Below are positions 1 through 64,000 of a DNA stretch of 64,000 nt, one piece after another. The stretch is from Bacteroidia bacterium (lineage in GTDB: Bacteria > Bacteroidota > Bacteroidia > Chitinophagales > UBA2359). The stretch lies in the NCBI GenBank assembly GCA_030427245.1, contig JAUHXA010000006.1, forward strand, positions 62,001-126,000, written 5' to 3'. Under the pieces are notes generated by a model. That model made no database searches. It was not told the DNA's origin and worked only from the letters and a program-made list of their open reading frames with translations. The position numbers and the translations under genes were made by a program. Each line of letters starts with the position of its first letter. Position 1 is the first letter of the stretch.

Positions 1-1
1 C

Positions 2-637
2 TCTGCCGATGCCAGTGTTGCCCTCCAAAAAGTGAAACCCAAGGGCTTCAAAGATGCCTTTTTGGTCAAACGTGAAGAACTTATGACCATCACGGCAGCC
101 AATATCAAACGATACAAACCCAATTGGGAAAAAGATATGTCTTCAACACCTGAAGAAGATACGACTGCTTACTTAGCCCTCATGAAACTAGAATTTCCAT
201 CCCTACGAGGGTCAATGGTTGGGGAAGTCGCTCCCGAAATATTGTTGAGAAATAGAGACGGAGCCGCATTGCCATTGTCTGCTTTGCAGGACAAATATAC
301 CTTGGTGCATTTTTGGGGAAGTTGGAGTGGTCCTTCTCGACAGAATCATGAAGACCTCAAAAAAATCTACAAAGATTTTCAGGGTAAGAATTTTGAAATT
401 TACAGTGTGGCCTTTGACGAAAGACCCGAAAAGTGGAAGCAGGTTATCAAAGAAGATGACATTGAAGATTGGAAAGTACACGTTGTAGAACCAGAAGGAA
501 CAAAGTCTGACTTGCTGAAAATGTACAAAGTCAATTACCTACCAGCCTTGTTTTTAATCGACAAAGAAGGAACCGTAATTGGTGAAAACCTCAGCTACGA
601 AAAGCTACGGCAAGTCCTGGAAGAAAAAGTGGACTAA
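2..637 (+). CDS. Thioredoxin-fold (TlpA/AhpC-like) protein, 5' partial
   Basis: The reading frame is open to the left window edge, so the start lies outside; the GTG at 32 is probably internal. The last ~140 residues form a thioredoxin-like domain: a predicted beta strand, then WGSWSGPSR (SGPS at fragment residues 109-112), a long helix, and a YLPA segment that supplies the cis-proline. In TlpA/ResA-type proteins the active site is CxxC within WASWCGPCR; here both cysteines are serines, so thiol-disulfide chemistry at this site looks impossible. The domain probably acts as a structural or binding module. The N-terminal ~60 residues resemble the helical region often found before this domain in Bacteroidota proteins. 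A bidirectional terminator follows the stop. Confidence 0.8.
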   Translation, partial: SADASVALQKVKPKGFKDAFLVKREELMTITAANIKRYKPNWEKDMSSTPEEDTTAYLALMKLEFPSLRGSMVGEVAPEILLRNRDGAALPLSALQDKYTLVHFWGSWSGPSRQNHEDLKKIYKDFQGKNFEIYSVAFDERPEKWKQVIKEDDIEDWKVHVVEPEGTKSDLLKMYKVNYLPALFLIDKEGTVIGENLSYEKLRQVLEEKVD

Positions 638-648
638 TATAACCCTAA

Positions 649-690
649 AAAAGAGCTGTTGTCAAAAAACGATAACAGCTCTTTTCTTTT
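649..690. terminator. Bidirectional intrinsic terminator
   Basis: A 15-bp stem (649-663 with 671-685, one G-U pair) encloses a 7-base loop and has T-rich tracts on both sides. It lies between two convergent genes ending at 637 and 723 and can serve both strands. Confidence 0.85.
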
Positions 691-722
691 TTAGCAGGAT
701 TTTGAAATCTGAAAATCATTCC

Positions 723-2264
723 TTAATTCACAAACAACCTCTTCAGTTCCTTCTTTGTCACCTTTCCCATCACATTCCTCGGCAAATCCTCCTGAAAGAT
801 AAACAAACGAGGAACTTTGTAGCTCGGTAATTTGGTTTTCAGCCAAGCCTTCAAATCTTCAAGGTCGAAATTAGCTTCCTCTCCTTCAATAATCAAGCTC
901 ACTCCAATGATTTCTCCCCATTCCTCATTGGGAATTCCGACCACTCCACATTCTTTGATTTTGGGGTGCGTTCGTAGAATTTCTTCAATCTCCAAAGCAG
1001 AAATTTTGTAGCCACCCGACTTAATGATGTCGACCGAATTTCTACCCAAAATGCGGTAATAACCATTGTCCAGTACGGCAATGTCGCCCGTTTTGAACCA
1101 GCCATCAGCCGTGAAAGTAGCCTGAGTCGCTTCAGATTTTTGCCAGTATTCTTTGAAGACATTTGCGCCCTTCACCTGAATTTCGCCTGATGTTCCATCC
1201 TTCACTATTTGATTGTTTTCGTCAACCAATCGAACCGTCACCCCCTTTAAAGGCTGTCCAATATGCCCAGGTCTTCGCTCACCTCGGTAGGGATTGCTGA
1301 TAGCCATACCCATTTCGGTCATGCCATAACGCTCCAATAAAGTATGCCCGCTGATGTCTCGCCACTGTTCCAAAACCGACACCGGCAAAGCAGCAGAACC
1401 TGAGACCATCAAGCGGAATTTTTGAAGGGTGGTAGAAACTTGTTGTTTTTCCTTTGCAGGTAATTTCTTCCAAAAGGCAATCAATTGGTAGTAAATCGTT
1501 GGAACAGCCATAAACAAATTAACCTCGCCTTTATTGAAAACTTCAAACACTTTCGCTGCATCAAATTTTGGTAAGAACTCACAGCATGCCCCACTCCACA
1601 AGGCACAAGACAAAACATTAATGATTCCATGAACGTGGTGCAAAGGCAAGATATTCAAAATGTGGTCATCCGCTTGCCACTCCCAAGAAGTGGTCAAAGA
1701 GGTGATTTGTGTTTCGATGTTTTGGTGAGTAGTCACTACGCCTTTGGGATTGCCTGTAGTGCCGCTTGTGTAGAGAATCATGGCTCGACGACTTGGGGCA
1801 ATGTCGGGTAAATCACCTCTTCGTTTCATTTTGAAGTGAAAGGTTGACAAAAAACGAGTTGTACCTTGATTCATCAAAGGCTGCAACAATTGGGCAAATT
1901 CGGGAGAATAAATCACTGCTTCGGCTTGTATATCTTCAATAACGTATTGAAGGGAAGGCAGAGGATGTTTGGTACACAAAGGTACAGCAATACCACCTGC
2001 TCGCCAAATTCCCCATTGAAGGCAAACGTATTCAAAACCAGTAGAAACGAGAAAAGCAATGCGGGCTTCTTGCAGGTCTTTTTTACCATTCAATAAGGTA
2101 ATCGCAATGTTTTCAGAAATGGCTAATAGGTCTTGGTAAATATAGATTTGACCATTGCTTTTGATGGCGGTTTTATTGGAGAAGGTAGAAGCGTTTTGTA
2201 TGAGTTGTATCACAGGGCTATATTTTGTATAATGGTTGGCAAAGATAAGTCCACTTTTGGACAT
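723..2264 (-). CDS. Acyl-CoA synthetase, malonyl-CoA synthetase (MatB/ACSF3)-like
   Basis: Class I adenylate-forming enzyme that would activate a carboxylic acid to its CoA thioester via an acyl-AMP. Visible motifs: the P-loop-like YTSGTTGNPKG at about residues 165-175, YGMTEMGMAISNP, WFKTGD, GRNSVDIIKSGGYK and the C-terminal catalytic lysine in PRNVMGK. The YGMTEMGMAISNP and SVDIIKSGGYKIS stretches are very like those of mitochondrial ACSF3 and bacterial MatB, so malonate or methylmalonate is the favoured substrate (inference from motif similarity). I chose ATG 2264 over ATG 2285, because the longer form would place the start inside a terminator-like hairpin and adds only seven residues. The enzyme is a full-length 513 aa. 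No malonate decarboxylase or polyketide genes are adjacent. Confidence 0.85.
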   Translation of the reverse strand: MSKSGLIFANHYTKYSPVIQLIQNASTFSNKTAIKSNGQIYIYQDLLAISENIAITLLNGKKDLQEARIAFLVSTGFEYVCLQWGIWRAGGIAVPLCTKHPLPSLQYVIEDIQAEAVIYSPEFAQLLQPLMNQGTTRFLSTFHFKMKRRGDLPDIAPSRRAMILYTSGTTGNPKGVVTTHQNIETQITSLTTSWEWQADDHILNILPLHHVHGIINVLSCALWSGACCEFLPKFDAAKVFEVFNKGEVNLFMAVPTIYYQLIAFWKKLPAKEKQQVSTTLQKFRLMVSGSAALPVSVLEQWRDISGHTLLERYGMTEMGMAISNPYRGERRPGHIGQPLKGVTVRLVDENNQIVKDGTSGEIQVKGANVFKEYWQKSEATQATFTADGWFKTGDIAVLDNGYYRILGRNSVDIIKSGGYKISALEIEEILRTHPKIKECGVVGIPNEEWGEIIGVSLIIEGEEANFDLEDLKAWLKTKLPSYKVPRLFIFQEDLPRNVMGKVTKKELKRLFVN

Positions 2265-2303
2265 AAAAAAAGGTAGGATTAGCATAAAAGCTAATAACCT
2301 ACC
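2265..2303 (-). promoter_or_regulatory. Terminator-like leader hairpin directly before the acyl-CoA synthetase start
   Basis: On the minus strand a 12-bp stem (2290-2303 with 2272-2283, 2-base bulge, 6-base loop) is followed by seven T residues that run straight into the ATG at 2262-2264. No minus-strand gene lies upstream within 1.9 kb that would need a terminator here. It therefore looks like a leader attenuator or a start-region structure. Confidence 0.5.
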
Positions 2304-2642
2304 CTCTAAAAATCTTTAAATCACTACACTCAACTCGGCATTAATACGGAGTTTTTTCAGAAGGTCACATTTTTATTTAGTTTGATTGAAAAATGACATA
2401 CAATATTTACAAAAATTGGCTTTAGCCCGAAAATCCCTATCCTTTAGGTTGGGAGTATTTTAATTTGGTATGTTATTTGGTCATTTTCAATCATACTATT
2501 TTTCACAATAATATTTATTATTCTTTTATGTGTTTAAATTTGAATAACAATTATCAGAAGGCGCTATTTGTTATTTTGTAATAGGCTAATTCTTAGGAAT
2601 CCGCAACTATGTTGTGAGTTGTTAAACTAAATACCATCCCCC
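2304..2642. other. AT-rich divergent intergenic region
   Basis: About 340 bases between the divergent synthetase gene and the secreted beta-sandwich gene. It must hold both promoters, but I cannot name a well-spaced -33/-7 pair. No ORF of convincing length, no RNA gene and no clear repeat was seen. Confidence 0.5.
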
Positions 2643-4214
2643 ATGAAAAATATTTCCTTTTTTTCCAATTGCTTGCTGATTGTAGGTAGGCAAAATTTCA
2701 AACTTCTATTTATACTGATTCTATTTTGTACTACCTTAAATACTGTAGCTGCTAATTATCTTGAAGTCGCAGATGTTGAATCTTGCGAACCTCCTTCATG
2801 TAGTCTTTTGACAAATGGAGACTTTGAAGCAGGCAGTTTTCCAAGTGGAGGAGCAGAATTTGCCTTTGCAGGAGGAAATGCCGTTGATTTTGGGGATGAA
2901 ACCCCCGATTCTTGGACACAAGCAACTGCTTCGGGAGGTAATTATTGGGTAGAAAGTTCTGCTGCATTGAGTGGCAATAAATACATTTATCAATTCAGTT
3001 CTGGAACAACTATTGGAGGATCGGATGCTTGCAGTGAATATGACCTTCCGAATTTAGAACCAAACACCTGTTACGAAATTTGCGTATATGCAGCAGATGC
3101 CAATGCAGATGGGTTTTCGAGTGGTATGGCAATTGAAGTGGAAGAAAACGGAGGTGCGTATTTCGATTATGGTAATTTTGAAGTAGCTGACAACCCCGCA
3201 TGGAACGACAATGCACTCTCTACGATTCCGTGGACACAATATTGCTATTCCTTTACGACACAAGCCACTACAAGCTATGGGCGATTTTGGTTGAGTGCTA
3301 CCGCAGAAGTAGGTACGGCTTCTACTTCCCGCATTGTTTTGGACGACGTCTGTATGGGAGTGTGTGAAATTGCACCATGCCTTTCTGAATGTACACAAAA
3401 TACTACAACTTACACAATGGATTGGAGTCAAATCGGTTGGGTAAACCCTGCTAATATTACAGCAAATTTCCCTTACAATCAGACCTTTACAGATATTGAA
3501 GGATCGGGAGTAGATATGACTGTTACTGTTCACAAACAACCTTCGCTCAATTCAAGTGGGAATGAGTTTGCCAATCCAAATTGTAGTCAGTGTGTTTTTG
3601 GAAACGAAGTAACAAGCTATGTGCCAAGTGGAGAAATCCTGCGTTTGTTTAAGAAAAACAACAATGAGATAGATTCTATCAGTATCAGTTTCTCAGAACC
3701 TATTTTATTGGACAATTTTATAATGGGTGGAGAACGTTCGCCAGGCGGAGGAACCTTTGGCGTTTCGCAAGTTACCTTTTGGGATGGTCCGAATGGAACG
3801 GGAAACAAAGTAGGAGCGAATGTCTGCAATTGGGTGAATGTAAGTGCTGATGCAGAGATTTCCGTAGAAAACGCTCTTTCTACTACTGTTCCTATCAATG
3901 TCTTGACAGGACAAACTTCTGCAACAGTTCCAGTGCAAATGGGCAACCAAATAATGACCTATCACGATGGCTCGTTTTATGGTTTTGGAACGCAAAACGT
4001 GCGCCCGTGGACGGTACTCAATATGGATTCTGTGTATGTTCAGAGCATCAAATGGTATACTTATGGAAGTTCGACAATCAACCCTTCAACAGCGAAAGAC
4101 AACCTCGTACTATCTGGAAACTTATCGGCTTATATCAGTAGTTTCAATTTTATGAAGTGTGACGAAGCCTGTGAACCCAATAAATGTGGGCGGGTGACGA
4201 TTACGAGAAATTAG
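2643..4214 (+). CDS. Secreted Cys-rich beta-sandwich protein of unknown function
   Basis: Begins with a charged N-terminus and a long hydrophobic stretch (about residues 18-37), consistent with export. A first domain starting at LLTNGDFEAG and containing DSWTQA resembles the jelly-roll carbohydrate-binding modules found in surface proteins. A second region (about 245-500) is also beta-rich, ends in paired cysteines and shows no catalytic motif that I recognise. The C-terminus is short and basic and does not look like a type IX secretion sorting domain. The gene ends 5 bases before the convergent paaD. A surface-binding role is an inference; no partner enzyme is adjacent. Confidence 0.7.
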   Translation: MKNISFFSNCLLIVGRQNFKLLFILILFCTTLNTVAANYLEVADVESCEPPSCSLLTNGDFEAGSFPSGGAEFAFAGGNAVDFGDETPDSWTQATASGGNYWVESSAALSGNKYIYQFSSGTTIGGSDACSEYDLPNLEPNTCYEICVYAADANADGFSSGMAIEVEENGGAYFDYGNFEVADNPAWNDNALSTIPWTQYCYSFTTQATTSYGRFWLSATAEVGTASTSRIVLDDVCMGVCEIAPCLSECTQNTTTYTMDWSQIGWVNPANITANFPYNQTFTDIEGSGVDMTVTVHKQPSLNSSGNEFANPNCSQCVFGNEVTSYVPSGEILRLFKKNNNEIDSISISFSEPILLDNFIMGGERSPGGGTFGVSQVTFWDGPNGTGNKVGANVCNWVNVSADAEISVENALSTTVPINVLTGQTSATVPVQMGNQIMTYHDGSFYGFGTQNVRPWTVLNMDSVYVQSIKWYTYGSSTINPSTAKDNLVLSGNLSAYISSFNFMKCDEACEPNKCGRVTITRN

Positions 4215-4219
4215 CATTA

Positions 4220-4723
4220 CTATACAGGCTTAAACGCCTCAAATGCCTGCTTACAATCATAGCAGTAGTGATTGGAGCGACAAAGAGTCGTTCCGAATAG
4301 AATCTTCAAAGAAGTATGGTCGCTACCACAATGCGGACAATTTACATCCGTAATTTTGTCCATATCCAGTTCCCCATTGTGTTGATTCGGAGGAGCCAAT
4401 CCAAAATCTTTCAATTGTTGGCGACCCAATTCGGTGATGTTATCCGAAGTCCACGGAGTCGAAAAATCTACTTTCACGATAACTTTCTCCACAAAATCCA
4501 AGGCTTCAACGGCTGCAAGGATCTCGTTTTGCATCACTTGAGTAGCAGGACAAGCCGTAAAAGTCGGAGTCATAGTAATCACTGCACAGCCCTTTGTATC
4601 CACGCTTACCTTTGGGATAATACCCAAATCTACCACTGAAATGACGGGAATTTCTGGGTCTTTCACTTCATAAAGTGCTTCAAAGATTTGTTCTTCTTTT
4701 GTCAGAATATTGATATTCGTCAT
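4220..4723 (-). CDS. paaD: Phenylacetyl-CoA epoxidase subunit PaaD
   Basis: The N-terminal ~100 residues are a MIP18/DUF59 domain (EVKDPEIPVISVVDLGI, with TPTFTACPA near residue 55). The C-terminal ~45 residues form a zinc ribbon with CPHCGS and CYDC pairs plus an extra Cys in TTLCRSN. This combination is specific to PaaD rather than SufT or MIP18. In known systems PaaD supports maturation or iron-sulfur loading of the PaaABCE ring-epoxidising complex. The gene is on its own here: paaA, B, C, E, G and K are not in the window, while paaH, J and Z lie 50 kb away. A TAATTTTG box just upstream (4751-4758) may be its promoter. Confidence 0.88.
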   Translation of the reverse strand: MTNINILTKEEQIFEALYEVKDPEIPVISVVDLGIIPKVSVDTKGCAVITMTPTFTACPATQVMQNEILAAVEALDFVEKVIVKVDFSTPWTSDNITELGRQQLKDFGLAPPNQHNGELDMDKITDVNCPHCGSDHTSLKILFGTTLCRSNHYCYDCKQAFEAFKPV

Positions 4724-4750
4724 AATGGATCGTAAGATTGGTTAGTGCTG

Positions 4751-4758
4751 CAAAATTA
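4751..4758 (-). promoter_or_regulatory. Candidate -7 box for paaD
   Basis: Reads TAATTTTG on the minus strand, matching the Bacteroidota TAnnTTTG consensus, followed by CAGCA and 28 bases from the start codon. No good -33 TTTG at the usual spacing was found. Confidence 0.35.
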
Positions 4759-4927
4759 ACAAAACGATGTCAAGATATTGTAAAGGATTGAAAATGAAAT
4801 CTATTTTTTCATTTTGATTCTTACTTTGACTCCTCTTTGCTGCTTGTTTTTAACAAGCAAAATCTTATCTTGTTTTTATTAGTTCACAAGTTTTGATTTT
4901 CTAGCCATTTTAATTTTCATTAATAAG

Positions 4928-5728
4928 ATGTCAACATCCCTTTTTACCGACCAAATGGGCAATCAAATTGCCTTGAAAAAAACACCCCCTCAACGCATAG
5001 TATCTTTAGTACCTTCCCAAACCGAACTCTTATACGATTTGGGTTTGAGAGAAGAAGTCGTGGGTATCACCAAATTTTGTGTGCATCCACAAGAATGGTT
5101 CAAGTCCAAGAATAGGGTAGGAGGCACCAAAAGTTTTCACATAGAGCGCATTGAAGTCCTCAAACCCGATTTGATTATTGGCAACAAAGAAGAAAACGTC
5201 AAAGAAGGGATTGAAGTCTTGCAGCAAAAATTTCCAGTGTGGATGAGTGATATCCATACTTTTGGAGATGCTTTGCAAATGATAAAACAGATTTCAGCTT
5301 TGGTGGGAAAAAGGGAAGAGGGCGAAAAATTATTGAAGGAAATAATAAGTGCATTTGAAGATATTCAGAGTATCGTGGCATCAAAAAGAGCTGCAAATGT
5401 GCTTTATTTGATTTGGCGTAAGCCCTATATGGCAGTAGGAAAAGATACTTTCATTGACGAAATGCTGACAATCTGCGGCTTTAACAACAAGTTAAAAGAC
5501 CACGAACGTTACCCTATCTTGACTACTCAAGATTTGCAGGGTTTATCTCCTGAATTACTGTTACTTTCCTCAGAACCATACCCTTTTACGCAAAAACATT
5601 TTGCTGAGTTGCAAGCTTTATTACCACATACAAAAATCGTATTGGTAGATGGAGAATTTTTTTCGTGGTACGGAAGTCGTTTGTTGAAAGCAGTTCCTTA
5701 TCTTAAAAAACTGATTGGCAGCTTTTAA
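4928..5728 (+). CDS. Helical-backbone metal/cobalamin receptor-like protein, no signal peptide
   Basis: Resembles the periplasmic-binding-protein family of BtuF and siderophore receptors: RIVSLVPSQTELLYDLGL near residue 25, VGGTKSFHIERIEVLKPDLII near 60, a connecting helix, and a second lobe with NKLKDHERYPILTTQDL. The length (266 aa) fits BtuF. Unlike exported members, the N-terminus starts directly with the mature-like MSTSLFTDQMGNQI and has no hydrophobic signal. No ABC permease or ATPase gene is nearby and no cobalamin-riboswitch features were seen upstream. It may be a cytoplasmic binding protein or depend on a remote transporter; the ligand is unknown. Confidence 0.75.
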   Translation: MSTSLFTDQMGNQIALKKTPPQRIVSLVPSQTELLYDLGLREEVVGITKFCVHPQEWFKSKNRVGGTKSFHIERIEVLKPDLIIGNKEENVKEGIEVLQQKFPVWMSDIHTFGDALQMIKQISALVGKREEGEKLLKEIISAFEDIQSIVASKRAANVLYLIWRKPYMAVGKDTFIDEMLTICGFNNKLKDHERYPILTTQDLQGLSPELLLLSSEPYPFTQKHFAELQALLPHTKIVLVDGEFFSWYGSRLLKAVPYLKKLIGSF

Positions 5729-6154
5729 GCGTTGTGGCTAGAAGTAGGTCAAAGGATAGTATTTGCGTTGTTTAGCAAATGCTATATTCTGTAAATTATT
5801 GAAGGAATCAAACTTATCCAATGGAACAACGTTTTAATGGAAAGTATTTTAGAAAAAGGGGAAAAAACGAAGGACGTTTTATCCAAGCATTTAATCAGAT
5901 TGGATAAAACATCCATGATATAAATAATTATTTTCCATACAAAAGGAAATGATTATTTAGTTCATTGTAAAGTCCATCGGACCTTCAAAAACAAAAATAA
6001 ACAGATGAGGTGTGTTTTAATAAATCGTGAATATTTCGTAATTTTGAGATGCTTTTTTATAAAAAATTAAGCATAATCAACTGACTATTTCCCCTATCTA
6101 TGTTTTTATATTTCAATTCACTATGCGAATTTTTCCTTCTAAACACTCATAAAA
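5729..6154 (+). other. Intergenic region with two stem-loops
   Basis: A 426-base AT-rich gap. It holds a 10-bp stem-loop at 5757-5784 (one G-U pair, 8-base loop, weak T tail), a possible terminator for the preceding gene. A second bulged hairpin lies at about 5920-5960. A 28-codon ORF at 5821 is too short to support. Confidence 0.5.
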
Positions 6155-7810
6155 ATGCAAAATCAGCCATTTAAAAAAATACGGTTATTAGTAGTCATGC
6201 TTTTGTGTTGTGGCTCGGTTTACTCCTATCCTTTGCATGGGCAGATCGAAAAGCAAGCTTTTGAAACTACTCTAAAAGCTAAGATTGATACCATTCAAAA
6301 TATTGGATTTCAACATATATCAGCTGAGAAAATATTCTTTCCAGAAGACATTCAGCAAATATATGGTAAGCGCTCTTATACACCCATTTGGATTGGAGAC
6401 AAAAAGGCTGCTGAAAGAATCAACAACTATATCAACTGTGTCAATCAAAGTGCTGAAAATGGGTTGCTTCCTAGAGATTACCACCTTTTTTCGATAGGCA
6501 ACATCATCAAAGAAGCACAGACAAAACCCATGTCTATTCAGCAAATTATTGATTTGGAAATATTGCTGACAGATGCTTTTTTGCTACAAGCAAATCATTA
6601 TGCAAATGGTAAAATAGCTCCCGAAAATCGAGAAGAATCTTGGTATCGTTTTCCTAAAAATACCAGTATGGTGGCATACTTTGAAAGAGCCGTTCAGGAA
6701 GATAATTATTGCGACATCTTAGAGTCTTTGTTACCTTCCTATCCAGAATACGCCCAACTTAAGCAGACTCTTGCTCTGTACAATAAGATGAAGTGGGACG
6801 TATTACCAGAAGTATCATGGAATTTGTTGCTTCAAGAAGGGAACACGGACCCGTTGATTGTGGCTATCAAACGACGCTTACAAATGTCGGGCGATTTGAG
6901 GCAAGGCCCTGTGGATGCCTATTTTGATAAGGATTTGTCCAAAGCCGTATTGAATTATCAGCAGCGTCATGGCTTGCCCAATAATGCTTTGATTCGCACT
7001 GCCACTGTACAATCACTCAATGTTACGGTAGAAAAACGCATCGAACAAATAAAAGCCAATTTGGAGCGATGGCGTTGGGCTCCTCCTACCTTTAGTAATC
7101 AGTATATTGAAGTGAACATTCCTGCCTTTGAATTGAAGATGGTCGAAAACAACCAGGTGATTTACAAAGAAAAAGTCATTGTAGGTAGAGAAAATTATCC
7201 TACTGCGTCTTTTAGTGATTCCATGACTTATATTGTGTTAAATCCTTATTGGACCATCCCCCGAAGTATTGTCAATGCAGAATTGAAGTTGGAAGTACAG
7301 TCTGACCCTTATCACTTGGTAAACAACGACATTAAGGTTTTCAAAGGCAACAAATCTGTCAATTCGATGAACATTGATTGGAAAAAAGCCAATTGGGATT
7401 CCTACGTTTTTCGGCAAGGACCCAATGCTTATAATCCCATGGGACAAGTAAAATTCATGTTTCCGAATGGATACGACATATATATACACGACACACCTGC
7501 AAAGAATTACTTTACCAACAGCCGCCGTTCTTATAGTCATGGCTGTATCCGAGTGGACAATCCCCTCAAATTTGCCGAGCACATTCTACAACGTCAAAAA
7601 GAACCCTGGGATTCTATAAAGATTAGCAAAGTATTGTTTAGTCAAAAGGAAACTCCAGTCAATCTAAGTACTCCCATTCCGTTAAATATTTTTTATTGGA
7701 CTTGCTTCAATGAGAATGGCGAAATCAATTTTAGAGAAGATATTTACAGTTGGGACGAAAAAATCTCTGATGTATTAAAAGAACCTATTGTGAATATGCA
7801 ATTTAATTAA
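6155..7810 (+). CDS. Murein L,D-transpeptidase (YcbB/LdtD type)
   Basis: Forms or edits 3-3 crosslinks in peptidoglycan in the periplasm. An N-terminal hydrophobic segment (about residues 10-30) acts as signal. A helical scaffold follows, then a peptidoglycan-binding-like motif around GLPNNALIRTATVQSLN, and a YkuD catalytic domain from about residue 310. The active site is SHGCIRVDNP with Cys464 and His462. The length of 551 aa matches the large YcbB/LdtD class with an inserted capping region. The downstream lipoprotein gene is in the same direction with an 84-base gap and could be co-transcribed. Confidence 0.92.
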   Translation: MQNQPFKKIRLLVVMLLCCGSVYSYPLHGQIEKQAFETTLKAKIDTIQNIGFQHISAEKIFFPEDIQQIYGKRSYTPIWIGDKKAAERINNYINCVNQSAENGLLPRDYHLFSIGNIIKEAQTKPMSIQQIIDLEILLTDAFLLQANHYANGKIAPENREESWYRFPKNTSMVAYFERAVQEDNYCDILESLLPSYPEYAQLKQTLALYNKMKWDVLPEVSWNLLLQEGNTDPLIVAIKRRLQMSGDLRQGPVDAYFDKDLSKAVLNYQQRHGLPNNALIRTATVQSLNVTVEKRIEQIKANLERWRWAPPTFSNQYIEVNIPAFELKMVENNQVIYKEKVIVGRENYPTASFSDSMTYIVLNPYWTIPRSIVNAELKLEVQSDPYHLVNNDIKVFKGNKSVNSMNIDWKKANWDSYVFRQGPNAYNPMGQVKFMFPNGYDIYIHDTPAKNYFTNSRRSYSHGCIRVDNPLKFAEHILQRQKEPWDSIKISKVLFSQKETPVNLSTPIPLNIFYWTCFNENGEINFREDIYSWDEKISDVLKEPIVNMQFN

Positions 7811-7894
7811 AACAAGGGTTTTGCTAACGTGTATGCTTTCAAAGTAGGAGTTCGCTTTGAAGGCATCATTCTGATAACAAAAAAATCAAATACA

Positions 7895-8374
7895 ATGAAG
7901 CGCACTCAAATAGTCGTAAAATCAATGGTTTTTTTCTGCTTGCTCATCCTTGCTTTGGTTAGCTGCAATGACTCCAAATCCAATAAGTCAAAGGAGGAAG
8001 GCGAAAAAGTGACAACTGAAAAAGAGGCCATGAATGGAGCAGCTGCTTCTCCGAAAAGCTATTGTTTTCGAAATGAATATCCTCATGAAGGAAGTAGCGA
8101 TAAAGATGTTTTGGAACTACAAATAGATCTAAATGGTGATGCTGTAAAGGGAACATACAATTGGTTGCCAGCTTTCAAAGACCAAAGGAAAGGGGTTTTT
8201 AGAGGGGAACTAAAAAACAATGTGGTAAAAGGCGAATACAGTTTTCAGCAAGAAGGTACGTCCGAAACAGTCCGTATAGAAATCACTTTGCATGAAGACA
8301 AGGCAGTGGTGAAAGGAGGTGAACCAGAATTGGGTTTGAACGAAACGATTGAAAAGGTGGAATGTGAAAACTAA
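7895..8374 (+). CDS. Small lipoprotein of unknown function
   Basis: I start at ATG 7895 because it directly precedes a basic and hydrophobic signal ending in LVSC, a lipoprotein signal peptidase site; an upstream in-frame ATG would add 22 non-signal residues. After a Lys/Glu/Ser-rich linker the mature protein has alternating strands (VLELQIDLNGDAVKGTYNW, VFRGELKNNVVKGEYSF) typical of a small beta barrel or sandwich of the kind used for ligand or cell-envelope binding. It follows the L,D-transpeptidase gene, which suggests an envelope role, but no function can be assigned. Confidence 0.75.
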   Translation: MKRTQIVVKSMVFFCLLILALVSCNDSKSNKSKEEGEKVTTEKEAMNGAAASPKSYCFRNEYPHEGSSDKDVLELQIDLNGDAVKGTYNWLPAFKDQRKGVFRGELKNNVVKGEYSFQQEGTSETVRIEITLHEDKAVVKGGEPELGLNETIEKVECEN

Positions 8375-8403
8375 AGCTTCAATTGAATTTCAAAAAACAA
8401 GGA

Positions 8404-9432
8404 ATGACCCTAATAGTAGAAAAGTTAATTCGCAAATTGTCCGAATCCTTCAATGGCAGTCCTTTGTTTGGGGAGTCTATGATGACTCAACTCGATAAAG
8501 TGAAGTGGGAAATGGCGAATACTTCAATTGGTTCGGCTCATTCGATAGCCGAATTGGTACAACACATCATTTATTGGCGGGTTTTTGCGATAGAGAAATT
8601 AACAGGCAATGTTCAAGAAGACAAACCGAAGGATTGGGTTGCTATTTCGATTGATTCTGTCGGGGATTGGTCGGATTTGATGGAGAAATTGAATAGTTCT
8701 CAAAAGGAATTGGTGGAGGCATTGCAGTCTAAAACAGATGATTTTTTGATGGAAAATTTACCGAATAGGACTTATACCTATGAGGATTTGGTGGAGGGAA
8801 CGATTCAGCATGATGTGTATCATTTGGGGCAGATTGGGATGGTGGTGAAGGGAGTAAATAACAGCATTAAAAGGGAGAACTTGAACTGGCGAGGTCCTTT
8901 CTCTTGGCCAAGTTTTGAAGAAAAAAATCACCTCCAAAAAATGCCAGATTTGGAGGGCGTTTACATTTTTACTTTTAAATTCAAAACGGGGTATCTTGTA
9001 TATTGTGCAGGAGTAACGAATTCTACAAAAAGAAGATTTTCAGAGCATACTCGTCATTATAACAAAGGTGAGTATAATGTTCTTGATGTAAAGTCTGCTG
9101 AAAAAGGGGTGCGTAGTGAGATTTGGCATGGTTGGCAATATGCAAAATCACACCAAGAAGTATTTGCAGAGAAAAAGAAGTTAATATTGGAAGCTGTTGA
9201 TAATCAATTAGAATCCTTTTGTATTTTCATCGCTGAGGTTTCAGATGTAAGAAAGAGAAAAAGAATTGAAGCAGCAATAATGCACAATATATATGAATCA
9301 AAGGAATATTGGTCTGAAGTTGCGGATAAGGGCATGTCCCTAAGCAAGCGATTTCATACAGAGTCGCCACTTGAAATAAGAAATATTTGCTCGGAAACAA
9401 TATATGGATTACCTGAAATTATGGAAATATAA
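8404..9432 (+). CDS. DinB-like domain fused to a GIY-YIG nuclease-like domain
   Basis: The first ~165 residues look like a DinB four-helix bundle, with histidines in AHSIAELVQHIIYWR and in IQHDVYHLGQIGM at the positions used for metal binding in that family. The remaining ~175 residues fit a GIY-YIG fold: GVYIF, then VYCAGVT, the arginine in STKRRFSEH and a glutamate in RIEAAIMHNIYES. The linker is short (NSIKRENLNWRGPFSW). DinB proteins are usually small stand-alone thiol transferases or hydrolases, so this pairing with a nuclease fold is unusual. ATG 8404 is preferred to TTG 8383. It borders the HEPN-MNT pair. Nuclease activity is an inference from the retained Tyr, Arg and Glu. Confidence 0.7.
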   Translation: MTLIVEKLIRKLSESFNGSPLFGESMMTQLDKVKWEMANTSIGSAHSIAELVQHIIYWRVFAIEKLTGNVQEDKPKDWVAISIDSVGDWSDLMEKLNSSQKELVEALQSKTDDFLMENLPNRTYTYEDLVEGTIQHDVYHLGQIGMVVKGVNNSIKRENLNWRGPFSWPSFEEKNHLQKMPDLEGVYIFTFKFKTGYLVYCAGVTNSTKRRFSEHTRHYNKGEYNVLDVKSAEKGVRSEIWHGWQYAKSHQEVFAEKKKLILEAVDNQLESFCIFIAEVSDVRKRKRIEAAIMHNIYESKEYWSEVADKGMSLSKRFHTESPLEIRNICSETIYGLPEIMEI

Positions 9433-9453
9433 GTTGAAAAAGCAATTAGTACT

Positions 9454-9519
9454 TTACTTCAAACTCTTCTTCCCAACCTCCCCCAAATCCTTACACCCAG
9501 CCAAAGCCATCGTAAACTC
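9454..9519 (-). pseudogene. Relic of the 3' end of an FMN-dependent hydroxyacid oxidase gene
   Basis: Translated on the minus strand this gives EFTMALAGCKDLGEVGKKSL, then Lys and a stop. This is nearly identical to the last residues of the intact oxidase encoded at 10326-11540. At DNA level 9460-9519 matches 10332-10391 at 55 of 60 bases, and similarity ends abruptly at 9520 with a stop codon. It is a truncated duplicate separated from the intact copy by the HEPN-MNT genes. Confidence 0.85.
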
Positions 9520-9531
9520 TTAGTCATCTGA

Positions 9532-9915
9532 TTATATCAATTCTTCAATTTTCTCTATAAATACTTCAACTTCATCAATCAAAGGTTCTATAACCTCCGC
9601 TTCAAAACTTGCAAAATCTTTGTAATCCGCCTCTTGCCTTTTGTTGAACAAATCATTGTATAATTTACCTAACTCTATGCTCAATAATCCAGTTTTGATA
9701 AGACTTTGATGAAAAGCAGACTTTATGCCTGTATGGGTGATGGCTTTAATATCCTGATGGGCAAAATAAGCAGTAACAGCATAAAAACAGGAATAATACA
9801 ATCTATTTGCGACCGTATCCCAATGCTTAATTTCTGCAAGAGTTTTGGCTTCTTCCAAACTATTTGCACTTTTTTCAAGGCGATATTGAACCAAATCTTC
9901 TTTTGTATAACTCAT
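9532..9915 (-). CDS. HEPN-domain protein (UPF0332-like), toxin of a HEPN-MNT pair
   Basis: A 127-residue all-helical protein. The start at 9915 gives a 4-base ATGA overlap with the upstream MNT gene, better than the longer frame beginning at 9975, which would run deep into that gene. Characteristic HEPN features: WDTVANRLYYSCFYAVTAYF near the N-terminal third, then THTGIKSAFHQSLIKTG and LFNKRQEADY. HEPN proteins paired with MNT nucleotidyltransferases act as RNases or tRNA-targeting toxins that the partner silences by nucleotidylation in characterised systems. The usual R-x4-H catalytic motif is not obvious, so activity is uncertain. The stop is 12 bases from the oxidase relic. Confidence 0.85.
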   Translation of the reverse strand: MSYTKEDLVQYRLEKSANSLEEAKTLAEIKHWDTVANRLYYSCFYAVTAYFAHQDIKAITHTGIKSAFHQSLIKTGLLSIELGKLYNDLFNKRQEADYKDFASFEAEVIEPLIDEVEVFIEKIEELI

Positions 9916-10211
9916 ATCTGCAAACCTTCTTTTGAAATATTGTGGTACAAAGGAGTAACCTTGTAATTCAACCATGCCTTTTGACTCTCAATAATAGAAC
10001 TTAGTATAGCATCTGTTTGAAGCTCTATTTCAAATAGTTTATCTCGTATCTTTCTTTTCTCTTTTTCTGTTACTTCAAAACTGGTCAGAATCAAAAAATC
10101 CCAATCAGAATGCTCATTATAATTTCCTCTTGCCCTTGAACCATATAAAATGACTTGGACTTCTTGGTCTATTTTAGTAATTTCTTTTTTAATAATTTCG
10201 GGAATATTCAT
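9912..10211 (-). CDS. MNT-type minimal nucleotidyltransferase, antitoxin of the HEPN-MNT pair
   Basis: A 99-residue protein with the nucleotidyltransferase signature GSRARGNYNEHSDWDFLIL: Gly24-Ser25 and the metal-binding Asp36 and Asp38. This is the short MNT fold without the extra C-terminal domains of KNTase-like enzymes. In studied pairs it transfers nucleotides to the HEPN partner and neutralises it. It overlaps the HEPN start by four bases, so the two are translationally coupled. The pair is inserted between a hydroxyacid oxidase gene and a relic of the same gene, suggesting recent acquisition or rearrangement. Confidence 0.88.
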   Translation of the reverse strand: MNIPEIIKKEITKIDQEVQVILYGSRARGNYNEHSDWDFLILTSFEVTEKEKRKIRDKLFEIELQTDAILSSIIESQKAWLNYKVTPLYHNISKEGLQI

Positions 10212-10325
10212 GTTTGTATTTTGATTTGACTTTGTTAAAGGGAAAACAATTGAAATAATAGAAAAGGTTTATTGCCAAGCAGAAGTTTTGAGAAAGATGA
10301 AAACACAAGTAATGCGAATTGGCTT

Positions 10326-11540
10326 CTAAACCAAACTCTCCTTCCCAATCTCCCCCAAATCCTTACACCCCGCCAGCGCCATCGTAAACTCAAATTCCGC
10401 CATCAAATTCGCCAATACCTCTTCCACCCCTTGCTGCCCTGCAATCGCCAGACCATAAGCATACGGACGACCGACACAAACCGCCTTTGCGCCCAAAGCC
10501 AAAGCCTTGAAAACATCCGCACCCGTCCGAATCCCACTGTCCATCAAAATCGGCATATCACTACCCGCCTTGCGAACCGCTTCCACCACTTTCGGCAAAG
10601 CATCAATAGCCGCAATCGCACCATCAACTTGCCGTCCACCATGATTGGAAACAATGATGCCATCCATGCCGTATTTCACCGCCAAAGCCCCATCTTCGGG
10701 ATGCAATATTCCCTTCAACAAAATCGGCAAATCCGTCACACTCCGCAAATAAGCCAAATCTTCCCAAGTCAGCGAAGGACGAGAGTAAATGCCCGTGAAA
10801 GCCTGTACCATTTTGAAGGTTTCGGCATCCACATTAGGCACTTGCATCGCATCCGCCCCAAAATCCATATTCGCCACAACCTCTCTAAACACGGGGTCGC
10901 TTGTATATTGAGCAATACCCTGACCCGACAAAAACGGGAGGTGCATCAAATCCAAATCTTGCACCCGCCAACCCAATACCGTGGTGTCCAAAGTCACTGC
11001 AATTGCAGTACATCTGCAACGTTCAGCACGTTGTACGAGGCTCTTTACCAGGTCATTCGATTTGCTCCAATACAGTTGAAACCAGCGAGGGCTATCTCCC
11101 ATATCTGCGGTGATTTCCTCCATCGAATAAGAAGCCTGATTGGAGATAATCATCGGAATACCCAATTTTGAAGTGGCTCGACCGACTGCTTTGTCTGCTT
11201 CCTCATGCACCATTTCCAATACACCAATCGGACAGGTCAAAATGGGAGAAGGGATTTTGACTCCAAACAATTCCGTGCTTGTATCTCGCACCGACACATC
11301 CCGCAACATTCGAGGATAGATGCGGTATTTGGCAAATGCATCTACATTTTCTCGAACTGTGTCGTCCGTTCCTGCGCCACCGATGATGTAACCGCCTGCT
11401 TTTGCAGTCATTTTTTCTTTGGCAAGTGCCTCCAATTTTTTGGGGTCAAATGGGACAATCGGTTTTGCGCCCATCATGCCTTTGATGTAGATTTCACCTT
11501 GCCTTGCAGGAGCAGAGAGTTTTATAGGGTTGTTGGACAT
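10326..11540 (-). CDS. FMN-dependent alpha-hydroxyacid oxidase/dehydrogenase (lactate oxidase-like)
   Basis: A TIM-barrel flavoenzyme that would oxidise L-lactate or a similar 2-hydroxyacid. The catalytic segment VSNHGGRQVDG carries His300 and Arg303. FMN-binding pieces are visible in PIGVLEMVHEEADKAVGRA, the substrate-proximal YW in FQLYWSK, LKGILHPEDG and DSGIRTGADVFKALALGAKAVCVGRPYAYG. The length of 404 aa is that of lactate 2-monooxygenase and lactate oxidase rather than the membrane-anchored dehydrogenase LldD. Which electron acceptor is used cannot be told from the sequence. A partial copy of its 3' end lies 870 bases away beyond the HEPN-MNT genes. Confidence 0.9.
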   Translation of the reverse strand: MSNNPIKLSAPARQGEIYIKGMMGAKPIVPFDPKKLEALAKEKMTAKAGGYIIGGAGTDDTVRENVDAFAKYRIYPRMLRDVSVRDTSTELFGVKIPSPILTCPIGVLEMVHEEADKAVGRATSKLGIPMIISNQASYSMEEITADMGDSPRWFQLYWSKSNDLVKSLVQRAERCRCTAIAVTLDTTVLGWRVQDLDLMHLPFLSGQGIAQYTSDPVFREVVANMDFGADAMQVPNVDAETFKMVQAFTGIYSRPSLTWEDLAYLRSVTDLPILLKGILHPEDGALAVKYGMDGIIVSNHGGRQVDGAIAAIDALPKVVEAVRKAGSDMPILMDSGIRTGADVFKALALGAKAVCVGRPYAYGLAIAGQQGVEEVLANLMAEFEFTMALAGCKDLGEIGKESLV

Positions 11541-11648
11541 TGCTTGTGTTTGTTTTGGTTTTTTTAAATTTGGTTGATAATACGTAAATGGTTTTTGTGA
11601 TTTAAAGCTAAAGGGCTGAAAAAATATGGACTAAATATAAGAAATAAG

Positions 11649-11699
11649 GGGATAATCGTCCAAAACTGTCTTTTTTAACGAGTTTTGGACGATTATCCC
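11649..11699 (-). terminator. Long perfect inverted repeat, probable terminator
   Basis: A perfect 19-bp stem (11649-11667 with 11681-11699) and a 13-base loop rich in T on the plus strand. It begins 13 bases after the DUF1254 gene stop on the minus strand. The tail after the stem is only weakly U-rich, so it may also act in RNA stability. Confidence 0.6.
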
Positions 11700-11711
11700 A
11701 CTCCAGTCACA

Positions 11712-13145
11712 CTATTCCACAGGAACGACAAATGGAACTTCCCAATTGCCATTCAAGACTTCCTCTTTTGGCCAATAAATCCTCAAAGTCAAAGAAAAAG
11801 CTCCCTCTTTGGGTATCGGCAACCAGTTGGACAATTTTTCCTTTGAAGGACTTTCCGACTGAATATACAAATCCAAAGACCCGTCTTTGTTGTAAATCAA
11901 GTCGTCTCTATCCCCCAAAGCAAAGCGATTCAACTCATTCTCGACCAAAAATTCATCTGCATTGTAGGCAGTCAAAGACCAAAAAGCACGAGCAGGCGGT
12001 ATTTGATTGGCTTCAAAATGAATTGTATAAGAGTTCTTCGCATCCAATGGTTTACCGTTTGCATCTAAAGTACAATTGGGGTAAACCGCATCTTCGGGAA
12101 TACACGCTCCCAATGCAATAAAGTCAATATAGGCTCTCCGCAAATAATCTGTTCCATAAGTGCCAATGCCTTCTTTGACAAACATCCATCCATTCGTTAG
12201 CATACTGGTATCTGGATTGGCACGCCGATCCTCCATTTTTTTGTGGATAAAACTGGGGAGAGCTTTCAGCTTGGCCTTCAAGACAAAATCGTCGGGATTC
12301 AAATCAAAAGACTGACCTGCCACCAAACCAATTTTTGCCATTTTCCGCACGATTGCAGAGTCTGCAGCTTTGGGTGGGTTTTGTACCATCAGTTCTGCCA
12401 CCCGATTGAGGTAGGTGTTTACATCCAATTCTTGAATCGTTTTGACTGGCACAATGTCTTTGTTTTCGGGTGCGACTTTTCCGATTGGAGGCGTATAATC
12501 TTTTTTGCCATAAGCACTTAGTGGAACAAGGCTCATGCTGTCTTGAATTGCTTTTACGACCGTTGCGCCATCTTCAGCGCTGTTGACTTGTATTCTTCCC
12601 AACATCCAAACCATTTCGGTAGGTGCTTGAATTAGATTGAAGTCTTCGGGGGTTTCGCCTTTCCAATTAGGCCCTGCAATCATAATGGTCTGTGCATCTG
12701 TACCTGTGGTGCGAGTCCCAGGCACAGCAAAAACATCGGAATAGGCATCCAACATCTGCAATAAATAATAACGCTCTGTTGCAGGCATGGACAATACTTG
12801 GGGGTCTTTCGCCAAATCCAACCAAGCAATCGAGTAGTAGGTATCGACATTGGGTTTGACCACAGCCGTCAATGTATGATCGGGAAGTTTTCTGAAATGT
12901 CCCAATTGATTGACAGGAGCAAGTGGTCTAACAGGATGGGGTTTTTCAATATTGGTGGTGACTCGTTTGGTCAGATCCATCAAAACCAAAGGATAACCAA
13001 AAACATAGGCTTCCCCCACAATCTTCAATAGTTCATCAGAAGCTATCTCTGTTTGTCCAGTTGCGGTTTGAAGCGTGACGGTTTCGCTTTGGCAGGAGAA
13101 GAGTCCTAAAAGCGTAAAAAGAAAGAGTAAATTGTTGAATTTCAT
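11712..13145 (-). CDS. DUF1254/DUF1214 lipoprotein
   Basis: Starts at ATG 13145, which gives MKFNNLLFLFTLLGLFSC, a classical lipoprotein signal with the modified Cys at residue 18. The N-terminal half carries DUF1254 hallmarks (EAYVFGYPLVLMDLTKR, VKPNVDTYYSIAWLDL, RYYLLQMLDAYSDVFAVPGTRTTG). The C-terminal half is DUF1214-like (ARAFWSLTAYNADEFLVENELNRFALGDRDDL and WLPIPKEGAFSLTLRIYWP). Family members are widespread envelope proteins of unproven function, some close to catabolic genes. The frame open further upstream overlaps the hydrolase gene and is not needed. It lies 37 bases after the hydrolase gene in the same direction, so the two are likely co-transcribed. Confidence 0.85.
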   Translation of the reverse strand: MKFNNLLFLFTLLGLFSCQSETVTLQTATGQTEIASDELLKIVGEAYVFGYPLVLMDLTKRVTTNIEKPHPVRPLAPVNQLGHFRKLPDHTLTAVVKPNVDTYYSIAWLDLAKDPQVLSMPATERYYLLQMLDAYSDVFAVPGTRTTGTDAQTIMIAGPNWKGETPEDFNLIQAPTEMVWMLGRIQVNSAEDGATVVKAIQDSMSLVPLSAYGKKDYTPPIGKVAPENKDIVPVKTIQELDVNTYLNRVAELMVQNPPKAADSAIVRKMAKIGLVAGQSFDLNPDDFVLKAKLKALPSFIHKKMEDRRANPDTSMLTNGWMFVKEGIGTYGTDYLRRAYIDFIALGACIPEDAVYPNCTLDANGKPLDAKNSYTIHFEANQIPPARAFWSLTAYNADEFLVENELNRFALGDRDDLIYNKDGSLDLYIQSESPSKEKLSNWLPIPKEGAFSLTLRIYWPKEEVLNGNWEVPFVVPVE

Positions 13146-13182
13146 ATTTGCTAAAGCATATTTTTTATTCGTAAAATGGAAG

Positions 13183-14094
13183 TTATTGCTGATTCTTATA
13201 AAACGCCCCCACATACTCCACCCATTTCTCAGGGCTTCCCATCTGACAAAAATGTCCTAAACCCTCCATAATCGTCAATTTAGCATCCCTGCAAACGTTC
13301 TTTTTGAGGTAATACGCCATTTCGACCTTTGCCACTGCATCGTCATTCCCCCAACAAATATGTACAGGCAATTTGGTTTGTGCCAAAGCGGGCAACCAAC
13401 GTGTTTTCTCAAAGCGTTTTCTATCGTTCAAATATTTTATGGTTAGATAAGTCTTTTGCCTACCTTCCTTCAAATTGTTCAATTCCCAAAGTGTTTGAAT
13501 TTCTTCATCGGACAAATTGGAGTTGCCATGTGCACTGCGAACTTGCTGATTAAAAATTTTGAAACTCACCACATTCTTCAACAAATGCCCATACTTAGAA
13601 AGCAATATTTTTTGAGTGATCCGCAAATCTGCTAACTCCAAAACCATGCTTCCATTGGTGAAAGTCAAACTTTGCAGCCCCTCTGAAAACCAAGCGGGCA
13701 TCAGCTCATTTTCATGCCTCGCTACAATCTCCGTCGCCACACTATCACCCATATCATGCGAAAGCATGTGTCCGCCTTTCACCCCAAAATATTTCCATAC
13801 CTCAAAAACCGTATCTGCCTGTTCAAAAAGAGAATAGGTGTAATTTTCAATCGGTTTGTCGCTCAATCCATAACCCAACATATCAAACAAAATAATGCAG
13901 TCAAAAATCTGCAACATTCCTTCCACAACTCCATGAAAGGAATAGGATGATTCTGGGAAACCATGAATCAACAACAAAGTCTTTTGAGCTGTTGCAGTAG
14001 GCTGGCCCAATTGTTTGACAAATAGTTGATGTTGAAAAGGGCCGTAAGAGATGTATTCGCCTGAATTTTTCCAGGAGGTGAGTTTTTGTGACAT
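13183..14094 (-). CDS. Alpha/beta hydrolase, epoxide hydrolase/MEST-like
   Basis: Alpha/beta hydrolase fold with HGFPESS (oxyanion region), FDMLGYGLSDKP and the nucleophile elbow LSHDMGDSVA, where Asp rather than Ser occupies the nucleophile place. That Asp is typical of epoxide hydrolases and haloalkane dehalogenases. The LSHDMGD motif and the downstream YLNDRKRFEKTRWLPAL are closest, by eye, to the mammalian MEST/PEG1 protein and its bacterial relatives. A His in GLGHFCQMGSPEKW completes the likely triad. ATG 14094 is chosen because the family begins shortly before the first strand. The substrate is unknown. A pnp terminator separates it from the upstream gene. Confidence 0.8.
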   Translation of the reverse strand: MSQKLTSWKNSGEYISYGPFQHQLFVKQLGQPTATAQKTLLLIHGFPESSYSFHGVVEGMLQIFDCIILFDMLGYGLSDKPIENYTYSLFEQADTVFEVWKYFGVKGGHMLSHDMGDSVATEIVARHENELMPAWFSEGLQSLTFTNGSMVLELADLRITQKILLSKYGHLLKNVVSFKIFNQQVRSAHGNSNLSDEEIQTLWELNNLKEGRQKTYLTIKYLNDRKRFEKTRWLPALAQTKLPVHICWGNDDAVAKVEMAYYLKKNVCRDAKLTIMEGLGHFCQMGSPEKWVEYVGAFYKNQQ

Positions 14095-14113
14095 GATGTT
14101 TTTATTTTGGACT

Positions 14114-14157
14114 AAAAAAAAGGTGCTAACCAAACACTTTCGTCCAGTTAGCACCTT
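14114..14157 (-). terminator. Intrinsic terminator of pnp
   Basis: An 11-bp stem (14147-14157 with 14120-14130) followed on the minus strand by seven T residues, 56 bases after the pnp stop. Confidence 0.85.
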
Positions 14158-14212
14158 CAATATAGTATTTATAACGAGTGAATCAAAACCAATCACTTGT
14201 CATAAATTTGAA

Positions 14213-16477
14213 TTATCTTCTATTGCGGTCGTTTCTTCTACCTCCGCCACCACGGTTGTCTCTTCCTCTTCTATCACCACCGCCACGTCGGTCGCCACCA
14301 CGGTCACGATTATATCCGCCACCGCCACGTCGGTCGTCACTATAGCCCTCTGGTTTTTCCAACAAAACCTTACGGGATAACTTGAACTTACCGCTTCTTT
14401 CGTCGACATCCAATAGTTTCACTTGAACCTTGTCGCCTACTTCAAAGACACCGTCCATGTTTTCCAAACGTTTCCACGTAATTTCAGAAATGTGAAGTAA
14501 ACCCTCTTTGCCACGCATAAACTCGACAAAAGCACCAAAATCAACCACACTTTTCACAATACCATCATAGACCTTGCCCACTTCAGGAACTGCTACCAAT
14601 TCTTCTACCCATCTTACCGCCGCATCAATTGCCGCTTTATTGGAAGAAGAAATCATTACTTCACCTCGTTTGTTTTCTTCATCCTCTTGAACGACGATAA
14701 CTGTTTCGGTTTCTTTCTGAATCGCTTGAATTACCTTACCACCAGGTCCAATGATTGCACCAATCATATCACCAGGAATGAAGATTTTCACAATTCGAGG
14801 AGCATGAGGTTTAGGTTCGGTGCGAGGCTCATCCATGATTTCGTTCATTTGTGAAAGGATGTGCAAACGCCCTTCTTTGGCTTGGTGTAGTGCTTTGGTC
14901 AAAATTTCGTAGGGAAGTCCCTCTACTTTAATGTCCATTTGAACTGCACAGATACCATTTTTAGTACCTGTTACTTTGAAATCCATGTCTCCCAAGTGAT
15001 CTTCATCACCCAAGATGTCGGACAATACTGCGAAGTTGTCCCCATCGGTAATCAGACCCATTGCAATACCAGAAACACCTGTTTTGATTTGAACCCCTGC
15101 ATCCATCAATGCCAAGGAAGCCGCACAAACAGTTGCCATTGAAGAGGAACCATTCGACTCTAAGATGTCAGAAACTACTCTAACAGTGTATGGATTGTCT
15201 TCATCGGCAGGCATTACCTGTTCCAAAGAACGTTTTGCCAACATTCCGTGTCCAATTTCTCGGCGGCTCGTACCTCTCATTGGTTTCGCTTCACCCGTAG
15301 AAAACGGAGGAAAGTTGTAGTGCAACATGAAATTGGAGAAAGAAAGACCAATTGCTTTGTCGTGCATTTGTTCATCTTGCTTTGTTCCCAAAGTACAAGT
15401 GGTCAAAGACTGAGTTTCGCCTCTGCAAAACAAGGCACAGCCGTGTGGAGAAGGCAATAAATCAGTTTCGATTAACAAAGGTCGTACTTCGTTCAGCTCT
15501 CTTCCATCCAATCGGGTACGGTCTTCCAAAATCATTTTTCGGATAACCGCTTTTTCTACTTTTTTGAAGTATTTTTTTGCCAATTCTACTCTATTAGCAT
15601 CGGGTTCTTCTTCCTCTCCAAACATCGTTTCTATCAATTCATCTTTGATAGCCGAGAAAGATTCGCCACGGATTTTCTTACTCAAAGCACCTTTGGCTAC
15701 TTCGTATATTTTATCACTGACCAGTTCAGCTACCTGAGCGTGCAATTCTTCATCCCCTTCAGGTAGTTCGATTTCTCGTTTTTCTTTGCCACAAATTGCA
15801 GCCAATTCATTTTGTGCTTGACACTGAATTTTAATCGCTTCATGACCTACTTTGATGGCTTCAATCAAATCTTCTTCCGAACATTCTTTTGTTTCACCTT
15901 CGACCATCATCACGTTTTCTTCAGTAGCCCCCATCAAAATATTCAGGTCAGCTTTTGCTAATTCTGTCACAGAAGGATTGACAATAAAATTGCCTTCAAT
16001 TCGTGCCACTCTCACTTCCGAGATTGGACCATTGAAAGGAATATCTGATACAGCAATTGCAGCTGAAGCCGCCAAACCTGCTAAAGCATCGGGCATCACG
16101 TCTTCATCTGCCGAAATCAAAGAAATCAATATTTGTGTTTCGTTGTAGTATTCATCGGGGAACAAAGGACGCAAGGCTCTGTCCACTAAGCGGCAAATCA
16201 AAATTTCGTATTCAGAAGGTCTTGCTTCTCTTTTGAAAAAACCTCCAGGAATACGTCCTGCTCCTGCGAATTTTTCTTGATAATCAACGGATAGTGGGAA
16301 AAAGTTCATTCCCTCTTTCGCTTCTTTTTTAGATACAACCGTAGCCAATAAGACTGCATCTCCCATACGCACCAACACAGCACCGTCTGCTTGTCGTGCT
16401 AATTTACCTGTTTCTATAGTTATTTCTCTTCCATCTCCAAGGTCTATCGTTTTGGAGAATACCTTCCAATTGCTCAT
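14213..16477 (-). CDS. pnp: Polyribonucleotide nucleotidyltransferase (PNPase)
   Basis: Phosphorolytic 3'-5' exoribonuclease of RNA turnover. Domains in order: first RNase PH core from about residue 10 ([19 protein letters not shown]), an all-helical linker, the second RNase PH core ([13 protein letters not shown] through [14 protein letters not shown], with the catalytic region [18 protein letters not shown]), a KH domain with [14 protein letters not shown] near residue 580, and an S1 domain with [10 protein letters not shown] near 650. The C-terminal ~40 residues form an Arg/Gly-rich tail with repeated RGGG and DRRG, an RGG-type RNA-binding extension. It follows rpsO in the usual bacterial order. 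Confidence 0.97.
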
Positions 16478-16802
16478 AAGCTATTTTTAAAGGGTTTAAT
16501 CATGCGACAACCGCATGTTTGATTTAATATATTATCTATCAATTTCTAAGTATTATTATTCGTCATCGACTCGTTGTAAAAGGAACAAAACGCTACTGAA
16601 CTGTATAATAGAGGTTACATTGTGGGAGGGATAGCGATTTGGTGAAAACTCAAAACTTGTCCCGTATTTTAATTGGAGTTCAAATTAAAATGCAAATGTG
16701 TATTTTAATTTTCATTCATTACTAACTTCGGAAGCTTCAATAAAAAAATGAGCATAAAGATTGAGTATTTAACTACAATTTCTATGCTCATTTCACAGAA
16801 TA
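16478..16802 (-). other. rpsO-pnp intergenic region
   Basis: A 325-base gap. It holds the rpsO terminator (16742-16794) and a decayed copy of a dispersed repeat at about 16651-16697. The rest, next to pnp, has no gene and must carry the pnp leader. No clear promoter box could be picked. Confidence 0.5.
16742..16794 (-). terminator. Intrinsic terminator of rpsO
   Basis: An 11-bp stem with a 26-base loop, arms near 16783-16793 and 16746-16756, followed by a run of T on the minus strand. It starts 9 bases beyond the rpsO stop. Confidence 0.75.
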
Positions 16803-17078
16803 TTATCTTCTCAATCCTAATTTTTGGATAATCTCTCTGTAACGGGTAATATCTTTGTTTTGAAGATAACGCAAGAATTTACGTCTTTTACCAACCATCA
16901 ATATCAACGACCTTCTTGTTACATGGTCTTTGTGATTCTTTTTCAAATGCTCAGACAAATGGTTGATTCTTTTGGTCATAATAGCCACTTGCGCTTCATA
17001 AGACCCTGTGTTTGTTTCTGATCCTCCGAATTCTTTGTAGATTGCTTTTTTATCTTCGGATGTTAAGTATGTATTCAT
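16803..17078 (-). CDS. rpsO: 30S ribosomal protein S15
   Basis: At 91 residues it matches S15 over its full length: [22 protein letters not shown], the 16S rRNA-contacting [18 protein letters not shown], and the C-terminal [15 protein letters not shown]15 is a primary binder in assembly of the small-subunit platform. It is upstream of pnp on the same strand, an order conserved in many bacteria, although a terminator lies between them. A TATTTTTG box about 50 bases upstream of the start is a promoter candidate. Confidence 0.97.
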
Positions 17079-17129
17079 ATCAATTAATAAAATTAGATTA
17101 AATTTTTATTTTATTTTTCAAATTTGCTG

Positions 17130-17137
17130 CAAAAATA
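17130..17137 (-). promoter_or_regulatory. Candidate -7 box for rpsO
   Basis: TATTTTTG on the minus strand followed by CAGC, 52 bases upstream of the rpsO start. It fits TAnnTTTG but lacks a clear -33 partner. Confidence 0.35.
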
Positions 17138-17176
17138 CGCTTTTTTATACAATTTTGTCATAAAAACAGAAATACA

Positions 17177-17872
17177 ATGAAAAAACAAAAAATAGTCGTT
17201 TTGACGGGAGCAGGAATTAGTGCTGAAAGTGGTATTGCAACCTTTAGAGGAAGTGGTGGATTGTGGGAAGGTCACGATATTATGGAGGTCGCTTCCCCAG
17301 AAGGTTGGGCAAAAAACCCTGAACTCGTCCTCAACTTCTACAACCTTCGTCGTGCGGATGCCTTCAAAGCGGAACCCAATGCAGCGCACAAAGCTTTGGC
17401 AAAATTGGAAGAAAAATATGAAGTACAAATAGTCACCCAAAATGTGGACAATCTTCACGAAAGAGGTGGATCAACAAAGGTTTTGCATTTGCATGGAGAA
17501 ATCACCAAAGTTCGCAGCACTCGCTATCCCGAATTGGTTTATGATATTGGAAACAAAGCAATAAAGAAGGGCGACCTTTGTGATAAAGGTGCACAACTTC
17601 GACCACATATTGTGTGGTTTGGAGAGGCAGTGCCGATGATAGAACAGGCATTGATGCACGCACACGATGCAGATATGTTTATGGTGATTGGTACTTCTAT
17701 GGCGGTTTACCCCGCAGCTTCTTTGATACACTATGTGGATGAAAATGCGCCTAAGTATTTGATTGATCCCTACATTCCTGAAGGGGTGAGTAGTATTCCA
17801 AACCTGACAATACTTGAAGAAAAAGCAACAGTTGGGGTGACGAGATTGGTAGAGGAATTGTTGGCTTCTTAA
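17177..17872 (+). CDS. NAD-dependent protein deacylase (sirtuin, CobB-like)
   Basis: Class III sirtuin: GAGISAESGIATFRG for NAD binding, TQNVDNLHERGG, the catalytic His106 in LHLHGE, and VIGTSMAVYPAASL. The residues FYNLRRAD resemble the Tyr/Arg pair that in SIRT5 and CobB favours succinyl or malonyl groups, so desuccinylase activity is plausible (inference). The four zinc-binding cysteines are absent: between residues 106 and 150 only a single Cys is present, so the small domain lacks the usual zinc site. The gene is divergent from rpsO and on its own. Confidence 0.9.
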   Translation: MKKQKIVVLTGAGISAESGIATFRGSGGLWEGHDIMEVASPEGWAKNPELVLNFYNLRRADAFKAEPNAAHKALAKLEEKYEVQIVTQNVDNLHERGGSTKVLHLHGEITKVRSTRYPELVYDIGNKAIKKGDLCDKGAQLRPHIVWFGEAVPMIEQALMHAHDADMFMVIGTSMAVYPAASLIHYVDENAPKYLIDPYIPEGVSSIPNLTILEEKATVGVTRLVEELLAS

Positions 17873-18114
17873 AACTCAAATTTAACTCACCTCCTTCAAT
17901 TTTTGAGAATTATTCATAATATAATGAAGTTGAGGATAGCAAACTCCAGTAGTATTGAATTTTTTCATTATTTATGCCTTTTCTTACAAAGACACATTTT
18001 TTTTAACCTACTTTAGCCCGATTCGTTGTACCTTCGATGCCGCAAAAACACAACAATAAAAGCCTGCTACAAACTACATTTCTTTATTTTATTTTAATTT
18101 TTTGATTGATTCTT

Positions 18115-19377
18115 ATGAGAGTTTTTAAATTTGGAGGCGCATCGGTGAAAGATGCAGATGCGATTCGCAATGTAGCAGCAATATTAGAAGGATATAAAAA
18201 TGAAAAATTGGTAGTCGTCATTTCTGCAATGGGCAAAACGACCAATGGTTTAGAGGCAGTTACCAATGCTTATTACGACCAAACAGGAGAAGCTACCGCA
18301 CTTTTTGAAGCCATAAAAGATGAACTCTTGGCAACAGCCGCAGAGCTTTTTGAAGTCGTTCCCGAAGCATTGAAGGAAGATTTAGCGGGCATTTTTACCA
18401 AAATTGAAGAATGGGTAAATGAGCATCATCGAGTCCCTTTCAATTTTATTTACGACCAAATTGTATCGGCAGGGGAACTGCTTTCTACTACACTTATCAG
18501 CCATTTTTTGAGCTCAAAAGGCATTGCCAATCAATGGTTGGATATTCGAAAGTATATCAAAACCGACAATACTTATAGAGAAGGACAAGTAAATTGGTCC
18601 TTGACGACTGCCAATGTACAAGCAGGGTTTATACCTGTTTTAGAAAAACAATTGATTGTTACACAAGGCTTCTTGGGCGGAACAGTTGAGAATTTTACAA
18701 CCACTCTTGGGCGCGAAGGTTCGGACTATACGGCTGCAATTCTTTCCAATGCCCTCAATGCGGATTCGATGACTGTATGGAAAGACGTTCCTGCGATTTT
18801 GAATGCCGATCCCAGAGTCATCAAAGACACGATTCCGATTCCAAGGTTGTCTTACTATGAGGCCGTCGAAATGACCTACTACGGAGCAAAAGTGATTCAC
18901 CCCAAAACCATCAAGCCCCTTCAAAACAAAAATATTCCGCTTCATGTTCGTTCTTTTATAGATACGGCAGAAGTCGGCACTACAATTCACGGAGACGAAA
19001 CCCGTGACTTGCTGCCCACCATCATCGTTTTCGACCGAGACCAACTGCTCCTATCCATTTCTTCCAAAGATTTTTCGTTTATGGCGGAAGACAATTTGGC
19101 ACACATTTATCAGTTGTTTGCAAAGTATCGCATCAAGACCAATTTGAGTCAAAATGGAGCGATTAGCTTCAAAGCTTGTATTGACTACAAACCCAATCGT
19201 ATCAAGGAATTGTTGATAGATTTATTGAAGGATTACAACCTGCAAACGACTGCTAACGTTGAGATTGTAACATTGCGGCATTATACTCCAACTTCGGTGA
19301 AATTATATACCAAAGGGCGGGATGTTTTAATGACTCAAAAAGGCAGAGATACGGTTCAGATGGTGGTGAAGGCATAG
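18115..19377 (+). CDS. Aspartate kinase (monofunctional)
   Basis: Catalyses ATP-dependent phosphorylation of aspartate, the first step toward Lys, Met and Thr. The N-terminal KFGGASV motif, the aspartate-binding TLGREGSDYTAAILSNAL and WKDVPAILNADPR are all present, followed by MTYYGAKVIHPKTI. The C-terminal ~130 residues form ACT-type regulatory repeats (LLSISSKDFSFMAEDNLAHI), so feedback control is likely. ATG 18115 places KFGG directly after MRV; the TTG at 18106 is less likely. No homoserine dehydrogenase domain is fused. No neighbouring amino-acid genes are present. Confidence 0.94.
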   Translation: MRVFKFGGASVKDADAIRNVAAILEGYKNEKLVVVISAMGKTTNGLEAVTNAYYDQTGEATALFEAIKDELLATAAELFEVVPEALKEDLAGIFTKIEEWVNEHHRVPFNFIYDQIVSAGELLSTTLISHFLSSKGIANQWLDIRKYIKTDNTYREGQVNWSLTTANVQAGFIPVLEKQLIVTQGFLGGTVENFTTTLGREGSDYTAAILSNALNADSMTVWKDVPAILNADPRVIKDTIPIPRLSYYEAVEMTYYGAKVIHPKTIKPLQNKNIPLHVRSFIDTAEVGTTIHGDETRDLLPTIIVFDRDQLLLSISSKDFSFMAEDNLAHIYQLFAKYRIKTNLSQNGAISFKACIDYKPNRIKELLIDLLKDYNLQTTANVEIVTLRHYTPTSVKLYTKGRDVLMTQKGRDTVQMVVKA

Positions 19378-19388
19378 AAAATACTAAA

Positions 19389-19432
19389 GCAAATTTAATA
19401 CCTGTGCCGAAATCTCGGGATTAAAAACTCAA
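19389..19432 (+). repeat. Dispersed intergenic repeat, copy A
   Basis: Contains ACCTGTGCCGAAATCTCGGGATT flanked by AAATT and AAAACTC; the core forms a short CCGA/TCGG hairpin. It matches copies at 32791-32840 and 35012-35060. Confidence 0.7.
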
Positions 19433-19609
19433 CCTCCTCTTGAATTTGCATTTGAAACTTGAGTTTGAGCTTTTTCGTTTCCAAAATCAAAATTTCATAC
19501 GTCTAATAAAATGACCTTTCAAGTCTTAGAAAATTTAAGTATCTTAGACCATTGAAAACTTGCTTCCTCACACTCTGTATTACTTTTTTAAACCAAAAAC
19601 CTCCAACAA

Positions 19610-20233
19610 ATGAAGCAGTTCTTAATCCTTTTTGCTTGTACATTATGTTTGATTGCTTTGACTCCCAATCACATAATTGCACAAAAAAACAACGACAACA
19701 ACGTTGAAAAAATAGATTCGACCAAATACTATGGTATTTTAGGTTCTCAAACACACTCAGGCTCAGAATGTGGACACAATCGAGCATACACTGGTGAGCG
19801 ACCACATTACAGAATTTTTATTGTTGACCTCGATTTGACACAGTTGCCAGTCAATGAGGGAGAAACTATGAGTTATCAAGCCTCCGTCCGAACAGAAATC
19901 ACCGCTCCTTACAAAAAATCACATACCTTCAAATTCAAGAAAAGTGGAAAAGGAAAAATCAGTCCTAACTGGTATATTGATGTGCCTTGTTATGTAGAAT
20001 TGGCCACCTTTAACATTGAACTCACTTTCAAGGATAAAAAAACTGGTAAAATCAAACCCCTGAAAATCAATCCTAATAATGGTAGCAACCAAATGAAACT
20101 AAAAGTGGATTTTAATGAACAAAAGGTTTATGCTCCCGACCAAAGCAAAACATTTTTGGGGTCTTTCAATAAAAAATTGAGTGTTTCGGAAGGGAACTCA
20201 AATACCGCAAAATTGAAGGTCAAAGTCGAATAG
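19610..20233 (+). CDS. Secreted protein of unknown function
   Basis: An N-terminal signal peptide (MKQFLILFACTLCLIALTP, cleavage probably near ATIIA-like NHIIAQ at residue 25). The 180-residue mature part is basic and beta-rich, with two Cys (in SECGHNRAY and DVPCYVE) that could pair. It has alternating Lys-rich strands in its C-terminal half (MKLKVDFNEQKVYA, KLSVSEGNSNTAKLKVKVE). I recognise no family. It is followed by the TPR-CHAT gene in the same direction after 182 bases that include a repeat, so a functional link is only a possibility. Confidence 0.65.
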   Translation: MKQFLILFACTLCLIALTPNHIIAQKNNDNNVEKIDSTKYYGILGSQTHSGSECGHNRAYTGERPHYRIFIVDLDLTQLPVNEGETMSYQASVRTEITAPYKKSHTFKFKKSGKGKISPNWYIDVPCYVELATFNIELTFKDKKTGKIKPLKINPNNGSNQMKLKVDFNEQKVYAPDQSKTFLGSFNKKLSVSEGNSNTAKLKVKVE

Positions 20234-20317
20234 TTTTTAATACAATTTGGAGATAGGGCAAACTAAAATATTAAATTAGACATTTCTGCAATTTACTTTG
20301 CTCGCTTACAAAGTATT

Positions 20318-20355
20318 GTTTGAATTTGCATTTGAGTTTTTAATTTGAATTTGCC
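20318..20355 (-). repeat. Dispersed intergenic repeat, inverted copy lacking the core
   Basis: On the minus strand it reads GGCAAATTCAAATT then AAAAACTCAAATGC. These are the two flanks of the repeat seen at 35012-35060, without the central CCTGTCCC...CTCGGG hairpin. Confidence 0.5.
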
Positions 20356-20415
20356 TAGGTATCCGATACCTTTTGAAAAACCCTCGCATCCAATTCTTCC
20401 ATCAAAATCAAATCA

Positions 20416-23400
20416 TTGATAAAAGACCTCTTTCAGAAAGCAGAAGAATACTTCAATGAAGCAAATTACCAAGCTGCAATTGAAGCACTTATAGATGCTT
20501 CCCAATTAGCTAAACAGAATGTTGATTGGGAAGCTTATGTACGTGCCCAAAATGAATTGGGAATTGTTCACAAATACCTTTCTAAATACCAACGAGCCTT
20601 TGAGTATCTCTTTGAAGCGCAAAAAACGGGTGAGGTTCATCTTTCTAATACAAACTTCAATGTTGCCCAAACCCACGATATGTTGGGTTGTGTATATGGG
20701 GATGAAAATAAATACGAACAAAGCTACGAGTGCTTTTTGAAGGCATTGACCATTCTCGAACAAACCAAAGAACATCCTCGTGAGTTAGCCAATACTTACA
20801 ACAATATGGGCTGGTGTTTGAGTGAAATGGGCAAATATTCAGCATCTTTGAATTACCACCAATTAGCCCTCAATATTCGACTAAACGCTGCCGAAAAGTA
20901 TCCAAATGAAGTCGCCCAAAGCTACAACAACATGGGGGCCTGTTACATATTTATTGGTGACACCAATACCGCCTTGATTTACTACCAAAAAGCTTTGCAA
21001 ATCTGGCTGAGCACTTATGGTGAAAGGCATCCACAAACCGCCAATGCTTACAACAACATCGGATGGAGTTACAGCCAACAAGCAGACTTCAAAATGGCGA
21101 TTCAATACTACGAAAAAGCTTTGAAGTTGCGGATGGGTATTTTTGGAGAAAAACACCCCTTAGTTGCTCAAAGTTGGGAAAATATCGCCTACTGTTTGAT
21201 GAAAATGGAACACTTCAAAGATGCACTCGAAAATTATGAAAAAGGGCTTCAAATTAGGCGAACTATCACCCACGAAAACCACCCTACACTTGTAAAAATC
21301 TATCGAAATCTTGGAGCCTGCTACCTCGAAATGCAACAATTTGATACGGCCTCTGACTATCTACACAAAGCCCTTCAAATCCATCAACAAACGCCCGACC
21401 AACCTGTCGAAAGAATTGTGATTCACAACACCTTAGGGAAATACTATGAAAAAACAGAACAATATCCAAAAGCCATTGAAGCCTTTCACACCGTTCTCAG
21501 AACAGCTATCCCTTCCTTCAATGAAGCCAATATTTACGCAGTTCCTTCCTTAGAAAAATACTATCATGGTATCAAATTGGGCTATGCGTTGAATTACAAA
21601 GCTAGGATTTTTTTGAAGCAAAGTCTTGAAACTCCAAGTCCAAACGATCACAACTTACAAGCAAGTTTGGCCTATTTCAAAAAGTCGGTTCAGGTTCTCA
21701 ATGAAAATCGCCGTAGATACAAAACCACTGACTCCAAACTCATCCATGCCAAATTAGTAGTTGGAACGTATGAATATGCCATTTATGCCGCCTGTTTGCT
21801 CTATCAAAAGACCCAAAACTTGGAGTACTTTTATACTGCTTTTGCCTTTGCGGAATTGAGTAAAAGTTATGTTTTGTTCAGCAAACTCAAAGAAACGGCT
21901 GCCAAAATAAGTGCAAATATTCCTACTGCAATTCTCCAAAAAGAACAAAATTTGCAGACTGAACTTTCGTCCTTGGACAAACGAATTCAACAATTGAAGC
22001 TGCAAATCAACAATCAAACTGCCACTACTGACCAAGAAAAAATGATGGGTTATTTACAGGGCAAATACTTCGACCTTAGCTTTCAATACGATCAAATCAT
22101 TGAAGAAATCGAACAAAACTACCCCCAGTATTACCAACTCAAATATGATCTTCAAACTGCCCACCCTTCAAAAATACAACAAGAGCTTTCGCCTCAAAAA
22201 ACACTTGTTACCTACTTCATTGGAACAGAGCACCTATTCATTTTTGCCATTTCTAAACAACACTATCACTTTCATCATCTTCCCAAGCCCGAAGATTTGA
22301 CGGATACGATTGAGTACATTCACGATGCCATTGGGATGGGGGATGAGGACGATTTGAAGGATTTGGGCGGGCAGTTGTATGAACAATTGTTAGAGCCTGT
22401 TTTGTCCGGAGAAGTGGATTGTGAGCAGTTGGTGATGATACCAGATGATTGTTTGCATAGATTGCCGTTTGATGTGTTGGTTCATGAGAGGCAGGAAGTA
22501 GAAAGTAGGAAAGGGGACATAAAGAGTAACACTTTACGACACTTTGATTACCTCATTACCTGTTTCCAAATCTCCTATCACTATTCTGCAACACTTTGGT
22601 TGGATGGTCAAAAAAACAAGTCGAAGGTCAATCAAGTAGAAAGTTTTTTAGGGATTGCCCCAATAAATTTTGACGAAATCACCCAAAAAGAAAAGGACAA
22701 AAACACCACACTTACCGAACAGCTAAACCCCCAAACACATACAAAAAAAACAAACACCATTAACAACTCCAGCACAAATCTCACCTTCAAATCTGACTTC
22801 AACACAGATGGAAAATTAAAAGAACTCACCGATTCCAAAGCCGAAATTCAAAAAATACACGAACTTTTCACCAAACATAAATTGCCTTCAACAGCTTTGC
22901 TTTACCACCAAGCCACCAAACAAAATTTCATTCAACATTTGCAAGGTAAAAAATACATCGTCCTGTCTTCACATGGTTTTTACAATGAAAAAAATCCAGT
23001 GCTTTCGGGAATTTATTTTGCGAGAAGCAAGAAATCAGAGGTAAGAGGTGAGAAATCAAATATATCTCTTGCCAATGACGAGTCACGAGTCACCAATCAC
23101 CCATCTCCAATCACTGAAGAAAGCAAACTCTACATATCCGACACATTTCACCTACCTTTGGATGCCGATTTGGTGGTTTTGAGCAGTTGTGAAAGTGGGA
23201 TAGGAGAATTGCAAAAAGGGGAAGGAATGTTGGCATTGAATCGAGGATTTTTGTATGCAGGAGCAAACAACATCATTTACTCCCTATTCAAAGTTCCAGA
23301 TGCTGCCAGTCAACTGACTCCCAACTTTTTTCGTTATGTGATAGAAGAAAATTGCAGCTATTCAGAGGCACTTCAAAAAGCCAAATTGGATTTGATTACA

Positions 23401-23451
23401 GCAGGACATGAACCCTTGTATTGGGCGGGGTTTGCATTGGTGGGGAGGTAG
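20416..23451 (+). CDS. TPR-CHAT protein (putative caspase-like peptidase)
   Basis: A 1011-residue protein. The first ~380 residues are tandem tetratricopeptide repeats (recurring YNNMG, YYQKAL and EKHPLVA patterns), followed by a helical linker and coiled-coil region (about 480-580). A C-terminal CHAT domain carries the catalytic His853 in LSSHGFYN and Cys925 in LSSCESGIGELQKGEG. CHAT enzymes are caspase/gingipain-clan proteases; TPR-CHAT proteins have been found as effectors in CRISPR III-E and gasdermin-type immune systems, but neither partner is seen here. Start is TTG, the only usual start between the preceding stop and the repeats. Two low-complexity insertions (about 735-800 and 870-904) interrupt the CHAT domain; the second resembles intergenic repeats elsewhere in the window. 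Confidence 0.88.
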   Translation: MIKDLFQKAEEYFNEANYQAAIEALIDASQLAKQNVDWEAYVRAQNELGIVHKYLSKYQRAFEYLFEAQKTGEVHLSNTNFNVAQTHDMLGCVYGDENKYEQSYECFLKALTILEQTKEHPRELANTYNNMGWCLSEMGKYSASLNYHQLALNIRLNAAEKYPNEVAQSYNNMGACYIFIGDTNTALIYYQKALQIWLSTYGERHPQTANAYNNIGWSYSQQADFKMAIQYYEKALKLRMGIFGEKHPLVAQSWENIAYCLMKMEHFKDALENYEKGLQIRRTITHENHPTLVKIYRNLGACYLEMQQFDTASDYLHKALQIHQQTPDQPVERIVIHNTLGKYYEKTEQYPKAIEAFHTVLRTAIPSFNEANIYAVPSLEKYYHGIKLGYALNYKARIFLKQSLETPSPNDHNLQASLAYFKKSVQVLNENRRRYKTTDSKLIHAKLVVGTYEYAIYAACLLYQKTQNLEYFYTAFAFAELSKSYVLFSKLKETAAKISANIPTAILQKEQNLQTELSSLDKRIQQLKLQINNQTATTDQEKMMGYLQGKYFDLSFQYDQIIEEIEQNYPQYYQLKYDLQTAHPSKIQQELSPQKTLVTYFIGTEHLFIFAISKQHYHFHHLPKPEDLTDTIEYIHDAIGMGDEDDLKDLGGQLYEQLLEPVLSGEVDCEQLVMIPDDCLHRLPFDVLVHERQEVESRKGDIKSNTLRHFDYLITCFQISYHYSATLWLDGQKNKSKVNQVESFLGIAPINFDEITQKEKDKNTTLTEQLNPQTHTKKTNTINNSSTNLTFKSDFNTDGKLKELTDSKAEIQKIHELFTKHKLPSTALLYHQATKQNFIQHLQGKKYIVLSSHGFYNEKNPVLSGIYFARSKKSEVRGEKSNISLANDESRVTNHPSPITEESKLYISDTFHLPLDADLVVLSSCESGIGELQKGEGMLALNRGFLYAGANNIIYSLFKVPDAASQLTPNFFRYVIEENCSYSEALQKAKLDLITAGHEPLYWAGFALVGR
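23021..23116 (+). repeat. Intergenic-type repeat sequence inside the CHAT reading frame
   Basis: Contains GAGAAGCAAGAA and GGTGAGAA followed by CGAGTCACCAATCACC. These match non-coding repeat pieces at 29256-29272 and 44415-44440 and the inverted repeat near 34121-34160. It is in frame and encodes a charged low-complexity loop between the catalytic His and Cys. Confidence 0.55.
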
Positions 23452-23581
23452 GAAAAATTCAAAACTCAAATTCAAATTCAAAAAAACCGAGATACACTTA
23501 TTGTATATGACCACCTCAAGCTTTTCAAATCTATAAACTTAAACACAATTACCAACCCAAACACCTAAACACACTTCCTCT

Positions 23582-24751
23582 ATGAAAATTGGTTTCGACG
23601 CAAAAAGAGCATTCTTCAACAATACAGGACTCGGCAATTACAGCCGAACCCTCATCAAAAGTTTGGTCAAATACTACCCTGACAATCAATATATTTTGTA
23701 CAGTCCCAAACCGATTGAGAACTCCACTTTTGCAGATATTCAAAATTTCAAAAACGTCACTGTCAAAACGCCTCAAACCCGTTTCCAAAAACTCTTTAGC
23801 GGCAGTCTTTGGCGCAGCCTTCAATTGGGCAGCTCAATCAAAGACGACCAATTGGACATCTATCATGGACTGAGTCACGAACTTCCTCGCAACATTCACC
23901 GCAGCCGCCCGCAAACCAAAAGCATCGTCACGATTCATGACCTCATTTTCCTCCGCTACCCCGAACTCTACTCCAAAATAGACACCTTTATTTACCGCCA
24001 AAAATGGAAACACGCCTGCCAGCAAGCCGATAAGGTAATTGCCATCAGCGAACAAACCAAAAACGACATCATCGAATTTTTGGGCATTGAAGCGAGCAAA
24101 ATTGAAGTGGTCTATCAAAGTTGTCATCCAAGTTTCTACGATTATGATGATGCCATTTTCTTGCAGCATGGACTCTTCAAACAAGACAACATTGAAGTTC
24201 CCTACAATTTGCCCGAAGAATATTTGCTCTATGTCGGTTCTATCACCGAGCGCAAAAACCTGCTAACCATCGCTAAAGCCCTCAACATCATGAAAGGCAG
24301 TTTGAATCCACATTTGGTGGTGATTGGAAATGGCGGTGATTACAAACAAAAAGTGGTGGATTACCTCCAGCAACACGACCTCCAAAATTCGGTCACTTTC
24401 CTCAATAACATCCCGAATGAACATCTACCGAATATCTATCGCAAAGCATTGGCAATGGTTTATCCTTCTCTATTTGAAGGTTTTGGCATTCCGATTATTG
24501 AAGCTTTGTTTAGCCGAACACCCGTGATTACTTCTGACAATGATTGTTCTTGTTTTCGAGAAGCGGCAGGAGAAGGGGCGTTGTATGTCAAACCTTTGGA
24601 TGCCGAAGAATTGGCTCGTGCGATGGAAGAAGCGATGTGTGACGGGGCGACCCGTATTCAGTTAATGGCAGCAGGCTGGAACCATGTGCAGCAATTTCGG
24701 CAGGAAGAAGTAGCGGATAAGATGATGGGAGTTTACCAAGAGATGCCTTGA
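23582..24751 (+). CDS. Glycosyltransferase family 4 (GT-B)
   Basis: A retaining GT-B enzyme that moves a sugar from a nucleotide donor. The N-terminal Rossmann half starts MKIGFDAKRAFFNNTGLGNYSRTL, the pattern of GT4 mannosyltransferase-like proteins. The donor half starts at LLYVGSITERKNL and includes PSLFEGFGIPIIEAL, with the conserved E-x7-E arrangement, then NDCSCFREAAGEGALYVKP. Length 389 aa is normal. It stands alone between the CHAT gene and a convergent carbonic anhydrase gene, only 19 bases away, with no glycan cluster around it, so the acceptor is unknown. Confidence 0.92.
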   Translation: MKIGFDAKRAFFNNTGLGNYSRTLIKSLVKYYPDNQYILYSPKPIENSTFADIQNFKNVTVKTPQTRFQKLFSGSLWRSLQLGSSIKDDQLDIYHGLSHELPRNIHRSRPQTKSIVTIHDLIFLRYPELYSKIDTFIYRQKWKHACQQADKVIAISEQTKNDIIEFLGIEASKIEVVYQSCHPSFYDYDDAIFLQHGLFKQDNIEVPYNLPEEYLLYVGSITERKNLLTIAKALNIMKGSLNPHLVVIGNGGDYKQKVVDYLQQHDLQNSVTFLNNIPNEHLPNIYRKALAMVYPSLFEGFGIPIIEALFSRTPVITSDNDCSCFREAAGEGALYVKPLDAEELARAMEEAMCDGATRIQLMAAGWNHVQQFRQEEVADKMMGVYQEMP

Positions 24752-24770
24752 TTGTTTATATCAAGCTCAT

Positions 24771-25547
24771 CTAAATAGATTCCCTAATCACCCTACCATT
24801 CAAATCTTGAACAGGTCGGTAGTTATCGTGAAGGATATCGTGCATTTGTTGAATTTGGGAAGCCGATGCTTCGATAGGCATTTTTAGCACAAACCAAGTG
24901 ACTACTTCTGAGCAGGGAGGTGTGGTAAGCGAACCATCATAAGTGTAGTAGCCCAAATCGGAAGGCAATAAATCGGTGGCATTGACCAGGTCCTCAGAAG
25001 AGTAATGTTCGTCCGCCGCAGTAGGTAAGTCATCATCAAAGCTTGCTAAAAATGCGTTTTCATTTCCTTCTTCAAAGAAAATACCGATAACCGCCAAATT
25101 TCCAGTGGCAGGGTCTTGATGCACTAAGTGAACTTCCATAGGGAAGTGATTTCCATTGACCGTATGTTCAGAAAGGGTATGAAAATGGAATTGGAGCAAA
25201 TTGTAATCTACGCCGTTCAATCGAAAAGTACTGCCCGCTTCATGTTCAAACTCTATGGTATGTCCGTTGTTGAGTACTTCAATCGGTACATCCTTGTAGT
25301 CTAGCTCCAATGTCGTCAAACCCGCATCGGGAGAGGTATCGGAAACATTGATATTGACAGGAGATTGGTCTTGTCCTCCGCAATCCAAAAAACAAGTGTT
25401 CCAAGTATCAGGAGCTTCTTCGCCTGTATATTCCCAATGATACTCTTCGCATGAGAGTCCTGCCATGTCATCATCATCGTTTTTACAGGCATTGAATAAG
25501 CACATAGTAGAGAAAAGAATGAGTGTTAAAATGTGAATTTTATTCAT
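24771..25547 (-). CDS. Alpha-class carbonic anhydrase lipoprotein
   Basis: Interconverts CO2 and bicarbonate in the envelope. The signal ends in LFNAC with the lipidated Cys21, followed by an acidic DDDD linker. The domain has the alpha-class motifs QSPVNI, GHTIEFE, the zinc ligands His121 and His123 in QFHFHTLSEH and His140 in EVHLVHQ, and the C-terminal TYDGSLTTPPCSEVVTW. Two Cys near the N-terminus and one in TPPCSE fit the usual disulfide. A TAGCTTTG box 32 bases upstream is a weak promoter candidate. Confidence 0.95.
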   Translation of the reverse strand: MNKIHILTLILFSTMCLFNACKNDDDDMAGLSCEEYHWEYTGEEAPDTWNTCFLDCGGQDQSPVNINVSDTSPDAGLTTLELDYKDVPIEVLNNGHTIEFEHEAGSTFRLNGVDYNLLQFHFHTLSEHTVNGNHFPMEVHLVHQDPATGNLAVIGIFFEEGNENAFLASFDDDLPTAADEHYSSEDLVNATDLLPSDLGYYTYDGSLTTPPCSEVVTWFVLKMPIEASASQIQQMHDILHDNYRPVQDLNGRVIRESI

Positions 25548-26170
25548 TTTTTTATAGGTATTGGTAGTTGAAAAATATCAAAGCTAAGATATTTATATTT
25601 ATTTTAAAATAAGTAAAAAACAAAATATTTTCTACAATTGGATTATTCAAAAAGTATTTTTCGTAAAGCCAAGGAAGGTTTGTTAAGAAACGTTAAGAAT
25701 TACAAAATAGTGCAACGTTTAAGCGCATACCCACATCTTCCCTATCACAACAAGCGAGCAACAGCTCCTTTTTTCTCCATCAATGTTACATATTCCATCA
25801 ATAACATTGAGAATTTTGTGTTGAACCATCAATAAAACACAAAACTCTTGATTATCAAGTATTCTTCCATCATAATCGGAAAAATTTTGCGGGTTCGGTC
25901 TGACAAGTAGTGAGGTTCATTTTTGAATTTTTCACTTAAAAGGGAAAAGTATATCCACTTTTAATTTGCTGTTCATTTTTAATACGTAAATCTAATTTTT
26001 CATTGAAAAATAGATTAGTGGGAGAGGTATGTTTTGAAGAAAATGCAACCTTCTTATTATGGACAGGATGAATCAAAATTTAATTCCCCTCTTTTGAGGG
26101 AGGATAGGAGGATCTTCCTCCATAGCCTTGGCAAACAAAATACTTATTTTTTAAACTTAAAAATCAAACT
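25548..26170. other. Long intergenic region upstream of the SusC gene
   Basis: A 623-base AT-rich gap between divergent genes. A small hairpin-forming palindrome CCCTCTTTTGAGGG lies near 26090. A 65-codon frame from a TTG at 25638 has no recognisable protein features. The size would allow a long leader or a small RNA controlling the SusC/SusD pair, but no such structure is identified. Confidence 0.45.
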
Positions 26171-29100
26171 ATGAAACACTTATGGTTCATTTTACTCTTA
26201 TTCTCCATCGTTTCGTTGGAGGCGTTGGCACAAAGTCGCACGCTCACAGGAACGGTGACAGACTCGGCAGACGAGCCCATCATTGGGGCGAATGTCGTAG
26301 TATCCGGTACAACGATTGGAACCGTCACAGATATTGATGGCAAATATTCTTTAGTCGTTCCCCAAGATGCCAAACAATTGGTTATCAGCTTTATTGGTTT
26401 TCAATCCGTTACTTTCCCGATTGAAGCTTCTAATGTGATAGATGCGACGTTGAAGGCTGGTGTAGATTTGACCGAAGTTTTGGTAGTCGGTTATGGCACA
26501 CAGCAAAAACGAGACATCACAGGTTCGGTTGCTAATTTGTCCATTGAAGACCTCCAAACCGTACCTGTTACGAGCATCGAACAGGGATTGCAGGGACGCA
26601 TTGCAGGAGTGGACATCCTCCAAAATTCAGGAACTCCAGGTTCGGCTATCAACGTCAGAATCAGAGGAGGAACTTCCATTTTAGGGGACAATCAACCACT
26701 ATACATCGTTGATGGCGTGCCGATTACCACAGGAAACCCATCTGGTTTAGACGACATTTTGAGTGGTCAAGAGATTGACGCAACGGCAGACATCAATGCC
26801 AACGAAATCGAATCCATCACCGTATTGAAAGATGCCGCAGCCGCAGCATTGTATGGTTCGAGGGCTGCAAATGGCGTAGTCATAATCAACACCAAGCGAG
26901 GGCAGCAGGGAAAAACCAAGTTCAACTTCAATGCCTATCGTGGCTTTCAACAAGATATGAACCGCCTTGAGTTTTTATCGGGGCCCGAACATTTACGGAT
27001 TTCCGACATTGCCTTACAACCTTATGGCTTGACCGTAGCGGATTTGTTGGGACAATCTGCCGTAGAATCCTATGGTGGTATATTTGACGAAGAATCAGGC
27101 ACTTGGGACTATTCCAATGTGGTTACAACCGATTGGCAAGAAGAAGTCTTACGGACAGCACCGATTAGCAACTACGAATTTTCAGCAAAAGGAGGGAGTG
27201 AAAACACCCGATTTTACACAGGTTTTTCGATGTTTGACCAAGAAGGAATTGTGATTGGTTCGAGCTATAAGCGCTTCAATGGTCGCTTCAATCTTGATCA
27301 TCAAGCCAGCGAAAAACTTTCATTAAGTTTAAGTTTGGGGTTGTCACGATCTGAAAATGAGCGAATTGTATCCGATAACACGATTTATTCTCCATTCGCT
27401 AATTCGATCGCTTTACCGACTTTCGTACCTGCTTATGACGACGATGGCAACTTTGGTCCGACATTAGGAGCTTACGACAATCCGCTTGCAATTGCAGAAT
27501 ACGACCAACAGTTGAGTGTACAGCACCGCATGTTAGGCAATATTGCAGCGACTTACCAAATTGCACCAAATCTTTCTTTTACCACTCGATGGTCAGCAGA
27601 TATGTTGTTCCTCAAAGAAGATTTTTTCTGGAATCCATTGGTTGGGCAAGCTGTTGGAACAGATGGGGAAGCCAATACTTCAACGGCGATTCTCACTAAA
27701 TATGTGAACGAAAATACTTTAAACTTTAATACGGCAATAGGCGACAACCAAAAATTTGATGCTTTGTTGGGCTTCAGTTGGGAAGACAATCACACTGAGC
27801 GTTCTACACTTCAAGCCACAGGTTTTCCGAATGTAGAATTCACCACCATCAATGCAGCAACGAACTATACAGATGGTTTTTCATCCTATACGGATTATGG
27901 TATTGTTTCGTATTTTTCTCGCTTCAATTACAGCATCAACAACAAATACAGAGCTTCTTTCAGCTTACGGTTGGATGGTTCTTCTCGATTTGGAGAAAAC
28001 AACCGATATGCGCTATTTCCCGCAGGTTCATTGGGTTGGACAGTTTCAGACGAACCTTTCTTAGCCAACTCCAATACGATTAGCAACGTAAATTTGAGAT
28101 TGAGTTATGGGCTTACAGGTAATCAATCCATCGGTAATTTTGCGTCTCGTGGACTTTATGCCGCAGGTCGAAACTATGCGGGGAGCGCAGGAACGGCCCC
28201 CGAACAGTTGGGGAATCCCGATTTGACGTGGGAAGAAACCGCACAGTTCAATGCAGGGTTAGACCTTGCTTTCTTCAAAGGCAGAGTAGCATTGACAGCA
28301 GATTACTATATCAAAACGACTACCGAACTTCTTCTTCCTCGTCCAATTTCTGGAACAACTGGGTTTACACAAATCCAACAAAACGTTGGCGAAATCGAAA
28401 ACAAAGGAATTGAATTTCTTTTGACGACCTACAATATCACCAATGGAGGTGAAGGCTTCAACTGGAACACCAACTTCAATCTGGGCTACAACAAACCGGT
28501 TGTGAAGGCATTGAACAATGATGAACCTTTGTTTTATGGTTTGGGAGGGGACTCCAATGCCTTTATTGTAGGCGAAGTACCTGCTGCTTTGTATGGTTTT
28601 GAATCAACTGGCATATTCCAAAGTGAAGAAGAAATTGCAGGTAGTCCACAAGCAGATACGGCTGTTCCTGGGGATTTGATTTTTACGGATGTGGATGGAG
28701 ATGGAGCCATTACAGGTAATGACAAAAAGGTCATTGGTTCGCCTTGGCCCAACGTTTTTGGCGGAATCACTAACACTTTTTCCTTTAAAGGTTTTGAATT
28801 GAGTGCTTTCTTTTCCTACTCCTTCGGCAACGATTTGTATTGGCTGCAATCCATTTATGCCACTGATTTTGGTCCTTTTGATGCACAGTTGGCGAAAATG
28901 GCCAATTATTGGACTCCCGAAAATCCCAATACGGATGTTCCTCAACCTTTTGCTTTTGGTGACCATACTCGGCAAGGTAGTCACATGGTTTTTGATGCGT
29001 CCTATATTCGTTTGAAAAACTTGACTTTGGCGTACAATTTTTCCTCTAACTTGACTCAAAAATTGGGCTTGGAGAAAATCCGTTTGTATGCTCAAGGGCA

Positions 29101-29242
29101 AAATTTGATGACCAGTACGGATTATCCTGGTCTTGACCCAGAGGCAAATTCGGGTGGAGCAGATGGGACGAATCGAGGCTATGATTTTTACGCCTATCCT
29201 CAGGCTCGAACGATTACGTTTGGGGTGAATTTGGGGTTTTAG
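26171..29242 (+). CDS. SusC/RagA-family TonB-linked outer-membrane transporter
   Basis: TonB-dependent beta-barrel of the SusC type that imports an oligomeric ligand together with a SusD lipoprotein. It has a signal peptide (residues 1-20), a carboxypeptidase-D-like N-terminal domain (TLTGTVTDSADEPIIGANVVV), the SusC signature VVGYGTQQKRDITGSV, a plug with IRGGTSILGDNQPLYIVDGVPI and ALYGSRAANGVV, and then the barrel, ending in YPQARTITFGVNLGF with a terminal Phe. The full length is 1023 aa. The pair is not accompanied by glycoside hydrolases, peptidases or an anti-sigma/sigma pair, so the substrate is unknown. Confidence 0.96.
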   Translation: MKHLWFILLLFSIVSLEALAQSRTLTGTVTDSADEPIIGANVVVSGTTIGTVTDIDGKYSLVVPQDAKQLVISFIGFQSVTFPIEASNVIDATLKAGVDLTEVLVVGYGTQQKRDITGSVANLSIEDLQTVPVTSIEQGLQGRIAGVDILQNSGTPGSAINVRIRGGTSILGDNQPLYIVDGVPITTGNPSGLDDILSGQEIDATADINANEIESITVLKDAAAAALYGSRAANGVVIINTKRGQQGKTKFNFNAYRGFQQDMNRLEFLSGPEHLRISDIALQPYGLTVADLLGQSAVESYGGIFDEESGTWDYSNVVTTDWQEEVLRTAPISNYEFSAKGGSENTRFYTGFSMFDQEGIVIGSSYKRFNGRFNLDHQASEKLSLSLSLGLSRSENERIVSDNTIYSPFANSIALPTFVPAYDDDGNFGPTLGAYDNPLAIAEYDQQLSVQHRMLGNIAATYQIAPNLSFTTRWSADMLFLKEDFFWNPLVGQAVGTDGEANTSTAILTKYVNENTLNFNTAIGDNQKFDALLGFSWEDNHTERSTLQATGFPNVEFTTINAATNYTDGFSSYTDYGIVSYFSRFNYSINNKYRASFSLRLDGSSRFGENNRYALFPAGSLGWTVSDEPFLANSNTISNVNLRLSYGLTGNQSIGNFASRGLYAAGRNYAGSAGTAPEQLGNPDLTWEETAQFNAGLDLAFFKGRVALTADYYIKTTTELLLPRPISGTTGFTQIQQNVGEIENKGIEFLLTTYNITNGGEGFNWNTNFNLGYNKPVVKALNNDEPLFYGLGGDSNAFIVGEVPAALYGFESTGIFQSEEEIAGSPQADTAVPGDLIFTDVDGDGAITGNDKKVIGSPWPNVFGGITNTFSFKGFELSAFFSYSFGNDLYWLQSIYATDFGPFDAQLAKMANYWTPENPNTDVPQPFAFGDHTRQGSHMVFDASYIRLKNLTLAYNFSSNLTQKLGLEKIRLYAQGQNLMTSTDYPGLDPEANSGGADGTNRGYDFYAYPQARTITFGVNLGF

Positions 29243-29255
29243 AGAAGCGAGGTGT

Positions 29256-29272
29256 GAGAAGCAAGAAGTAAG
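29256..29272 (+). repeat. Short repeat of the GAAGCAAGAAGTAGG family
   Basis: Reads GAGAAGCAAGAAGTAAG between the SusC and SusD genes. Related copies lie at 44415-44440, 57461-57484 (inverted) and inside the CHAT gene. Confidence 0.4.
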
Positions 29273-29370
29273 ACAAAAAAAGGAAACAATAAGAGTCTTA
29301 CATCTTAAATCTCTGCAAATATTTTACTCCTAACGGAGTATAGCAATTCAACAATATAACAATAAATAAA

Positions 29371-30786
29371 ATGAAACATATAAAACATCTTTTCTTTTTC
29401 CTTTTGTTCTTTTCCCTCATGGGATGCGAAGACGTGTTAGAACCCGAACCAATAGGGATTGCCCGATTCGATGCGGCAACAGCTATTACGAATGTCGATG
29501 AAGCAGAATTGGCGCTTATTGGCGCTTATGATGGACTGCAAACCCAAATCATTTCTAATATTGTACAAAGAGATTATTACGGTGTCAGTTTTGCAGTGGC
29601 AGGAGATTTGATTGCAGACAACTTGTTGGCAACTACGACATTTACTTCTTATACCGACATTGACAATCTAAACGTCACATCGGACAACATTACTACTGAG
29701 CGTATCTGGAACGCTATCTATGCGATGATTAATCGAGCAAACAACATTATCGAAAGAGCTGCTTCTATTAGTGGTGCTGAGAGCATTGTGGCTGAAGCCA
29801 AGTTTTTGCGAGCATTGGGTTACTTTGACTTGGTGCGGACTTATGCATTACCGCCAACGAATTCAGCGAGTAGCCCTACCAAAGATTTGGGTGTACCGAT
29901 TGTATTGCAACCGATTGAAGGGCCTGGTGATTTGCAGTCGATTGGTCGAAATCCGGTTTCGGAAGTATATGCTCAAATAGTAGCAGATTTGCAAGCAGCA
30001 GCAGCGGGTTTGGATGATGACAACGCAGATGGGCGTGCAAGTAAATGGGCGGCAACGGCTTTGTTGGCACGGGCTTACCTATATATGGGACAGTACGCTC
30101 AGGCGGCTTCAACGGCGGAGTCGGTTATCAATAGCGGCAACTTTGCTTTGAATGGAAATTTTGCCTCCAATTTTACAACTGAATTCAGTGGTGAGTCTAT
30201 TTTTGAGATTGACTTTGGCCCAGCTTTGGCGGATGATAATGTTTTGGCGAGAGACCTCTACGATTCTGAACAAGGAGCTTTGCAGCGTTTCACTCCTACA
30301 GAAAGTATTTACAATGCTTTTGAAGAGGGGGACAGTCGCTTGACCGCTACTTTGGGGAATACTGACATTCCTTATTCTGTGTCGAGTGCTTTTGTAAACA
30401 AATATTTCAGGTTGAGCAGCAATGATGATAATTTTATTGTTTCAAGATTAGCAGAAATGTATTTGATTTTGGCGGAAGCAGACGCAATGGCAAATAATGC
30501 GGTGACAGATAAGGCTTTGACGGCCTTGAATACGCTTCGTGAACGGGCATTTGGAGATGCTACACACAACTACGGTAGTGGCATGGATTTGACGACTTTT
30601 TTGGCGGCGGTTTTGAATGAGCGTAGAACGGAGTTGGCATTTGAGTGTCACCGTTCTTTTGATTTATTGCGAACGAATCAAGTCGAAGCAGCTACGGGTG
30701 GTAATCCATTGAAGTACATATTCCCTATTCCGAATCGTGAATTGCAGATCAATGGTGATGTGATGGTTCAGAATGAAGGGTATTAG
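29371..30786 (+). CDS. SusD/RagB-family nutrient-binding lipoprotein
   Basis: Surface lipoprotein that caps the SusC barrel and captures ligand. The signal ends at LMGC (Cys18), followed by EDVLEPEP. Helical TPR-like scaffold pieces characteristic of SusD are seen: IWNAIYAMINRANNIIERA, EAKFLRALGYFDLVRTYA, SKWAATALLARAYLYMGQY, and the C-terminal LNERRTELAFECHRSFDLLR with FPIPNRELQIN. Length 471 aa is typical of the RagB/SusD group. It follows the SusC gene after 128 bases; a shared operon with a terminator at 30949-31007 is likely. Confidence 0.95.
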   Translation: MKHIKHLFFFLLFFSLMGCEDVLEPEPIGIARFDAATAITNVDEAELALIGAYDGLQTQIISNIVQRDYYGVSFAVAGDLIADNLLATTTFTSYTDIDNLNVTSDNITTERIWNAIYAMINRANNIIERAASISGAESIVAEAKFLRALGYFDLVRTYALPPTNSASSPTKDLGVPIVLQPIEGPGDLQSIGRNPVSEVYAQIVADLQAAAAGLDDDNADGRASKWAATALLARAYLYMGQYAQAASTAESVINSGNFALNGNFASNFTTEFSGESIFEIDFGPALADDNVLARDLYDSEQGALQRFTPTESIYNAFEEGDSRLTATLGNTDIPYSVSSAFVNKYFRLSSNDDNFIVSRLAEMYLILAEADAMANNAVTDKALTALNTLRERAFGDATHNYGSGMDLTTFLAAVLNERRTELAFECHRSFDLLRTNQVEAATGGNPLKYIFPIPNRELQINGDVMVQNEGY

Positions 30787-30948
30787 TTGGGGGTAGTGTT
30801 TTGAAAATCAAAATTCATACATCATGTAATCATACTTCTTAAATCCATCTGATTATGCGTACCAAAATGGGTTCCGTATAGGTTGGATGTATGATATGCG
30901 ATAGACGATATTTAAGTTTTGATTTGTACCAAAATGATAAGGACTTTT

Positions 30949-31007
30949 GAGGCCGCCCTTTGATTTCTTCTCTTTCTTGGGGATGGAAATTGAGGGTGGC
31001 TTTTTTT
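30949..31007 (+). terminator. Intrinsic terminator of the SusC/SusD operon
   Basis: GGCCGCCCT pairs with AGGGTGGCT (two G-U pairs); the stem extends inward via TTTGATTTC/GAAATTGA. It is followed by seven T residues on the plus strand, 163 bases after the susD-like stop. Confidence 0.75.
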
Positions 31008-31043
31008 GTAAAAATGAATGGTGTTAGTTAATCCATTCCAAAC

Positions 31044-31682
31044 CTACCTCCCCTTTCTTTTTGATTCAAAATCCCGCAATATCCAAGCATCCATAGTAGC
31101 CTGTTTTTCAGCAGAATCTATGCTCATGGTATCGTACAAACCTGCAGCTTTTCGTTGGCGATATGCCTCATAGAGTGTCACCGCACACGCCACAGAAATG
31201 TTGAGACTTTTGATCATGCCAACCTGTGGAATACAAAAATTGCCGTCTGCATGACTGAGCGCTTCTTGAGTTAGTCCATCCCGTTCATTACCAAACAATA
31301 AGGCAATGGATTGGGTCAAATCCAAATCATACAAATCTTTGGCATCTTCCGAAAGATGGGTGCTGAAAATGGAATCGTACTTGGCTCTCACAGCAGTCAT
31401 ACATTCTTGGATACTTTGAAAAAGATGTATTTGTATCCATTTGTTGGCACTTGCCGAGATTTTTTTACCCTTCCAAGATTGTAGAGGATGTTCGGGGCGA
31501 ATTTTGCAATATTTGAGTCGGTCGCTGGTGATGATGTAAATCTCGCCAATACCGACAGAATCGCAACTTCTCATCACTGCCGAAATATTGTGTTGGTCAA
31601 TGATGTCTTCCAAAATAACGGTGAGATTGGCTTGTCGCCTGTCTAATACTTCTGCAAACCTTGCTTTTCTTTCGGGAGTCAT
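31044..31682 (-). CDS. trmH: tRNA (guanosine-2'-O-)-methyltransferase TrmH
   Basis: SPOUT-fold methyltransferase expected to methylate the 2'-OH of G18 in tRNA. Starting at ATG 31682 gives MTPERKARFAEVLDRRQANLTVILE, the normal TrmH N-terminus. SPOUT motifs follow: NISAVMRSCDSVGIGEIY (motif 1), LFGNERDGLT (motif 2) and IPQVGMIKSLNISVACAV (motif 3). Length 212 aa is normal. Its ATG overlaps the stop of the upstream epimerase gene by four bases, so the two are translationally coupled; a longer frame upstream overlaps the epimerase and is spurious. Confidence 0.94.
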   Translation of the reverse strand: MTPERKARFAEVLDRRQANLTVILEDIIDQHNISAVMRSCDSVGIGEIYIITSDRLKYCKIRPEHPLQSWKGKKISASANKWIQIHLFQSIQECMTAVRAKYDSIFSTHLSEDAKDLYDLDLTQSIALLFGNERDGLTQEALSHADGNFCIPQVGMIKSLNISVACAVTLYEAYRQRKAAGLYDTMSIDSAEKQATMDAWILRDFESKRKGR

Positions 31683-32707
31683 GAACTTGCATTTTGATTT
31701 TGCCACCAAGATACAAATTCTTCTATTGCTTCCAAATTGCTTTGACGAGGACGGTAGCCCAGTAGGTTTTTGGCCTTGTGGATGTTGAGCGTCATAGTTT
31801 TGGATAACACTCCTACACCATAGCGAGTCAGAGTGGGTTCTTTTTGACTTCGGGTAAGTGTTGCCTTCCATTCTTGCAGTCGGGCAATATTGAAGGCTAC
31901 GAAATAGGGAACTTTGCGTTGCGAAAGATTTAGGTCGAGTTTGTCAAAGACCACTTCAATCATTTCCCATAAAGCTATAGGCGCATCGTTGGTGATGTTG
32001 AAGACATGGCCCAAAGCCTGCTTGGGCGCAAAAATACTCAAATCAATGGCATCCACCACATTGGATACACTCGTTACATCTACCTTGTTTTTGCCATCGC
32101 CAATGATATACAAACGACCTGATTTATGGGCGGAAATAATTCTTGGCATAATATGCGCATCTCCCCGCCCAATAATCGCTCTTGGACGAAGAATGATGGT
32201 TTCTAAACCTCGGTGAAAGGCATCTTTTAGCAAATTTTCCGCTTCTAGTTTGGTAGCTGCATAGTTGTTGATCATTTTCTTGGGTAAAATGTCTAATTCG
32301 CTGACATTGAGCTGGTCTCCATGAAGTGTGTGATAAATGCTGGGCGAAGAAATATGGACGATTCGTTTGACCTTGTTGAGTTTGGCCGCATCAATCAGGT
32401 TTTGAGTAGAAAGCACATTGGCATCGTAAAAATGTTGGTAATTGCCCCACGGTGCTGCCAAAGCTGCACAATGCACTATCACGTCAATATTTTGGGTAAT
32501 GCGATTTACAAATTTTGGCTCGGTTAAATCTCCTGCTTCAAAATCAACTCCTTGTGAAACCAAAATTTCTCCTTTTTGCTCGTCTCGTCCTGTGGACAAT
32601 ACCTTCAAAAAACGGCCGTCAGATGCTATACGTTCTATCAAACGGCTGCCTACAAAACCAGTAGCACCCGTCACCAATATGTGTAGTTGTTTATTTTCTC
32701 CAGACAT
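31679..32707 (-). CDS. NAD(P)-dependent epimerase / 3-beta-HSD-like dehydrogenase
   Basis: Extended short-chain dehydrogenase: nucleotide-binding VTGATGFVGSRLIE at residue 12, the active-site Tyr and Lys in NYAATKLEAE, and a conserved C-terminal TRYGVGVLSKTMTLNIHKAKNLLGYRP. That last segment is typical of 3-beta-hydroxysteroid-dehydrogenase-like and OleD-like enzymes rather than nucleotide-sugar epimerases. The substrate is uncertain; a keto-acid/hydroxy-lipid or sterol-like compound is possible. It is the first gene of a two-gene unit with trmH. A -7 box at 32738-32745 lies 31 bases upstream. Confidence 0.85.
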   Translation of the reverse strand: MSGENKQLHILVTGATGFVGSRLIERIASDGRFLKVLSTGRDEQKGEILVSQGVDFEAGDLTEPKFVNRITQNIDVIVHCAALAAPWGNYQHFYDANVLSTQNLIDAAKLNKVKRIVHISSPSIYHTLHGDQLNVSELDILPKKMINNYAATKLEAENLLKDAFHRGLETIILRPRAIIGRGDAHIMPRIISAHKSGRLYIIGDGKNKVDVTSVSNVVDAIDLSIFAPKQALGHVFNITNDAPIALWEMIEVVFDKLDLNLSQRKVPYFVAFNIARLQEWKATLTRSQKEPTLTRYGVGVLSKTMTLNIHKAKNLLGYRPRQSNLEAIEEFVSWWQNQNASS

Positions 32708-32737
32708 AATAAGCTTCTTGCTATTTTACATTCAATG

Positions 32738-32745
32738 CAAAAATA
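32738..32745 (-). promoter_or_regulatory. Candidate -7 box for the epimerase-trmH unit
   Basis: TATTTTTG on the minus strand, 31 bases from the start codon, followed by CATTG. No -33 box at the expected spacing. Confidence 0.35.
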
Positions 32746-32790
32746 GATTCAAATTAATGTTTATAATAAATAAAGAGGGTGATAATCTTA

Positions 32791-32840
32791 GGCAAATTCA
32801 AAACCTGTCCCGAAACCTCGGGGTTCAAAATTCAAAACTT
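32791..32840 (+). repeat. Dispersed intergenic repeat, copy B
   Basis: Contains GGCAAATTCAAAA, then CCTGTCCCGAAACCTCGGG and TTCAAAATTC. The core folds as CCCGA-aacc-TCGGG. It shares 30-plus positions with the copy at 35012-35060. Confidence 0.75.
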
Positions 32841-32912
32841 ACTTTTTGTTTGAATGGAGGTAATTTTCTATAAACAAGTAAGTTAAGTTTGAAGTAGAGG
32901 ATTTAGCTTGCC

Positions 32913-34091
32913 TTAATCTTCCGTTCCATTCCACTCTATATCATAAGTCGAAGCTTCGAGTATAGAAATGTTCTGTTGCTTAGATACATGATAAAAATGA
33001 TACAAGGCGGAAAATTGTTTGATAAATGGCTTCAAATCCGCCCACGAAAATACAACATCTTTTGCGTTTTTTATATCTAAAAAGAAATTCTTTGCTTCTT
33101 GTATGGATTTTAGATTTGGTACGGCATATAGTAACATGCCAAAAAATATCATCCATTGACGATTCGGATTTCCATACAAAGGAGAGGGAGAAATTGCCTT
33201 CTTTTCGTAGAAGAATACATTTGTTAATTTGTCCGCTTCGTCAAAAAGGTGAATGCCACTTGTCAAACGAGGATTACATTCTATTGCATAATACTTTCCA
33301 TCTGATTCTGAGTGTATAAAGTCAAATGCGAGGTGACCTGTATAGTTGATTTCGGCTGCAATAAGGCTGACGGTTGTTTCGATGTCGGGAATGTCTAAAT
33401 GCTCAAAATACAAAGCTGCTCCTTGTTTGACTCGATGTGAAATTGGATATACTGTATGCGCTAATACTTGACCATTTTTTACAATGCTGTACGAACAAAA
33501 GTGAGTTCCTTCAATGTAGGACTGCACGACCCATTTTTTAGAAGGATTTACTTCAATGTCGATTGCTTCCTTCAATAAACTCCCATTGCTGTCTATCACT
33601 ACTTTATCCGCAAAACGACTGTATTCGGGCTTCAATACATACCGCTTCAAAGTTTGACGATGTGAGTCAAGTTCTTTATGGTTCGCTGCAATGAAGGTAA
33701 TTGGAAATGGAAGTTGCCATTTTTTCAAACATTGGATAAATAGGTGCTTACTATGGAGTAGCTTCAATGTTTGAATATTGCTTGTAAAGATTTCAGTATG
33801 CGATTGTAGTTCCTCTTTCAGCATAGCGAAGTAATAGACTTCTTCGCAAGTAGGAATAATTAAATTGATGTGGTATTGAAGGACAAGTTCTTTGATTTTT
33901 TTGCGGAAAGCGGCGAACTTGTGAGTAGGAGAGGGGAAGGTCAAATTTTTGATGACACTGTTGGAATATCCTGCAGAATGTCCTCGAAAGGTATCTGCAA
34001 CAAACACTTTATGTTTTGCTTTGCCGAGCAATCGAGCAAGGTGTAAAGTAGCAGGGGCGCGTGCGCCTGTGAGTAGAATGTTGATAGTAAT
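32913..34091 (-). CDS. ATP-grasp protein with non-canonical start
   Basis: ATP-grasp ligase-type enzyme. Visible parts: an N-terminal Rossmann-like domain (LLTGARAPATLHLARLLG, then VFVADTFRGHS), the ATP-clamp lysine in RYVLKPEYSRFADKV, the hinge region KKWVVQSYIEGTHF, and the metal-binding GHLAFDFIHSESDGKYYAIECNPRLTSGIH. The family's TGARAP loop lies upstream of the first ordinary start codon (TTG 34031). Between the preceding TAA and that TTG there is no ATG, GTG or TTG, only ATT and ATC codons, so ATT 34091 or ATC 34085 is proposed. If TTG 34031 is used, the first strand and loop are lost. The product is unknown. Confidence 0.7.
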   Translation of the reverse strand: MTINILLTGARAPATLHLARLLGKAKHKVFVADTFRGHSAGYSNSVIKNLTFPSPTHKFAAFRKKIKELVLQYHINLIIPTCEEVYYFAMLKEELQSHTEIFTSNIQTLKLLHSKHLFIQCLKKWQLPFPITFIAANHKELDSHRQTLKRYVLKPEYSRFADKVVIDSNGSLLKEAIDIEVNPSKKWVVQSYIEGTHFCSYSIVKNGQVLAHTVYPISHRVKQGAALYFEHLDIPDIETTVSLIAAEINYTGHLAFDFIHSESDGKYYAIECNPRLTSGIHLFDEADKLTNVFFYEKKAISPSPLYGNPNRQWMIFFGMLLYAVPNLKSIQEAKNFFLDIKNAKDVVFSWADLKPFIKQFSALYHFYHVSKQQNISILEASTYDIEWNGTED

Positions 34092-34120
34092 AGTGCTTTG
34101 TGGCTTGTATTAGTTGATTG

Positions 34121-34160
34121 GTGACTTGTGATGAGTGTTTTATGACTCATCACAAGTCAC
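34121..34160. repeat. 16-bp perfect inverted repeat
   Basis: GTGACTTGTGATGAGT (34121-34136) pairs perfectly with 34145-34160 across an 8-base loop. It lies between the TPR lipoprotein gene and the ATP-grasp gene and shares GTCACCAATCA with the repeat piece in the CHAT gene. Confidence 0.6.
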
Positions 34161-34178
34161 TATTTAACATGCACTGAA

Positions 34179-34907
34179 TTAACTTGCAGGTTTCTTATTG
34201 GCATCTCCTGCTTTGTTTTGTTCTTCAAAGCGTTTGATGATTTCTTCAGGGGTAATGCCCAAATTGTCGAGAGAAAATTTGACATCATCCGCCAGTTCAT
34301 GTTCGGGATATTTCTCTAAAAACTGCTCATACATCGCTTTTGCTTTGTCAGTGTCTTTCAAGTCGTTTTCATAGATAAAACCCAAAAGGAAAGTACTGTG
34401 AGGTGTTTTCTCGTAATCAGGATAGTTGGTTTGGATGGTTTCGTAGTCTTCAATTGCCTTTTTGTAATTTTTCAAAGAACGTTGGATTTCAGCTGCTTTG
34501 AAGAGATATTCAGGTATTTTGGGATCGTTGGTTCTTTCTTTGGCAAATTTTTCATAGGCTCGAACTGTGCCCATTGCCGCTTTGATGTCAAAGTTGGTTT
34601 CTTTGCCTTTGTTGTATAGAATTTCCTCGTAGATTTCAATAGTTTTATCCAAATCATCTGCTTTTTGATAAGCCTCAGCAGTACGGTATTGATAAACAGT
34701 GCTCATGGAATCTTCGGGAAATTGAGCAATATATTCATCGTAAGCTGCCACAACAGAAGGTACGGCAGACTTCTGAAAAGTGCCGTTTGCATTGAGCTCT
34801 TTTTCCAAAGTAGTTATTTTTGCTTGCAGGGCTTCTTGCGGAGTTTGTTTTTCTTGGCAAGCCGTCATGCAGACGATTAGCAAAAGTGTGAGGATTTGTT
34901 TAGTCAT
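34179..34907 (-). CDS. TPR lipoprotein (BamD/YfiO-like arrangement)
   Basis: The signal ends at MTAC (Cys17). The mature protein has a coiled-coil-like stretch (ALQAKITTLEKELN) and tetratricopeptide-type helices: YRTAEAYQKADDLDKTIEIYEEIL, AYEKFAKE and LGFIYENDLKDTDKAKAMYEQFLEKYPEHELADDV, close to the outer-membrane assembly lipoprotein BamD and the YbgF/CpoB TPR pattern. The length of 242 aa fits BamD-sized proteins, but Bacteroidota have several similar TPR lipoproteins, so a role in outer-membrane assembly is only one option. It is separated from the FKBP genes by 196 bases containing a dispersed repeat. Confidence 0.78.
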   Translation of the reverse strand: MTKQILTLLLIVCMTACQEKQTPQEALQAKITTLEKELNANGTFQKSAVPSVVAAYDEYIAQFPEDSMSTVYQYRTAEAYQKADDLDKTIEIYEEILYNKGKETNFDIKAAMGTVRAYEKFAKERTNDPKIPEYLFKAAEIQRSLKNYKKAIEDYETIQTNYPDYEKTPHSTFLLGFIYENDLKDTDKAKAMYEQFLEKYPEHELADDVKFSLDNLGITPEEIIKRFEEQNKAGDANKKPAS

Positions 34908-35011
34908 TTTGATTTGATATTTTGGTTGGTGAAATGTATTTTTAAAATGTAAATTTCCACTTTATTTTTCAAAATGCCAAGAACTATTTGGGCTTTGGAG
35001 CGAAGAGGTAA

Positions 35012-35060
35012 GGCAAATTCAAAACCTGTCCCAAAACCTCGGGATTAGAAACTCAAATGT
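35012..35060 (+). repeat. Dispersed intergenic repeat, copy C
   Basis: GGCAAATTCAAAACCTGTCCC followed by AAAACCTCGGGATTAGAAACTC. It aligns with copies A and B almost throughout. Confidence 0.75.
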
Positions 35061-35103
35061 AAATATCAAAAAAACGCAAGGCTTCAATACTTACTGCCTG
35101 CGA

Positions 35104-35913
35104 TTAGTTGGCTTCTTCAAAATCAAGCAATTCTACTTCATACTTCAAAACAGAGTTGGGAGGGATTCGTCCTCTTTGACGGTTTTGATAACCCAAAGGA
35201 GATGGAATCAATGCTTTGGCCTTTCCTCCTTTTCCCAACATCATGATGACCTCTCTCATGCCCTTGGGTAATCGGTTCAAACCTATTTCTTTGCCTCCTT
35301 CTTCCGCAAATTCTACTTCTACATCCTCGGATAGTAGTTTGATGTTGTAGTCAATTTTTACCTTGTTTTTCAGTGTAGGGTGTTCCGCCTCTCCTGCCTT
35401 TAAAACGGTGTAATACACACCCGATTTTGATTTTTCCATTTGCAGGTTTTGCTGACTCATGTAGGTGACTATCAATGAATCATCCTTCACGGTTTGTTCG
35501 TTTTTTTGAGTCATGCGTTCTGCCTTATAAGCCTCATCCGATTTGACTGAATAGAGTTTGAGAATGAGATTGATTTTATTTGCTTTTTTTGTGATGGGAT
35601 TGTTTTCGCCCAGTAAGGCTTTGGAGTCAACAGGGAAAACGCTGCTGTCATTTGGACACATTTTTTGAAGCCCTTCGTTCAGCAAGCCCTTGAAAAAGCT
35701 TTCTTGAAATTTTATTTCCAAGCTTTGTTTATTGAAGGTACTGAACAAGACAGAATCATCAGGAGAACGGTATTCTAAGTCCAATTTGATATAATCGCCA
35801 AAAGAAGGGTTTACACAGGGTTCTTTGGGTGTTGAAGTAGAGGTATCTGGCTGACAAGCTGCAAAAAATAGGGTAGCCAAAAGACTGCAAAAGAAGAGGA
35901 AATGGGGTTTCAT
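35104..35913 (-). CDS. FKBP-type peptidyl-prolyl isomerase lipoprotein, two FKBP-like units
   Basis: The lipoprotein signal ends at FFAAC. The last ~100 residues are an FKBP domain (VKIDYNIKLL, LPKGMREVIMMLGKGGKAKALIPSPLGYQ and PPNSVLKYEVELLDF). The middle of the protein (IKLDLEYRSPDDSVLFSTF and FFKGLLNEGLQKM) looks like a second, degenerate FKBP unit that lacks most active-site aromatic residues. It would catalyse or assist folding of envelope proteins. It lies 33 bases downstream of another FKBP lipoprotein gene; together with nrnA the three genes look like one operon. Confidence 0.88.
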   Translation of the reverse strand: MKPHFLFFCSLLATLFFAACQPDTSTSTPKEPCVNPSFGDYIKLDLEYRSPDDSVLFSTFNKQSLEIKFQESFFKGLLNEGLQKMCPNDSSVFPVDSKALLGENNPITKKANKINLILKLYSVKSDEAYKAERMTQKNEQTVKDDSLIVTYMSQQNLQMEKSKSGVYYTVLKAGEAEHPTLKNKVKIDYNIKLLSEDVEVEFAEEGGKEIGLNRLPKGMREVIMMLGKGGKAKALIPSPLGYQNRQRGRIPPNSVLKYEVELLDFEEAN

Positions 35914-35946
35914 ATAAAAGAGTATTTGAATTTTTATTTACCTAAA

Positions 35947-36471
35947 TTACCTCACGTCAATGAGTTCAATATTGTAAATTAATACGGAGTTTGCAGGAAA
36001 CTTGTTGGAAGAACGCTTACCATACGCCAAACCCGAAGGAATGATGAAAGTTCCTTTGCCGCCCTCTTTGAGTAAGAGGATGGCTTCTTTCCATCCTGTG
36101 ATGAACTGTTCACTAATGCCAAACGACACAATTCCGTCTTCTTTGAAGTCTTTAGAGTCTTCAAAAGTAGTGCCATCCAACAAGCTGGTCTGAAATTTTA
36201 TATCAACGGTGCTTTCTTCAGAAGGATGTATACCTGTTCCCTCGATTTCGATTAGGTAGTAAATCCCCGAAGAAGTCTGTTGTGCTTTGTCCAATATAAA
36301 CCGTCCGTCCAAATACTCTTCAATTTTTTCTTTGTCAATAATCGCTTGCGTTTTTTGTTCATTGAGGTTGGTTGGAGGTGTTTGTTTGTTAGACTGATTG
36401 GAGTTTTGTAGATTATCGCAGTTGGTCAATAAGAATGCGGATAAACAGATAAGAACGATAAGCTTTTTCAT
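35947..36471 (-). CDS. FKBP-type peptidyl-prolyl isomerase lipoprotein
   Basis: A lipoprotein signal ends at LLTNC (Cys18), followed by an Asn/Gln-rich linker and a single complete FKBP domain: VDIKFQTSLLDGTTFEDS, QFITGWKEAILLLKEGGKGTFIIPSGLAYGKR and FPANSVLIYNIELIDVR. The FKBP hallmark Trp, Ile/Val and Tyr residues are in place, so proline isomerase activity is expected in the periplasm or at the outer membrane. The gene starts 12 bases after the nrnA stop. Confidence 0.92.
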   Translation of the reverse strand: MKKLIVLICLSAFLLTNCDNLQNSNQSNKQTPPTNLNEQKTQAIIDKEKIEEYLDGRFILDKAQQTSSGIYYLIEIEGTGIHPSEESTVDIKFQTSLLDGTTFEDSKDFKEDGIVSFGISEQFITGWKEAILLLKEGGKGTFIIPSGLAYGKRSSNKFPANSVLIYNIELIDVR

Positions 36472-36483
36472 TTGTGGATATTT

Positions 36484-37491
36484 TTAATTGGTCAATTCTT
36501 TTTCATACTGTGGCAAGAGGTCAATAAATTTATCTATTGTGTCGTCGAGTGAGAGGTGAGACAATCCTCCTGAAGCATTTTTGTGTCCTCCCCCGTTAAA
36601 ATGTTTGCGTGCAAACTCATTAACAGAAAAGTTACCTTTAGAACGAAATGATAGCTTCACCATTTCATCGTTTTCGGTAATTAATGCAGCAAAACGGAAG
36701 CCTGCCAGACTCAAAGGATAGTTTACCAAGCCTTCTTTATCTCCTTCTTGATAGTTAAATCTTCGAAAATCACGCTCTTTTACATAAATGAAGGCCGTAT
36801 TGTATTCAGGGAAAACCATCATGCGTTCTGTCAAACAAAAGCCTAAAAATCGCAACTTGTCTTCCGAAAAAGTATCAAATACCTGTGTATGGATTTTGTC
36901 AATGTTGATTCCTTTCCTCACCAAATCGGCGACTATTTCGTAGAGTTTTGGATTGATATTGAACTTGAACCTGCCTGTATCTGTACAGATACCTGTATAC
37001 AAACAAGTAGCCATTTTTTTGTTGATGACTTCAGGGCTACTGATTTGAGAGATGAATTCATAAACCAATTCACAAGTAGAACTCGCTTTTACATTCCAAA
37101 AAGCATAGTCTCCAAAACCTTCTTCTGGGTCGAGGTGATGGTCAATCAAAATTTTTGTGGCTGTAGACTTTTGGATAGCTCTGTCCATCGGTTTGGCACG
37201 TTTGGGAGAATTGTAGTCCAAAACAAACAATACTTCGGCAGCAGCTACCAACTTATTACAGCGTTTTTGGTGGTTTTCATAAATAATGACTTCATGATCC
37301 CCCGGCAAAAAGTGAAGAAAAACGGCATAATTGGTCGGGGTAATAAGGGATACATCGTGTCCTTGCTCTTTCAAAAAATGAAGGAGCGCTAAGGAAGAAC
37401 CCATTGCATCTCCATCGGGTCGAGTGTGAGTAGTGAGTACAATACGCTTGGAGTTTTGTAATAATAATTTAACAGGTTCGATATCGCTCAT
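36484..37491 (-). CDS. nrnA: DHH/DHHA1 phosphoesterase (NrnA-type oligoribonuclease / pAp phosphatase)
   Basis: Degrades short RNAs and/or 3'-phosphoadenosine 5'-phosphate. Metal-binding motifs run in order: HTRPDGDAMGSS (His22, Asp25, Asp27), LDYNSPKR, the DHH motif in LIDHHLDPEEGFGD, and TDTGRFKF. A C-terminal DHHA1 domain ends in GGGHKNASGG. The length of 335 aa is normal for NrnA. It heads an apparent operon with two FKBP lipoproteins, an association sometimes seen in Bacteroidota, with a promoter candidate at 37555-37583. Confidence 0.92.
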   Translation of the reverse strand: MSDIEPVKLLLQNSKRIVLTTHTRPDGDAMGSSLALLHFLKEQGHDVSLITPTNYAVFLHFLPGDHEVIIYENHQKRCNKLVAAAEVLFVLDYNSPKRAKPMDRAIQKSTATKILIDHHLDPEEGFGDYAFWNVKASSTCELVYEFISQISSPEVINKKMATCLYTGICTDTGRFKFNINPKLYEIVADLVRKGINIDKIHTQVFDTFSEDKLRFLGFCLTERMMVFPEYNTAFIYVKERDFRRFNYQEGDKEGLVNYPLSLAGFRFAALITENDEMVKLSFRSKGNFSVNEFARKHFNGGGHKNASGGLSHLSLDDTIDKFIDLLPQYEKELTN

Positions 37492-37554
37492 TATTGGGTT
37501 TATTTGATTTTTTATTGAGGCTTGATTAAAGAATATCTTTTGTTAAAGATATGG

Positions 37555-37583
37555 CAAAAATAAAGGTAAAAGTTCAAAACAAA
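37555..37583 (-). promoter_or_regulatory. Candidate promoter for the nrnA-FKBP operon
   Basis: On the minus strand TTTG (37580-37583), a 17-base spacer and TATTTTTG (37555-37562), matching the Bacteroidota TTTG/TAnnTTTG arrangement. It lies 63 bases from the nrnA start. Confidence 0.5.
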
Positions 37584-37670
37584 AAATACTGGAAGTTAAT
37601 TACAACAAAATGAAAATCAGATGTATTTGCATTGTCCTAAAAATCTGTATTCTATTTGAATATTTATTGC

Positions 37671-37678
37671 TAATTTTG
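37671..37678 (+). promoter_or_regulatory. Candidate -7 box for ndk
   Basis: TAATTTTG followed by CAGCC, 40 bases upstream of the ndk start. The -33 element is not clear. Confidence 0.4.
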
Positions 37679-37718
37679 CAGCCATTTTTCACAATATTTA
37701 CTAAATTTTATTAATACT

Positions 37719-38138
37719 ATGTCAGGGAATAGAACTTTAACAATGGTTAAGCCCGATGCAATGCGTAAGAATCATGGCGGTGCGATTTTGGCGAAAATTG
37801 AAGAAGCAGGGTTTCGTTTAGTCGCTACTAAACTCACCAAATTGTCGCTCGAAAAAGCAGGCGAATTTTATGCTGTACACAAAGAACGTCCTTTTTATGG
37901 CGAATTGATTGAATTTATGTCATCTGGACCTATTATTGCAGCTATTTTAGAGAAAGACAATGCCGTAGCAGATTTCCGTACACTTATTGGTGCGACAAAT
38001 CCTGCAGATGCAGCAGAAGGTACTATCCGAAAACTGTATGCAACAAGCATTGGCGAAAATGCAGTACATGGGTCAGACTCTGATGAAAATGCCAAAATTG
38101 AAGGTGATTTCTTTTTCAGCAAGCTGGAACAGTTTTAA
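37719..38138 (+). CDS. ndk: Nucleoside diphosphate kinase
   Basis: Transfers the gamma-phosphate between nucleoside di- and triphosphates through a phosphohistidine. [13 protein letters not shown] (Lys11), [18 protein letters not shown], and the active-site His117 in ENAVHGSDS are all present. At 139 aa the protein is of standard length and complete. It is a single-gene unit with its own -7 box and a following inverted-repeat structure that may be its terminator. Confidence 0.97.
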
Positions 38139-38467
38139 TTTGGATTTTCCATATCGCTTTTCATTCTTTTTCAATGGTTAAATTGCCAATAATTATCGAA
38201 TTGTAAATGTGTTCCACTTTACAATTGTAAGGTGATAATGAGCAATTTAACCATTCTCTTTTTATTCTCAAACTAATTGTTTAAATTTAGGAATACTTTT
38301 TGCTTTTAATAAAAAGGACAGAACAATGACATGTTTTTGAATACATTTGGCACATTGTTCGTATAACCTATTTAGCGAATAAACATTTTACATGTCATAT
38401 ACATCAAAGAGAGCCACGAAGACCAGTAGGATGTTGTTGCCATCCATCATACAAAACCATAAGCAAT
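38139..38467 (+). other. ndk-histidine kinase intergenic region
   Basis: A 329-base gap. The first part has the nested inverted repeat described at 38173-38265. The second part has a TACATTTG box at 38342-38349 that could be a -7 element for the kinase gene, but lacks a good -33 box. No ORF is supported. Confidence 0.45.
38173..38265 (+). terminator. Nested inverted repeat, probable ndk terminator
   Basis: An outer perfect 14-bp stem (38173-38186 with 38242-38255) encloses an inner 9-bp stem (38199-38207 with 38218-38226). It is followed by CTCTTTTTATTC. The cruciform layout is larger than needed for a simple terminator. Confidence 0.5.
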
Positions 38468-39997
38468 ATGCTTAGTTCCATGAACATCAAAAATAAACTG
38501 ATTATCATTCAGTTACTAACAGCTGTTGTAGCAATCATGCTATGTGGCTTGTTTTTTGGGTTGAGCTATTTCAACGAACTGAAAGACAATGAGATAAAAA
38601 ACCTTTATTTTAGTAGTCGAGTGACAGGAGAATTGACGAATGTTCATTTGGACTTTCTCAATCAGGGCTTGAATGTTGAAGACAGTCAAAAGGAAATCAA
38701 CAAAATTTTGGTCAACTTTTCTACGCAGCCTGAGGTCATAAGTGCCACCGTATTTGATGCGAAGGGAAAGGAAATAGCGAGTTATGCAAAAAAAGGAGAA
38801 AACTATTACAACAATTACAATCAAACGGATTCTTCAAACGACCTTTGGCACGATGTAGATGGAAACTACTACAATGTCTATAACAATATCTTCTTCAATG
38901 AAGAATACGAAGGCCGCTTAAACATTCGCTACAAATCCAGAGCAGACCAAATACTGCAAGACATCTTCAAAATTTCTGCTATTGTTCTATTTATTGGGTT
39001 CATTGTAGCCTTTGGCTTGTCGACCATTCTCCAAAAATCGATCTCTGAGCCTATTCTCAAATTGGTGTCGAGTATGCGGCAAGTATCCGAATCAAAAAAC
39101 TACGATATACGAGTAGAACAAAGCGGTTCGGACGAAATAGCTGAGTTGTCTAGCGGCTTCAACGAAATGCTTTCCCAAATCAAACTGAGAGACGATGAGG
39201 TTCAAACCGCCCGAAACAGTCTGGAACAAAGGGTGCAAGAAAGAACCAAAGAACTCAACGAAAAAGCTCGTGCGCTCGAAATTTCTAACAAAGAATTGGA
39301 GCAATTTGCCTATATCGCCTCACACGACCTGCAAGAACCTCTTCGGATGATTGGCAGTTTTGCGCAGTTGATTGCTCGCCGATACAAAGGAAAAATCAAC
39401 ACCGAAATCAACGATTATATTGACTTCATCGTAGAAGGGGTGTCGAGAATGCAAAATCTCATTGAAGACCTACTCTTGTTTTCAAGAGTCAATACCCGCA
39501 AAACCAATTTCCAACAAGCGGACTTCAAAAACATTGTCGAAAAATGCAAATCCAATCTACGATATGCCATCGAAACGAATGAAGCTCAAATTACTTACGC
39601 CGCCATGCCTTCTTTGGTGATAGATGAATTGAAAATATTGCAACTCTTTCAGAATTTGGTCAGCAATGCTATTAAGTTTCGGTCAGACGTGCCACCTCAC
39701 ATTCACATTGCAGCTGAGGAACAAGAAAACTATTGGCTCTTTGCGGTGAAAGACAATGGTATTGGCATCGAAAAAGAATATGGAAAAAAGGTATTCATGA
39801 TTTTTCAGCGTCTCCACAAAAACACCTACCCCGGCACAGGAATTGGCTTGTCTATCTGCAAACGTATTGTAGAACTTCATCGAGGAAAAATATGGTTTGA
39901 ATCGGAAGTCGGACAAGGAACGACCTTCTTTTTTACCATTCACAAGAATATACATCCCGCCTTATTGGAGGAAACTGCAAAGACAACTGCTTATTGA
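38468..39997 (+). CDS. Membrane sensor histidine kinase
   Basis: Two transmembrane segments (about 8-33 and 158-182) flank a ~125-residue periplasmic sensor of CHASE8-like appearance, containing a striking Tyr/Asn-rich loop (NYYNNYNQTDSSND and YYNVYNN). A HAMP domain, a coiled coil, and a HisKA domain with phospho-acceptor His286 in YIASHDLQEPLRM follow. The HATPase_c domain has N, G1 (DNGIGIE), F and G2 (GTGIGLSI) boxes. This H-box type is common in phytochrome-like and Bacteroidota hybrid kinases. No response regulator gene is adjacent, so the partner is elsewhere. ATG 38480 is an alternative start. Confidence 0.93.
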   Translation: MLSSMNIKNKLIIIQLLTAVVAIMLCGLFFGLSYFNELKDNEIKNLYFSSRVTGELTNVHLDFLNQGLNVEDSQKEINKILVNFSTQPEVISATVFDAKGKEIASYAKKGENYYNNYNQTDSSNDLWHDVDGNYYNVYNNIFFNEEYEGRLNIRYKSRADQILQDIFKISAIVLFIGFIVAFGLSTILQKSISEPILKLVSSMRQVSESKNYDIRVEQSGSDEIAELSSGFNEMLSQIKLRDDEVQTARNSLEQRVQERTKELNEKARALEISNKELEQFAYIASHDLQEPLRMIGSFAQLIARRYKGKINTEINDYIDFIVEGVSRMQNLIEDLLLFSRVNTRKTNFQQADFKNIVEKCKSNLRYAIETNEAQITYAAMPSLVIDELKILQLFQNLVSNAIKFRSDVPPHIHIAAEEQENYWLFAVKDNGIGIEKEYGKKVFMIFQRLHKNTYPGTGIGLSICKRIVELHRGKIWFESEVGQGTTFFFTIHKNIHPALLEETAKTTAY

Positions 39998-40182
39998 AGA
40001 ACAGTAAAAAAACCTCCTATATTCGTTTTTTTTCATTCGATATGAAAAAAACGACAATAAAAGTATTATTTTTAGCGAATAACTAATAATTGTATTTCAA
40101 AGTAAGACAAGTTTCTTCAATAAATACCGTTGTAGCTTGTGAAACTTGGATGTAAACTTTCCCTTTCTCCATTACATTATTC

Positions 40183-40794
40183 ATGCTAAAAGTAATCGTA
40201 CACTGGTCTCAAGACATTGCTGTTGAAGACTTAAAACTCTACAAAGAACGCACAGACGAATATCTCTATTTGGTCTTGCGAAAACGTTCTTTCCTGCTTT
40301 TTGGGCAATACAAACCCCTATACATTGGCATGGCGTATCGTCAAAGTGTCTATCGTCGCCTCAAATCCCATCACAAACTCAACCGCATTATCAAACATAG
40401 TTTTGGCTTGGGTAAAATAGTCATTCGTATGGGACTGATAGAATTGCCTACAAACAGCCGCATTTCACAAGATCTCGTAGATGATGTCGAATCGGTCTTG
40501 ATCATCAATGAACAAACCCGCTACAATATCACCAGCAAAAAAGCCTATAAAGGGCGCATCTTAGAAGTCTCAAATCGAGGCTCTTACCGTCCATTACATC
40601 GCCGAGTCAATTCTGTCAAGTGGGTCAAACGTCGCTATGCTTCAGGATTCAGTTTGGTATTGGTGCTTTTGTTGGCTTTTGCCATGCTCTATTTTTCTTT
40701 CAGTGAAACGGGCTATCAAATGCTGGTGAAATGGGTGGATTATGCACTTGGTGAAATGAATCGGCTTTGGAGTGCATTGGTTGGGAGTTTTTGA
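40183..40794 (+). CDS. GIY-YIG-like domain protein with C-terminal membrane anchor
   Basis: The first ~140 residues show the GIY-YIG pattern: EYLYLVL, then PLYIGMAYRQSVYRRLKSH (YIG and the conserved Arg), a glutamate in DDVESVLIINEQ and an Asn in TRYNITSK. After a basic segment (RPLHRRVNSVKWVKRR) a single transmembrane helix (about residues 155-175, LVLVLLLAFAMLYF) leads to a short outer tail. GIY-YIG enzymes cut DNA or RNA; a membrane-tethered one is unusual, and the basic stretch before the helix indicates that the domain faces the cytoplasm. The role is unknown. It is followed by an orphan MNT gene. Confidence 0.7.
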   Translation: MLKVIVHWSQDIAVEDLKLYKERTDEYLYLVLRKRSFLLFGQYKPLYIGMAYRQSVYRRLKSHHKLNRIIKHSFGLGKIVIRMGLIELPTNSRISQDLVDDVESVLIINEQTRYNITSKKAYKGRILEVSNRGSYRPLHRRVNSVKWVKRRYASGFSLVLVLLLAFAMLYFSFSETGYQMLVKWVDYALGEMNRLWSALVGSF

Positions 40795-40857
40795 ACTTCA
40801 ATTGTCAAAGTGGCGTGGACGTAAATTTTCTTAATTGAAACCATTGATAGAGATAAT

Positions 40858-41184
40858 GTGTTTTACCTTTATGAACAACCTATTCTAACAGAACTAAAAC
40901 AATCCTTAGAAACATTGTATGGGAAGCGTTTGGCTTCTTTGATTCTTTTTGGTTCTTATGCTCGAAATGAAGCGAGAGAAGATTCAGATATAGACGTATT
41001 GATGGTACTGAATGATGATGAAATTGCCCCTTTTGCAGAGATTGACAAAATCAGTGACATCACTTTTCAACTCCTAATGGATAAAGGCAAAGTAATTCAA
41101 GTAGTGCCAACGAATAGAGATAAATATGATAACCAATTGAATCCATTATATATGCAAATCAGAGAACATGGTATACTTGTATGA
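40858..41184 (+). CDS. Orphan MNT-type nucleotidyltransferase
   Basis: A 108-residue MNT protein with FGSYARNEAREDSDIDVLMVL, giving Gly32-Ser33 and Asp44, Asp46. These proteins are usually encoded with a HEPN toxin. Here the stop overlaps an ATG in the ATGA manner typical of such pairs, but the overlapping frame ends after four codons (MTSA, stop), and no HEPN sequence is recognisable downstream before 41293. The toxin gene therefore seems lost, or the MNT works alone. The start is GTG; a nearby ATG is in the wrong frame. Confidence 0.8.
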   Translation: MFYLYEQPILTELKQSLETLYGKRLASLILFGSYARNEAREDSDIDVLMVLNDDEIAPFAEIDKISDITFQLLMDKGKVIQVVPTNRDKYDNQLNPLYMQIREHGILV

Positions 41185-41293
41185 CAAGCGCTTAAAAAAC
41201 CCTCTGTATCTCAACGTTCTGTTTTCGCTTCAACTGTTACCAAAACTTGTGCTGTAAGTCTCCATTGGCAAAGTTTCGCTAATCAATCAAGTA

Positions 41294-42628
41294 TCATATC
41301 AACCCCCTCGACTTCAATTCCAAATACTTATTAATCGTATTCACCGTCAAATTTTGTGGGCTCGTCAAAATCGCTTGAATGCCGTGCATTTGTAATTCTT
41401 TCACAATCTGCCGTTTTTCAAAGGCAAACTTTTCGGCAATCGTTTTCTGGTAAATGGGCAATACGCCATCTGCAGGAGCTTCGATGAGGTGTTTGAGTTC
41501 GGTGTTCTCAAAGAAAATCACCACGACCAAATGCCGTTTGGCGATTTTACGTATTGAAGGGAGTTGTCTTTGCAGGGCAGTAAGACTCTCGAAATTGGTG
41601 AAGAGTAGTAGCAAGCTTCTACGGTTGATTTTGTGGCGAATGTTGGCATAGAGTTTTTCATAATCCGACTCCAAAAAACGGGTTTGCAGATTGTAAAGTC
41701 CCTCTTGAATCGTTCGCATTTGCCGCACTTGATTTTTTGCAGGTAGCACGATGCCCATCTTTTCGGCAAAAGTTACCAAACCTGCTTTGTCCCCTTTTTT
41801 GATGGCAATATTCGAAATTACCAAACTTGCATTGATGGCATAATCCAAAAGTGACATCCCTTCAAATGGCATTTTCATAACCCTTCCACTGTCAATTACC
41901 GAAAAAATCTGCTGTGACTTTTCGTCCTGAAACTGATTCACCATTAGTTGATTGCGACGAGCAGTTGCCTTCCAATTGATGATGCGATAGTCGTCACCTG
42001 CCACATATTCCTTGATCTGCTCAAACTCCATGCTGTGACCAATGCGGCGTATTTTTTTGATGCCATAATCCAGTTTTTGATTGGAGAATGCAATCAGTTC
42101 AAACTTTCGCATTTGGATAAAGGAAGGGTAGACCCGCACTACTGCATCTGCCGAAAAAACGTAGCGTCGGTTGGCAAGCGATAGAGGAGAAGAGACCATC
42201 ACATTGAGTGCTCCAAATTGGTATTCGCCCCTTTCAGTCGGTCGAAGTTGATAGAAAATGCTTTTGGTTGTTGCCGTTTGCATTTTTTCTTTGAAGGAAA
42301 CATCTCGTCTTTGAAACTGAAAAGGCAGTTCGTCTATAATTTCTACCTGAATTTCAAAAGGGTAGTAATTTTCGAGGTAAATATGCAGAGCATTTGGGTC
42401 GCCATTTGAGAAAAGTTCTGGCGTTTCTCGATAGCCTGATATTCCTTTTTTGAGGCGGTATAAGAGCACGATGTCTATTGCCAATGCAGCTACTAAGGTA
42501 AATATGCAGAGTTGTGCAATTCCCAAAAAACTGGGGTAGGAGTAGGCGAGCAAAAAGAGCAGCACAACAAAACCGAGCAGGGTAAAAAAACGTTGGTGAA
42601 TAAACAGACTTTTGAAAAAAGGAAGCAT
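41294..42628 (-). CDS. DUF58-domain membrane protein
   Basis: Two transmembrane segments near the N-terminus (about 14-52) are followed by a beta-rich region and the DUF58 signature: GHSMEFEQIKEYVAGDDYRIINWKATARRNQLMVNQFQDE, after which a vWA-like fold runs to the end (VIDSGRVMK, KKGDKAGLVTFAEK and LLLLFTNFESL). DUF58 proteins usually work with MoxR AAA-ATPases and vWA or DUF4129 proteins in envelope or metallo-enzyme maturation. MoxR is not in the window, but a DUF4129-like gene lies 1 kb away on the other strand past parA. Confidence 0.88.
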   Translation of the reverse strand: MLPFFKSLFIHQRFFTLLGFVVLLFLLAYSYPSFLGIAQLCIFTLVAALAIDIVLLYRLKKGISGYRETPELFSNGDPNALHIYLENYYPFEIQVEIIDELPFQFQRRDVSFKEKMQTATTKSIFYQLRPTERGEYQFGALNVMVSSPLSLANRRYVFSADAVVRVYPSFIQMRKFELIAFSNQKLDYGIKKIRRIGHSMEFEQIKEYVAGDDYRIINWKATARRNQLMVNQFQDEKSQQIFSVIDSGRVMKMPFEGMSLLDYAINASLVISNIAIKKGDKAGLVTFAEKMGIVLPAKNQVRQMRTIQEGLYNLQTRFLESDYEKLYANIRHKINRRSLLLLFTNFESLTALQRQLPSIRKIAKRHLVVVIFFENTELKHLIEAPADGVLPIYQKTIAEKFAFEKRQIVKELQMHGIQAILTSPQNLTVNTINKYLELKSRGLI

Positions 42629-42819
42629 ATTATTGGTTTATAACTAATTTTTTGGTTTTTTTGCTAATATCCTTTAACTTAGCAAATGCTTTAGATTTTG
42701 GATAAGAGCAGTGAGAACAGGAATGTAAGATACAGTAAATTAATAGTACATGTATTGGATGAAATATTGATTTTCACCATTCCTAAAAATATTTATCGTT
42801 CATAATTTATCTTTAAAAA

Positions 42820-43569
42820 ATGGGTCGAGTCATTACTTTCAGCAACCACAAGGGCGGCGTAGGCAAAACAACTTCTACAGTGAATGTAGGTGTTGCATTA
42901 TCAGAAATGGGGCAAAAAGTATTGTTAATTGATTTGGACCCACAAGCGAATTTAACGCAAAGTTTTGGCATCACCAAAGTCAACTTCAATATCTATGAAG
43001 CACTGATAGGTAAGTACGAACTTCGGTGGACTTCCATCAGCGAAAATTTAGACGTCGTACCTTCTACTTTGGACTTGTCGGGTGCCGAAATCGAGTTGGG
43101 GGCAGAACCCGGTCGGGAGTTCATTTTGAGGGAATTGATAGAACCGATTCGAGACCAATACGACTATATTCTCTTGGACACGCCTCCTTCATTGGGTCTA
43201 TTGACAGTCAATGCCTTGACTTCTGCCGATGCGGTATATATTCCACTTCAAGCAGAGTATTTGGCTTTGCAGGGATTGACCAAGTTGACGACGGTTATTC
43301 GCAAAATTCAACGCCGACTCAATCGAAAATTGGAGTTGGGTGGCGTATTTCTCACCCAATACGATAGACGAAAAATTCTCAACCGAGAAGTTGCCGAAAC
43401 GGTGTCAAACTTCTTCAAAGACAAGGTATTCAAAACCAAAATTCGAGACAATGTGGCTTTGGCAGAAGCGCCGTCGCTAGGGAAGGATATTTTTAATTAC
43501 AATAAAAAAAGCAACGGTGCGAAAGACTATTTGAGTTTGTCGAAGGAAATTATTGCAAGGAATCGTTAG
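42820..43569 (+). CDS. ParA/Soj-family chromosome-partition ATPase
   Basis: Deviant Walker-type ATPase: KGGVGKTTST at residues 11-20, LLIDLDPQANLTQSFG, and DTPPSLGLLTVNAL, all standard for Soj/ParA. Length 249 aa fits chromosomal Soj without a DNA-binding N-terminus. The protein would form nucleotide-dependent patterns that move or position DNA or a protein complex. The usual parB neighbour is absent; instead it lies between DUF58 (divergent) and a DUF4129-like gene (same direction), so partnering with a distant parB or a role in positioning another complex both remain open. Confidence 0.92.
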   Translation: MGRVITFSNHKGGVGKTTSTVNVGVALSEMGQKVLLIDLDPQANLTQSFGITKVNFNIYEALIGKYELRWTSISENLDVVPSTLDLSGAEIELGAEPGREFILRELIEPIRDQYDYILLDTPPSLGLLTVNALTSADAVYIPLQAEYLALQGLTKLTTVIRKIQRRLNRKLELGGVFLTQYDRRKILNREVAETVSNFFKDKVFKTKIRDNVALAEAPSLGKDIFNYNKKSNGAKDYLSLSKEIIARNR

Positions 43570-43670
43570 ATTTATTAGTGTGGAGTTTTTTTTTGAGTAA
43601 ATTATATTGGAAATTATTGTAGTATTGCAGTAACAATTTCTCTACTTCATAAAAGACAAATTTTATTCAT

Positions 43671-44417
43671 TTGCAGCAGTCCTTTTTATCATATATTCTT
43701 CGGAGCAAAATAGCAAACCTCATTATCATAGGAGTACTATTTGTATGTCCTTTCTTTGTGTTACAAGCAGAAATAGATTCGCTTTTACTGCAAAAGTCTG
43801 AAAACCATTCTATTGAAGTGCGTACTTTTGAGGAGGATAAACTGCAAAATTACCTCGATGACTCCGATTTCTACTACGATAGACCTCCTCCAAGTCCCAG
43901 TATGATGCAGCGTTTGTTTGAGTGGCTGAGTAGGGAAGAAAACAGCTCATTTTTGAAGACACTGGATTTTTTGTGGAAATATGGCAAGTTTATATTGATG
44001 ATAGTGGCGTTGATATATGTGGTACAGCGATTACTAAATGTCAATTTCGCCACCTTGTTTATAAAGAAACCCAAGCAGCAGAGTCTTCAATATCAGGTGA
44101 TGGAGGAAAATATCCACGAATTGAACTTTGACCAACTCATCAATGAAGCCATCGAAAAACGGAAATTTAGGCGAGCGGTCCGCCTTTTTTACCTCAAAAA
44201 CTTGAAGCTGATGACCGACAAGGAACTGATTCATTGGCGACCCTACAAAACCAACTACGACTATCAATTGGAGCTAAACAATACCGTTTTTGGTACTTCT
44301 TTTTCAAGGCTGACTTATCTATTCAACCATATTTGGTACGGCAATTTTAAGCTAAACGAAGAACTCTTTCAAGATGCAAAAGCGCAGTTTGTGGAGTTTG
44401 AGAAGTCGTTGAAGTAG
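43671..44417 (+). CDS. DUF4129-like membrane protein
   Basis: A signal or first transmembrane helix lies at residues 12-32, a second transmembrane helix at about 100-122 (YGKFILMIVALIYVVQRLL), and a cytoplasmic C-terminal region of ~110 residues contains the DUF4129 pattern: INEAIEKRKFRRAVRLFYLKNLKLM, LIHWRPYKTNYDYQLEL and LTYLFNHIWYGNF. Such proteins go with MoxR and DUF58. Start is TTG 43671; no better start is in frame. It follows parA by 101 bases and is likely in the same transcript. Confidence 0.78.
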   Translation: MQQSFLSYILRSKIANLIIIGVLFVCPFFVLQAEIDSLLLQKSENHSIEVRTFEEDKLQNYLDDSDFYYDRPPPSPSMMQRLFEWLSREENSSFLKTLDFLWKYGKFILMIVALIYVVQRLLNVNFATLFIKKPKQQSLQYQVMEENIHELNFDQLINEAIEKRKFRRAVRLFYLKNLKLMTDKELIHWRPYKTNYDYQLELNNTVFGTSFSRLTYLFNHIWYGNFKLNEELFQDAKAQFVEFEKSLK

Positions 44418-44440
44418 GAAGCAAGAAGTGGGAGGTAGGA
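44415..44440 (+). repeat. Short repeat of the GAAGCAAGAAGTAGG family
   Basis: TAGGAAGCAAGAAGTGGGAGG, starting at the DUF4129 stop. It is related to 29256-29272 and the inverted copy at 57461-57484. Confidence 0.4.
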
Positions 44441-44480
44441 TACAGGAGGTGAGATTATATATTTGATTCTCACGGCCAAA

Positions 44481-44535
44481 CGGTCTTGCTTCATACAGTG
44501 TAACGGTCTTACCTCCCATAGCAAAGCGGTCTTAC
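44481..44535 (+). repeat. Three imperfect 23-bp tandem units
   Basis: CGGTCTT recurs at 44481, 44504 and 44527, exactly 23 bases apart, with degenerate remainder (CTTACCTC/CTTACATC). It lies between the convergent DUF4129 and purine phosphorylase genes. Confidence 0.55.
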
Positions 44536-44538
44536 ATC

Positions 44539-45363
44539 TCACAACACCCCAATCATCTCCTTAATAATCAAAGTCATTTTGGGTTCTGCCTTCAATGCCA
44601 CTGCAATAACATCTTCAACAGTAACTTCCTTCACCCTTTCAGGCGGATAATTTTCATTGGTCAACACCGAAATGGCAAACACAGGAATCTGTGCGTGAAC
44701 GGCTGCAATAGCTTCTGGTACGGTCGACATTCCAACGGCATCAGCTCCAATAATGTGCAAATACTTACATTCTGCTTGTGTCTCCAAATTTGGTCCAGAT
44801 ACACTCACATACACTCCTGTATGACAGTTGATTTGGTATTTTTCGACAATCGCCAGACCTTTCTCTATCATATCGGGGTCATAGACTTGACTCATATCGG
44901 GGAAACGCACACCCAATTCGTCTAAATTTTTGCCTCGCAAAGGATTGGCGGGCTGCAAGTTGATATGGTCTTTGATAATCATCAAATCTCCTGCATTCAT
45001 ATTTTCGTTCAAACTGCCTGCTGCATTGGAAATGAACAGCCTTTCGATGCCCAACAACTTCATCACCCGAACAGGAAACACGACTTGCTGCATGGTATAA
45101 CCTTCGTAGAAGTGAAAGCGTCCTTGCATCGCCACAATTGCCTCTCCTTCAATGTGTCCAAATATCAATTTTCCTTTGTGGCTTTCTACTGTCGAAACAG
45201 GGAAATGTGGTAAATCGGCATAGCTGAGTTCGTATTCAATGTCTATGTCATTGACCAAATTGCCCAAACCTGTGCCAAGTATGATGCCAAATCGAGGCTT
45301 GAAATTTTGGGTTCGGGATTGAATGGATTTTGCGGATTCTTGGATGTTTTGGAATGAGGTCAT
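44539..45363 (-). CDS. punA: Purine-nucleoside phosphorylase
   Basis: Cleaves purine nucleosides with phosphate for base salvage. The family features are GIILGTGLGNLV, HKGKLIFGHIEGEAIVAMQGRFHFYEGY, FISNAAGSLNENMNAGDLMIIKDHINLQ, the active-site SGPNLETQAECKYLHIIGADAVGMSTVPEAIAA region, and VLTNENYPPERV. The length of 274 aa is that of the trimeric (mammalian-like) class. A single gene with no salvage partners nearby. Confidence 0.95.
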   Translation of the reverse strand: MTSFQNIQESAKSIQSRTQNFKPRFGIILGTGLGNLVNDIDIEYELSYADLPHFPVSTVESHKGKLIFGHIEGEAIVAMQGRFHFYEGYTMQQVVFPVRVMKLLGIERLFISNAAGSLNENMNAGDLMIIKDHINLQPANPLRGKNLDELGVRFPDMSQVYDPDMIEKGLAIVEKYQINCHTGVYVSVSGPNLETQAECKYLHIIGADAVGMSTVPEAIAAVHAQIPVFAISVLTNENYPPERVKEVTVEDVIAVALKAEPKMTLIIKEMIGVL

Positions 45364-45564
45364 TTTTTTATTTTTGTTAGGAAGAGCAACCTTTTGGTAG
45401 TATATTTAGCTTCAAATATCGGGGGTTTATCTTAAATTGCAGGCAAGTAAATGAATCTGCGGAAGTCCACAGCCAAGATTTGAGGGTTTCGAGGTCTAAT
45501 TTTTGCATTTACTTGGTTTGGTTCATAGGAACAAATGTAGGAAAATCCTCAATTTTTTGGAATT

Positions 45565-45621
45565 TAAAAAAGATAAAAAGGTGACATTTCCGTAAGAATG
45601 AAGTAGGTGTCATCTTTTTAT
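45565..45621 (-). terminator. Intrinsic terminator of the mnmE-DUF2652 operon
   Basis: A 13-bp stem with G-U pairs (45609-45621 with 45573-45585), followed by a T-rich tail on the minus strand, 8 bases after the DUF2652 stop. Confidence 0.75.
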
Positions 45622-45628
45622 CGGGCAT

Positions 45629-46438
45629 TTAATTAAGATTCCGAAACACTCTTTCCTTCTTGTCGAAGAAATCCTTCAAAACCAATACGTTCATATTTAT
45701 CCACGAATACAATCTCATTCCAATACTTGCTTTTGGTACGGATTGAGCGTTTTCTACCGCATTGAAGTAAAAAACACGTACATCGACTGAGTCAAAATCA
45801 GCATAGTTTTCAAGTCGATTTTCAACAAAACCTGTTGTTGTATCCGCCTCTCCACGCAATTCATAAAATTCCTTACTCATTAGTATATACTCACTCGAAG
45901 GAATAGAATTTTTGAGTAGGCGATGGGCTAAGATGACATCTTCCCCCGCTATTTTGTTGAACTGTCCAACCCGAACGAAAGCTGCTTGTCCATGATGCAA
46001 AATGGTTTTGAGCTTCAATTGTCCGATTTTTCGACAGGCTTGGCAAATGCAAATGGTACAGTTGCTAATAAGTTCGCTTTCTTTTCGAGAAAAAGCTTCA
46101 TGAAAGAGTTCTACTTGTTTGTAAATCTCTTTTGCCATTTCTGGGCTGGAATCTGATTCGGCATAAAAAAAAATAGAATCACCTTCAATATGGTGAGCAA
46201 TAAGGGGATGTTGAGCCGTTTGAAGCACTTCGTTCAATAAGTCAGAAACAATTTGCTCGGCGTGTAGCAGGCTTACCTTGTGGAGTTTGATGAATTTGGT
46301 ATACCCACTGATATCCACCAAAGCAATAAATATTTTTTTGACTCTCAAAGTGGTTTTATTTAGAGTTAAGTTTGGTACTATTTCTAACGGTATTTGTCCT
46401 TCAAAGTTTGATTTACTTGAAATAGCCTTACTTCCCAA
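45629..46438 (-). CDS. DUF2652 nucleotide-cyclase-fold protein
   Basis: The core has the class III cyclase-like motifs FIALVDISGYTKFI (about residues 36-49) and HHIEGDSIFFYAES (~83-96), including the Asp residues that bind metal in adenylate cyclases, followed by VRVGQFNKIAGEDVILAHRLLKNSI, the second half of the cyclase pattern. A CICQACRK cysteine cluster lies in the middle. The C-terminus has a hydrophobic-aromatic helix. Cyclase activity is not established for this family. Its start overlaps the mnmE stop by 11 bases, so it is translationally coupled to mnmE. Confidence 0.8.
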   Translation of the reverse strand: MGSKAISSKSNFEGQIPLEIVPNLTLNKTTLRVKKIFIALVDISGYTKFIKLHKVSLLHAEQIVSDLLNEVLQTAQHPLIAHHIEGDSIFFYAESDSSPEMAKEIYKQVELFHEAFSRKESELISNCTICICQACRKIGQLKLKTILHHGQAAFVRVGQFNKIAGEDVILAHRLLKNSIPSSEYILMSKEFYELRGEADTTTGFVENRLENYADFDSVDVRVFYFNAVENAQSVPKASIGMRLYSWINMNVLVLKDFFDKKERVFRNLN

Positions 46439-47828
46439 TACAAAACTTAGAAAATATCGTCCCCAAAATATCCCTATCTACATCGACTTGCCCAGTGATT
46501 TCGCCCAAATGATGAAGTGCCTCCCGAATGTCAAACGCCAGTAATTCACCCGTAATGCCACTGTGAATACCATTCAAAACTCGGTCAAGCGATTCATACG
46601 ATTGTTGCAGCGCTTCAAAGTGTCGCACATTGGAAACAATCGTAGTTTCGGAGTTGAGTTTTTTGGCGAGAACGATGTCGTAGAGCGAATCCTTGAGGTG
46701 TTCGATATTCATGTGATTGAGAGCAGAGGTGGTGATGATGTGTTCTGCGTCAATGATTTCGCTTACATAATTTTCGGGCTTGGTATAAGGGTCTAAGTCC
46801 ATTTTGTTGGCAACTGCAATGATTTCCAAACCCTCTTTTTGCAGTTTTTTGAGGTCTTCGTGGACTTCTACGGGAGAAGTGTAAATGATATCAAAAACGT
46901 AGAGTAAAATGGTAGATTTTTGAATCGTTTCCATCGTTTTTCGGACACCGATGGCTTCAATTTGGTCTTGTGCATCTCGAATACCCGCAGTGTCAATCAA
47001 GCGAAATTGTACGCCTTTGATATTGACCACTTCTTCAATCGTGTCACGGGTCGTACCTGCAATGTCTGAAACAATCGCACGTTCTTCGTTCAGGATTGCA
47101 TTGAGCAAAGTGGACTTTCCCGCATTTGGGCGACCTGCAATGACGGTCGTCACCCCATTTTTGATGGCATTGCCGAGGGTGAAAGACTCTCGCAGTCGGC
47201 GAATCAAAGTTTGAATGGTCGTCACCAAATCCACCAATTTTTGACGGTCTGCAAATTCCACATCTTCTTCTCCAAAGTCCAACTCCAGCTCTATCAAAGC
47301 TGCAAAATTGACGAGTTGTTCCCGCAATTGTTCGATTTGGTTGGAGAAGCCACCCCGCATTTGCTGCAAAGCGATTTGGTGAGCAGATTCGGACTGTGAA
47401 CTGATAAGGTCTGCTACGGCTTCTGCTTGCGATAAATCGAAACGCCCATTCATAAAGGCTCGAAGGGTGAACTCACCCGGTTTTGCCAAGCGTGCGCCAT
47501 AGCTGATAAAGAGTTCGATGACTTTCTGGATGATGTAAGGCGAACCGTGACAACTCACTTCGACCACATTTTCTTTGGTGTAGGAGTGAGGTTCTTTGAA
47601 GAGGGCGACGGTTACTTCGTCAATGATTTTGTCATGGTCGTCCCGAATCGTTCCGAAGTGTATGGTGTGTGTGGCTTGTTCCAAGAGGTTTTTGCCTCTG
47701 AATACTTCATTGCAGATATGGACAGCATTTTTTCCTGAAAGGCGCACTACTCCTATTGCGCCCACTCCTTGTGGAGTAGAAAGAGCTACAATGGTGTCTT
47801 CGAGGTCGGTGGCGAGGTATTGGGGCAT
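46428..47828 (-). CDS. mnmE: tRNA modification GTPase MnmE
   Basis: With MnmG it builds 5-carboxymethylaminomethyl-type modifications on wobble uridine. N-terminal folate-binding domain: TIVALSTPQGVGAIGVVRLSG, CHGSPYIIQKVIELF, PGEFTLRAFMNGRFDLSQAEAVADLI. G domain: GRPNAGKSTLLNAIL (G1), DIAGTTRDT (G2), DTAGIRD (G3) and NKMDL (G4). The C-terminal FCIGK with the catalytic Cys is intact. It lies 33 bases after a DUF1186 gene and overlaps the DUF2652 gene. Confidence 0.97.
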   Translation of the reverse strand: MPQYLATDLEDTIVALSTPQGVGAIGVVRLSGKNAVHICNEVFRGKNLLEQATHTIHFGTIRDDHDKIIDEVTVALFKEPHSYTKENVVEVSCHGSPYIIQKVIELFISYGARLAKPGEFTLRAFMNGRFDLSQAEAVADLISSQSESAHQIALQQMRGGFSNQIEQLREQLVNFAALIELELDFGEEDVEFADRQKLVDLVTTIQTLIRRLRESFTLGNAIKNGVTTVIAGRPNAGKSTLLNAILNEERAIVSDIAGTTRDTIEEVVNIKGVQFRLIDTAGIRDAQDQIEAIGVRKTMETIQKSTILLYVFDIIYTSPVEVHEDLKKLQKEGLEIIAVANKMDLDPYTKPENYVSEIIDAEHIITTSALNHMNIEHLKDSLYDIVLAKKLNSETTIVSNVRHFEALQQSYESLDRVLNGIHSGITGELLAFDIREALHHLGEITGQVDVDRDILGTIFSKFCIGK

Positions 47829-47861
47829 TTGGGAATTTTGAAGGTTGAATGAAAAAAATAT

Positions 47862-49295
47862 TTATTCCTCTTCCTGCGAAGTAGGCGGCAAATGCTTGAT
47901 TCTTTTGAGTAAGGCTTCTTCTTTCTCCAAGTCGAATTCCTCCCCCTCATTGGTGTACATTTCCATAAAGGCTTGGGCTTCGGGGCTGTCTAAAAGTGGA
48001 TGGTTTTTGACCATTTCTTCCAATCCCAATTCAGGTTCTGCTTTTCTATTGCGGTATTCTTCTGTATAAAATTCCTGCAAGTTGCTTGGTAGAGGTTCTA
48101 AGGTACTGGCTGAAATCGGTTTTTGAATGTCGGTCTTGTGCTTTTTCAAATCACCATAAATATTGGGGTCAATCCATTGTCTTTTATAGAGCACTTCAAT
48201 AAGCGGCAATAAGACAATAGCTCTCAGCTTTGTAACTGCTTTTGCAGCACTCGTAATGAAAACAGTGTCCACTAATTTTTCATTTTGTGCGTTTTTGATA
48301 AAACGTGTAAAAACCTCTTTGTACCATTCTATCACTTCTTTTCTCCTTTTTGGTTGATGATGTGCTACTTGTGATACGACATCGCTGACCAAAACCTTGT
48401 TCCAAGTATAAATATCTTCCTCCTCCGCAAAATCCTTTAAGGTAGATAGTTGATGGTTAGCCAGTGAATAAAGTGGCGCAAATAGGAGGTAGTCCACATC
48501 TGTTCCAAACCAAAACTGGGTGAATTCTTCGCCCATTCGGAGGAAATCCAACACCTTCGGCAAACTGTCTTTTGCTTCTAAAGCTGCTAATAAAAAGAGG
48601 GTATGAAGTGGGAAAGAACGGTTTTCGGCAGGTAAATCAGTGTTTTTGAAGTGTTCGTAGCGGTACATACTGTCCGCCAAAATAGCTTCGAGGTCGGGTA
48701 TCAAAAATGTACCGTATTTTTTGACGAGCCCTTCTGCTTCCCTAAAATCAGTGTTTTCAATGGATGTTGTATAAACGAATTGAAGTTCAGAATGCTTCAA
48801 TTTTGGGGCTTCTGTTGTGGAAGTGTATTCTACTTTTGGAGAGCCTTTGACCTGTTTGGTAACGATTTGCTGTTCTTCCAAGTTTTTTTGGAAACTTTCG
48901 ATACGGGCCAATGAAATTTCATGAACAAGACTTTGAGTCAATTTATTTGCCTCTCCCAATTCGGTCAAACTCTTCAACCGAATAGATGCTGTGTCCAATT
49001 CCCCTACCAACAATTCATAGTGTGCAGCAGCATTTTGGTATGCTACAAACTCGCCAATGTGGAACTGTATGCGTTCGGGTAGAATGGTTCGAATGTCTCG
49101 ATATTCTCCCAAGAGATGCCCATATTTCACAATTTCCTTTTTGTCATAGATACTCAGTATTTTTTTTGCTATGTTGGCTACAAAATTAGACGGTTCATCA
49201 GCCAGACTTGTGAGTCTAATCCCTGTTTTCTGGAAGTAGGCTTCATATCGTTGATTGGCGGTAGGAGTGGTTTGTTCGTTTGGAAATTCATTCAT
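47862..49295 (-). CDS. Alpha-helical protein, DUF1186-like
   Basis: A 477-residue, charged, mostly helical protein with no signal peptide or membrane segments. The middle (about 210-340: HTLFLLAALEAKDSLPKVLDFLRMG, FAPLYSLANHQLSTLKDFAEE, and SDVVSQVAHHQPKRRKEVIEWYKEVF) resembles the HEAT-like DUF1186 scaffold. The N-terminal 150 residues may form a separate helical region. A protein-binding function is likely, but none is known. It is the first gene of a unit with mnmE. A TAATTTTG box lies at 49339-49346, 44 bases upstream. Confidence 0.7.
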   Translation of the reverse strand: MNEFPNEQTTPTANQRYEAYFQKTGIRLTSLADEPSNFVANIAKKILSIYDKKEIVKYGHLLGEYRDIRTILPERIQFHIGEFVAYQNAAAHYELLVGELDTASIRLKSLTELGEANKLTQSLVHEISLARIESFQKNLEEQQIVTKQVKGSPKVEYTSTTEAPKLKHSELQFVYTTSIENTDFREAEGLVKKYGTFLIPDLEAILADSMYRYEHFKNTDLPAENRSFPLHTLFLLAALEAKDSLPKVLDFLRMGEEFTQFWFGTDVDYLLFAPLYSLANHQLSTLKDFAEEEDIYTWNKVLVSDVVSQVAHHQPKRRKEVIEWYKEVFTRFIKNAQNEKLVDTVFITSAAKAVTKLRAIVLLPLIEVLYKRQWIDPNIYGDLKKHKTDIQKPISASTLEPLPSNLQEFYTEEYRNRKAEPELGLEEMVKNHPLLDSPEAQAFMEMYTNEGEEFDLEKEEALLKRIKHLPPTSQEEE

Positions 49296-49338
49296 TGGAA
49301 TATAGGGTATTTAGGATTCAAGAATCGGTAAATTCAAA

Positions 49339-49346
49339 CAAAATTA
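49339..49346 (-). promoter_or_regulatory. Candidate -7 box for the DUF1186-mnmE operon
   Basis: TAATTTTG on the minus strand, 44 bases from the start codon; no well-placed -33 box. Confidence 0.3.
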
Positions 49347-49459
49347 ATCACTTTCTATCACTTTGTTTAAAACCCCTTTGTAGTAGCCCAGAAATGAGCC
49401 TTTTTTTTTATTTTTGTATTCATACGAAATAAAATTCATATTACTTTAAATCGCAACAA

Positions 49460-49915
49460 ATGAAAATATTAATGGTCTGTTTAGGGAATATCTGTCGCTC
49501 ACCTTTGGCAGAAGGTATTCTAAAGCACAAAATCAAAGAAAAAGGCTTGGATTGGGAAATTGATTCGGCAGGTACAGGTGCATGGCATATTGGCGAAAAG
49601 CCAGATACTCGGTCCATAGAAGTGGCTCAAAAACATGGTTTGGATATCAGCGACCAGCGAGCCAGAAAGTTTACGGTCAAGGACTTTGACAACTTTGATT
49701 TGATTTATGTGATGGACACTTCCAATTATCGGGATGTGATTCGACAAGCAGAAGATCGTGACGAAGAGGACAAAGTAGAGATGATTCTCAATGAAGTCTA
49801 TCCGGGTATGAATCGAGTTGTACCCGATCCCTATTATAAGCGAGCAGGCTTTGAAGAAGTCTATGAACTTTTGGACAAAGCTTGTGATAAAGTATTGGAA
49901 AAATACAATAAATAA
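49460..49915 (+). CDS. Low-molecular-weight protein-tyrosine phosphatase
   Basis: Cys-dependent phosphatase with the P-loop CLGNICRS (Cys7, Arg13) and the general acid Asp123 in VPDPYYKRAG. The chain MDTSNYRDVIRQAEDR corresponds to the segment near the active site. The length of 151 aa is standard. It is not next to a tyrosine kinase or exopolysaccharide genes. An inverted repeat overlaps its stop codon. Confidence 0.95.
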   Translation: MKILMVCLGNICRSPLAEGILKHKIKEKGLDWEIDSAGTGAWHIGEKPDTRSIEVAQKHGLDISDQRARKFTVKDFDNFDLIYVMDTSNYRDVIRQAEDRDEEDKVEMILNEVYPGMNRVVPDPYYKRAGFEEVYELLDKACDKVLEKYNK

Positions 49916-49956
49916 GCCGATTATTTGAAGGGAAATAAACCTCAAATAATCGGCTT
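49914..49956. terminator. Inverted repeat at the phosphatase stop, probable terminator
   Basis: A perfect 15-bp stem (49914-49928 with 49942-49956) and a 13-base loop; the TAA stop is within the first arm. The T-rich tail is better on the minus strand than on the plus strand. Confidence 0.6.
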
Positions 49957-50111
49957 AGTAAGGGTAAAAAAATAACTCCTCGTTTTCTTTTGCTAACATA
50001 CCCCATCCCCTTTCAAAAGGGGAATATTGGTCGATGAGTTATTTTTTCTTTTTTACTTACGGTGTTTTGTTTATCGTAGTTTCCAAAATATATTTTGGGT
50101 TATGGTTGATT

Positions 50112-51311
50112 TTACTCTTCAAAAAAACCAACACTTGCTCCAACCCATTCTTTGTCTTTATTGTAGCGAACGCCAATCATTTCTCCTTTACTCAATCGAG
50201 CTAAGTTGTTTACCAATTTGGGGCGTTCCCATTCTTTTTTCCAAAGCATCAACATTCTAATTTCGCATTTTACCCCACCATCAGGCGCTGCTAAGACAGG
50301 CTCATAGGTTACTTTCTCCTGCAAAATGTAATCATTCAAGTGTTGGGTAGGTATTTCATCCAAATCCGATTTTTTGACATGGAATTTTACTCCAGCTCCT
50401 GCAAAAGAATACAAAGGCTTCAATACATAGTTTTCCAAATCTTCGGGATAAGTCTCCAAGTCTCCTACAAAATGTGTTTTGGGAACATATTGACTCTCCA
50501 AAAAAGGCATGGTGTATTTACTAATTCTGTAAAACCAGTTGGGATGTCCCAACCATTCTACATCTAAATCGTCTTTGAAGGAAAAATTTCGTTTCAAATC
50601 TTTTCGTTGGAGCAATTCATCAAAAATTACTCGGTAGAAAATCTTTTGAATATGGGTTTTTTCTCCTTTATCATTTAAGTAGAACAGTTTCCGACCTTCT
50701 TTGAGAACCTCCGTTACACAGATAGATTTGATACCCAATTGACGCTCCGTTTCCCAAAAATCTATTTGTGTCAATTGCTTTTTGGGTTCGATTTCGAGCA
50801 AAACTACGTTTTCGGGATTGGAGTCTCCTACAATAACTTCACGCATCAATTCCCGGTACTCTTCAAAGCTCATGCCTCCCAAAAGTGATTGGTAATTTTG
50901 GGGAATGTCAAAATGTTTGCGATACATATTCGCTAATAAATCTTGGAAGAAATACAAAGAAGGGAAGCCCTGTACTTCAATGAGTTTGGGGGACAGTTCT
51001 CCATTCTCGTCTTTGCAGATTCCAAAATCCATTTGGAGGAACAACGTGTGGTCGTCTTCATTTGGAACTTCAATGCTCAAATCCAAAGCTCCTTGTGTTT
51101 TTTCCTTGAAGTCTGCCTGACAGATAGAGTCAGTGATTTCTTCACAAGCCTCTATGATTCTATTTTTCAGATTTTTAGAAACAAAAACGGGAGATTCTGC
51201 AATTCTAAATGGAGGAACATGATTGTGCTGTTGCTCAATGTCTTTTAAGAAAGATTGGTATTTTTCTGCCGTAAAAGCATTATTGTATCCCTGACGAATG
51301 TTTGATATCAT
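50112..51311 (-). CDS. ATP-grasp-like protein (circularly permuted/glutathionylspermidine-synthase-like)
   Basis: A 399-residue protein. The N-terminal half has MDFGICKDENGELSPKLIEVQGFPSLY, where the Glu-Val-Gln metal-site motif lies before the ATP-binding lysine region. The C-terminal half has ENYVLKPLYSFAGAGVKFHVKKSD, YILQEKVTYEPVLAAPDGGVKCEIRML, and RLSKGEMIGVRYN. Having the acidic metal site before the glycine-rich loop suggests the permuted ATP-grasp order of amide ligases such as glutathionylspermidine synthase (inference from motif order). It would form an amide bond with ATP. It is the last gene of the four-gene run beginning at 54543. Confidence 0.75.
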   Translation of the reverse strand: MISNIRQGYNNAFTAEKYQSFLKDIEQQHNHVPPFRIAESPVFVSKNLKNRIIEACEEITDSICQADFKEKTQGALDLSIEVPNEDDHTLFLQMDFGICKDENGELSPKLIEVQGFPSLYFFQDLLANMYRKHFDIPQNYQSLLGGMSFEEYRELMREVIVGDSNPENVVLLEIEPKKQLTQIDFWETERQLGIKSICVTEVLKEGRKLFYLNDKGEKTHIQKIFYRVIFDELLQRKDLKRNFSFKDDLDVEWLGHPNWFYRISKYTMPFLESQYVPKTHFVGDLETYPEDLENYVLKPLYSFAGAGVKFHVKKSDLDEIPTQHLNDYILQEKVTYEPVLAAPDGGVKCEIRMLMLWKKEWERPKLVNNLARLSKGEMIGVRYNKDKEWVGASVGFFEE

Positions 51312-51459
51312 GATTGGTGATTGGTTATTAGTAACAGGATGAATAGTAGTGGATTATTAGTGATAGGGTTAAATAGCAATTAGCGGCTACTGGCTATTTG
51401 GGGCTAATTAATTTGTTGATAGTTAGTGGATTAATGCATAGGAGACAAATGTTTTCTAA

Positions 51460-52272
51460 TTATTGACTAAGCCTTTGTCTTCTACTATTCACTGCATTAT
51501 CCAAAAAAGAAGGTAATATTACTTGGTGGGTCAAAGGAATCTTATCTGGATCGTTGAGATGGTCAATCATACGTTGATATTTTTCCTCACTATGATGTTC
51601 GATGATGTATTTTTGGCGTTCTTCATCCATAAAATGTTTGGTCATTCCTTCTGGATCTGCTTCAGGGTGAAACTGTACACCCAAGATTTCTTCAGAAAAG
51701 CGCACACCCATAATGGCTCTTTCGAGAGGAATATGCGGGCGTTTCTTCTCTCGGAACAGTACTTTTGCCCCTATTTTTTCGAGTTGTTTTTCGTTTAGTT
51801 CGACCACTTGATAAGACCTGAAATCGGCGATGTAAAATGGATTGGGTAAGGGTTTGAAGAAATCATCTTTCAGTCCGTCTTCTGTTTTAAAGACCTTGAA
51901 GGTCCCAAACGACATTGACTTTCTTTTGGTGATTTTTCCTAATTTGAAGTGATGGCAAGCCATTTGAAAAGAATGGCAGATAAAAAACACGTATTTTTTT
52001 TGGTTTTTGGATACCTTCAAATTGTATTGCCACAAATCGTCAATGAGCTGGTAATAAGGAGTTTCCCATTTAGGGTCACCTTCCAATGGATTCCCCGGAC
52101 CACCTGTAAAAATGAAAATGTCAAAGTCCTCACACTTGGGAATTTGACACTTACCACGAACATCAAACACTTTAGAATCAAAAGAATGTGAATGTTCTGT
52201 AATGATTTCACCTATACATCTCATTCCTTGATTTTCTTCCCCATTGTACATGTCTATAATTGCCAATCTCAT
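51460..52272 (-). CDS. Class I glutamine amidotransferase-like protein
   Basis: The triad-type hydrolase fold: Cys99 in FFICHSFQMA and His202 plus Glu204 in GVQFHPEADPEG, and the oxyanion-strand FTGGPGNPLEGDP near residue 56. GATase class I proteins release ammonia from glutamine; a member with a less canonical ICHSFQ elbow may also act as a peptidase or use another amide. MRLAIIDMYN at 52272 is the natural start; the longer frame adds 21 residues that do not belong. It lies between two ATP-grasp genes, so it may supply ammonia or process their product. Confidence 0.86.
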   Translation of the reverse strand: MRLAIIDMYNGEENQGMRCIGEIITEHSHSFDSKVFDVRGKCQIPKCEDFDIFIFTGGPGNPLEGDPKWETPYYQLIDDLWQYNLKVSKNQKKYVFFICHSFQMACHHFKLGKITKRKSMSFGTFKVFKTEDGLKDDFFKPLPNPFYIADFRSYQVVELNEKQLEKIGAKVLFREKKRPHIPLERAIMGVRFSEEILGVQFHPEADPEGMTKHFMDEERQKYIIEHHSEEKYQRMIDHLNDPDKIPLTHQVILPSFLDNAVNSRRQRLSQ

Positions 52273-52385
52273 ATCGTATTGTTTTTTAATTTTTCCTATA
52301 AAACAAGATGTGTTAGACTTTCTCAAATCTAACACATCTAAATTAGTTATAAAAATCTATAAAAGTTATGATTTTTACAAGGATT

Positions 52386-53699
52386 TTAATTTTCATTCAA
52401 CAAAGCCTGTGCCTGTTCTGCCCATTGATCTCTTTTAGCACGACCTTTGAAGCTTGTCATTAGGCTGTCAACTAAATCATACTCACGCTCGGTCATTTTA
52501 CTTACTTGCGTAAAAGTGTAAATGCCGATGGAGTTCAATGTTTTTTCCAATTTAGGTCCTACTCCCTTGATTTTCTTCAAATCTTCCTTTTCTTCCTCCG
52601 TAGCAGTACCAATACTGTTCAACAAATTGTTTTGCGCTGTTGCACTATCCATTGAAGCCACTTCTTCTACCTCGACTTCCACTTCTTTTTCGATATGGCT
52701 GTAAATTTTTTGAACCGCTTCTGTCGCTTGATTCACACCTTCTACGTTCATTGCCGTAAAATCCTTGATGTTGTTTTGCATGAAAGTACCCCAAGTCAGG
52801 TTGTTTGCACCTTCTTTGTGCTTCAATGCTCGCTCAATTGCCATATTTGCAGCATTTTCTACAATCCACTCAAAGTTAGCCGCACCTACAGAGGTCAATT
52901 CTGCATCTGGAGCAGGATTGCAAAAGTCAATTGCATAAGGAACGCCATCACGAATGGCAAATTCCACAGTATTGAAGTCATAACCCAAGGCATGGTTCAA
53001 AGCAATTACATAGTCCTCAACGGTTTTCAATAGTTCAGGAGAGTAATCTTGTGGCTCTTGAACATATCGAAGGTGATGTGGGTTGCGAGGCTCATAAGGC
53101 ATGATGTGTACTCGGTCGCCATTCAAATAGTAACATCTGAAATAAGAGGTAAATTTAATTTCTTCTTGCAACATCATAACCAACTGATTTGTCTCATTGT
53201 AACACTGAAACATGTGGTCAATATTCTCCACCTTGTACACATTTTTCCAGCCACCACCTGCATAAGGTTTCATATAAGCGGGGAAACCAATGTAGTCAAA
53301 AATTCCTTCCCAATCCAACAATTGAAGGTTGCGAAATGAATTTTCTGATGTATCATCAGGACGTTCTTTTGAAGGTAATAACACTGTATTTGGTACAGGG
53401 ATACCTATTTTTTTCGCCAATACATTATTGAAGAATTTTTCGTCAGCACTCCACCAAAATGGATTGTTGAGAACTGCCGTACCACATGCAGCTGCATTTT
53501 TTAAGTAAGCACGATAGAAAGGAACATCTTGCGAAATACGGTCAATAATAACGGCATACTCAGTGGGTTCACCTTGTACCACTTTATCAATGCTAACCGC
53601 TTCTGCTACAATTCCTTCTACTGCTTTCTCATTGATCCTGTCAATGAAAGCTTGTGGAAAGGTATTTTCTTGTCCAAACAGAATACCTATCTTTTTCAT
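52386..53699 (-). CDS. ATP-grasp ligase with C-terminal helix-hairpin-helix domain
   Basis: N-terminal Rossmann-like region (KKIGILFGQENTFPQAFIDRINEK), the ATP-binding GFPAYMKPYAGGGWKNVYKVEN with the clamp Lys and glycine loop, then VMMLQEEI and the metal-site NTVEFAIRDGVPYAIDFCNPAPDAE. After an acidic linker with EVEVEVEE, the last ~60 residues (DLKKIKGVGPKLEKTLNSIGI to WAEQAQALL) match the helix-hairpin-helix-like tail found on NuoE and other proteins. Carboxylate-amine ligation is expected; the substrate is unknown. The fusion suggests docking to nucleic acid or to a partner protein. Confidence 0.85.
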   Translation of the reverse strand: MKKIGILFGQENTFPQAFIDRINEKAVEGIVAEAVSIDKVVQGEPTEYAVIIDRISQDVPFYRAYLKNAAACGTAVLNNPFWWSADEKFFNNVLAKKIGIPVPNTVLLPSKERPDDTSENSFRNLQLLDWEGIFDYIGFPAYMKPYAGGGWKNVYKVENIDHMFQCYNETNQLVMMLQEEIKFTSYFRCYYLNGDRVHIMPYEPRNPHHLRYVQEPQDYSPELLKTVEDYVIALNHALGYDFNTVEFAIRDGVPYAIDFCNPAPDAELTSVGAANFEWIVENAANMAIERALKHKEGANNLTWGTFMQNNIKDFTAMNVEGVNQATEAVQKIYSHIEKEVEVEVEEVASMDSATAQNNLLNSIGTATEEEKEDLKKIKGVGPKLEKTLNSIGIYTFTQVSKMTEREYDLVDSLMTSFKGRAKRDQWAEQAQALLNEN

Positions 53700-53838
53700 C
53701 TTGTTAAGAATATTTATTGGTTGATAATTATAAATGACTAAATTGTGTGATTAAGGGCTAATCTCATTGTGGGAATAGGTGGATAGTAAATGACGATGGG
53801 GTTTATAAAATTATAGTAGCATCGTCTAACTATTCATG

Positions 53839-54543
53839 CTAAAGCATCGAAAGGTAATGAGGGAACATTTCACGCCAAAGAGGCCAATCGTGTTCTTTCC
53901 AACCTCTCATATCTAACCAATGATCAATGTTTTTTCTTTTCAAAATAGCTGACATTTCTTCATTGGCTACTCGACAAATATCCCATTCAGAAGTACCCAA
54001 TACGATTTTCATATTCCAGATAGCAGGATTGTCAGAATTCTGTATAAAATCAATTGGATTGTTGAAGTAAACATTGTCATCATAGTAACCATCCAAAAAA
54101 GATTTGATGTCAAAGGATCCGCTCATACTCAACATATGGCTGACCATTTCGGGATGACGAAAGGCAAAATTGGCTGCATGATAGCCTCCAAAACTACACC
54201 CTGCAACGGCTACACGACCCGTTGGAGATTTGTGACGAATCTTATTGACGATTTCATCCACGACCATTTTATCATACCATATATGGTTTTGGACTTTTTG
54301 GGAAGGATGAATTTTTTTGTTGTACCAACTGAGTTCATTGATACTATCGGGACAGTAAATTGTTACTTTACCCTGCTCTACAAACCATCTAACTGACTCA
54401 ATAAGTTTGAAGTCTTTGGCTTCGTAGTAACGTCCCATGGTAGTAGGAAAGACAATCACAGGATACCCTGCGTGTCCAAATACTTGCATTTCAATATCTT
54501 TGCTAAGATTGGGGGAATACCACTTAAAAAGTTCTTCTCGCAC
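53839..54543 (-). CDS. Esterase (esterase D/PHB-depolymerase-like alpha/beta hydrolase)
   Basis: A short alpha/beta hydrolase (234 aa). The nucleophile elbow is GCSFGG with Ser117, in the segment VAVAGCSFGGYHAANFAFRHPE. A preceding VIVFPTTMGRYYE is the oxyanion region and EHDWPLWREM holds the likely catalytic His near the C-terminus. No signal peptide is present, so it acts in the cytoplasm. It is the first gene of a run with two ATP-grasp proteins and a GATase, and could hydrolyse or transfer the activated product. It has a perfect TACCTTTG box upstream. Confidence 0.88.
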   Translation of the reverse strand: MREELFKWYSPNLSKDIEMQVFGHAGYPVIVFPTTMGRYYEAKDFKLIESVRWFVEQGKVTIYCPDSINELSWYNKKIHPSQKVQNHIWYDKMVVDEIVNKIRHKSPTGRVAVAGCSFGGYHAANFAFRHPEMVSHMLSMSGSFDIKSFLDGYYDDNVYFNNPIDFIQNSDNPAIWNMKIVLGTSEWDICRVANEEMSAILKRKNIDHWLDMRGWKEHDWPLWREMFPHYLSML

Positions 54544-54593
54544 TGCCTTGATAATTTAGAAAAATAAATAATAAGTTGCCTTGTAAACGGCTG

Positions 54594-54601
54594 CAAAGGT
54601 A
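54594..54601 (-). promoter_or_regulatory. Candidate -7 box for the esterase-ATP-grasp cluster
   Basis: TACCTTTG followed by CAGCC on the minus strand, 51 bases from the esterase start. It fits TAnnTTTG exactly; a -33 TTTG at normal spacing is missing. Confidence 0.5.
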
Positions 54602-54706
54602 TGATTTTTCTACTCAAAAATATGTATAGTTTACGATTTAATTATTTCTTAACATGAGCGTAAATTATTAAGCAGATGAATATCAATGCAAAAGAAAAAG
54701 TGAAAA

Positions 54707-57199
54707 CTACAAAATTCCAAATTGCTCAAAGTGATGTTGGAAATGTTTTTGACAATACAACTTCCACTCATATCTATTGAGGTTTCCGAATGTAGGATTG
54801 AAAGCTCTATAAGTCGGGTCATTTTTAAACCTCGCTTCCACTTCTTGTAGTCCCGCCAACAGAGCTGCTTTTGCTTTTTCTAAAGATTCAAAACGGAGAT
54901 CTTCCGTTTTTCCTTTCTTCAAAATGGGAAGCTGAAAATTCTTGGGCATCGAATAGTAGTTGTAGAGACTCTCTGTGTATTTGTCGACTTTTTCTATTGG
55001 AGTAATCAATTCCATTGAAATCTTTTTCAATGCCAATTGATTAAAAAATCCCAAATGCTCGACCATGTGCTGAGCCGTCATGATGCCCCATTTTGGAGGG
55101 GTTTCTTCTACTAAGCCCAATAGCTTTTCTTCTACTGCTTCAATGCTGTAATCAAAAAATGGTGATTTCTTTTGTACCAAAGTCAGAATCGTCGCAAAGG
55201 CTACCAATTCACTATCTTGATCAAACAACTCTACCAACCATTTCACCACACCCGAAGGATGTTCCTTTCCTCGACTGTCTCTTTCTACCTTTTCTTTGCA
55301 GGTCAAGCGGACTTGAATGGTGTCATTGTGATAAATCGGGCGAATAAAACGACATTCATCCAACCCATAATTGGCACCTACTGGGCCTTTTGCAGGACTG
55401 ACAAACAAACCTGCGGCGGCGGCTAATAGAAAATAGCCATGTGCTGCTCTTTTTTCAAAAATTGTTCCGTCTAAAGAGGTAATATCTGTGTGGGCATAAA
55501 AAACATCCCAAGTGAGGTTCGCAAAGTTTTGGATGTCACTGTCCGTAATCGTGCGCTTGTGGGTCAAAATAGACATCCCTGCTTCAATCTCTTCAAAGTG
55601 ATAACGGAAAGGGTGTTTGGGAGTTTCGACGACCTTAGAACCTGCTTGGTGAATGCCTGTAATGGCCGAAATAGTCGTTGGAGTTCCTTGAATAGCAGTT
55701 CGCTGCAAATAGTGTTTGATGCCTCTGATACCACCCATTTCTTCGCCACCACCTGCTCGACCTGGACCGCCATGCACCAAATACGGCAAAGGGGAACCAT
55801 GCCCCGTACTTTGTTTGGCGTTTTCTCGATTCAAGACCAAAATCCTGCCGTGATGCGAAGCTGCATTGACAACATATTCCCTTGCAATTTGGTCGTCAAA
55901 AGTCACAATAGAAGAGACCAAAGATCCTTTGCCCATTTGTGCCAAGTGAATAGCCTCGTCCAGTGATTTATAAGGCATAATCGTACTCACAGGACCAAAT
56001 GCTTCTCTTTCGTGAACGGCTGTATTCTGCAGAGGATAATCTGTCCGCAATAAAATCGGACTGATGAATGCTCCTTTCTCCGCATCCGCACCCACGACCT
56101 TCAATTCTTCCAAACTGCCATAAACGATTTTCGCTTCTTTGCAGATGTCTTGCACCGAATTTCGGACTGCTTCGACTTGCTGTTTATTTATCAAAGCTCC
56201 CATGCGAACTTCTTTCAATCGTGGATTGCCAATAGTAACCTTACTCAAAGCATTGCCCAAAGCGATTTGTACATCCTCCAAAAGGTTCTCAGGTACAATA
56301 ATCCTACGGATAGCGGTGCATTTCTGCCCAGCTTTGGAAGTCATTTCTTTTCGTACCTCTTTGATGAATAGGTTGAATTCGGGGGTGCCAGGAACTGCAT
56401 CTTCGCCCAAAATGGAGGCATTCAAAGAATCGGCTTCCATCGTAAAAGGAACGGCTTCTTGGATGATGCGTGGATGGGCTTTCAATAATCGCCCAGTTGC
56501 AGCCGAACCTGTGAAAGTGACAACATCCTGCGATTCTACGGTATCTAAGATGTTTTTTACCGTTCCGTTGATGATCTGCAATGCACCTTCGGGTAAAATG
56601 CCTGATTGGACAATTGCTCTTGCTACTGCTTCTGCTAAGTAGGAAGAGGAGGGGGCTGGTAAAACGACTGCTGGAACGCCTGCCATCCAATTGACAGCAC
56701 ATTTTTCCAACATGCCCCAAACAGGAAAGTTGAAGGCATTGATGTGTACTGCAATGCCTTTTTTGGGCACCATGATGTGATGCGCCATGAACCGTCCACC
56801 ACGAGACAAGTCAATTGGTGTGCCTTCCACATGAAACGATTGATTGGGAAAGAGTTTTCTCAAAGACGCATTGGCGAATAAATTGCCGAACCCTCCTTCA
56901 ATATCCACCCAACTGTCGGCGCGAGTAGCCCCCGTTCGATAACTCAATTCGTAAAACTCCTCTTTTCGTTTGGTAAGATAGAGTGCCAATTTTTTCAACA
57001 TATTGCCACGCTCCTGAAAGGTCATTTTACGCAAAACTTCCCCTCCTTTGGTGCGTCCATATTGTAGAATTTCGGGAATATCCAATCCTTCAATGGCAAC
57101 ACTTGAAAACACCTCACCTGTGATGGCATCAAAAACGGGTGTTCCATCTTCTGTCCCTTCAATCCATTGTCCTCTAACGTAGTGTGGAATTTTTTTCAT
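54707..57199 (-). CDS. paaZ: PaaZ: oxepin-CoA hydrolase/aldehyde dehydrogenase with extra C-terminal DUF1569 domain
   Basis: Opens and oxidises the oxepin-CoA ring in phenylacetate breakdown. Residues 1-510 are an aldehyde dehydrogenase with the catalytic Cys near 294 ([13 protein letters not shown]) and the Glu near 255 (FTMEADSLN). About 520-680 is a MaoC-type hydratase ([21 protein letters not shown]). The known E. coli protein ends there at 681 aa. Here ~140 further residues form a DUF1569/DinB-like helical domain with [16 protein letters not shown] and [13 protein letters not shown], which has several His that could bind metal. It is the third gene after paaH and paaJ in transcription order. 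Confidence 0.95.
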
Positions 57200-57352
57200 C
57201 TGTGTATTATCGTTTTTTAAAAGTCAGATGGAACCTACCATGAATAAAATAATCATTTCATTCATGGACGTTTCATTACTTCAAAGAGATTTTGGTTTTT
57301 CGTATTACAATAAATATATCCTACTCCATACGACTGTACAAAATGATTTTTG

Positions 57353-57435
57353 AACCACAAAAGTATCAAAAGAGCACAAAAGAGATAGATGAATTTCAGT
57401 TCTTTACTTTTGTTTTCTTTGTACCTTTTGTGGTT
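57353..57435. repeat. 83-bp imperfect inverted repeat
   Basis: AACCACAAAAG (57353-) pairs with CTTTTGTGGTT (to 57435) and the arms remain about three-quarters complementary inward. It lies in the 283-base gap between paaZ and paaJ, with no gene in it. It could be a MITE-like remnant or a large hairpin. Confidence 0.55.
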
Positions 57436-57460
57436 GAATTAAAAATGTACAGTAGAATGA

Positions 57461-57484
57461 AATCCTACTTCTTGCTTCCTTGCT
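57461..57484 (-). repeat. Short repeat of the GAAGCAAGAAGTAGG family, inverted
   Basis: On the minus strand GGAAGCAAGAAGTAGGATT, overlapping the end of paaJ. Related to 44415-44440. Confidence 0.4.
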
Positions 57485-58691
57485 AAGCCCTTTCAAGCAC
57501 CGCCGCATAGCCTTGCCCAACGCCAACACACATGGTAATCAGCGCATATTTTTTACCAGTCAATTGCAGTTCCAATGCTGCAGAATAGGCGAGTCTTGCG
57601 CCTGTTGCGCCCAAAGGATGGCCAATCGCAATCGCCCCACCATTGGGATTGATTCGAGGATCATTGTCCTTCAATCCCCATTCTCGGATACAGGCCAAAG
57701 CTTGCGCTGCAAAGGCTTCGTTGAGTTCGATGATGTCCATATCATCCATCGTCAAACCCGCTTTCTGAAGGGCTTTATTGGAAGCCGAAACGGGCCCGAT
57801 ACCCATGATGCGAGGTTCTACGCCTACAACGGCCGAACTTACAATTTTTGCCATCGGCTTCAAACCGTATTTTTCTATTGCAGCGCTTGAAGCGATGATG
57901 GTAGCTGCTGCTCCGTCATTCAGTCCCGAAGCATTGCCTGCGGTAACGGTTCCACCATTTTCTTTTTTGCGGAAAGCAGGACGAAGCTTCGCCAATACTT
58001 CCTTTGAAGTGTGAGGTTTGATGAATTCATCGTTTTCGAATAGAATGGGAGCTTTTTTGCGTTGGGGAATTTCGACCGGAATGATTTCTTTTGCCAAGCG
58101 GCCACTTTTTTGGGCATTTGCCGCTTTCATTTGCGACCAATAGGCAAATTCGTCTTGGTCTTCTCGGCTGATTTGATATTTATCCACCAAGTTTTCGGCG
58201 GTTGTTCCCATGCCATCTGTGCCATACAAATCGTGCATTTTGCCATTGACAAATCGCCACCCAAAACTACTGTCGTGCATTTGCGCATCTCTGCCAAAGG
58301 GTTTGGAAACTTTGGAAATGACCCAAGGCCCTCGTGTCATATGTTCTACGCCTCCCGCAATGAATACATCTCCATCACCTGCTTTGATGGCTCGATTGGC
58401 GTGAATGATGGCGGACAAGCCAGATGAACACAAGCGATTGACCGTCTCACCGGGAACAGACCATGGTAAACCTGCCAAAAGTAAGCACATTCTTGCTACA
58501 TTTCGGTTGTCTTCTCCTGCTTGATTTGCACAACCCATGATGACATCATCATAAGCCGCTTTCGGAATGTTTGGATTGCGTTTTACGACTTCTTCAATCA
58601 CCAAAGCCCCCAAGTCATCGGTGCGAATGGGGGACAAAGTGCCTGTAAAATTCCCAATGGGAGTGCGAATGCCGTCTATTATATATGCCAT
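57483..58691 (-). CDS. paaJ: Beta-ketoadipyl-CoA/3-oxoadipyl-CoA thiolase
   Basis: Thiolase that cleaves 3-oxoadipyl-CoA to succinyl-CoA and acetyl-CoA. Catalytic Cys88 in [20 protein letters not shown], the His-containing [16 protein letters not shown], and [13 protein letters not shown] at the C-terminus. The length of 402 aa is standard, and the [18 protein letters not shown] stretch is typical of the PaaJ/PcaF group. It is located between paaH and paaZ, which supports the phenylacetate assignment rather than a general thiolase. Confidence 0.93.
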
Positions 58692-58711
58692 GTTTGATTT
58701 TAGGTTTTTAC

Positions 58712-59869
58712 TTATTCAAAAAAAGTGCTGTCTTGTTTTGCCATTTTTCGAAGCAGTGGGCTGCAACGATAGCGTTCTTCATGGTATTCTTCAAAAAGGG
58801 CATCCATGCGAAGTACACATTCTTCAATACCAATTTCGTCTGCCCATTTCAACAAACCTTTGGGGTAGTTTACACCTTTGGTCATGGCGAGGTCGATGTC
58901 TTCTTTTGAAGCGATGTGATACTGCAAGGTGTCTGCTGCTTCGTTGATCAGCATGGCGACTATTCTATCCACAATTTTTTGCCCTTTCGTTTCATCCTTA
59001 TGCGGTTCTGGGGCTGTTGCATTTGCAGAATAGTCGTAAAATCCTCTGCCCGATTTTCTGCCATTGAAGCCAGCTTCGACCAATCTTTTTTGGGTAAAAG
59101 AAGGCTTGTATCTGCCATCGTAATAGAAGGCTTTGAAAACTGTTTCGGTGACAATATAATTCACATCGTGACCGATAAAGTCCATCAGAGTGAATGGGCC
59201 CATTCGAAAACCGCCTATGTGGGTTATTGCCCAGTCTATGGTTGGGATATTGGCTATACTTTCTTCGTATATTCGCAGGGCTTCGCTGTAAAATGGGCGA
59301 GCCACTTTATTGACAATGAAGCCAGGTGTGTCTTTTGCCAATACGGTTAATTTGCCCCAAGCATCAATAATGGATTTTGCCTTTTCAGTGATTTGGGATT
59401 TGGTTTGAACGGCAGGAATGATTTCTACAAGCTTCATCAAAGGGGCGGGATTGAAGAAGTGAATGCCAATGAATCTTTCAGGGGTTTCTAAGGAGGCTGC
59501 AAGGGAGGTGATGGAAAGTGAAGAGGTGTTGGAGGCTATAATGCAATCATCTGAAACCAACGGTTCTACTTTTTTGAAGACCTTTTTTTTGATTTCGGTA
59601 TTTTCGATGATGGCTTCTATGATTAGATTGCAGGGAGCAAATTCTTCAAAATCATTGATATAGGAAATGTTGTTTTGAATGTTAAGGGATTTTTCTTTGG
59701 AAATACGCCCTTTTTCGACCAAACGGGCGAGTATTTTGATGAGTTTTTTCTGACTGTTTTCAATCGCTTCTTTGGACAGGTCGTAGACCAATACTTTCCA
59801 ATCGGCAGTTGCAGCTACTTGTGCAATGCCGCTACCCATAGAACCTGAACCTATTATTCCTACTGTCAT
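58712..59869 (-). CDS. paaH: 3-hydroxyacyl-CoA dehydrogenase PaaH-like
   Basis: NAD-dependent oxidation of 3-hydroxyadipyl-CoA. The Rossmann motif is GIIGSGSMGSGIAQVAA at residue 4, NTSSLSITSLAASL and the catalytic His in IGIHFFNPAPLMKLVEIIP, followed by the C-terminal dimerisation domain seen twice (GGFRMGPFTLMDFIGHDV and TKGVNYPKGLLKWADEIG). Having two C-terminal units gives 385 aa, as in several PaaH proteins. It starts the paaH-paaJ-paaZ unit, 20 bases before paaJ. No enoyl-CoA hydratase (paaF/G) is in the window. Confidence 0.92.
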   Translation of the reverse strand: MTVGIIGSGSMGSGIAQVAATADWKVLVYDLSKEAIENSQKKLIKILARLVEKGRISKEKSLNIQNNISYINDFEEFAPCNLIIEAIIENTEIKKKVFKKVEPLVSDDCIIASNTSSLSITSLAASLETPERFIGIHFFNPAPLMKLVEIIPAVQTKSQITEKAKSIIDAWGKLTVLAKDTPGFIVNKVARPFYSEALRIYEESIANIPTIDWAITHIGGFRMGPFTLMDFIGHDVNYIVTETVFKAFYYDGRYKPSFTQKRLVEAGFNGRKSGRGFYDYSANATAPEPHKDETKGQKIVDRIVAMLINEAADTLQYHIASKEDIDLAMTKGVNYPKGLLKWADEIGIEECVLRMDALFEEYHEERYRCSPLLRKMAKQDSTFFE

Positions 59870-59979
59870 TCTGATATTGAGTTTTTGAAGTAATGATGCA
59901 AACTAACAAATGTTAGCCTTTAGACAAAAGAAATGCAACTTTTCCTTCTGCAAATTTGCTGTATGCAAAATCGATTGAG

Positions 59980-61224
59980 TTATTTTGAGGCAATATCCTT
60001 AAGCGATGCTGTCAACTGTTCGGTTACAGAATCTTCCTTTAGGGTTGTTTTGCGGAAGTAATAATACAGCACTCCACATCTCAAAATAAGGGTGAGCATA
60101 ATGGGAATAAAGGCGATGTGCAATGTTTGTGGCAGTAGGCTCCAAAGTAATAAAAAAGAGGTGTTTAGTACTGCAAAGAATAGAAAATAAAGGTATATCC
60201 GTCTGATTTTTGAAGCTTTGAAGAGAAGGATAAATGTAAGAAGATGTATGGGATTTGCCCATAAAATATTGAAATTGTTGTCAGTCGTTGAATGATCCGT
60301 TGCAGCCCACAACAAAAAGAGGATTAAGCCTGCTGTACCTACAATCAAAAAAATTAGTTTGTCCAAATATAGTTTGTCGAGATTGGGTGGGCGGTAAAAT
60401 GACCATGCCAATATCAGAAGAAACAAAAGAGAAAATACGAAAATAGGTCGTTTCCAAAATGGGTAATCGGACGAAATCGGTGGTTTGTCGACAATGGTTG
60501 TTTTTTGTTTGACAAAAGGGATTTTCTCTCCGTTTTTGAGGACAAAAGCATTGTCGAAAGCAGATTCCAAATATTCGGGCAAAAACATATAATTGACGGG
60601 TTCTGCAATTTGATCCACATCCGCACCCAAAGCCAAGTCTATCCCAAAATCAGACCATTGCTTGCTTGTCAAGTTTTGATCCAATAGCTGCCGAAAGGTT
60701 TTTTGTTCTTCAATAAATTCGCTTTCAAATAACAAAGAGTCTCCCAATACTTCCACGAATATGTCTCTGATTCGTGAGGAGCAATTGTCGAAAAAGAAGT
60801 CGTATAGATAGTAGCGATTTTCGGGGAGGTAATTGACTTCCAACATATCGAATAGCTGCTGTTTGGCCGCCGAATCCAAAGCTAAGGTTTGCTGAACGAC
60901 TGCTCGATTTCTGATATTGTAAGCGTATTGGAATCGTCTAAATGGGTCTTTGTCCATTTTGTAGTTGAGCTTTCCTCGCATAAATTTGACGTAAAATCCT
61001 GGGGTGTCGAAGTCGAATGTGCCGTAATTGTATACATTGTCAATGCTTTTTATGGGGTCGTGAACCCGTATGGCGCTATGCCCAAAAGCTGCGTACAAAT
61101 CTTCCCCCGAATCGCAGGTCATTAAACTCACCTCTGCTTGATTCGATAGGGTAGGAGCCGCTATTGAAGGGAGTGGAGCTACACAAAGTAGTATCCAACA
61201 AAGTATTGAAAAAGGACGTTTCAT
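59980..61224 (-). CDS. DUF4105 membrane protein
   Basis: A signal peptide (residues 1-22) is followed by an N-terminal ~200-residue periplasmic domain with DLYAAFGHSAIRVHDP, VYNYGTFDFDTPGFYVKFMRGKL and YDFFFDNCSSRIRD, a pattern typical of DUF4105 (Lnb-like thiol or lipid acyltransferase fold). The Cys in DNCSSR and the preceding His in GHSAIR look like catalytic residues. Four or five transmembrane helices occupy the C-terminal third (from WKRPIFVFSLLFLLILAW). The protein is common in Bacteroidota and its function is unproven; lipid or lipoprotein acyl transfer has been proposed for related proteins. Confidence 0.88.
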   Translation of the reverse strand: MKRPFSILCWILLCVAPLPSIAAPTLSNQAEVSLMTCDSGEDLYAAFGHSAIRVHDPIKSIDNVYNYGTFDFDTPGFYVKFMRGKLNYKMDKDPFRRFQYAYNIRNRAVVQQTLALDSAAKQQLFDMLEVNYLPENRYYLYDFFFDNCSSRIRDIFVEVLGDSLLFESEFIEEQKTFRQLLDQNLTSKQWSDFGIDLALGADVDQIAEPVNYMFLPEYLESAFDNAFVLKNGEKIPFVKQKTTIVDKPPISSDYPFWKRPIFVFSLLFLLILAWSFYRPPNLDKLYLDKLIFLIVGTAGLILFLLWAATDHSTTDNNFNILWANPIHLLTFILLFKASKIRRIYLYFLFFAVLNTSFLLLWSLLPQTLHIAFIPIMLTLILRCGVLYYYFRKTTLKEDSVTEQLTASLKDIASK

Positions 61225-61257
61225 TGAAGTAATTTTAAATTTTGTTTTTCAGCGCTC

Positions 61258-62619
61258 CTAATTTTTATCCCTTATCTTCAATCGAACCCACATTTCGCTT
61301 TTGGGGCGCAAGGTAACTAAGGGCAAAATATCTATTTTTTGATTGTCCACCCATTCAATTTGGAAATTTCGAATCAATTCTGCTAAAACCAATTGCATTT
61401 CCATATAGGCAAATTGCTGTCCAATGCAGAGACGAGGACCTCCGCCAAAAGGAAAATAACTAAAGGTCGGGCGTTCTTTTATGGCTTGTTTGGTGAAACG
61501 ATTGGGATCAAAATGTTCAGGGTTTTCCCAGTATTTAGGATTGCGGTGTGCGCCATAAATGAACAAGTTGACAATCGTGCCTTTTGGCAAATCAAATTCT
61601 CCTAACTTGTCGTCTTCCAAAGGTACTCTGTCCATGATCCAAGCAGGAGGATACAAACGCATGACTTCTTGAAGCACTTGTTTGGAGTATGAAAGATGTG
61701 GAATATCTGCAAAAGTTGTCAAGCGATGGCTCAAAACTTCTTGAACTTCCTTCAATACTTGGGCTTCAATGTCGGGGTGTTGCCCTAAAAGATACCAAGT
61801 CCAAGCTAAGGCGTTGGCAGAAGTTTCGTGTCCTGCTACAAACAAAATCAGACTTTCGTCTCTTAGTTGCTGTTCGCTCATGCCTTCTCCTGTGTCTTCA
61901 TAGCGAACACTGAGCAACATATCCAAGAGGTCGTCTTGTTGCTCTTCGCTGTTCCTTCGATTGTTGATGATGCCTCGAAGTAGCTTGTCCAGCTTACCTG
62001 AAAATTTTGCTTGTCGCCTATTTTCGCCACTTATAAAATACCAGGGACGAAGATAAGGCTGTCGTACTTTGGAAACAATGAATTTCTGTTGTTCGGTAAT
62101 CACCTCATCTATCACCTCCAATTCTTCTTTCGTAATGCCCGTTCCGAACAAGGATTTGGCGACTATTCGGAGGGTGATTTTCATCATTTCTTTGGACAAA
62201 TCTATCACTTCTCCTCTTTTAGCGTAGGCTTTCCATTCTTCGATAAATTCTTGTGTCTCTTGCTGCATAATATCCACCAAGGCCTGCAATTTTTGGCGAT
62301 GAAAACCTGGCTGAATCAATCGCCTTTGTCTAAGCCAATAACTACCATCAGTGGTCAATAAGCCATGCCCAATCTGGTCGGCAAGGGTTTTAATGATTTT
62401 TGACTTGTGGTAATTTTTGTGGTTTTTTTGGAGAATATGCTGAATATGAGCTGGATTTTGCGTCAGAAGTACTTTATTTGGTCCCAAATAAGTCGTATAA
62501 GTGTCTCCAAAGATTTTCATGCTTTTGGTAATGCTGGGAATAGGGTTGGCTGCAAAATCTTTGATTTTCCAGAGTGCTTGGAAAAAAGAAATTTTAGGAG
62601 GGCTAGGAGATTGGCTCAT
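61258..62619 (-). CDS. Cytochrome P450
   Basis: Heme monooxygenase. The heme-ligand Cys398 is in FPFGGGPRLCIG, the I-helix proton-relay motif is AGHETSA (about 263-269), and the ExxR motif is EVMR with Glu318 and Arg321; DPNRF at about 371 belongs to the meander. No signal or membrane anchor is present, so this is a soluble bacterial P450 of 453 aa. The style is closest to CYP4/CYP110-like fatty-acid or alkane hydroxylases (inference from the motif pattern). No ferredoxin or reductase gene is adjacent. Confidence 0.95.
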   Translation of the reverse strand: MSQSPSPPKISFFQALWKIKDFAANPIPSITKSMKIFGDTYTTYLGPNKVLLTQNPAHIQHILQKNHKNYHKSKIIKTLADQIGHGLLTTDGSYWLRQRRLIQPGFHRQKLQALVDIMQQETQEFIEEWKAYAKRGEVIDLSKEMMKITLRIVAKSLFGTGITKEELEVIDEVITEQQKFIVSKVRQPYLRPWYFISGENRRQAKFSGKLDKLLRGIINNRRNSEEQQDDLLDMLLSVRYEDTGEGMSEQQLRDESLILFVAGHETSANALAWTWYLLGQHPDIEAQVLKEVQEVLSHRLTTFADIPHLSYSKQVLQEVMRLYPPAWIMDRVPLEDDKLGEFDLPKGTIVNLFIYGAHRNPKYWENPEHFDPNRFTKQAIKERPTFSYFPFGGGPRLCIGQQFAYMEMQLVLAELIRNFQIEWVDNQKIDILPLVTLRPKSEMWVRLKIRDKN

Positions 62620-62647
62620 ATCATTGAAATGGTTAACGGTTTGACTG

Positions 62648-62655
62648 CAAAAATA
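62648..62655 (-). promoter_or_regulatory. Candidate -7 box for the P450 gene
   Basis: TATTTTTG followed by CAGTC on the minus strand, 29 bases from the start codon. No clear -33 element. Confidence 0.35.
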
Positions 62656-62822
62656 ATAAACGAATTTTCAAGAAGGAAAAATTGATTTTTGAACCTTTTT
62701 TTGAAAAAATATAGTTTTTGACATATACTTAGCATAATTATTGCTCATTAGTGTCCTAGTTGAGACAGCGTAATGTCATAAAAACTTAGTTATTTTGCCC
62801 AAAGTTAAAAATCTACTTTAGA

Positions 62823-63563
62823 ATGAAAGACAATTGTTTAAAAACTGCGATACTTTTATTCACCCAAACTCCTCATAGTATATTGAGTCCTAAAAATTTG
62901 GCGTTGAATATGGAGTATAATGACTCTAATATTCTGGAAAAAATAGTGGGTCAGCATCTGATGCAAACCGCCAAATCTACAGGATTGCCTGTTTATAAAA
63001 TAGATACAGCCAACCTGATTGGAGCAAATTTTGGATACAAACTCGTCTATGCTTTTGACAAACTCTTTGGTATGGATTATGAGCAGGTCATTGTGATTGG
63101 CAATGACTATTTGAACATCTCCACAGAGACACTTATTGCTGCCCAACGTATATTAGGATCGAAGGATCTCGTAATCGGACCAACCTTCGATGGAGGAAGC
63201 TATTTATTCGGCTGTTCGAGATGCGCTTTTCCTCGTGCTGAGATTATGGAGCTTCGTTGGGGGACGAATCATTTATTTGAAGATGTGATGATGAGTGCTG
63301 CAATAGACAATTTGAGTATTGGTTTTTTGCCTACCGAAATAGTGATGGATACTCCTAGTGATTTTCAACTCTGCCTTCAAAAATACCCTCCTTTTGAAAG
63401 CTTGGCTACTCAAATTGAAGACATGGTAGATGCTTTTGAAACTTCTACTTTGAGTCAAGAACTTCCCGAATATGTTGACCAACGTATTTTTTATACTCCC
63501 GCTTATACTTTGTCTTTACCTATTTCTGATGGAAAAGAGGTTTTTCAGTTTTGTTTGAATTGA
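62823..63563 (+). CDS. DUF2064 glycosyltransferase-A-like protein
   Basis: Resembles the DUF2064/TIGR04282 family of GT-A-fold nucleotidyl- or glycosyl-transferase-like proteins: AILLFTQTP at the first strand, QVIVIGNDYLNISTETLIAAQRIL (the Asp-containing motif), DLVIGPTFDGGSYLFGCSR and MELRWGTNHLFEDVM with LPTEIVMDTPSDF. At 246 aa it is near full length. The usual first-strand KxPxxGxxKTRL motif is not present; the corresponding residues are unlike the family, so substrate binding may differ. It is divergent from the P450 gene. Confidence 0.8.
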   Translation: MKDNCLKTAILLFTQTPHSILSPKNLALNMEYNDSNILEKIVGQHLMQTAKSTGLPVYKIDTANLIGANFGYKLVYAFDKLFGMDYEQVIVIGNDYLNISTETLIAAQRILGSKDLVIGPTFDGGSYLFGCSRCAFPRAEIMELRWGTNHLFEDVMMSAAIDNLSIGFLPTEIVMDTPSDFQLCLQKYPPFESLATQIEDMVDAFETSTLSQELPEYVDQRIFYTPAYTLSLPISDGKEVFQFCLN

Positions 63564-63693
63564 TTGGAATAAGGATGTTGTCGTAGGGAAAGTATTTTTG
63601 TTGTTGGGAAAGTTGTGGTGTTATATTTCGTTATTAAGGGAACTGAACTTAACTGATAGTCAGTTAAAGGTTTGAAATGTCATGCCTCATACA

Positions 63694-63725
63694 TTTAATA
63701 AAATGTTAAATATTTTATATTTTTG
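63694..63725 (+). promoter_or_regulatory. Candidate promoter of the sigma-factor-like gene
   Basis: TTTA (63694-63697), a 20-base spacer and TATTTTTG (63718-63725), one base from the TTTG/TAnnTTTG consensus. It lies 29 bases before the ATG at 63755. Confidence 0.45.
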
Positions 63726-63754
63726 GTGAACTAGTTTCACCTATTAAATATAAT

Positions 63755-64000
63755 ATGGTTTCAATAATAATCTTGTTCAGTTGGCCTTGGCGTAACAAAG
63801 AGGAGAATTATTCTGATGATGAAATTGTGGAAGGATTGAAGAATGATAATCCTGCAATTTTTGAATTTTTGGATAGGAAATTTAGGCATAAGGTGATTAC
63901 CTTTGTAGGCAATAAAGGTTCAATTAATTCAAAAATGGACGGGGATGATTTATATAACATTTGTTTGTACGAGGTTATCATACAAATAAAAAGAGGTAGC
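63755..64000 (+). CDS. ECF-type sigma-70 family protein, 3' partial
   Basis: The gene runs off the right edge; 82 codons are visible. After a hydrophobic-aromatic start (MVSIIILFSWPWRNKEE), the segment YSDDEIVEGLKNDNPAIFEFLDRKFRHKV fits region 2.1 of ECF sigma factors, followed by MDGDDLYNICLYEVIIQI, like the region 2.2 segment that contacts core polymerase. The visible part is too short to name the group. A promoter candidate is just upstream. No anti-sigma factor is visible within the window. Confidence 0.65.
   Translation, partial: MVSIIILFSWPWRNKEENYSDDEIVEGLKNDNPAIFEFLDRKFRHKVITFVGNKGSINSKMDGDDLYNICLYEVIIQIKRGS

Follow-up and report, generated by a model that had tools for sequence, protein, structure and literature searches.

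A lineage-reduced ATP-grasp ligase gene set in a Bacteroidia genome, probably for a small amide-linked metabolite

The window, the whole stretch of 64,000 nucleotides that was analysed, carries four co-directional open reading frames on its minus strand. All four were confirmed as they had been described in the original prediction: in transcription order an esterase with a GCSFGG motif (EST), an ATP-grasp protein with a helix-hairpin-helix (HHH) tail (AG1), a glutamine amidotransferase (GATase)-like protein (GAT) and a second ATP-grasp protein (AG2). The intergenic gaps are 139, 113 and 148 bp in this order. The features are as follows.

54594-54601, minus strand: TACCTTTG box ahead of EST, possibly a Bacteroidota -7 element, from a consensus match
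53839..54543, minus strand: EST, alpha/beta-hydrolase "putative esterase" (PF00756 match; alignment with homologs)
52386..53699, minus strand: AG1, ATP-grasp ligase of the RimK/LysX type (residues 1-312), followed by an accessory HHH tail (AlphaFold model; conserved metal ligands)
52386..52590, minus strand: putative HHH tail of AG1, an accessory part that varies between lineages (weak HHH_5, IMS_HHH and Cdd1 matches)
52306..52339, minus strand: 15-bp hairpin between AG1 and GAT that resembles a terminator, strong by RNA folding (-19.7 kcal/mol, z -5.1)
51460..52272, minus strand: GAT, class I glutamine-amidotransferase-fold protein with Cys99/His202/Glu204 (PF00117; triad alignment)
50112..51311, minus strand: AG2, predicted circularly permuted ATP-grasp ligase of the glutathione-synthetase/GspS/YgiC fold (AlphaFold model, structure comparison)
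49460-49915, plus strand: low-molecular-weight phosphatase gene, converging on AG2

EST starts with a GTG that is backed by aligned homologs. It scores 30.5 bits against PF00756, where the cut-off is 22, and the alignment of homologs places the nucleophile of its GxSxG motif at Ser117 in GCSFGG and the catalytic His at His218 in HDWPLWR. Searches of EST against PHROG gave weak matches only. The start of GAT is the ATG at 52272 rather than the upstream GTG at 52335, as judged from the homolog alignment, and the predicted Cys99 and His202 are both numbered correctly when counted from this ATG. GAT belongs to the class I family (37.9 bits against PF00117, cut-off 22.8), and its Cys-His-Glu triad is invariant in the aligned homologs and holds in almost all of the wider relatives. 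EST and the GATase are both ordinary members of broad families.

The perfect TACCTTTG box that had been predicted ahead of the first gene is present. The window holds six copies of it with 2.15 expected, and 2 of 100 shuffles reach six; the looser TAnnTTTG occurs 99 times with 71 expected. A role as the promoter of EST is plausible but weakly supported, given the short match and the modest enrichment. The hairpin in the AG1-GATase gap occupies the slot that holds a fifth gene, GCS2, in relatives, and it may split the set into two transcripts in the window. Between AG2 and the converging phosphatase gene there is a near-perfect inverted repeat at 49914-49958 (AAGCCGATTATTTGA...TCAAATAATCGGCTT), which is likely a terminator shared by these two genes.

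The four families form a conserved, co-inherited unit, part of a five-gene set that stays together in hundreds of Bacteroidota genomes. In a sample of 60 related genomes plus the window's own, high-score matches to AG1, the GATase and AG2 fall in the same 17 of the 61 genomes. The EST matches fall there too, and EST is divergent and unlinked in three of the 17. A scan of the collection with AG1 gave at least 587 loci, and 80 were kept, from Bacteroidota and Ignavibacteriota; 64 named loci with enough flanking DNA, in which the genes were located by tblastn, make up the full-context set. The order EST, AG1, GCS2, GATase, AG2 on one strand is found in 47 of these 64, which bears out the conserved gene order across Bacteroidota that had been named as a check. 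Taken singly, EST is present in 55, GCS2 in 57, the GATase in 51 and AG2 in 53, and AG1 is preceded directly by EST in most relatives. Nor are the four genes scattered, which was a way for the original prediction to fail: they remain a linked unit, though in some relatives its genes are distributed over two or three loci.

Co-occurrence was also counted in 198 high-quality Bacteroidota-level genomes. AG1 is found in 72 of them, usually in single copy. With shared ancestry ignored, Fisher p values are 7e-34 for AG1-AG2, 2e-27 for AG1-GAT and 6e-36 for AG2-GCS2. The gene-content patterns are AG1, AG2, GATase and GCS2 in 33 genomes, AG1, AG2 and GCS2 in 20, AG1 and the GATase only in 7, AG1, AG2 and the GATase (the type of the window) in 5, and AG1, GATase and GCS2 in 4.

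Why does the window have four genes where most of its relatives have five? Clustering of the 80 named neighbourhoods revealed the fifth family, about 366 aa in length, between AG1 and the GATase. It matches PF04107 (E 1e-66) and scores 545 bits against the NCBIfam carboxylate-amine ligase NF010039 (cut-off 371). It is a carboxylate-amine ligase of the glutamate-cysteine-ligase family and belongs with GCS2/YbdK (NF010039, PRK13515), whereas the window is without this gene. The four-gene form is confined to the lineage type of the window. For the cluster GCS2, neither a linked nor a close homolog occurs anywhere in the window's genome. A Pfam search there turned up nothing nearer than the distant GCS2 domain of a 642-aa CBS protein, which is encoded next to a further RimK-like ATP-grasp (G000:C172:135898-138937, L209). 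A second CBS-GCS2 copy lies at G000:C85:64206-66077. The CBS-GCS2 protein and its RimK-like neighbour are another uncharacterised amidoligase pair that is common in the order. CBS-GCS2 was considered as an in-trans substitute for GCS2, but its distribution is not discriminating, as it is found in all 8 relatives that lack GCS2 and also in 6 of the 9 that bear it. On the AG2 tree the GCS2-less label needs five changes, one of which is at L103, a locus that has five genes by tblastn. Loss of GCS2, or its regain, happened several times.

Structure prediction had been proposed as a check on both ATP-grasp proteins, and both models match the fold. AG1 (437 aa) is RimK-like: its AlphaFold model aligns with RimK 5zct with Z 21.9 and rmsd 2.6 over 259 residues, and residues 1-300 also match ArgX and LysX (Z about 20) and PsnB (Z 19). 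The fold is the non-permuted ATP-grasp with E..D..N metal ligands of the RimK type, and the ligands E246, D258 and N261 are conserved in homologs. AG1 thus shares fold and metal-ligand pattern with the RimK/LysX/ArgX ligases but differs from them in having just 13-18% identity and a variable basic or HHH tail. It does not pass the RimK family HMM TIGR00768 (26.3 bits, cut-off 143.4), and no curated Pfam family lies above cut-off over it. The R2K clade was tried for AG1 and rejected (PF18299, 17.7 bits, cut-off 26.2).

The original prediction had described AG1 as an ATP-grasp protein with an HHH tail. The fold stands, whereas the tail is accessory and lies outside the core of the cluster. Weak profile matches suggest an HHH assignment for about residues 370-437, where the AlphaFold model has pLDDT under 50. 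AG1 tails in relatives are Lys/Ala-rich, HHH or missing, and in most they are Lys/Ala-rich or missing; HHH segments that resemble the AG1 tail are found elsewhere in the window's genome. In L101-L180 the C-termini of AG1 include histone-H1-like tails that are rich in Lys, Ala and Pro and reach about 160 aa, and in L162 such a tail is followed by an HHH domain. The histone-H1-like tails look like a general appendage in Bacteroidota. One lone AG1 homolog (33%; L035, G039:C2:501130-502059) has lost the ATP-binding Lys and the metal ligands, and its genome is without the remainder of the set. A phage or anti-phage origin of the cluster was rejected; there is no PADLOC model for the core enzymes and the single weak match is to the HHH tail.

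The model of AG2 (AlphaFold pLDDT 90, input of 17 aligned homologs) has the permuted ATP-grasp fold. Its best solved relatives are permuted ATP-grasp amide ligases throughout: YjfC (Z 25.6), YgiC (Z 25.5), human glutathione synthetase (Z 24.6) and GspS (Z 24.3), with the E-64 ligase Cp1B at Z 22.3 and trypanothione synthetase at Z 22.1. Foldseek gave E of about 1e-13, and a profile search of PDB sequences ranked YgiC first with a weak E of 0.022. The acidic metal motif that had been noticed before the glycine loop is where it was said to be, D95...E112-x-Q114 preceding K298 and the SFAGxGV loop, and this is the permuted order of the GSP_synth (PF03738) family.

AG2 therefore shares with eukaryotic-type glutathione synthetase, GspS and YgiC-YjfC both the permuted fold, which extends along almost the whole of AG2 (Z 20-26), and the D...E-x-(N/Q) acidic motif ahead of the glycine loop. 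It differs from GspS in detail. True GSP_synth members have an invariant R-x-D...E-x-N, whereas AG2 has E-x-Q in 76 of 76 readable copies and lacks the Arg that stands two positions ahead of the Asp in GspS. The substrate of AG2 may differ from that of GspS because of these two changes. Only 4 of 17 AG2 members match PF03738, with a best E of 2.8e-4, under the gathering cut-off, and no curated Pfam family is above cut-off over AG2. Alignment of the AG2 profile with true GSP_synth proteins by hhalign was weak (probability 1.9), and the kinship is for this reason argued from structure. On its model AG2 would work like a glutathione-synthetase-fold ligase, yet its sequence falls outside GSP_synth. 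The window's genome has a true YgiC-type GSP_synth protein as well, separate from AG2 (G000:C173:111768-112907, L218). In one genome AG2 is fused to a sodium:solute symporter (SSF) domain (L190:6637-9237), which is either real or a sequencing artefact. The earlier remark that no glutathione-type genes are present is misleading, since AG2 has the glutathione-synthetase/GspS fold and the missing gene is a glutamate-cysteine-ligase-family enzyme.

The folds and the metal or nucleotide residues of ATP-dependent carboxylate-amine ligases are present in two of the encoded proteins, or in three in species with GCS2. Such ligases use ATP to activate a carboxylate, which they then couple to an amine. 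It is likely, though well short of certain, that the locus is a lineage-reduced form of a Bacteroidota/Ignavibacteria set for the synthesis of a small amide-linked metabolite by ligase chemistry resembling that of glutathione formation, independent of ribosome and NRPS. A pathway that makes and trims such a metabolite was the earlier proposal, and it stays the best reading given the conserved unit and the ligase folds. In most species GCS2 would make a gamma-glutamyl-type amide, the RimK-like AG1 would add an amino acid, and AG2 would add the last amine or amino acid. The GATase may then hydrolyse an amide in trimming or deprotection rather than deliver ammonia, and EST may cleave an ester or an activated form in maturation or recycling. 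Since GCS2 is gone in the lineage of the window, its step would there be dispensable or supplied in trans, e.g. by the unlinked CBS-GCS2 proteins.

The product of the set is probably a small gamma-glutamyl amide metabolite, and this is least certain in the window because it is without GCS2. More specifically, and only tentatively, the set could make a gamma-glutamyl or polyamine-conjugated small molecule that is undescribed so far and widespread in Bacteroidota and Ignavibacteria, functionally analogous to glutathione or glutathionylspermidine, with Saprospiraceae-type lineages having a GCS2-independent version. A glutathione-like thiol was rejected as the default product; it is not needed if bacillithiol derivatives are the most widespread bacterial thiols, as is proposed (PMC6282198). 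A precedent for a GspS-fold ligase in the synthesis of a small amide natural product is the characterised Cp1B of the E-64 pathway. Like AG2 it is a GspS-fold ATP-grasp, and it makes a small pseudopeptide; however, it is fungal, 13% identical to AG2, and has different partners, an ANL-type synthetase and an epoxidase (PMC12568646). A GATase-like protein beside a carboxylate-amine ligase has earlier been read as a thiol peptidase (PMC2588565).

The gamma-glutamyl peptidase GGP1 and PuuD share with GAT the class I fold and the Cys-His-Glu triad, and GAT stands beside a gamma-glutamyl-type ligase in the cluster. GAT may resemble these class I amide hydrolases. The GATase could instead be a true glutaminase that feeds ammonia to an ATP-grasp ligase, as in carbamoyl-phosphate synthetase and MurT-GatD, and the product would then carry a primary carboxamide. 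The triad is canonical for this role, an ATP-grasp protein with a class I GATase is the classical ammonia-channelling pair, and AG1 and GAT are kept together without AG2 in 11 genomes. However, AG1, AG2 and GCS2 persist without the GATase in 20 of 198 genomes, and in two GATase-less loci (L203, L173) the slot between GCS2 and AG2 is filled by an M29 aminopeptidase-like gene; an M29 aminopeptidase is unable to release ammonia from glutamine. By position, in these two loci, the aminopeptidase favours hydrolysis by the GATase over ammonia supply, and we consider the glutaminase role unlikely.

RimK, LysX and ArgX are the closest solved folds to AG1, and AG1 might accordingly extend a protein tail or carrier, as RimK does on S6 and LysX/ArgX on LysW, with the other enzymes editing the tail. 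Basic or HHH tails of AG1 could dock on a macromolecule, but these tails are not conserved, and the characterised families with the folds of AG2 and GCS2 use small molecules or short peptides as substrates. A partner for AG1 resembling S6 or LysW was not seen, and among the 80 named neighbourhoods, searched for open reading frames of 90 aa or more, no small carrier gene is conserved. That the enzymes modify a protein tail, which the original prediction had offered as an alternative, gained no positive evidence and is quite improbable. It is very improbable that the locus is a neutral neighbourhood of unrelated enzymes: some genomes (e.g. G011, G042, G054, G182) have the members at two or more separate loci, but even then the members are found together in the same genomes. 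A graspetide-type RiPP cluster with AG1 as the macrocyclase is suggested by the structural match to the graspetide ligase PsnB and is likewise very improbable, since RimK and LysX fit AG1 better, the 113-148 bp gaps give a precursor gene no obvious room, the neighbourhood clusters hold no conserved precursor gene (open reading frames of 90 aa or more), and AG1 has the character of a housekeeping gene, being single and highly conserved with 64-75% identity across families.

The product of an amide-forming pathway encoded by this set seems to belong to general physiology rather than to rare secondary metabolism, given how many of the sampled genomes have AG1 and that it is usually single copy. 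Amidoligase clusters independent of ribosome and NRPS are known in general. In the literature searched there was neither a record of the five-gene set or its reduced forms nor an experimental description of either ligase or of the set, though the amidoligase survey of Iyer 2009 may list the neighbourhood. Neither AG1 nor AG2 has a curated Pfam family despite their wide spread in Bacteroidota. The set is defined, it has natural GCS2-less, GATase-less and AG2-less variants, and host genera such as Flavobacterium, Dyadobacter and Mucilaginibacter can be cultivated in the laboratory, all of which puts the product within reach of gene deletion combined with metabolomics.

Variant clusters are found among the relatives. 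In L191 and L194, which have AG1 and the GATase without AG2, a different permuted ATP-grasp, CP_ATPgrasp_2, stands in the GCS2 slot; the match is clear in L191 and below cut-off in L194, and in both loci the GATase is followed by a further esterase. L193 is a related cluster in which a different open reading frame fills the GCS2 slot and another esterase likewise comes after the GATase. In 49 clustered loci another PF00756 esterase gene lies near the cluster, in divergent orientation and about 1.7 kb ahead of AG1 (e.g. L119:8276-9091); no such gene stands beside the cluster of the window.
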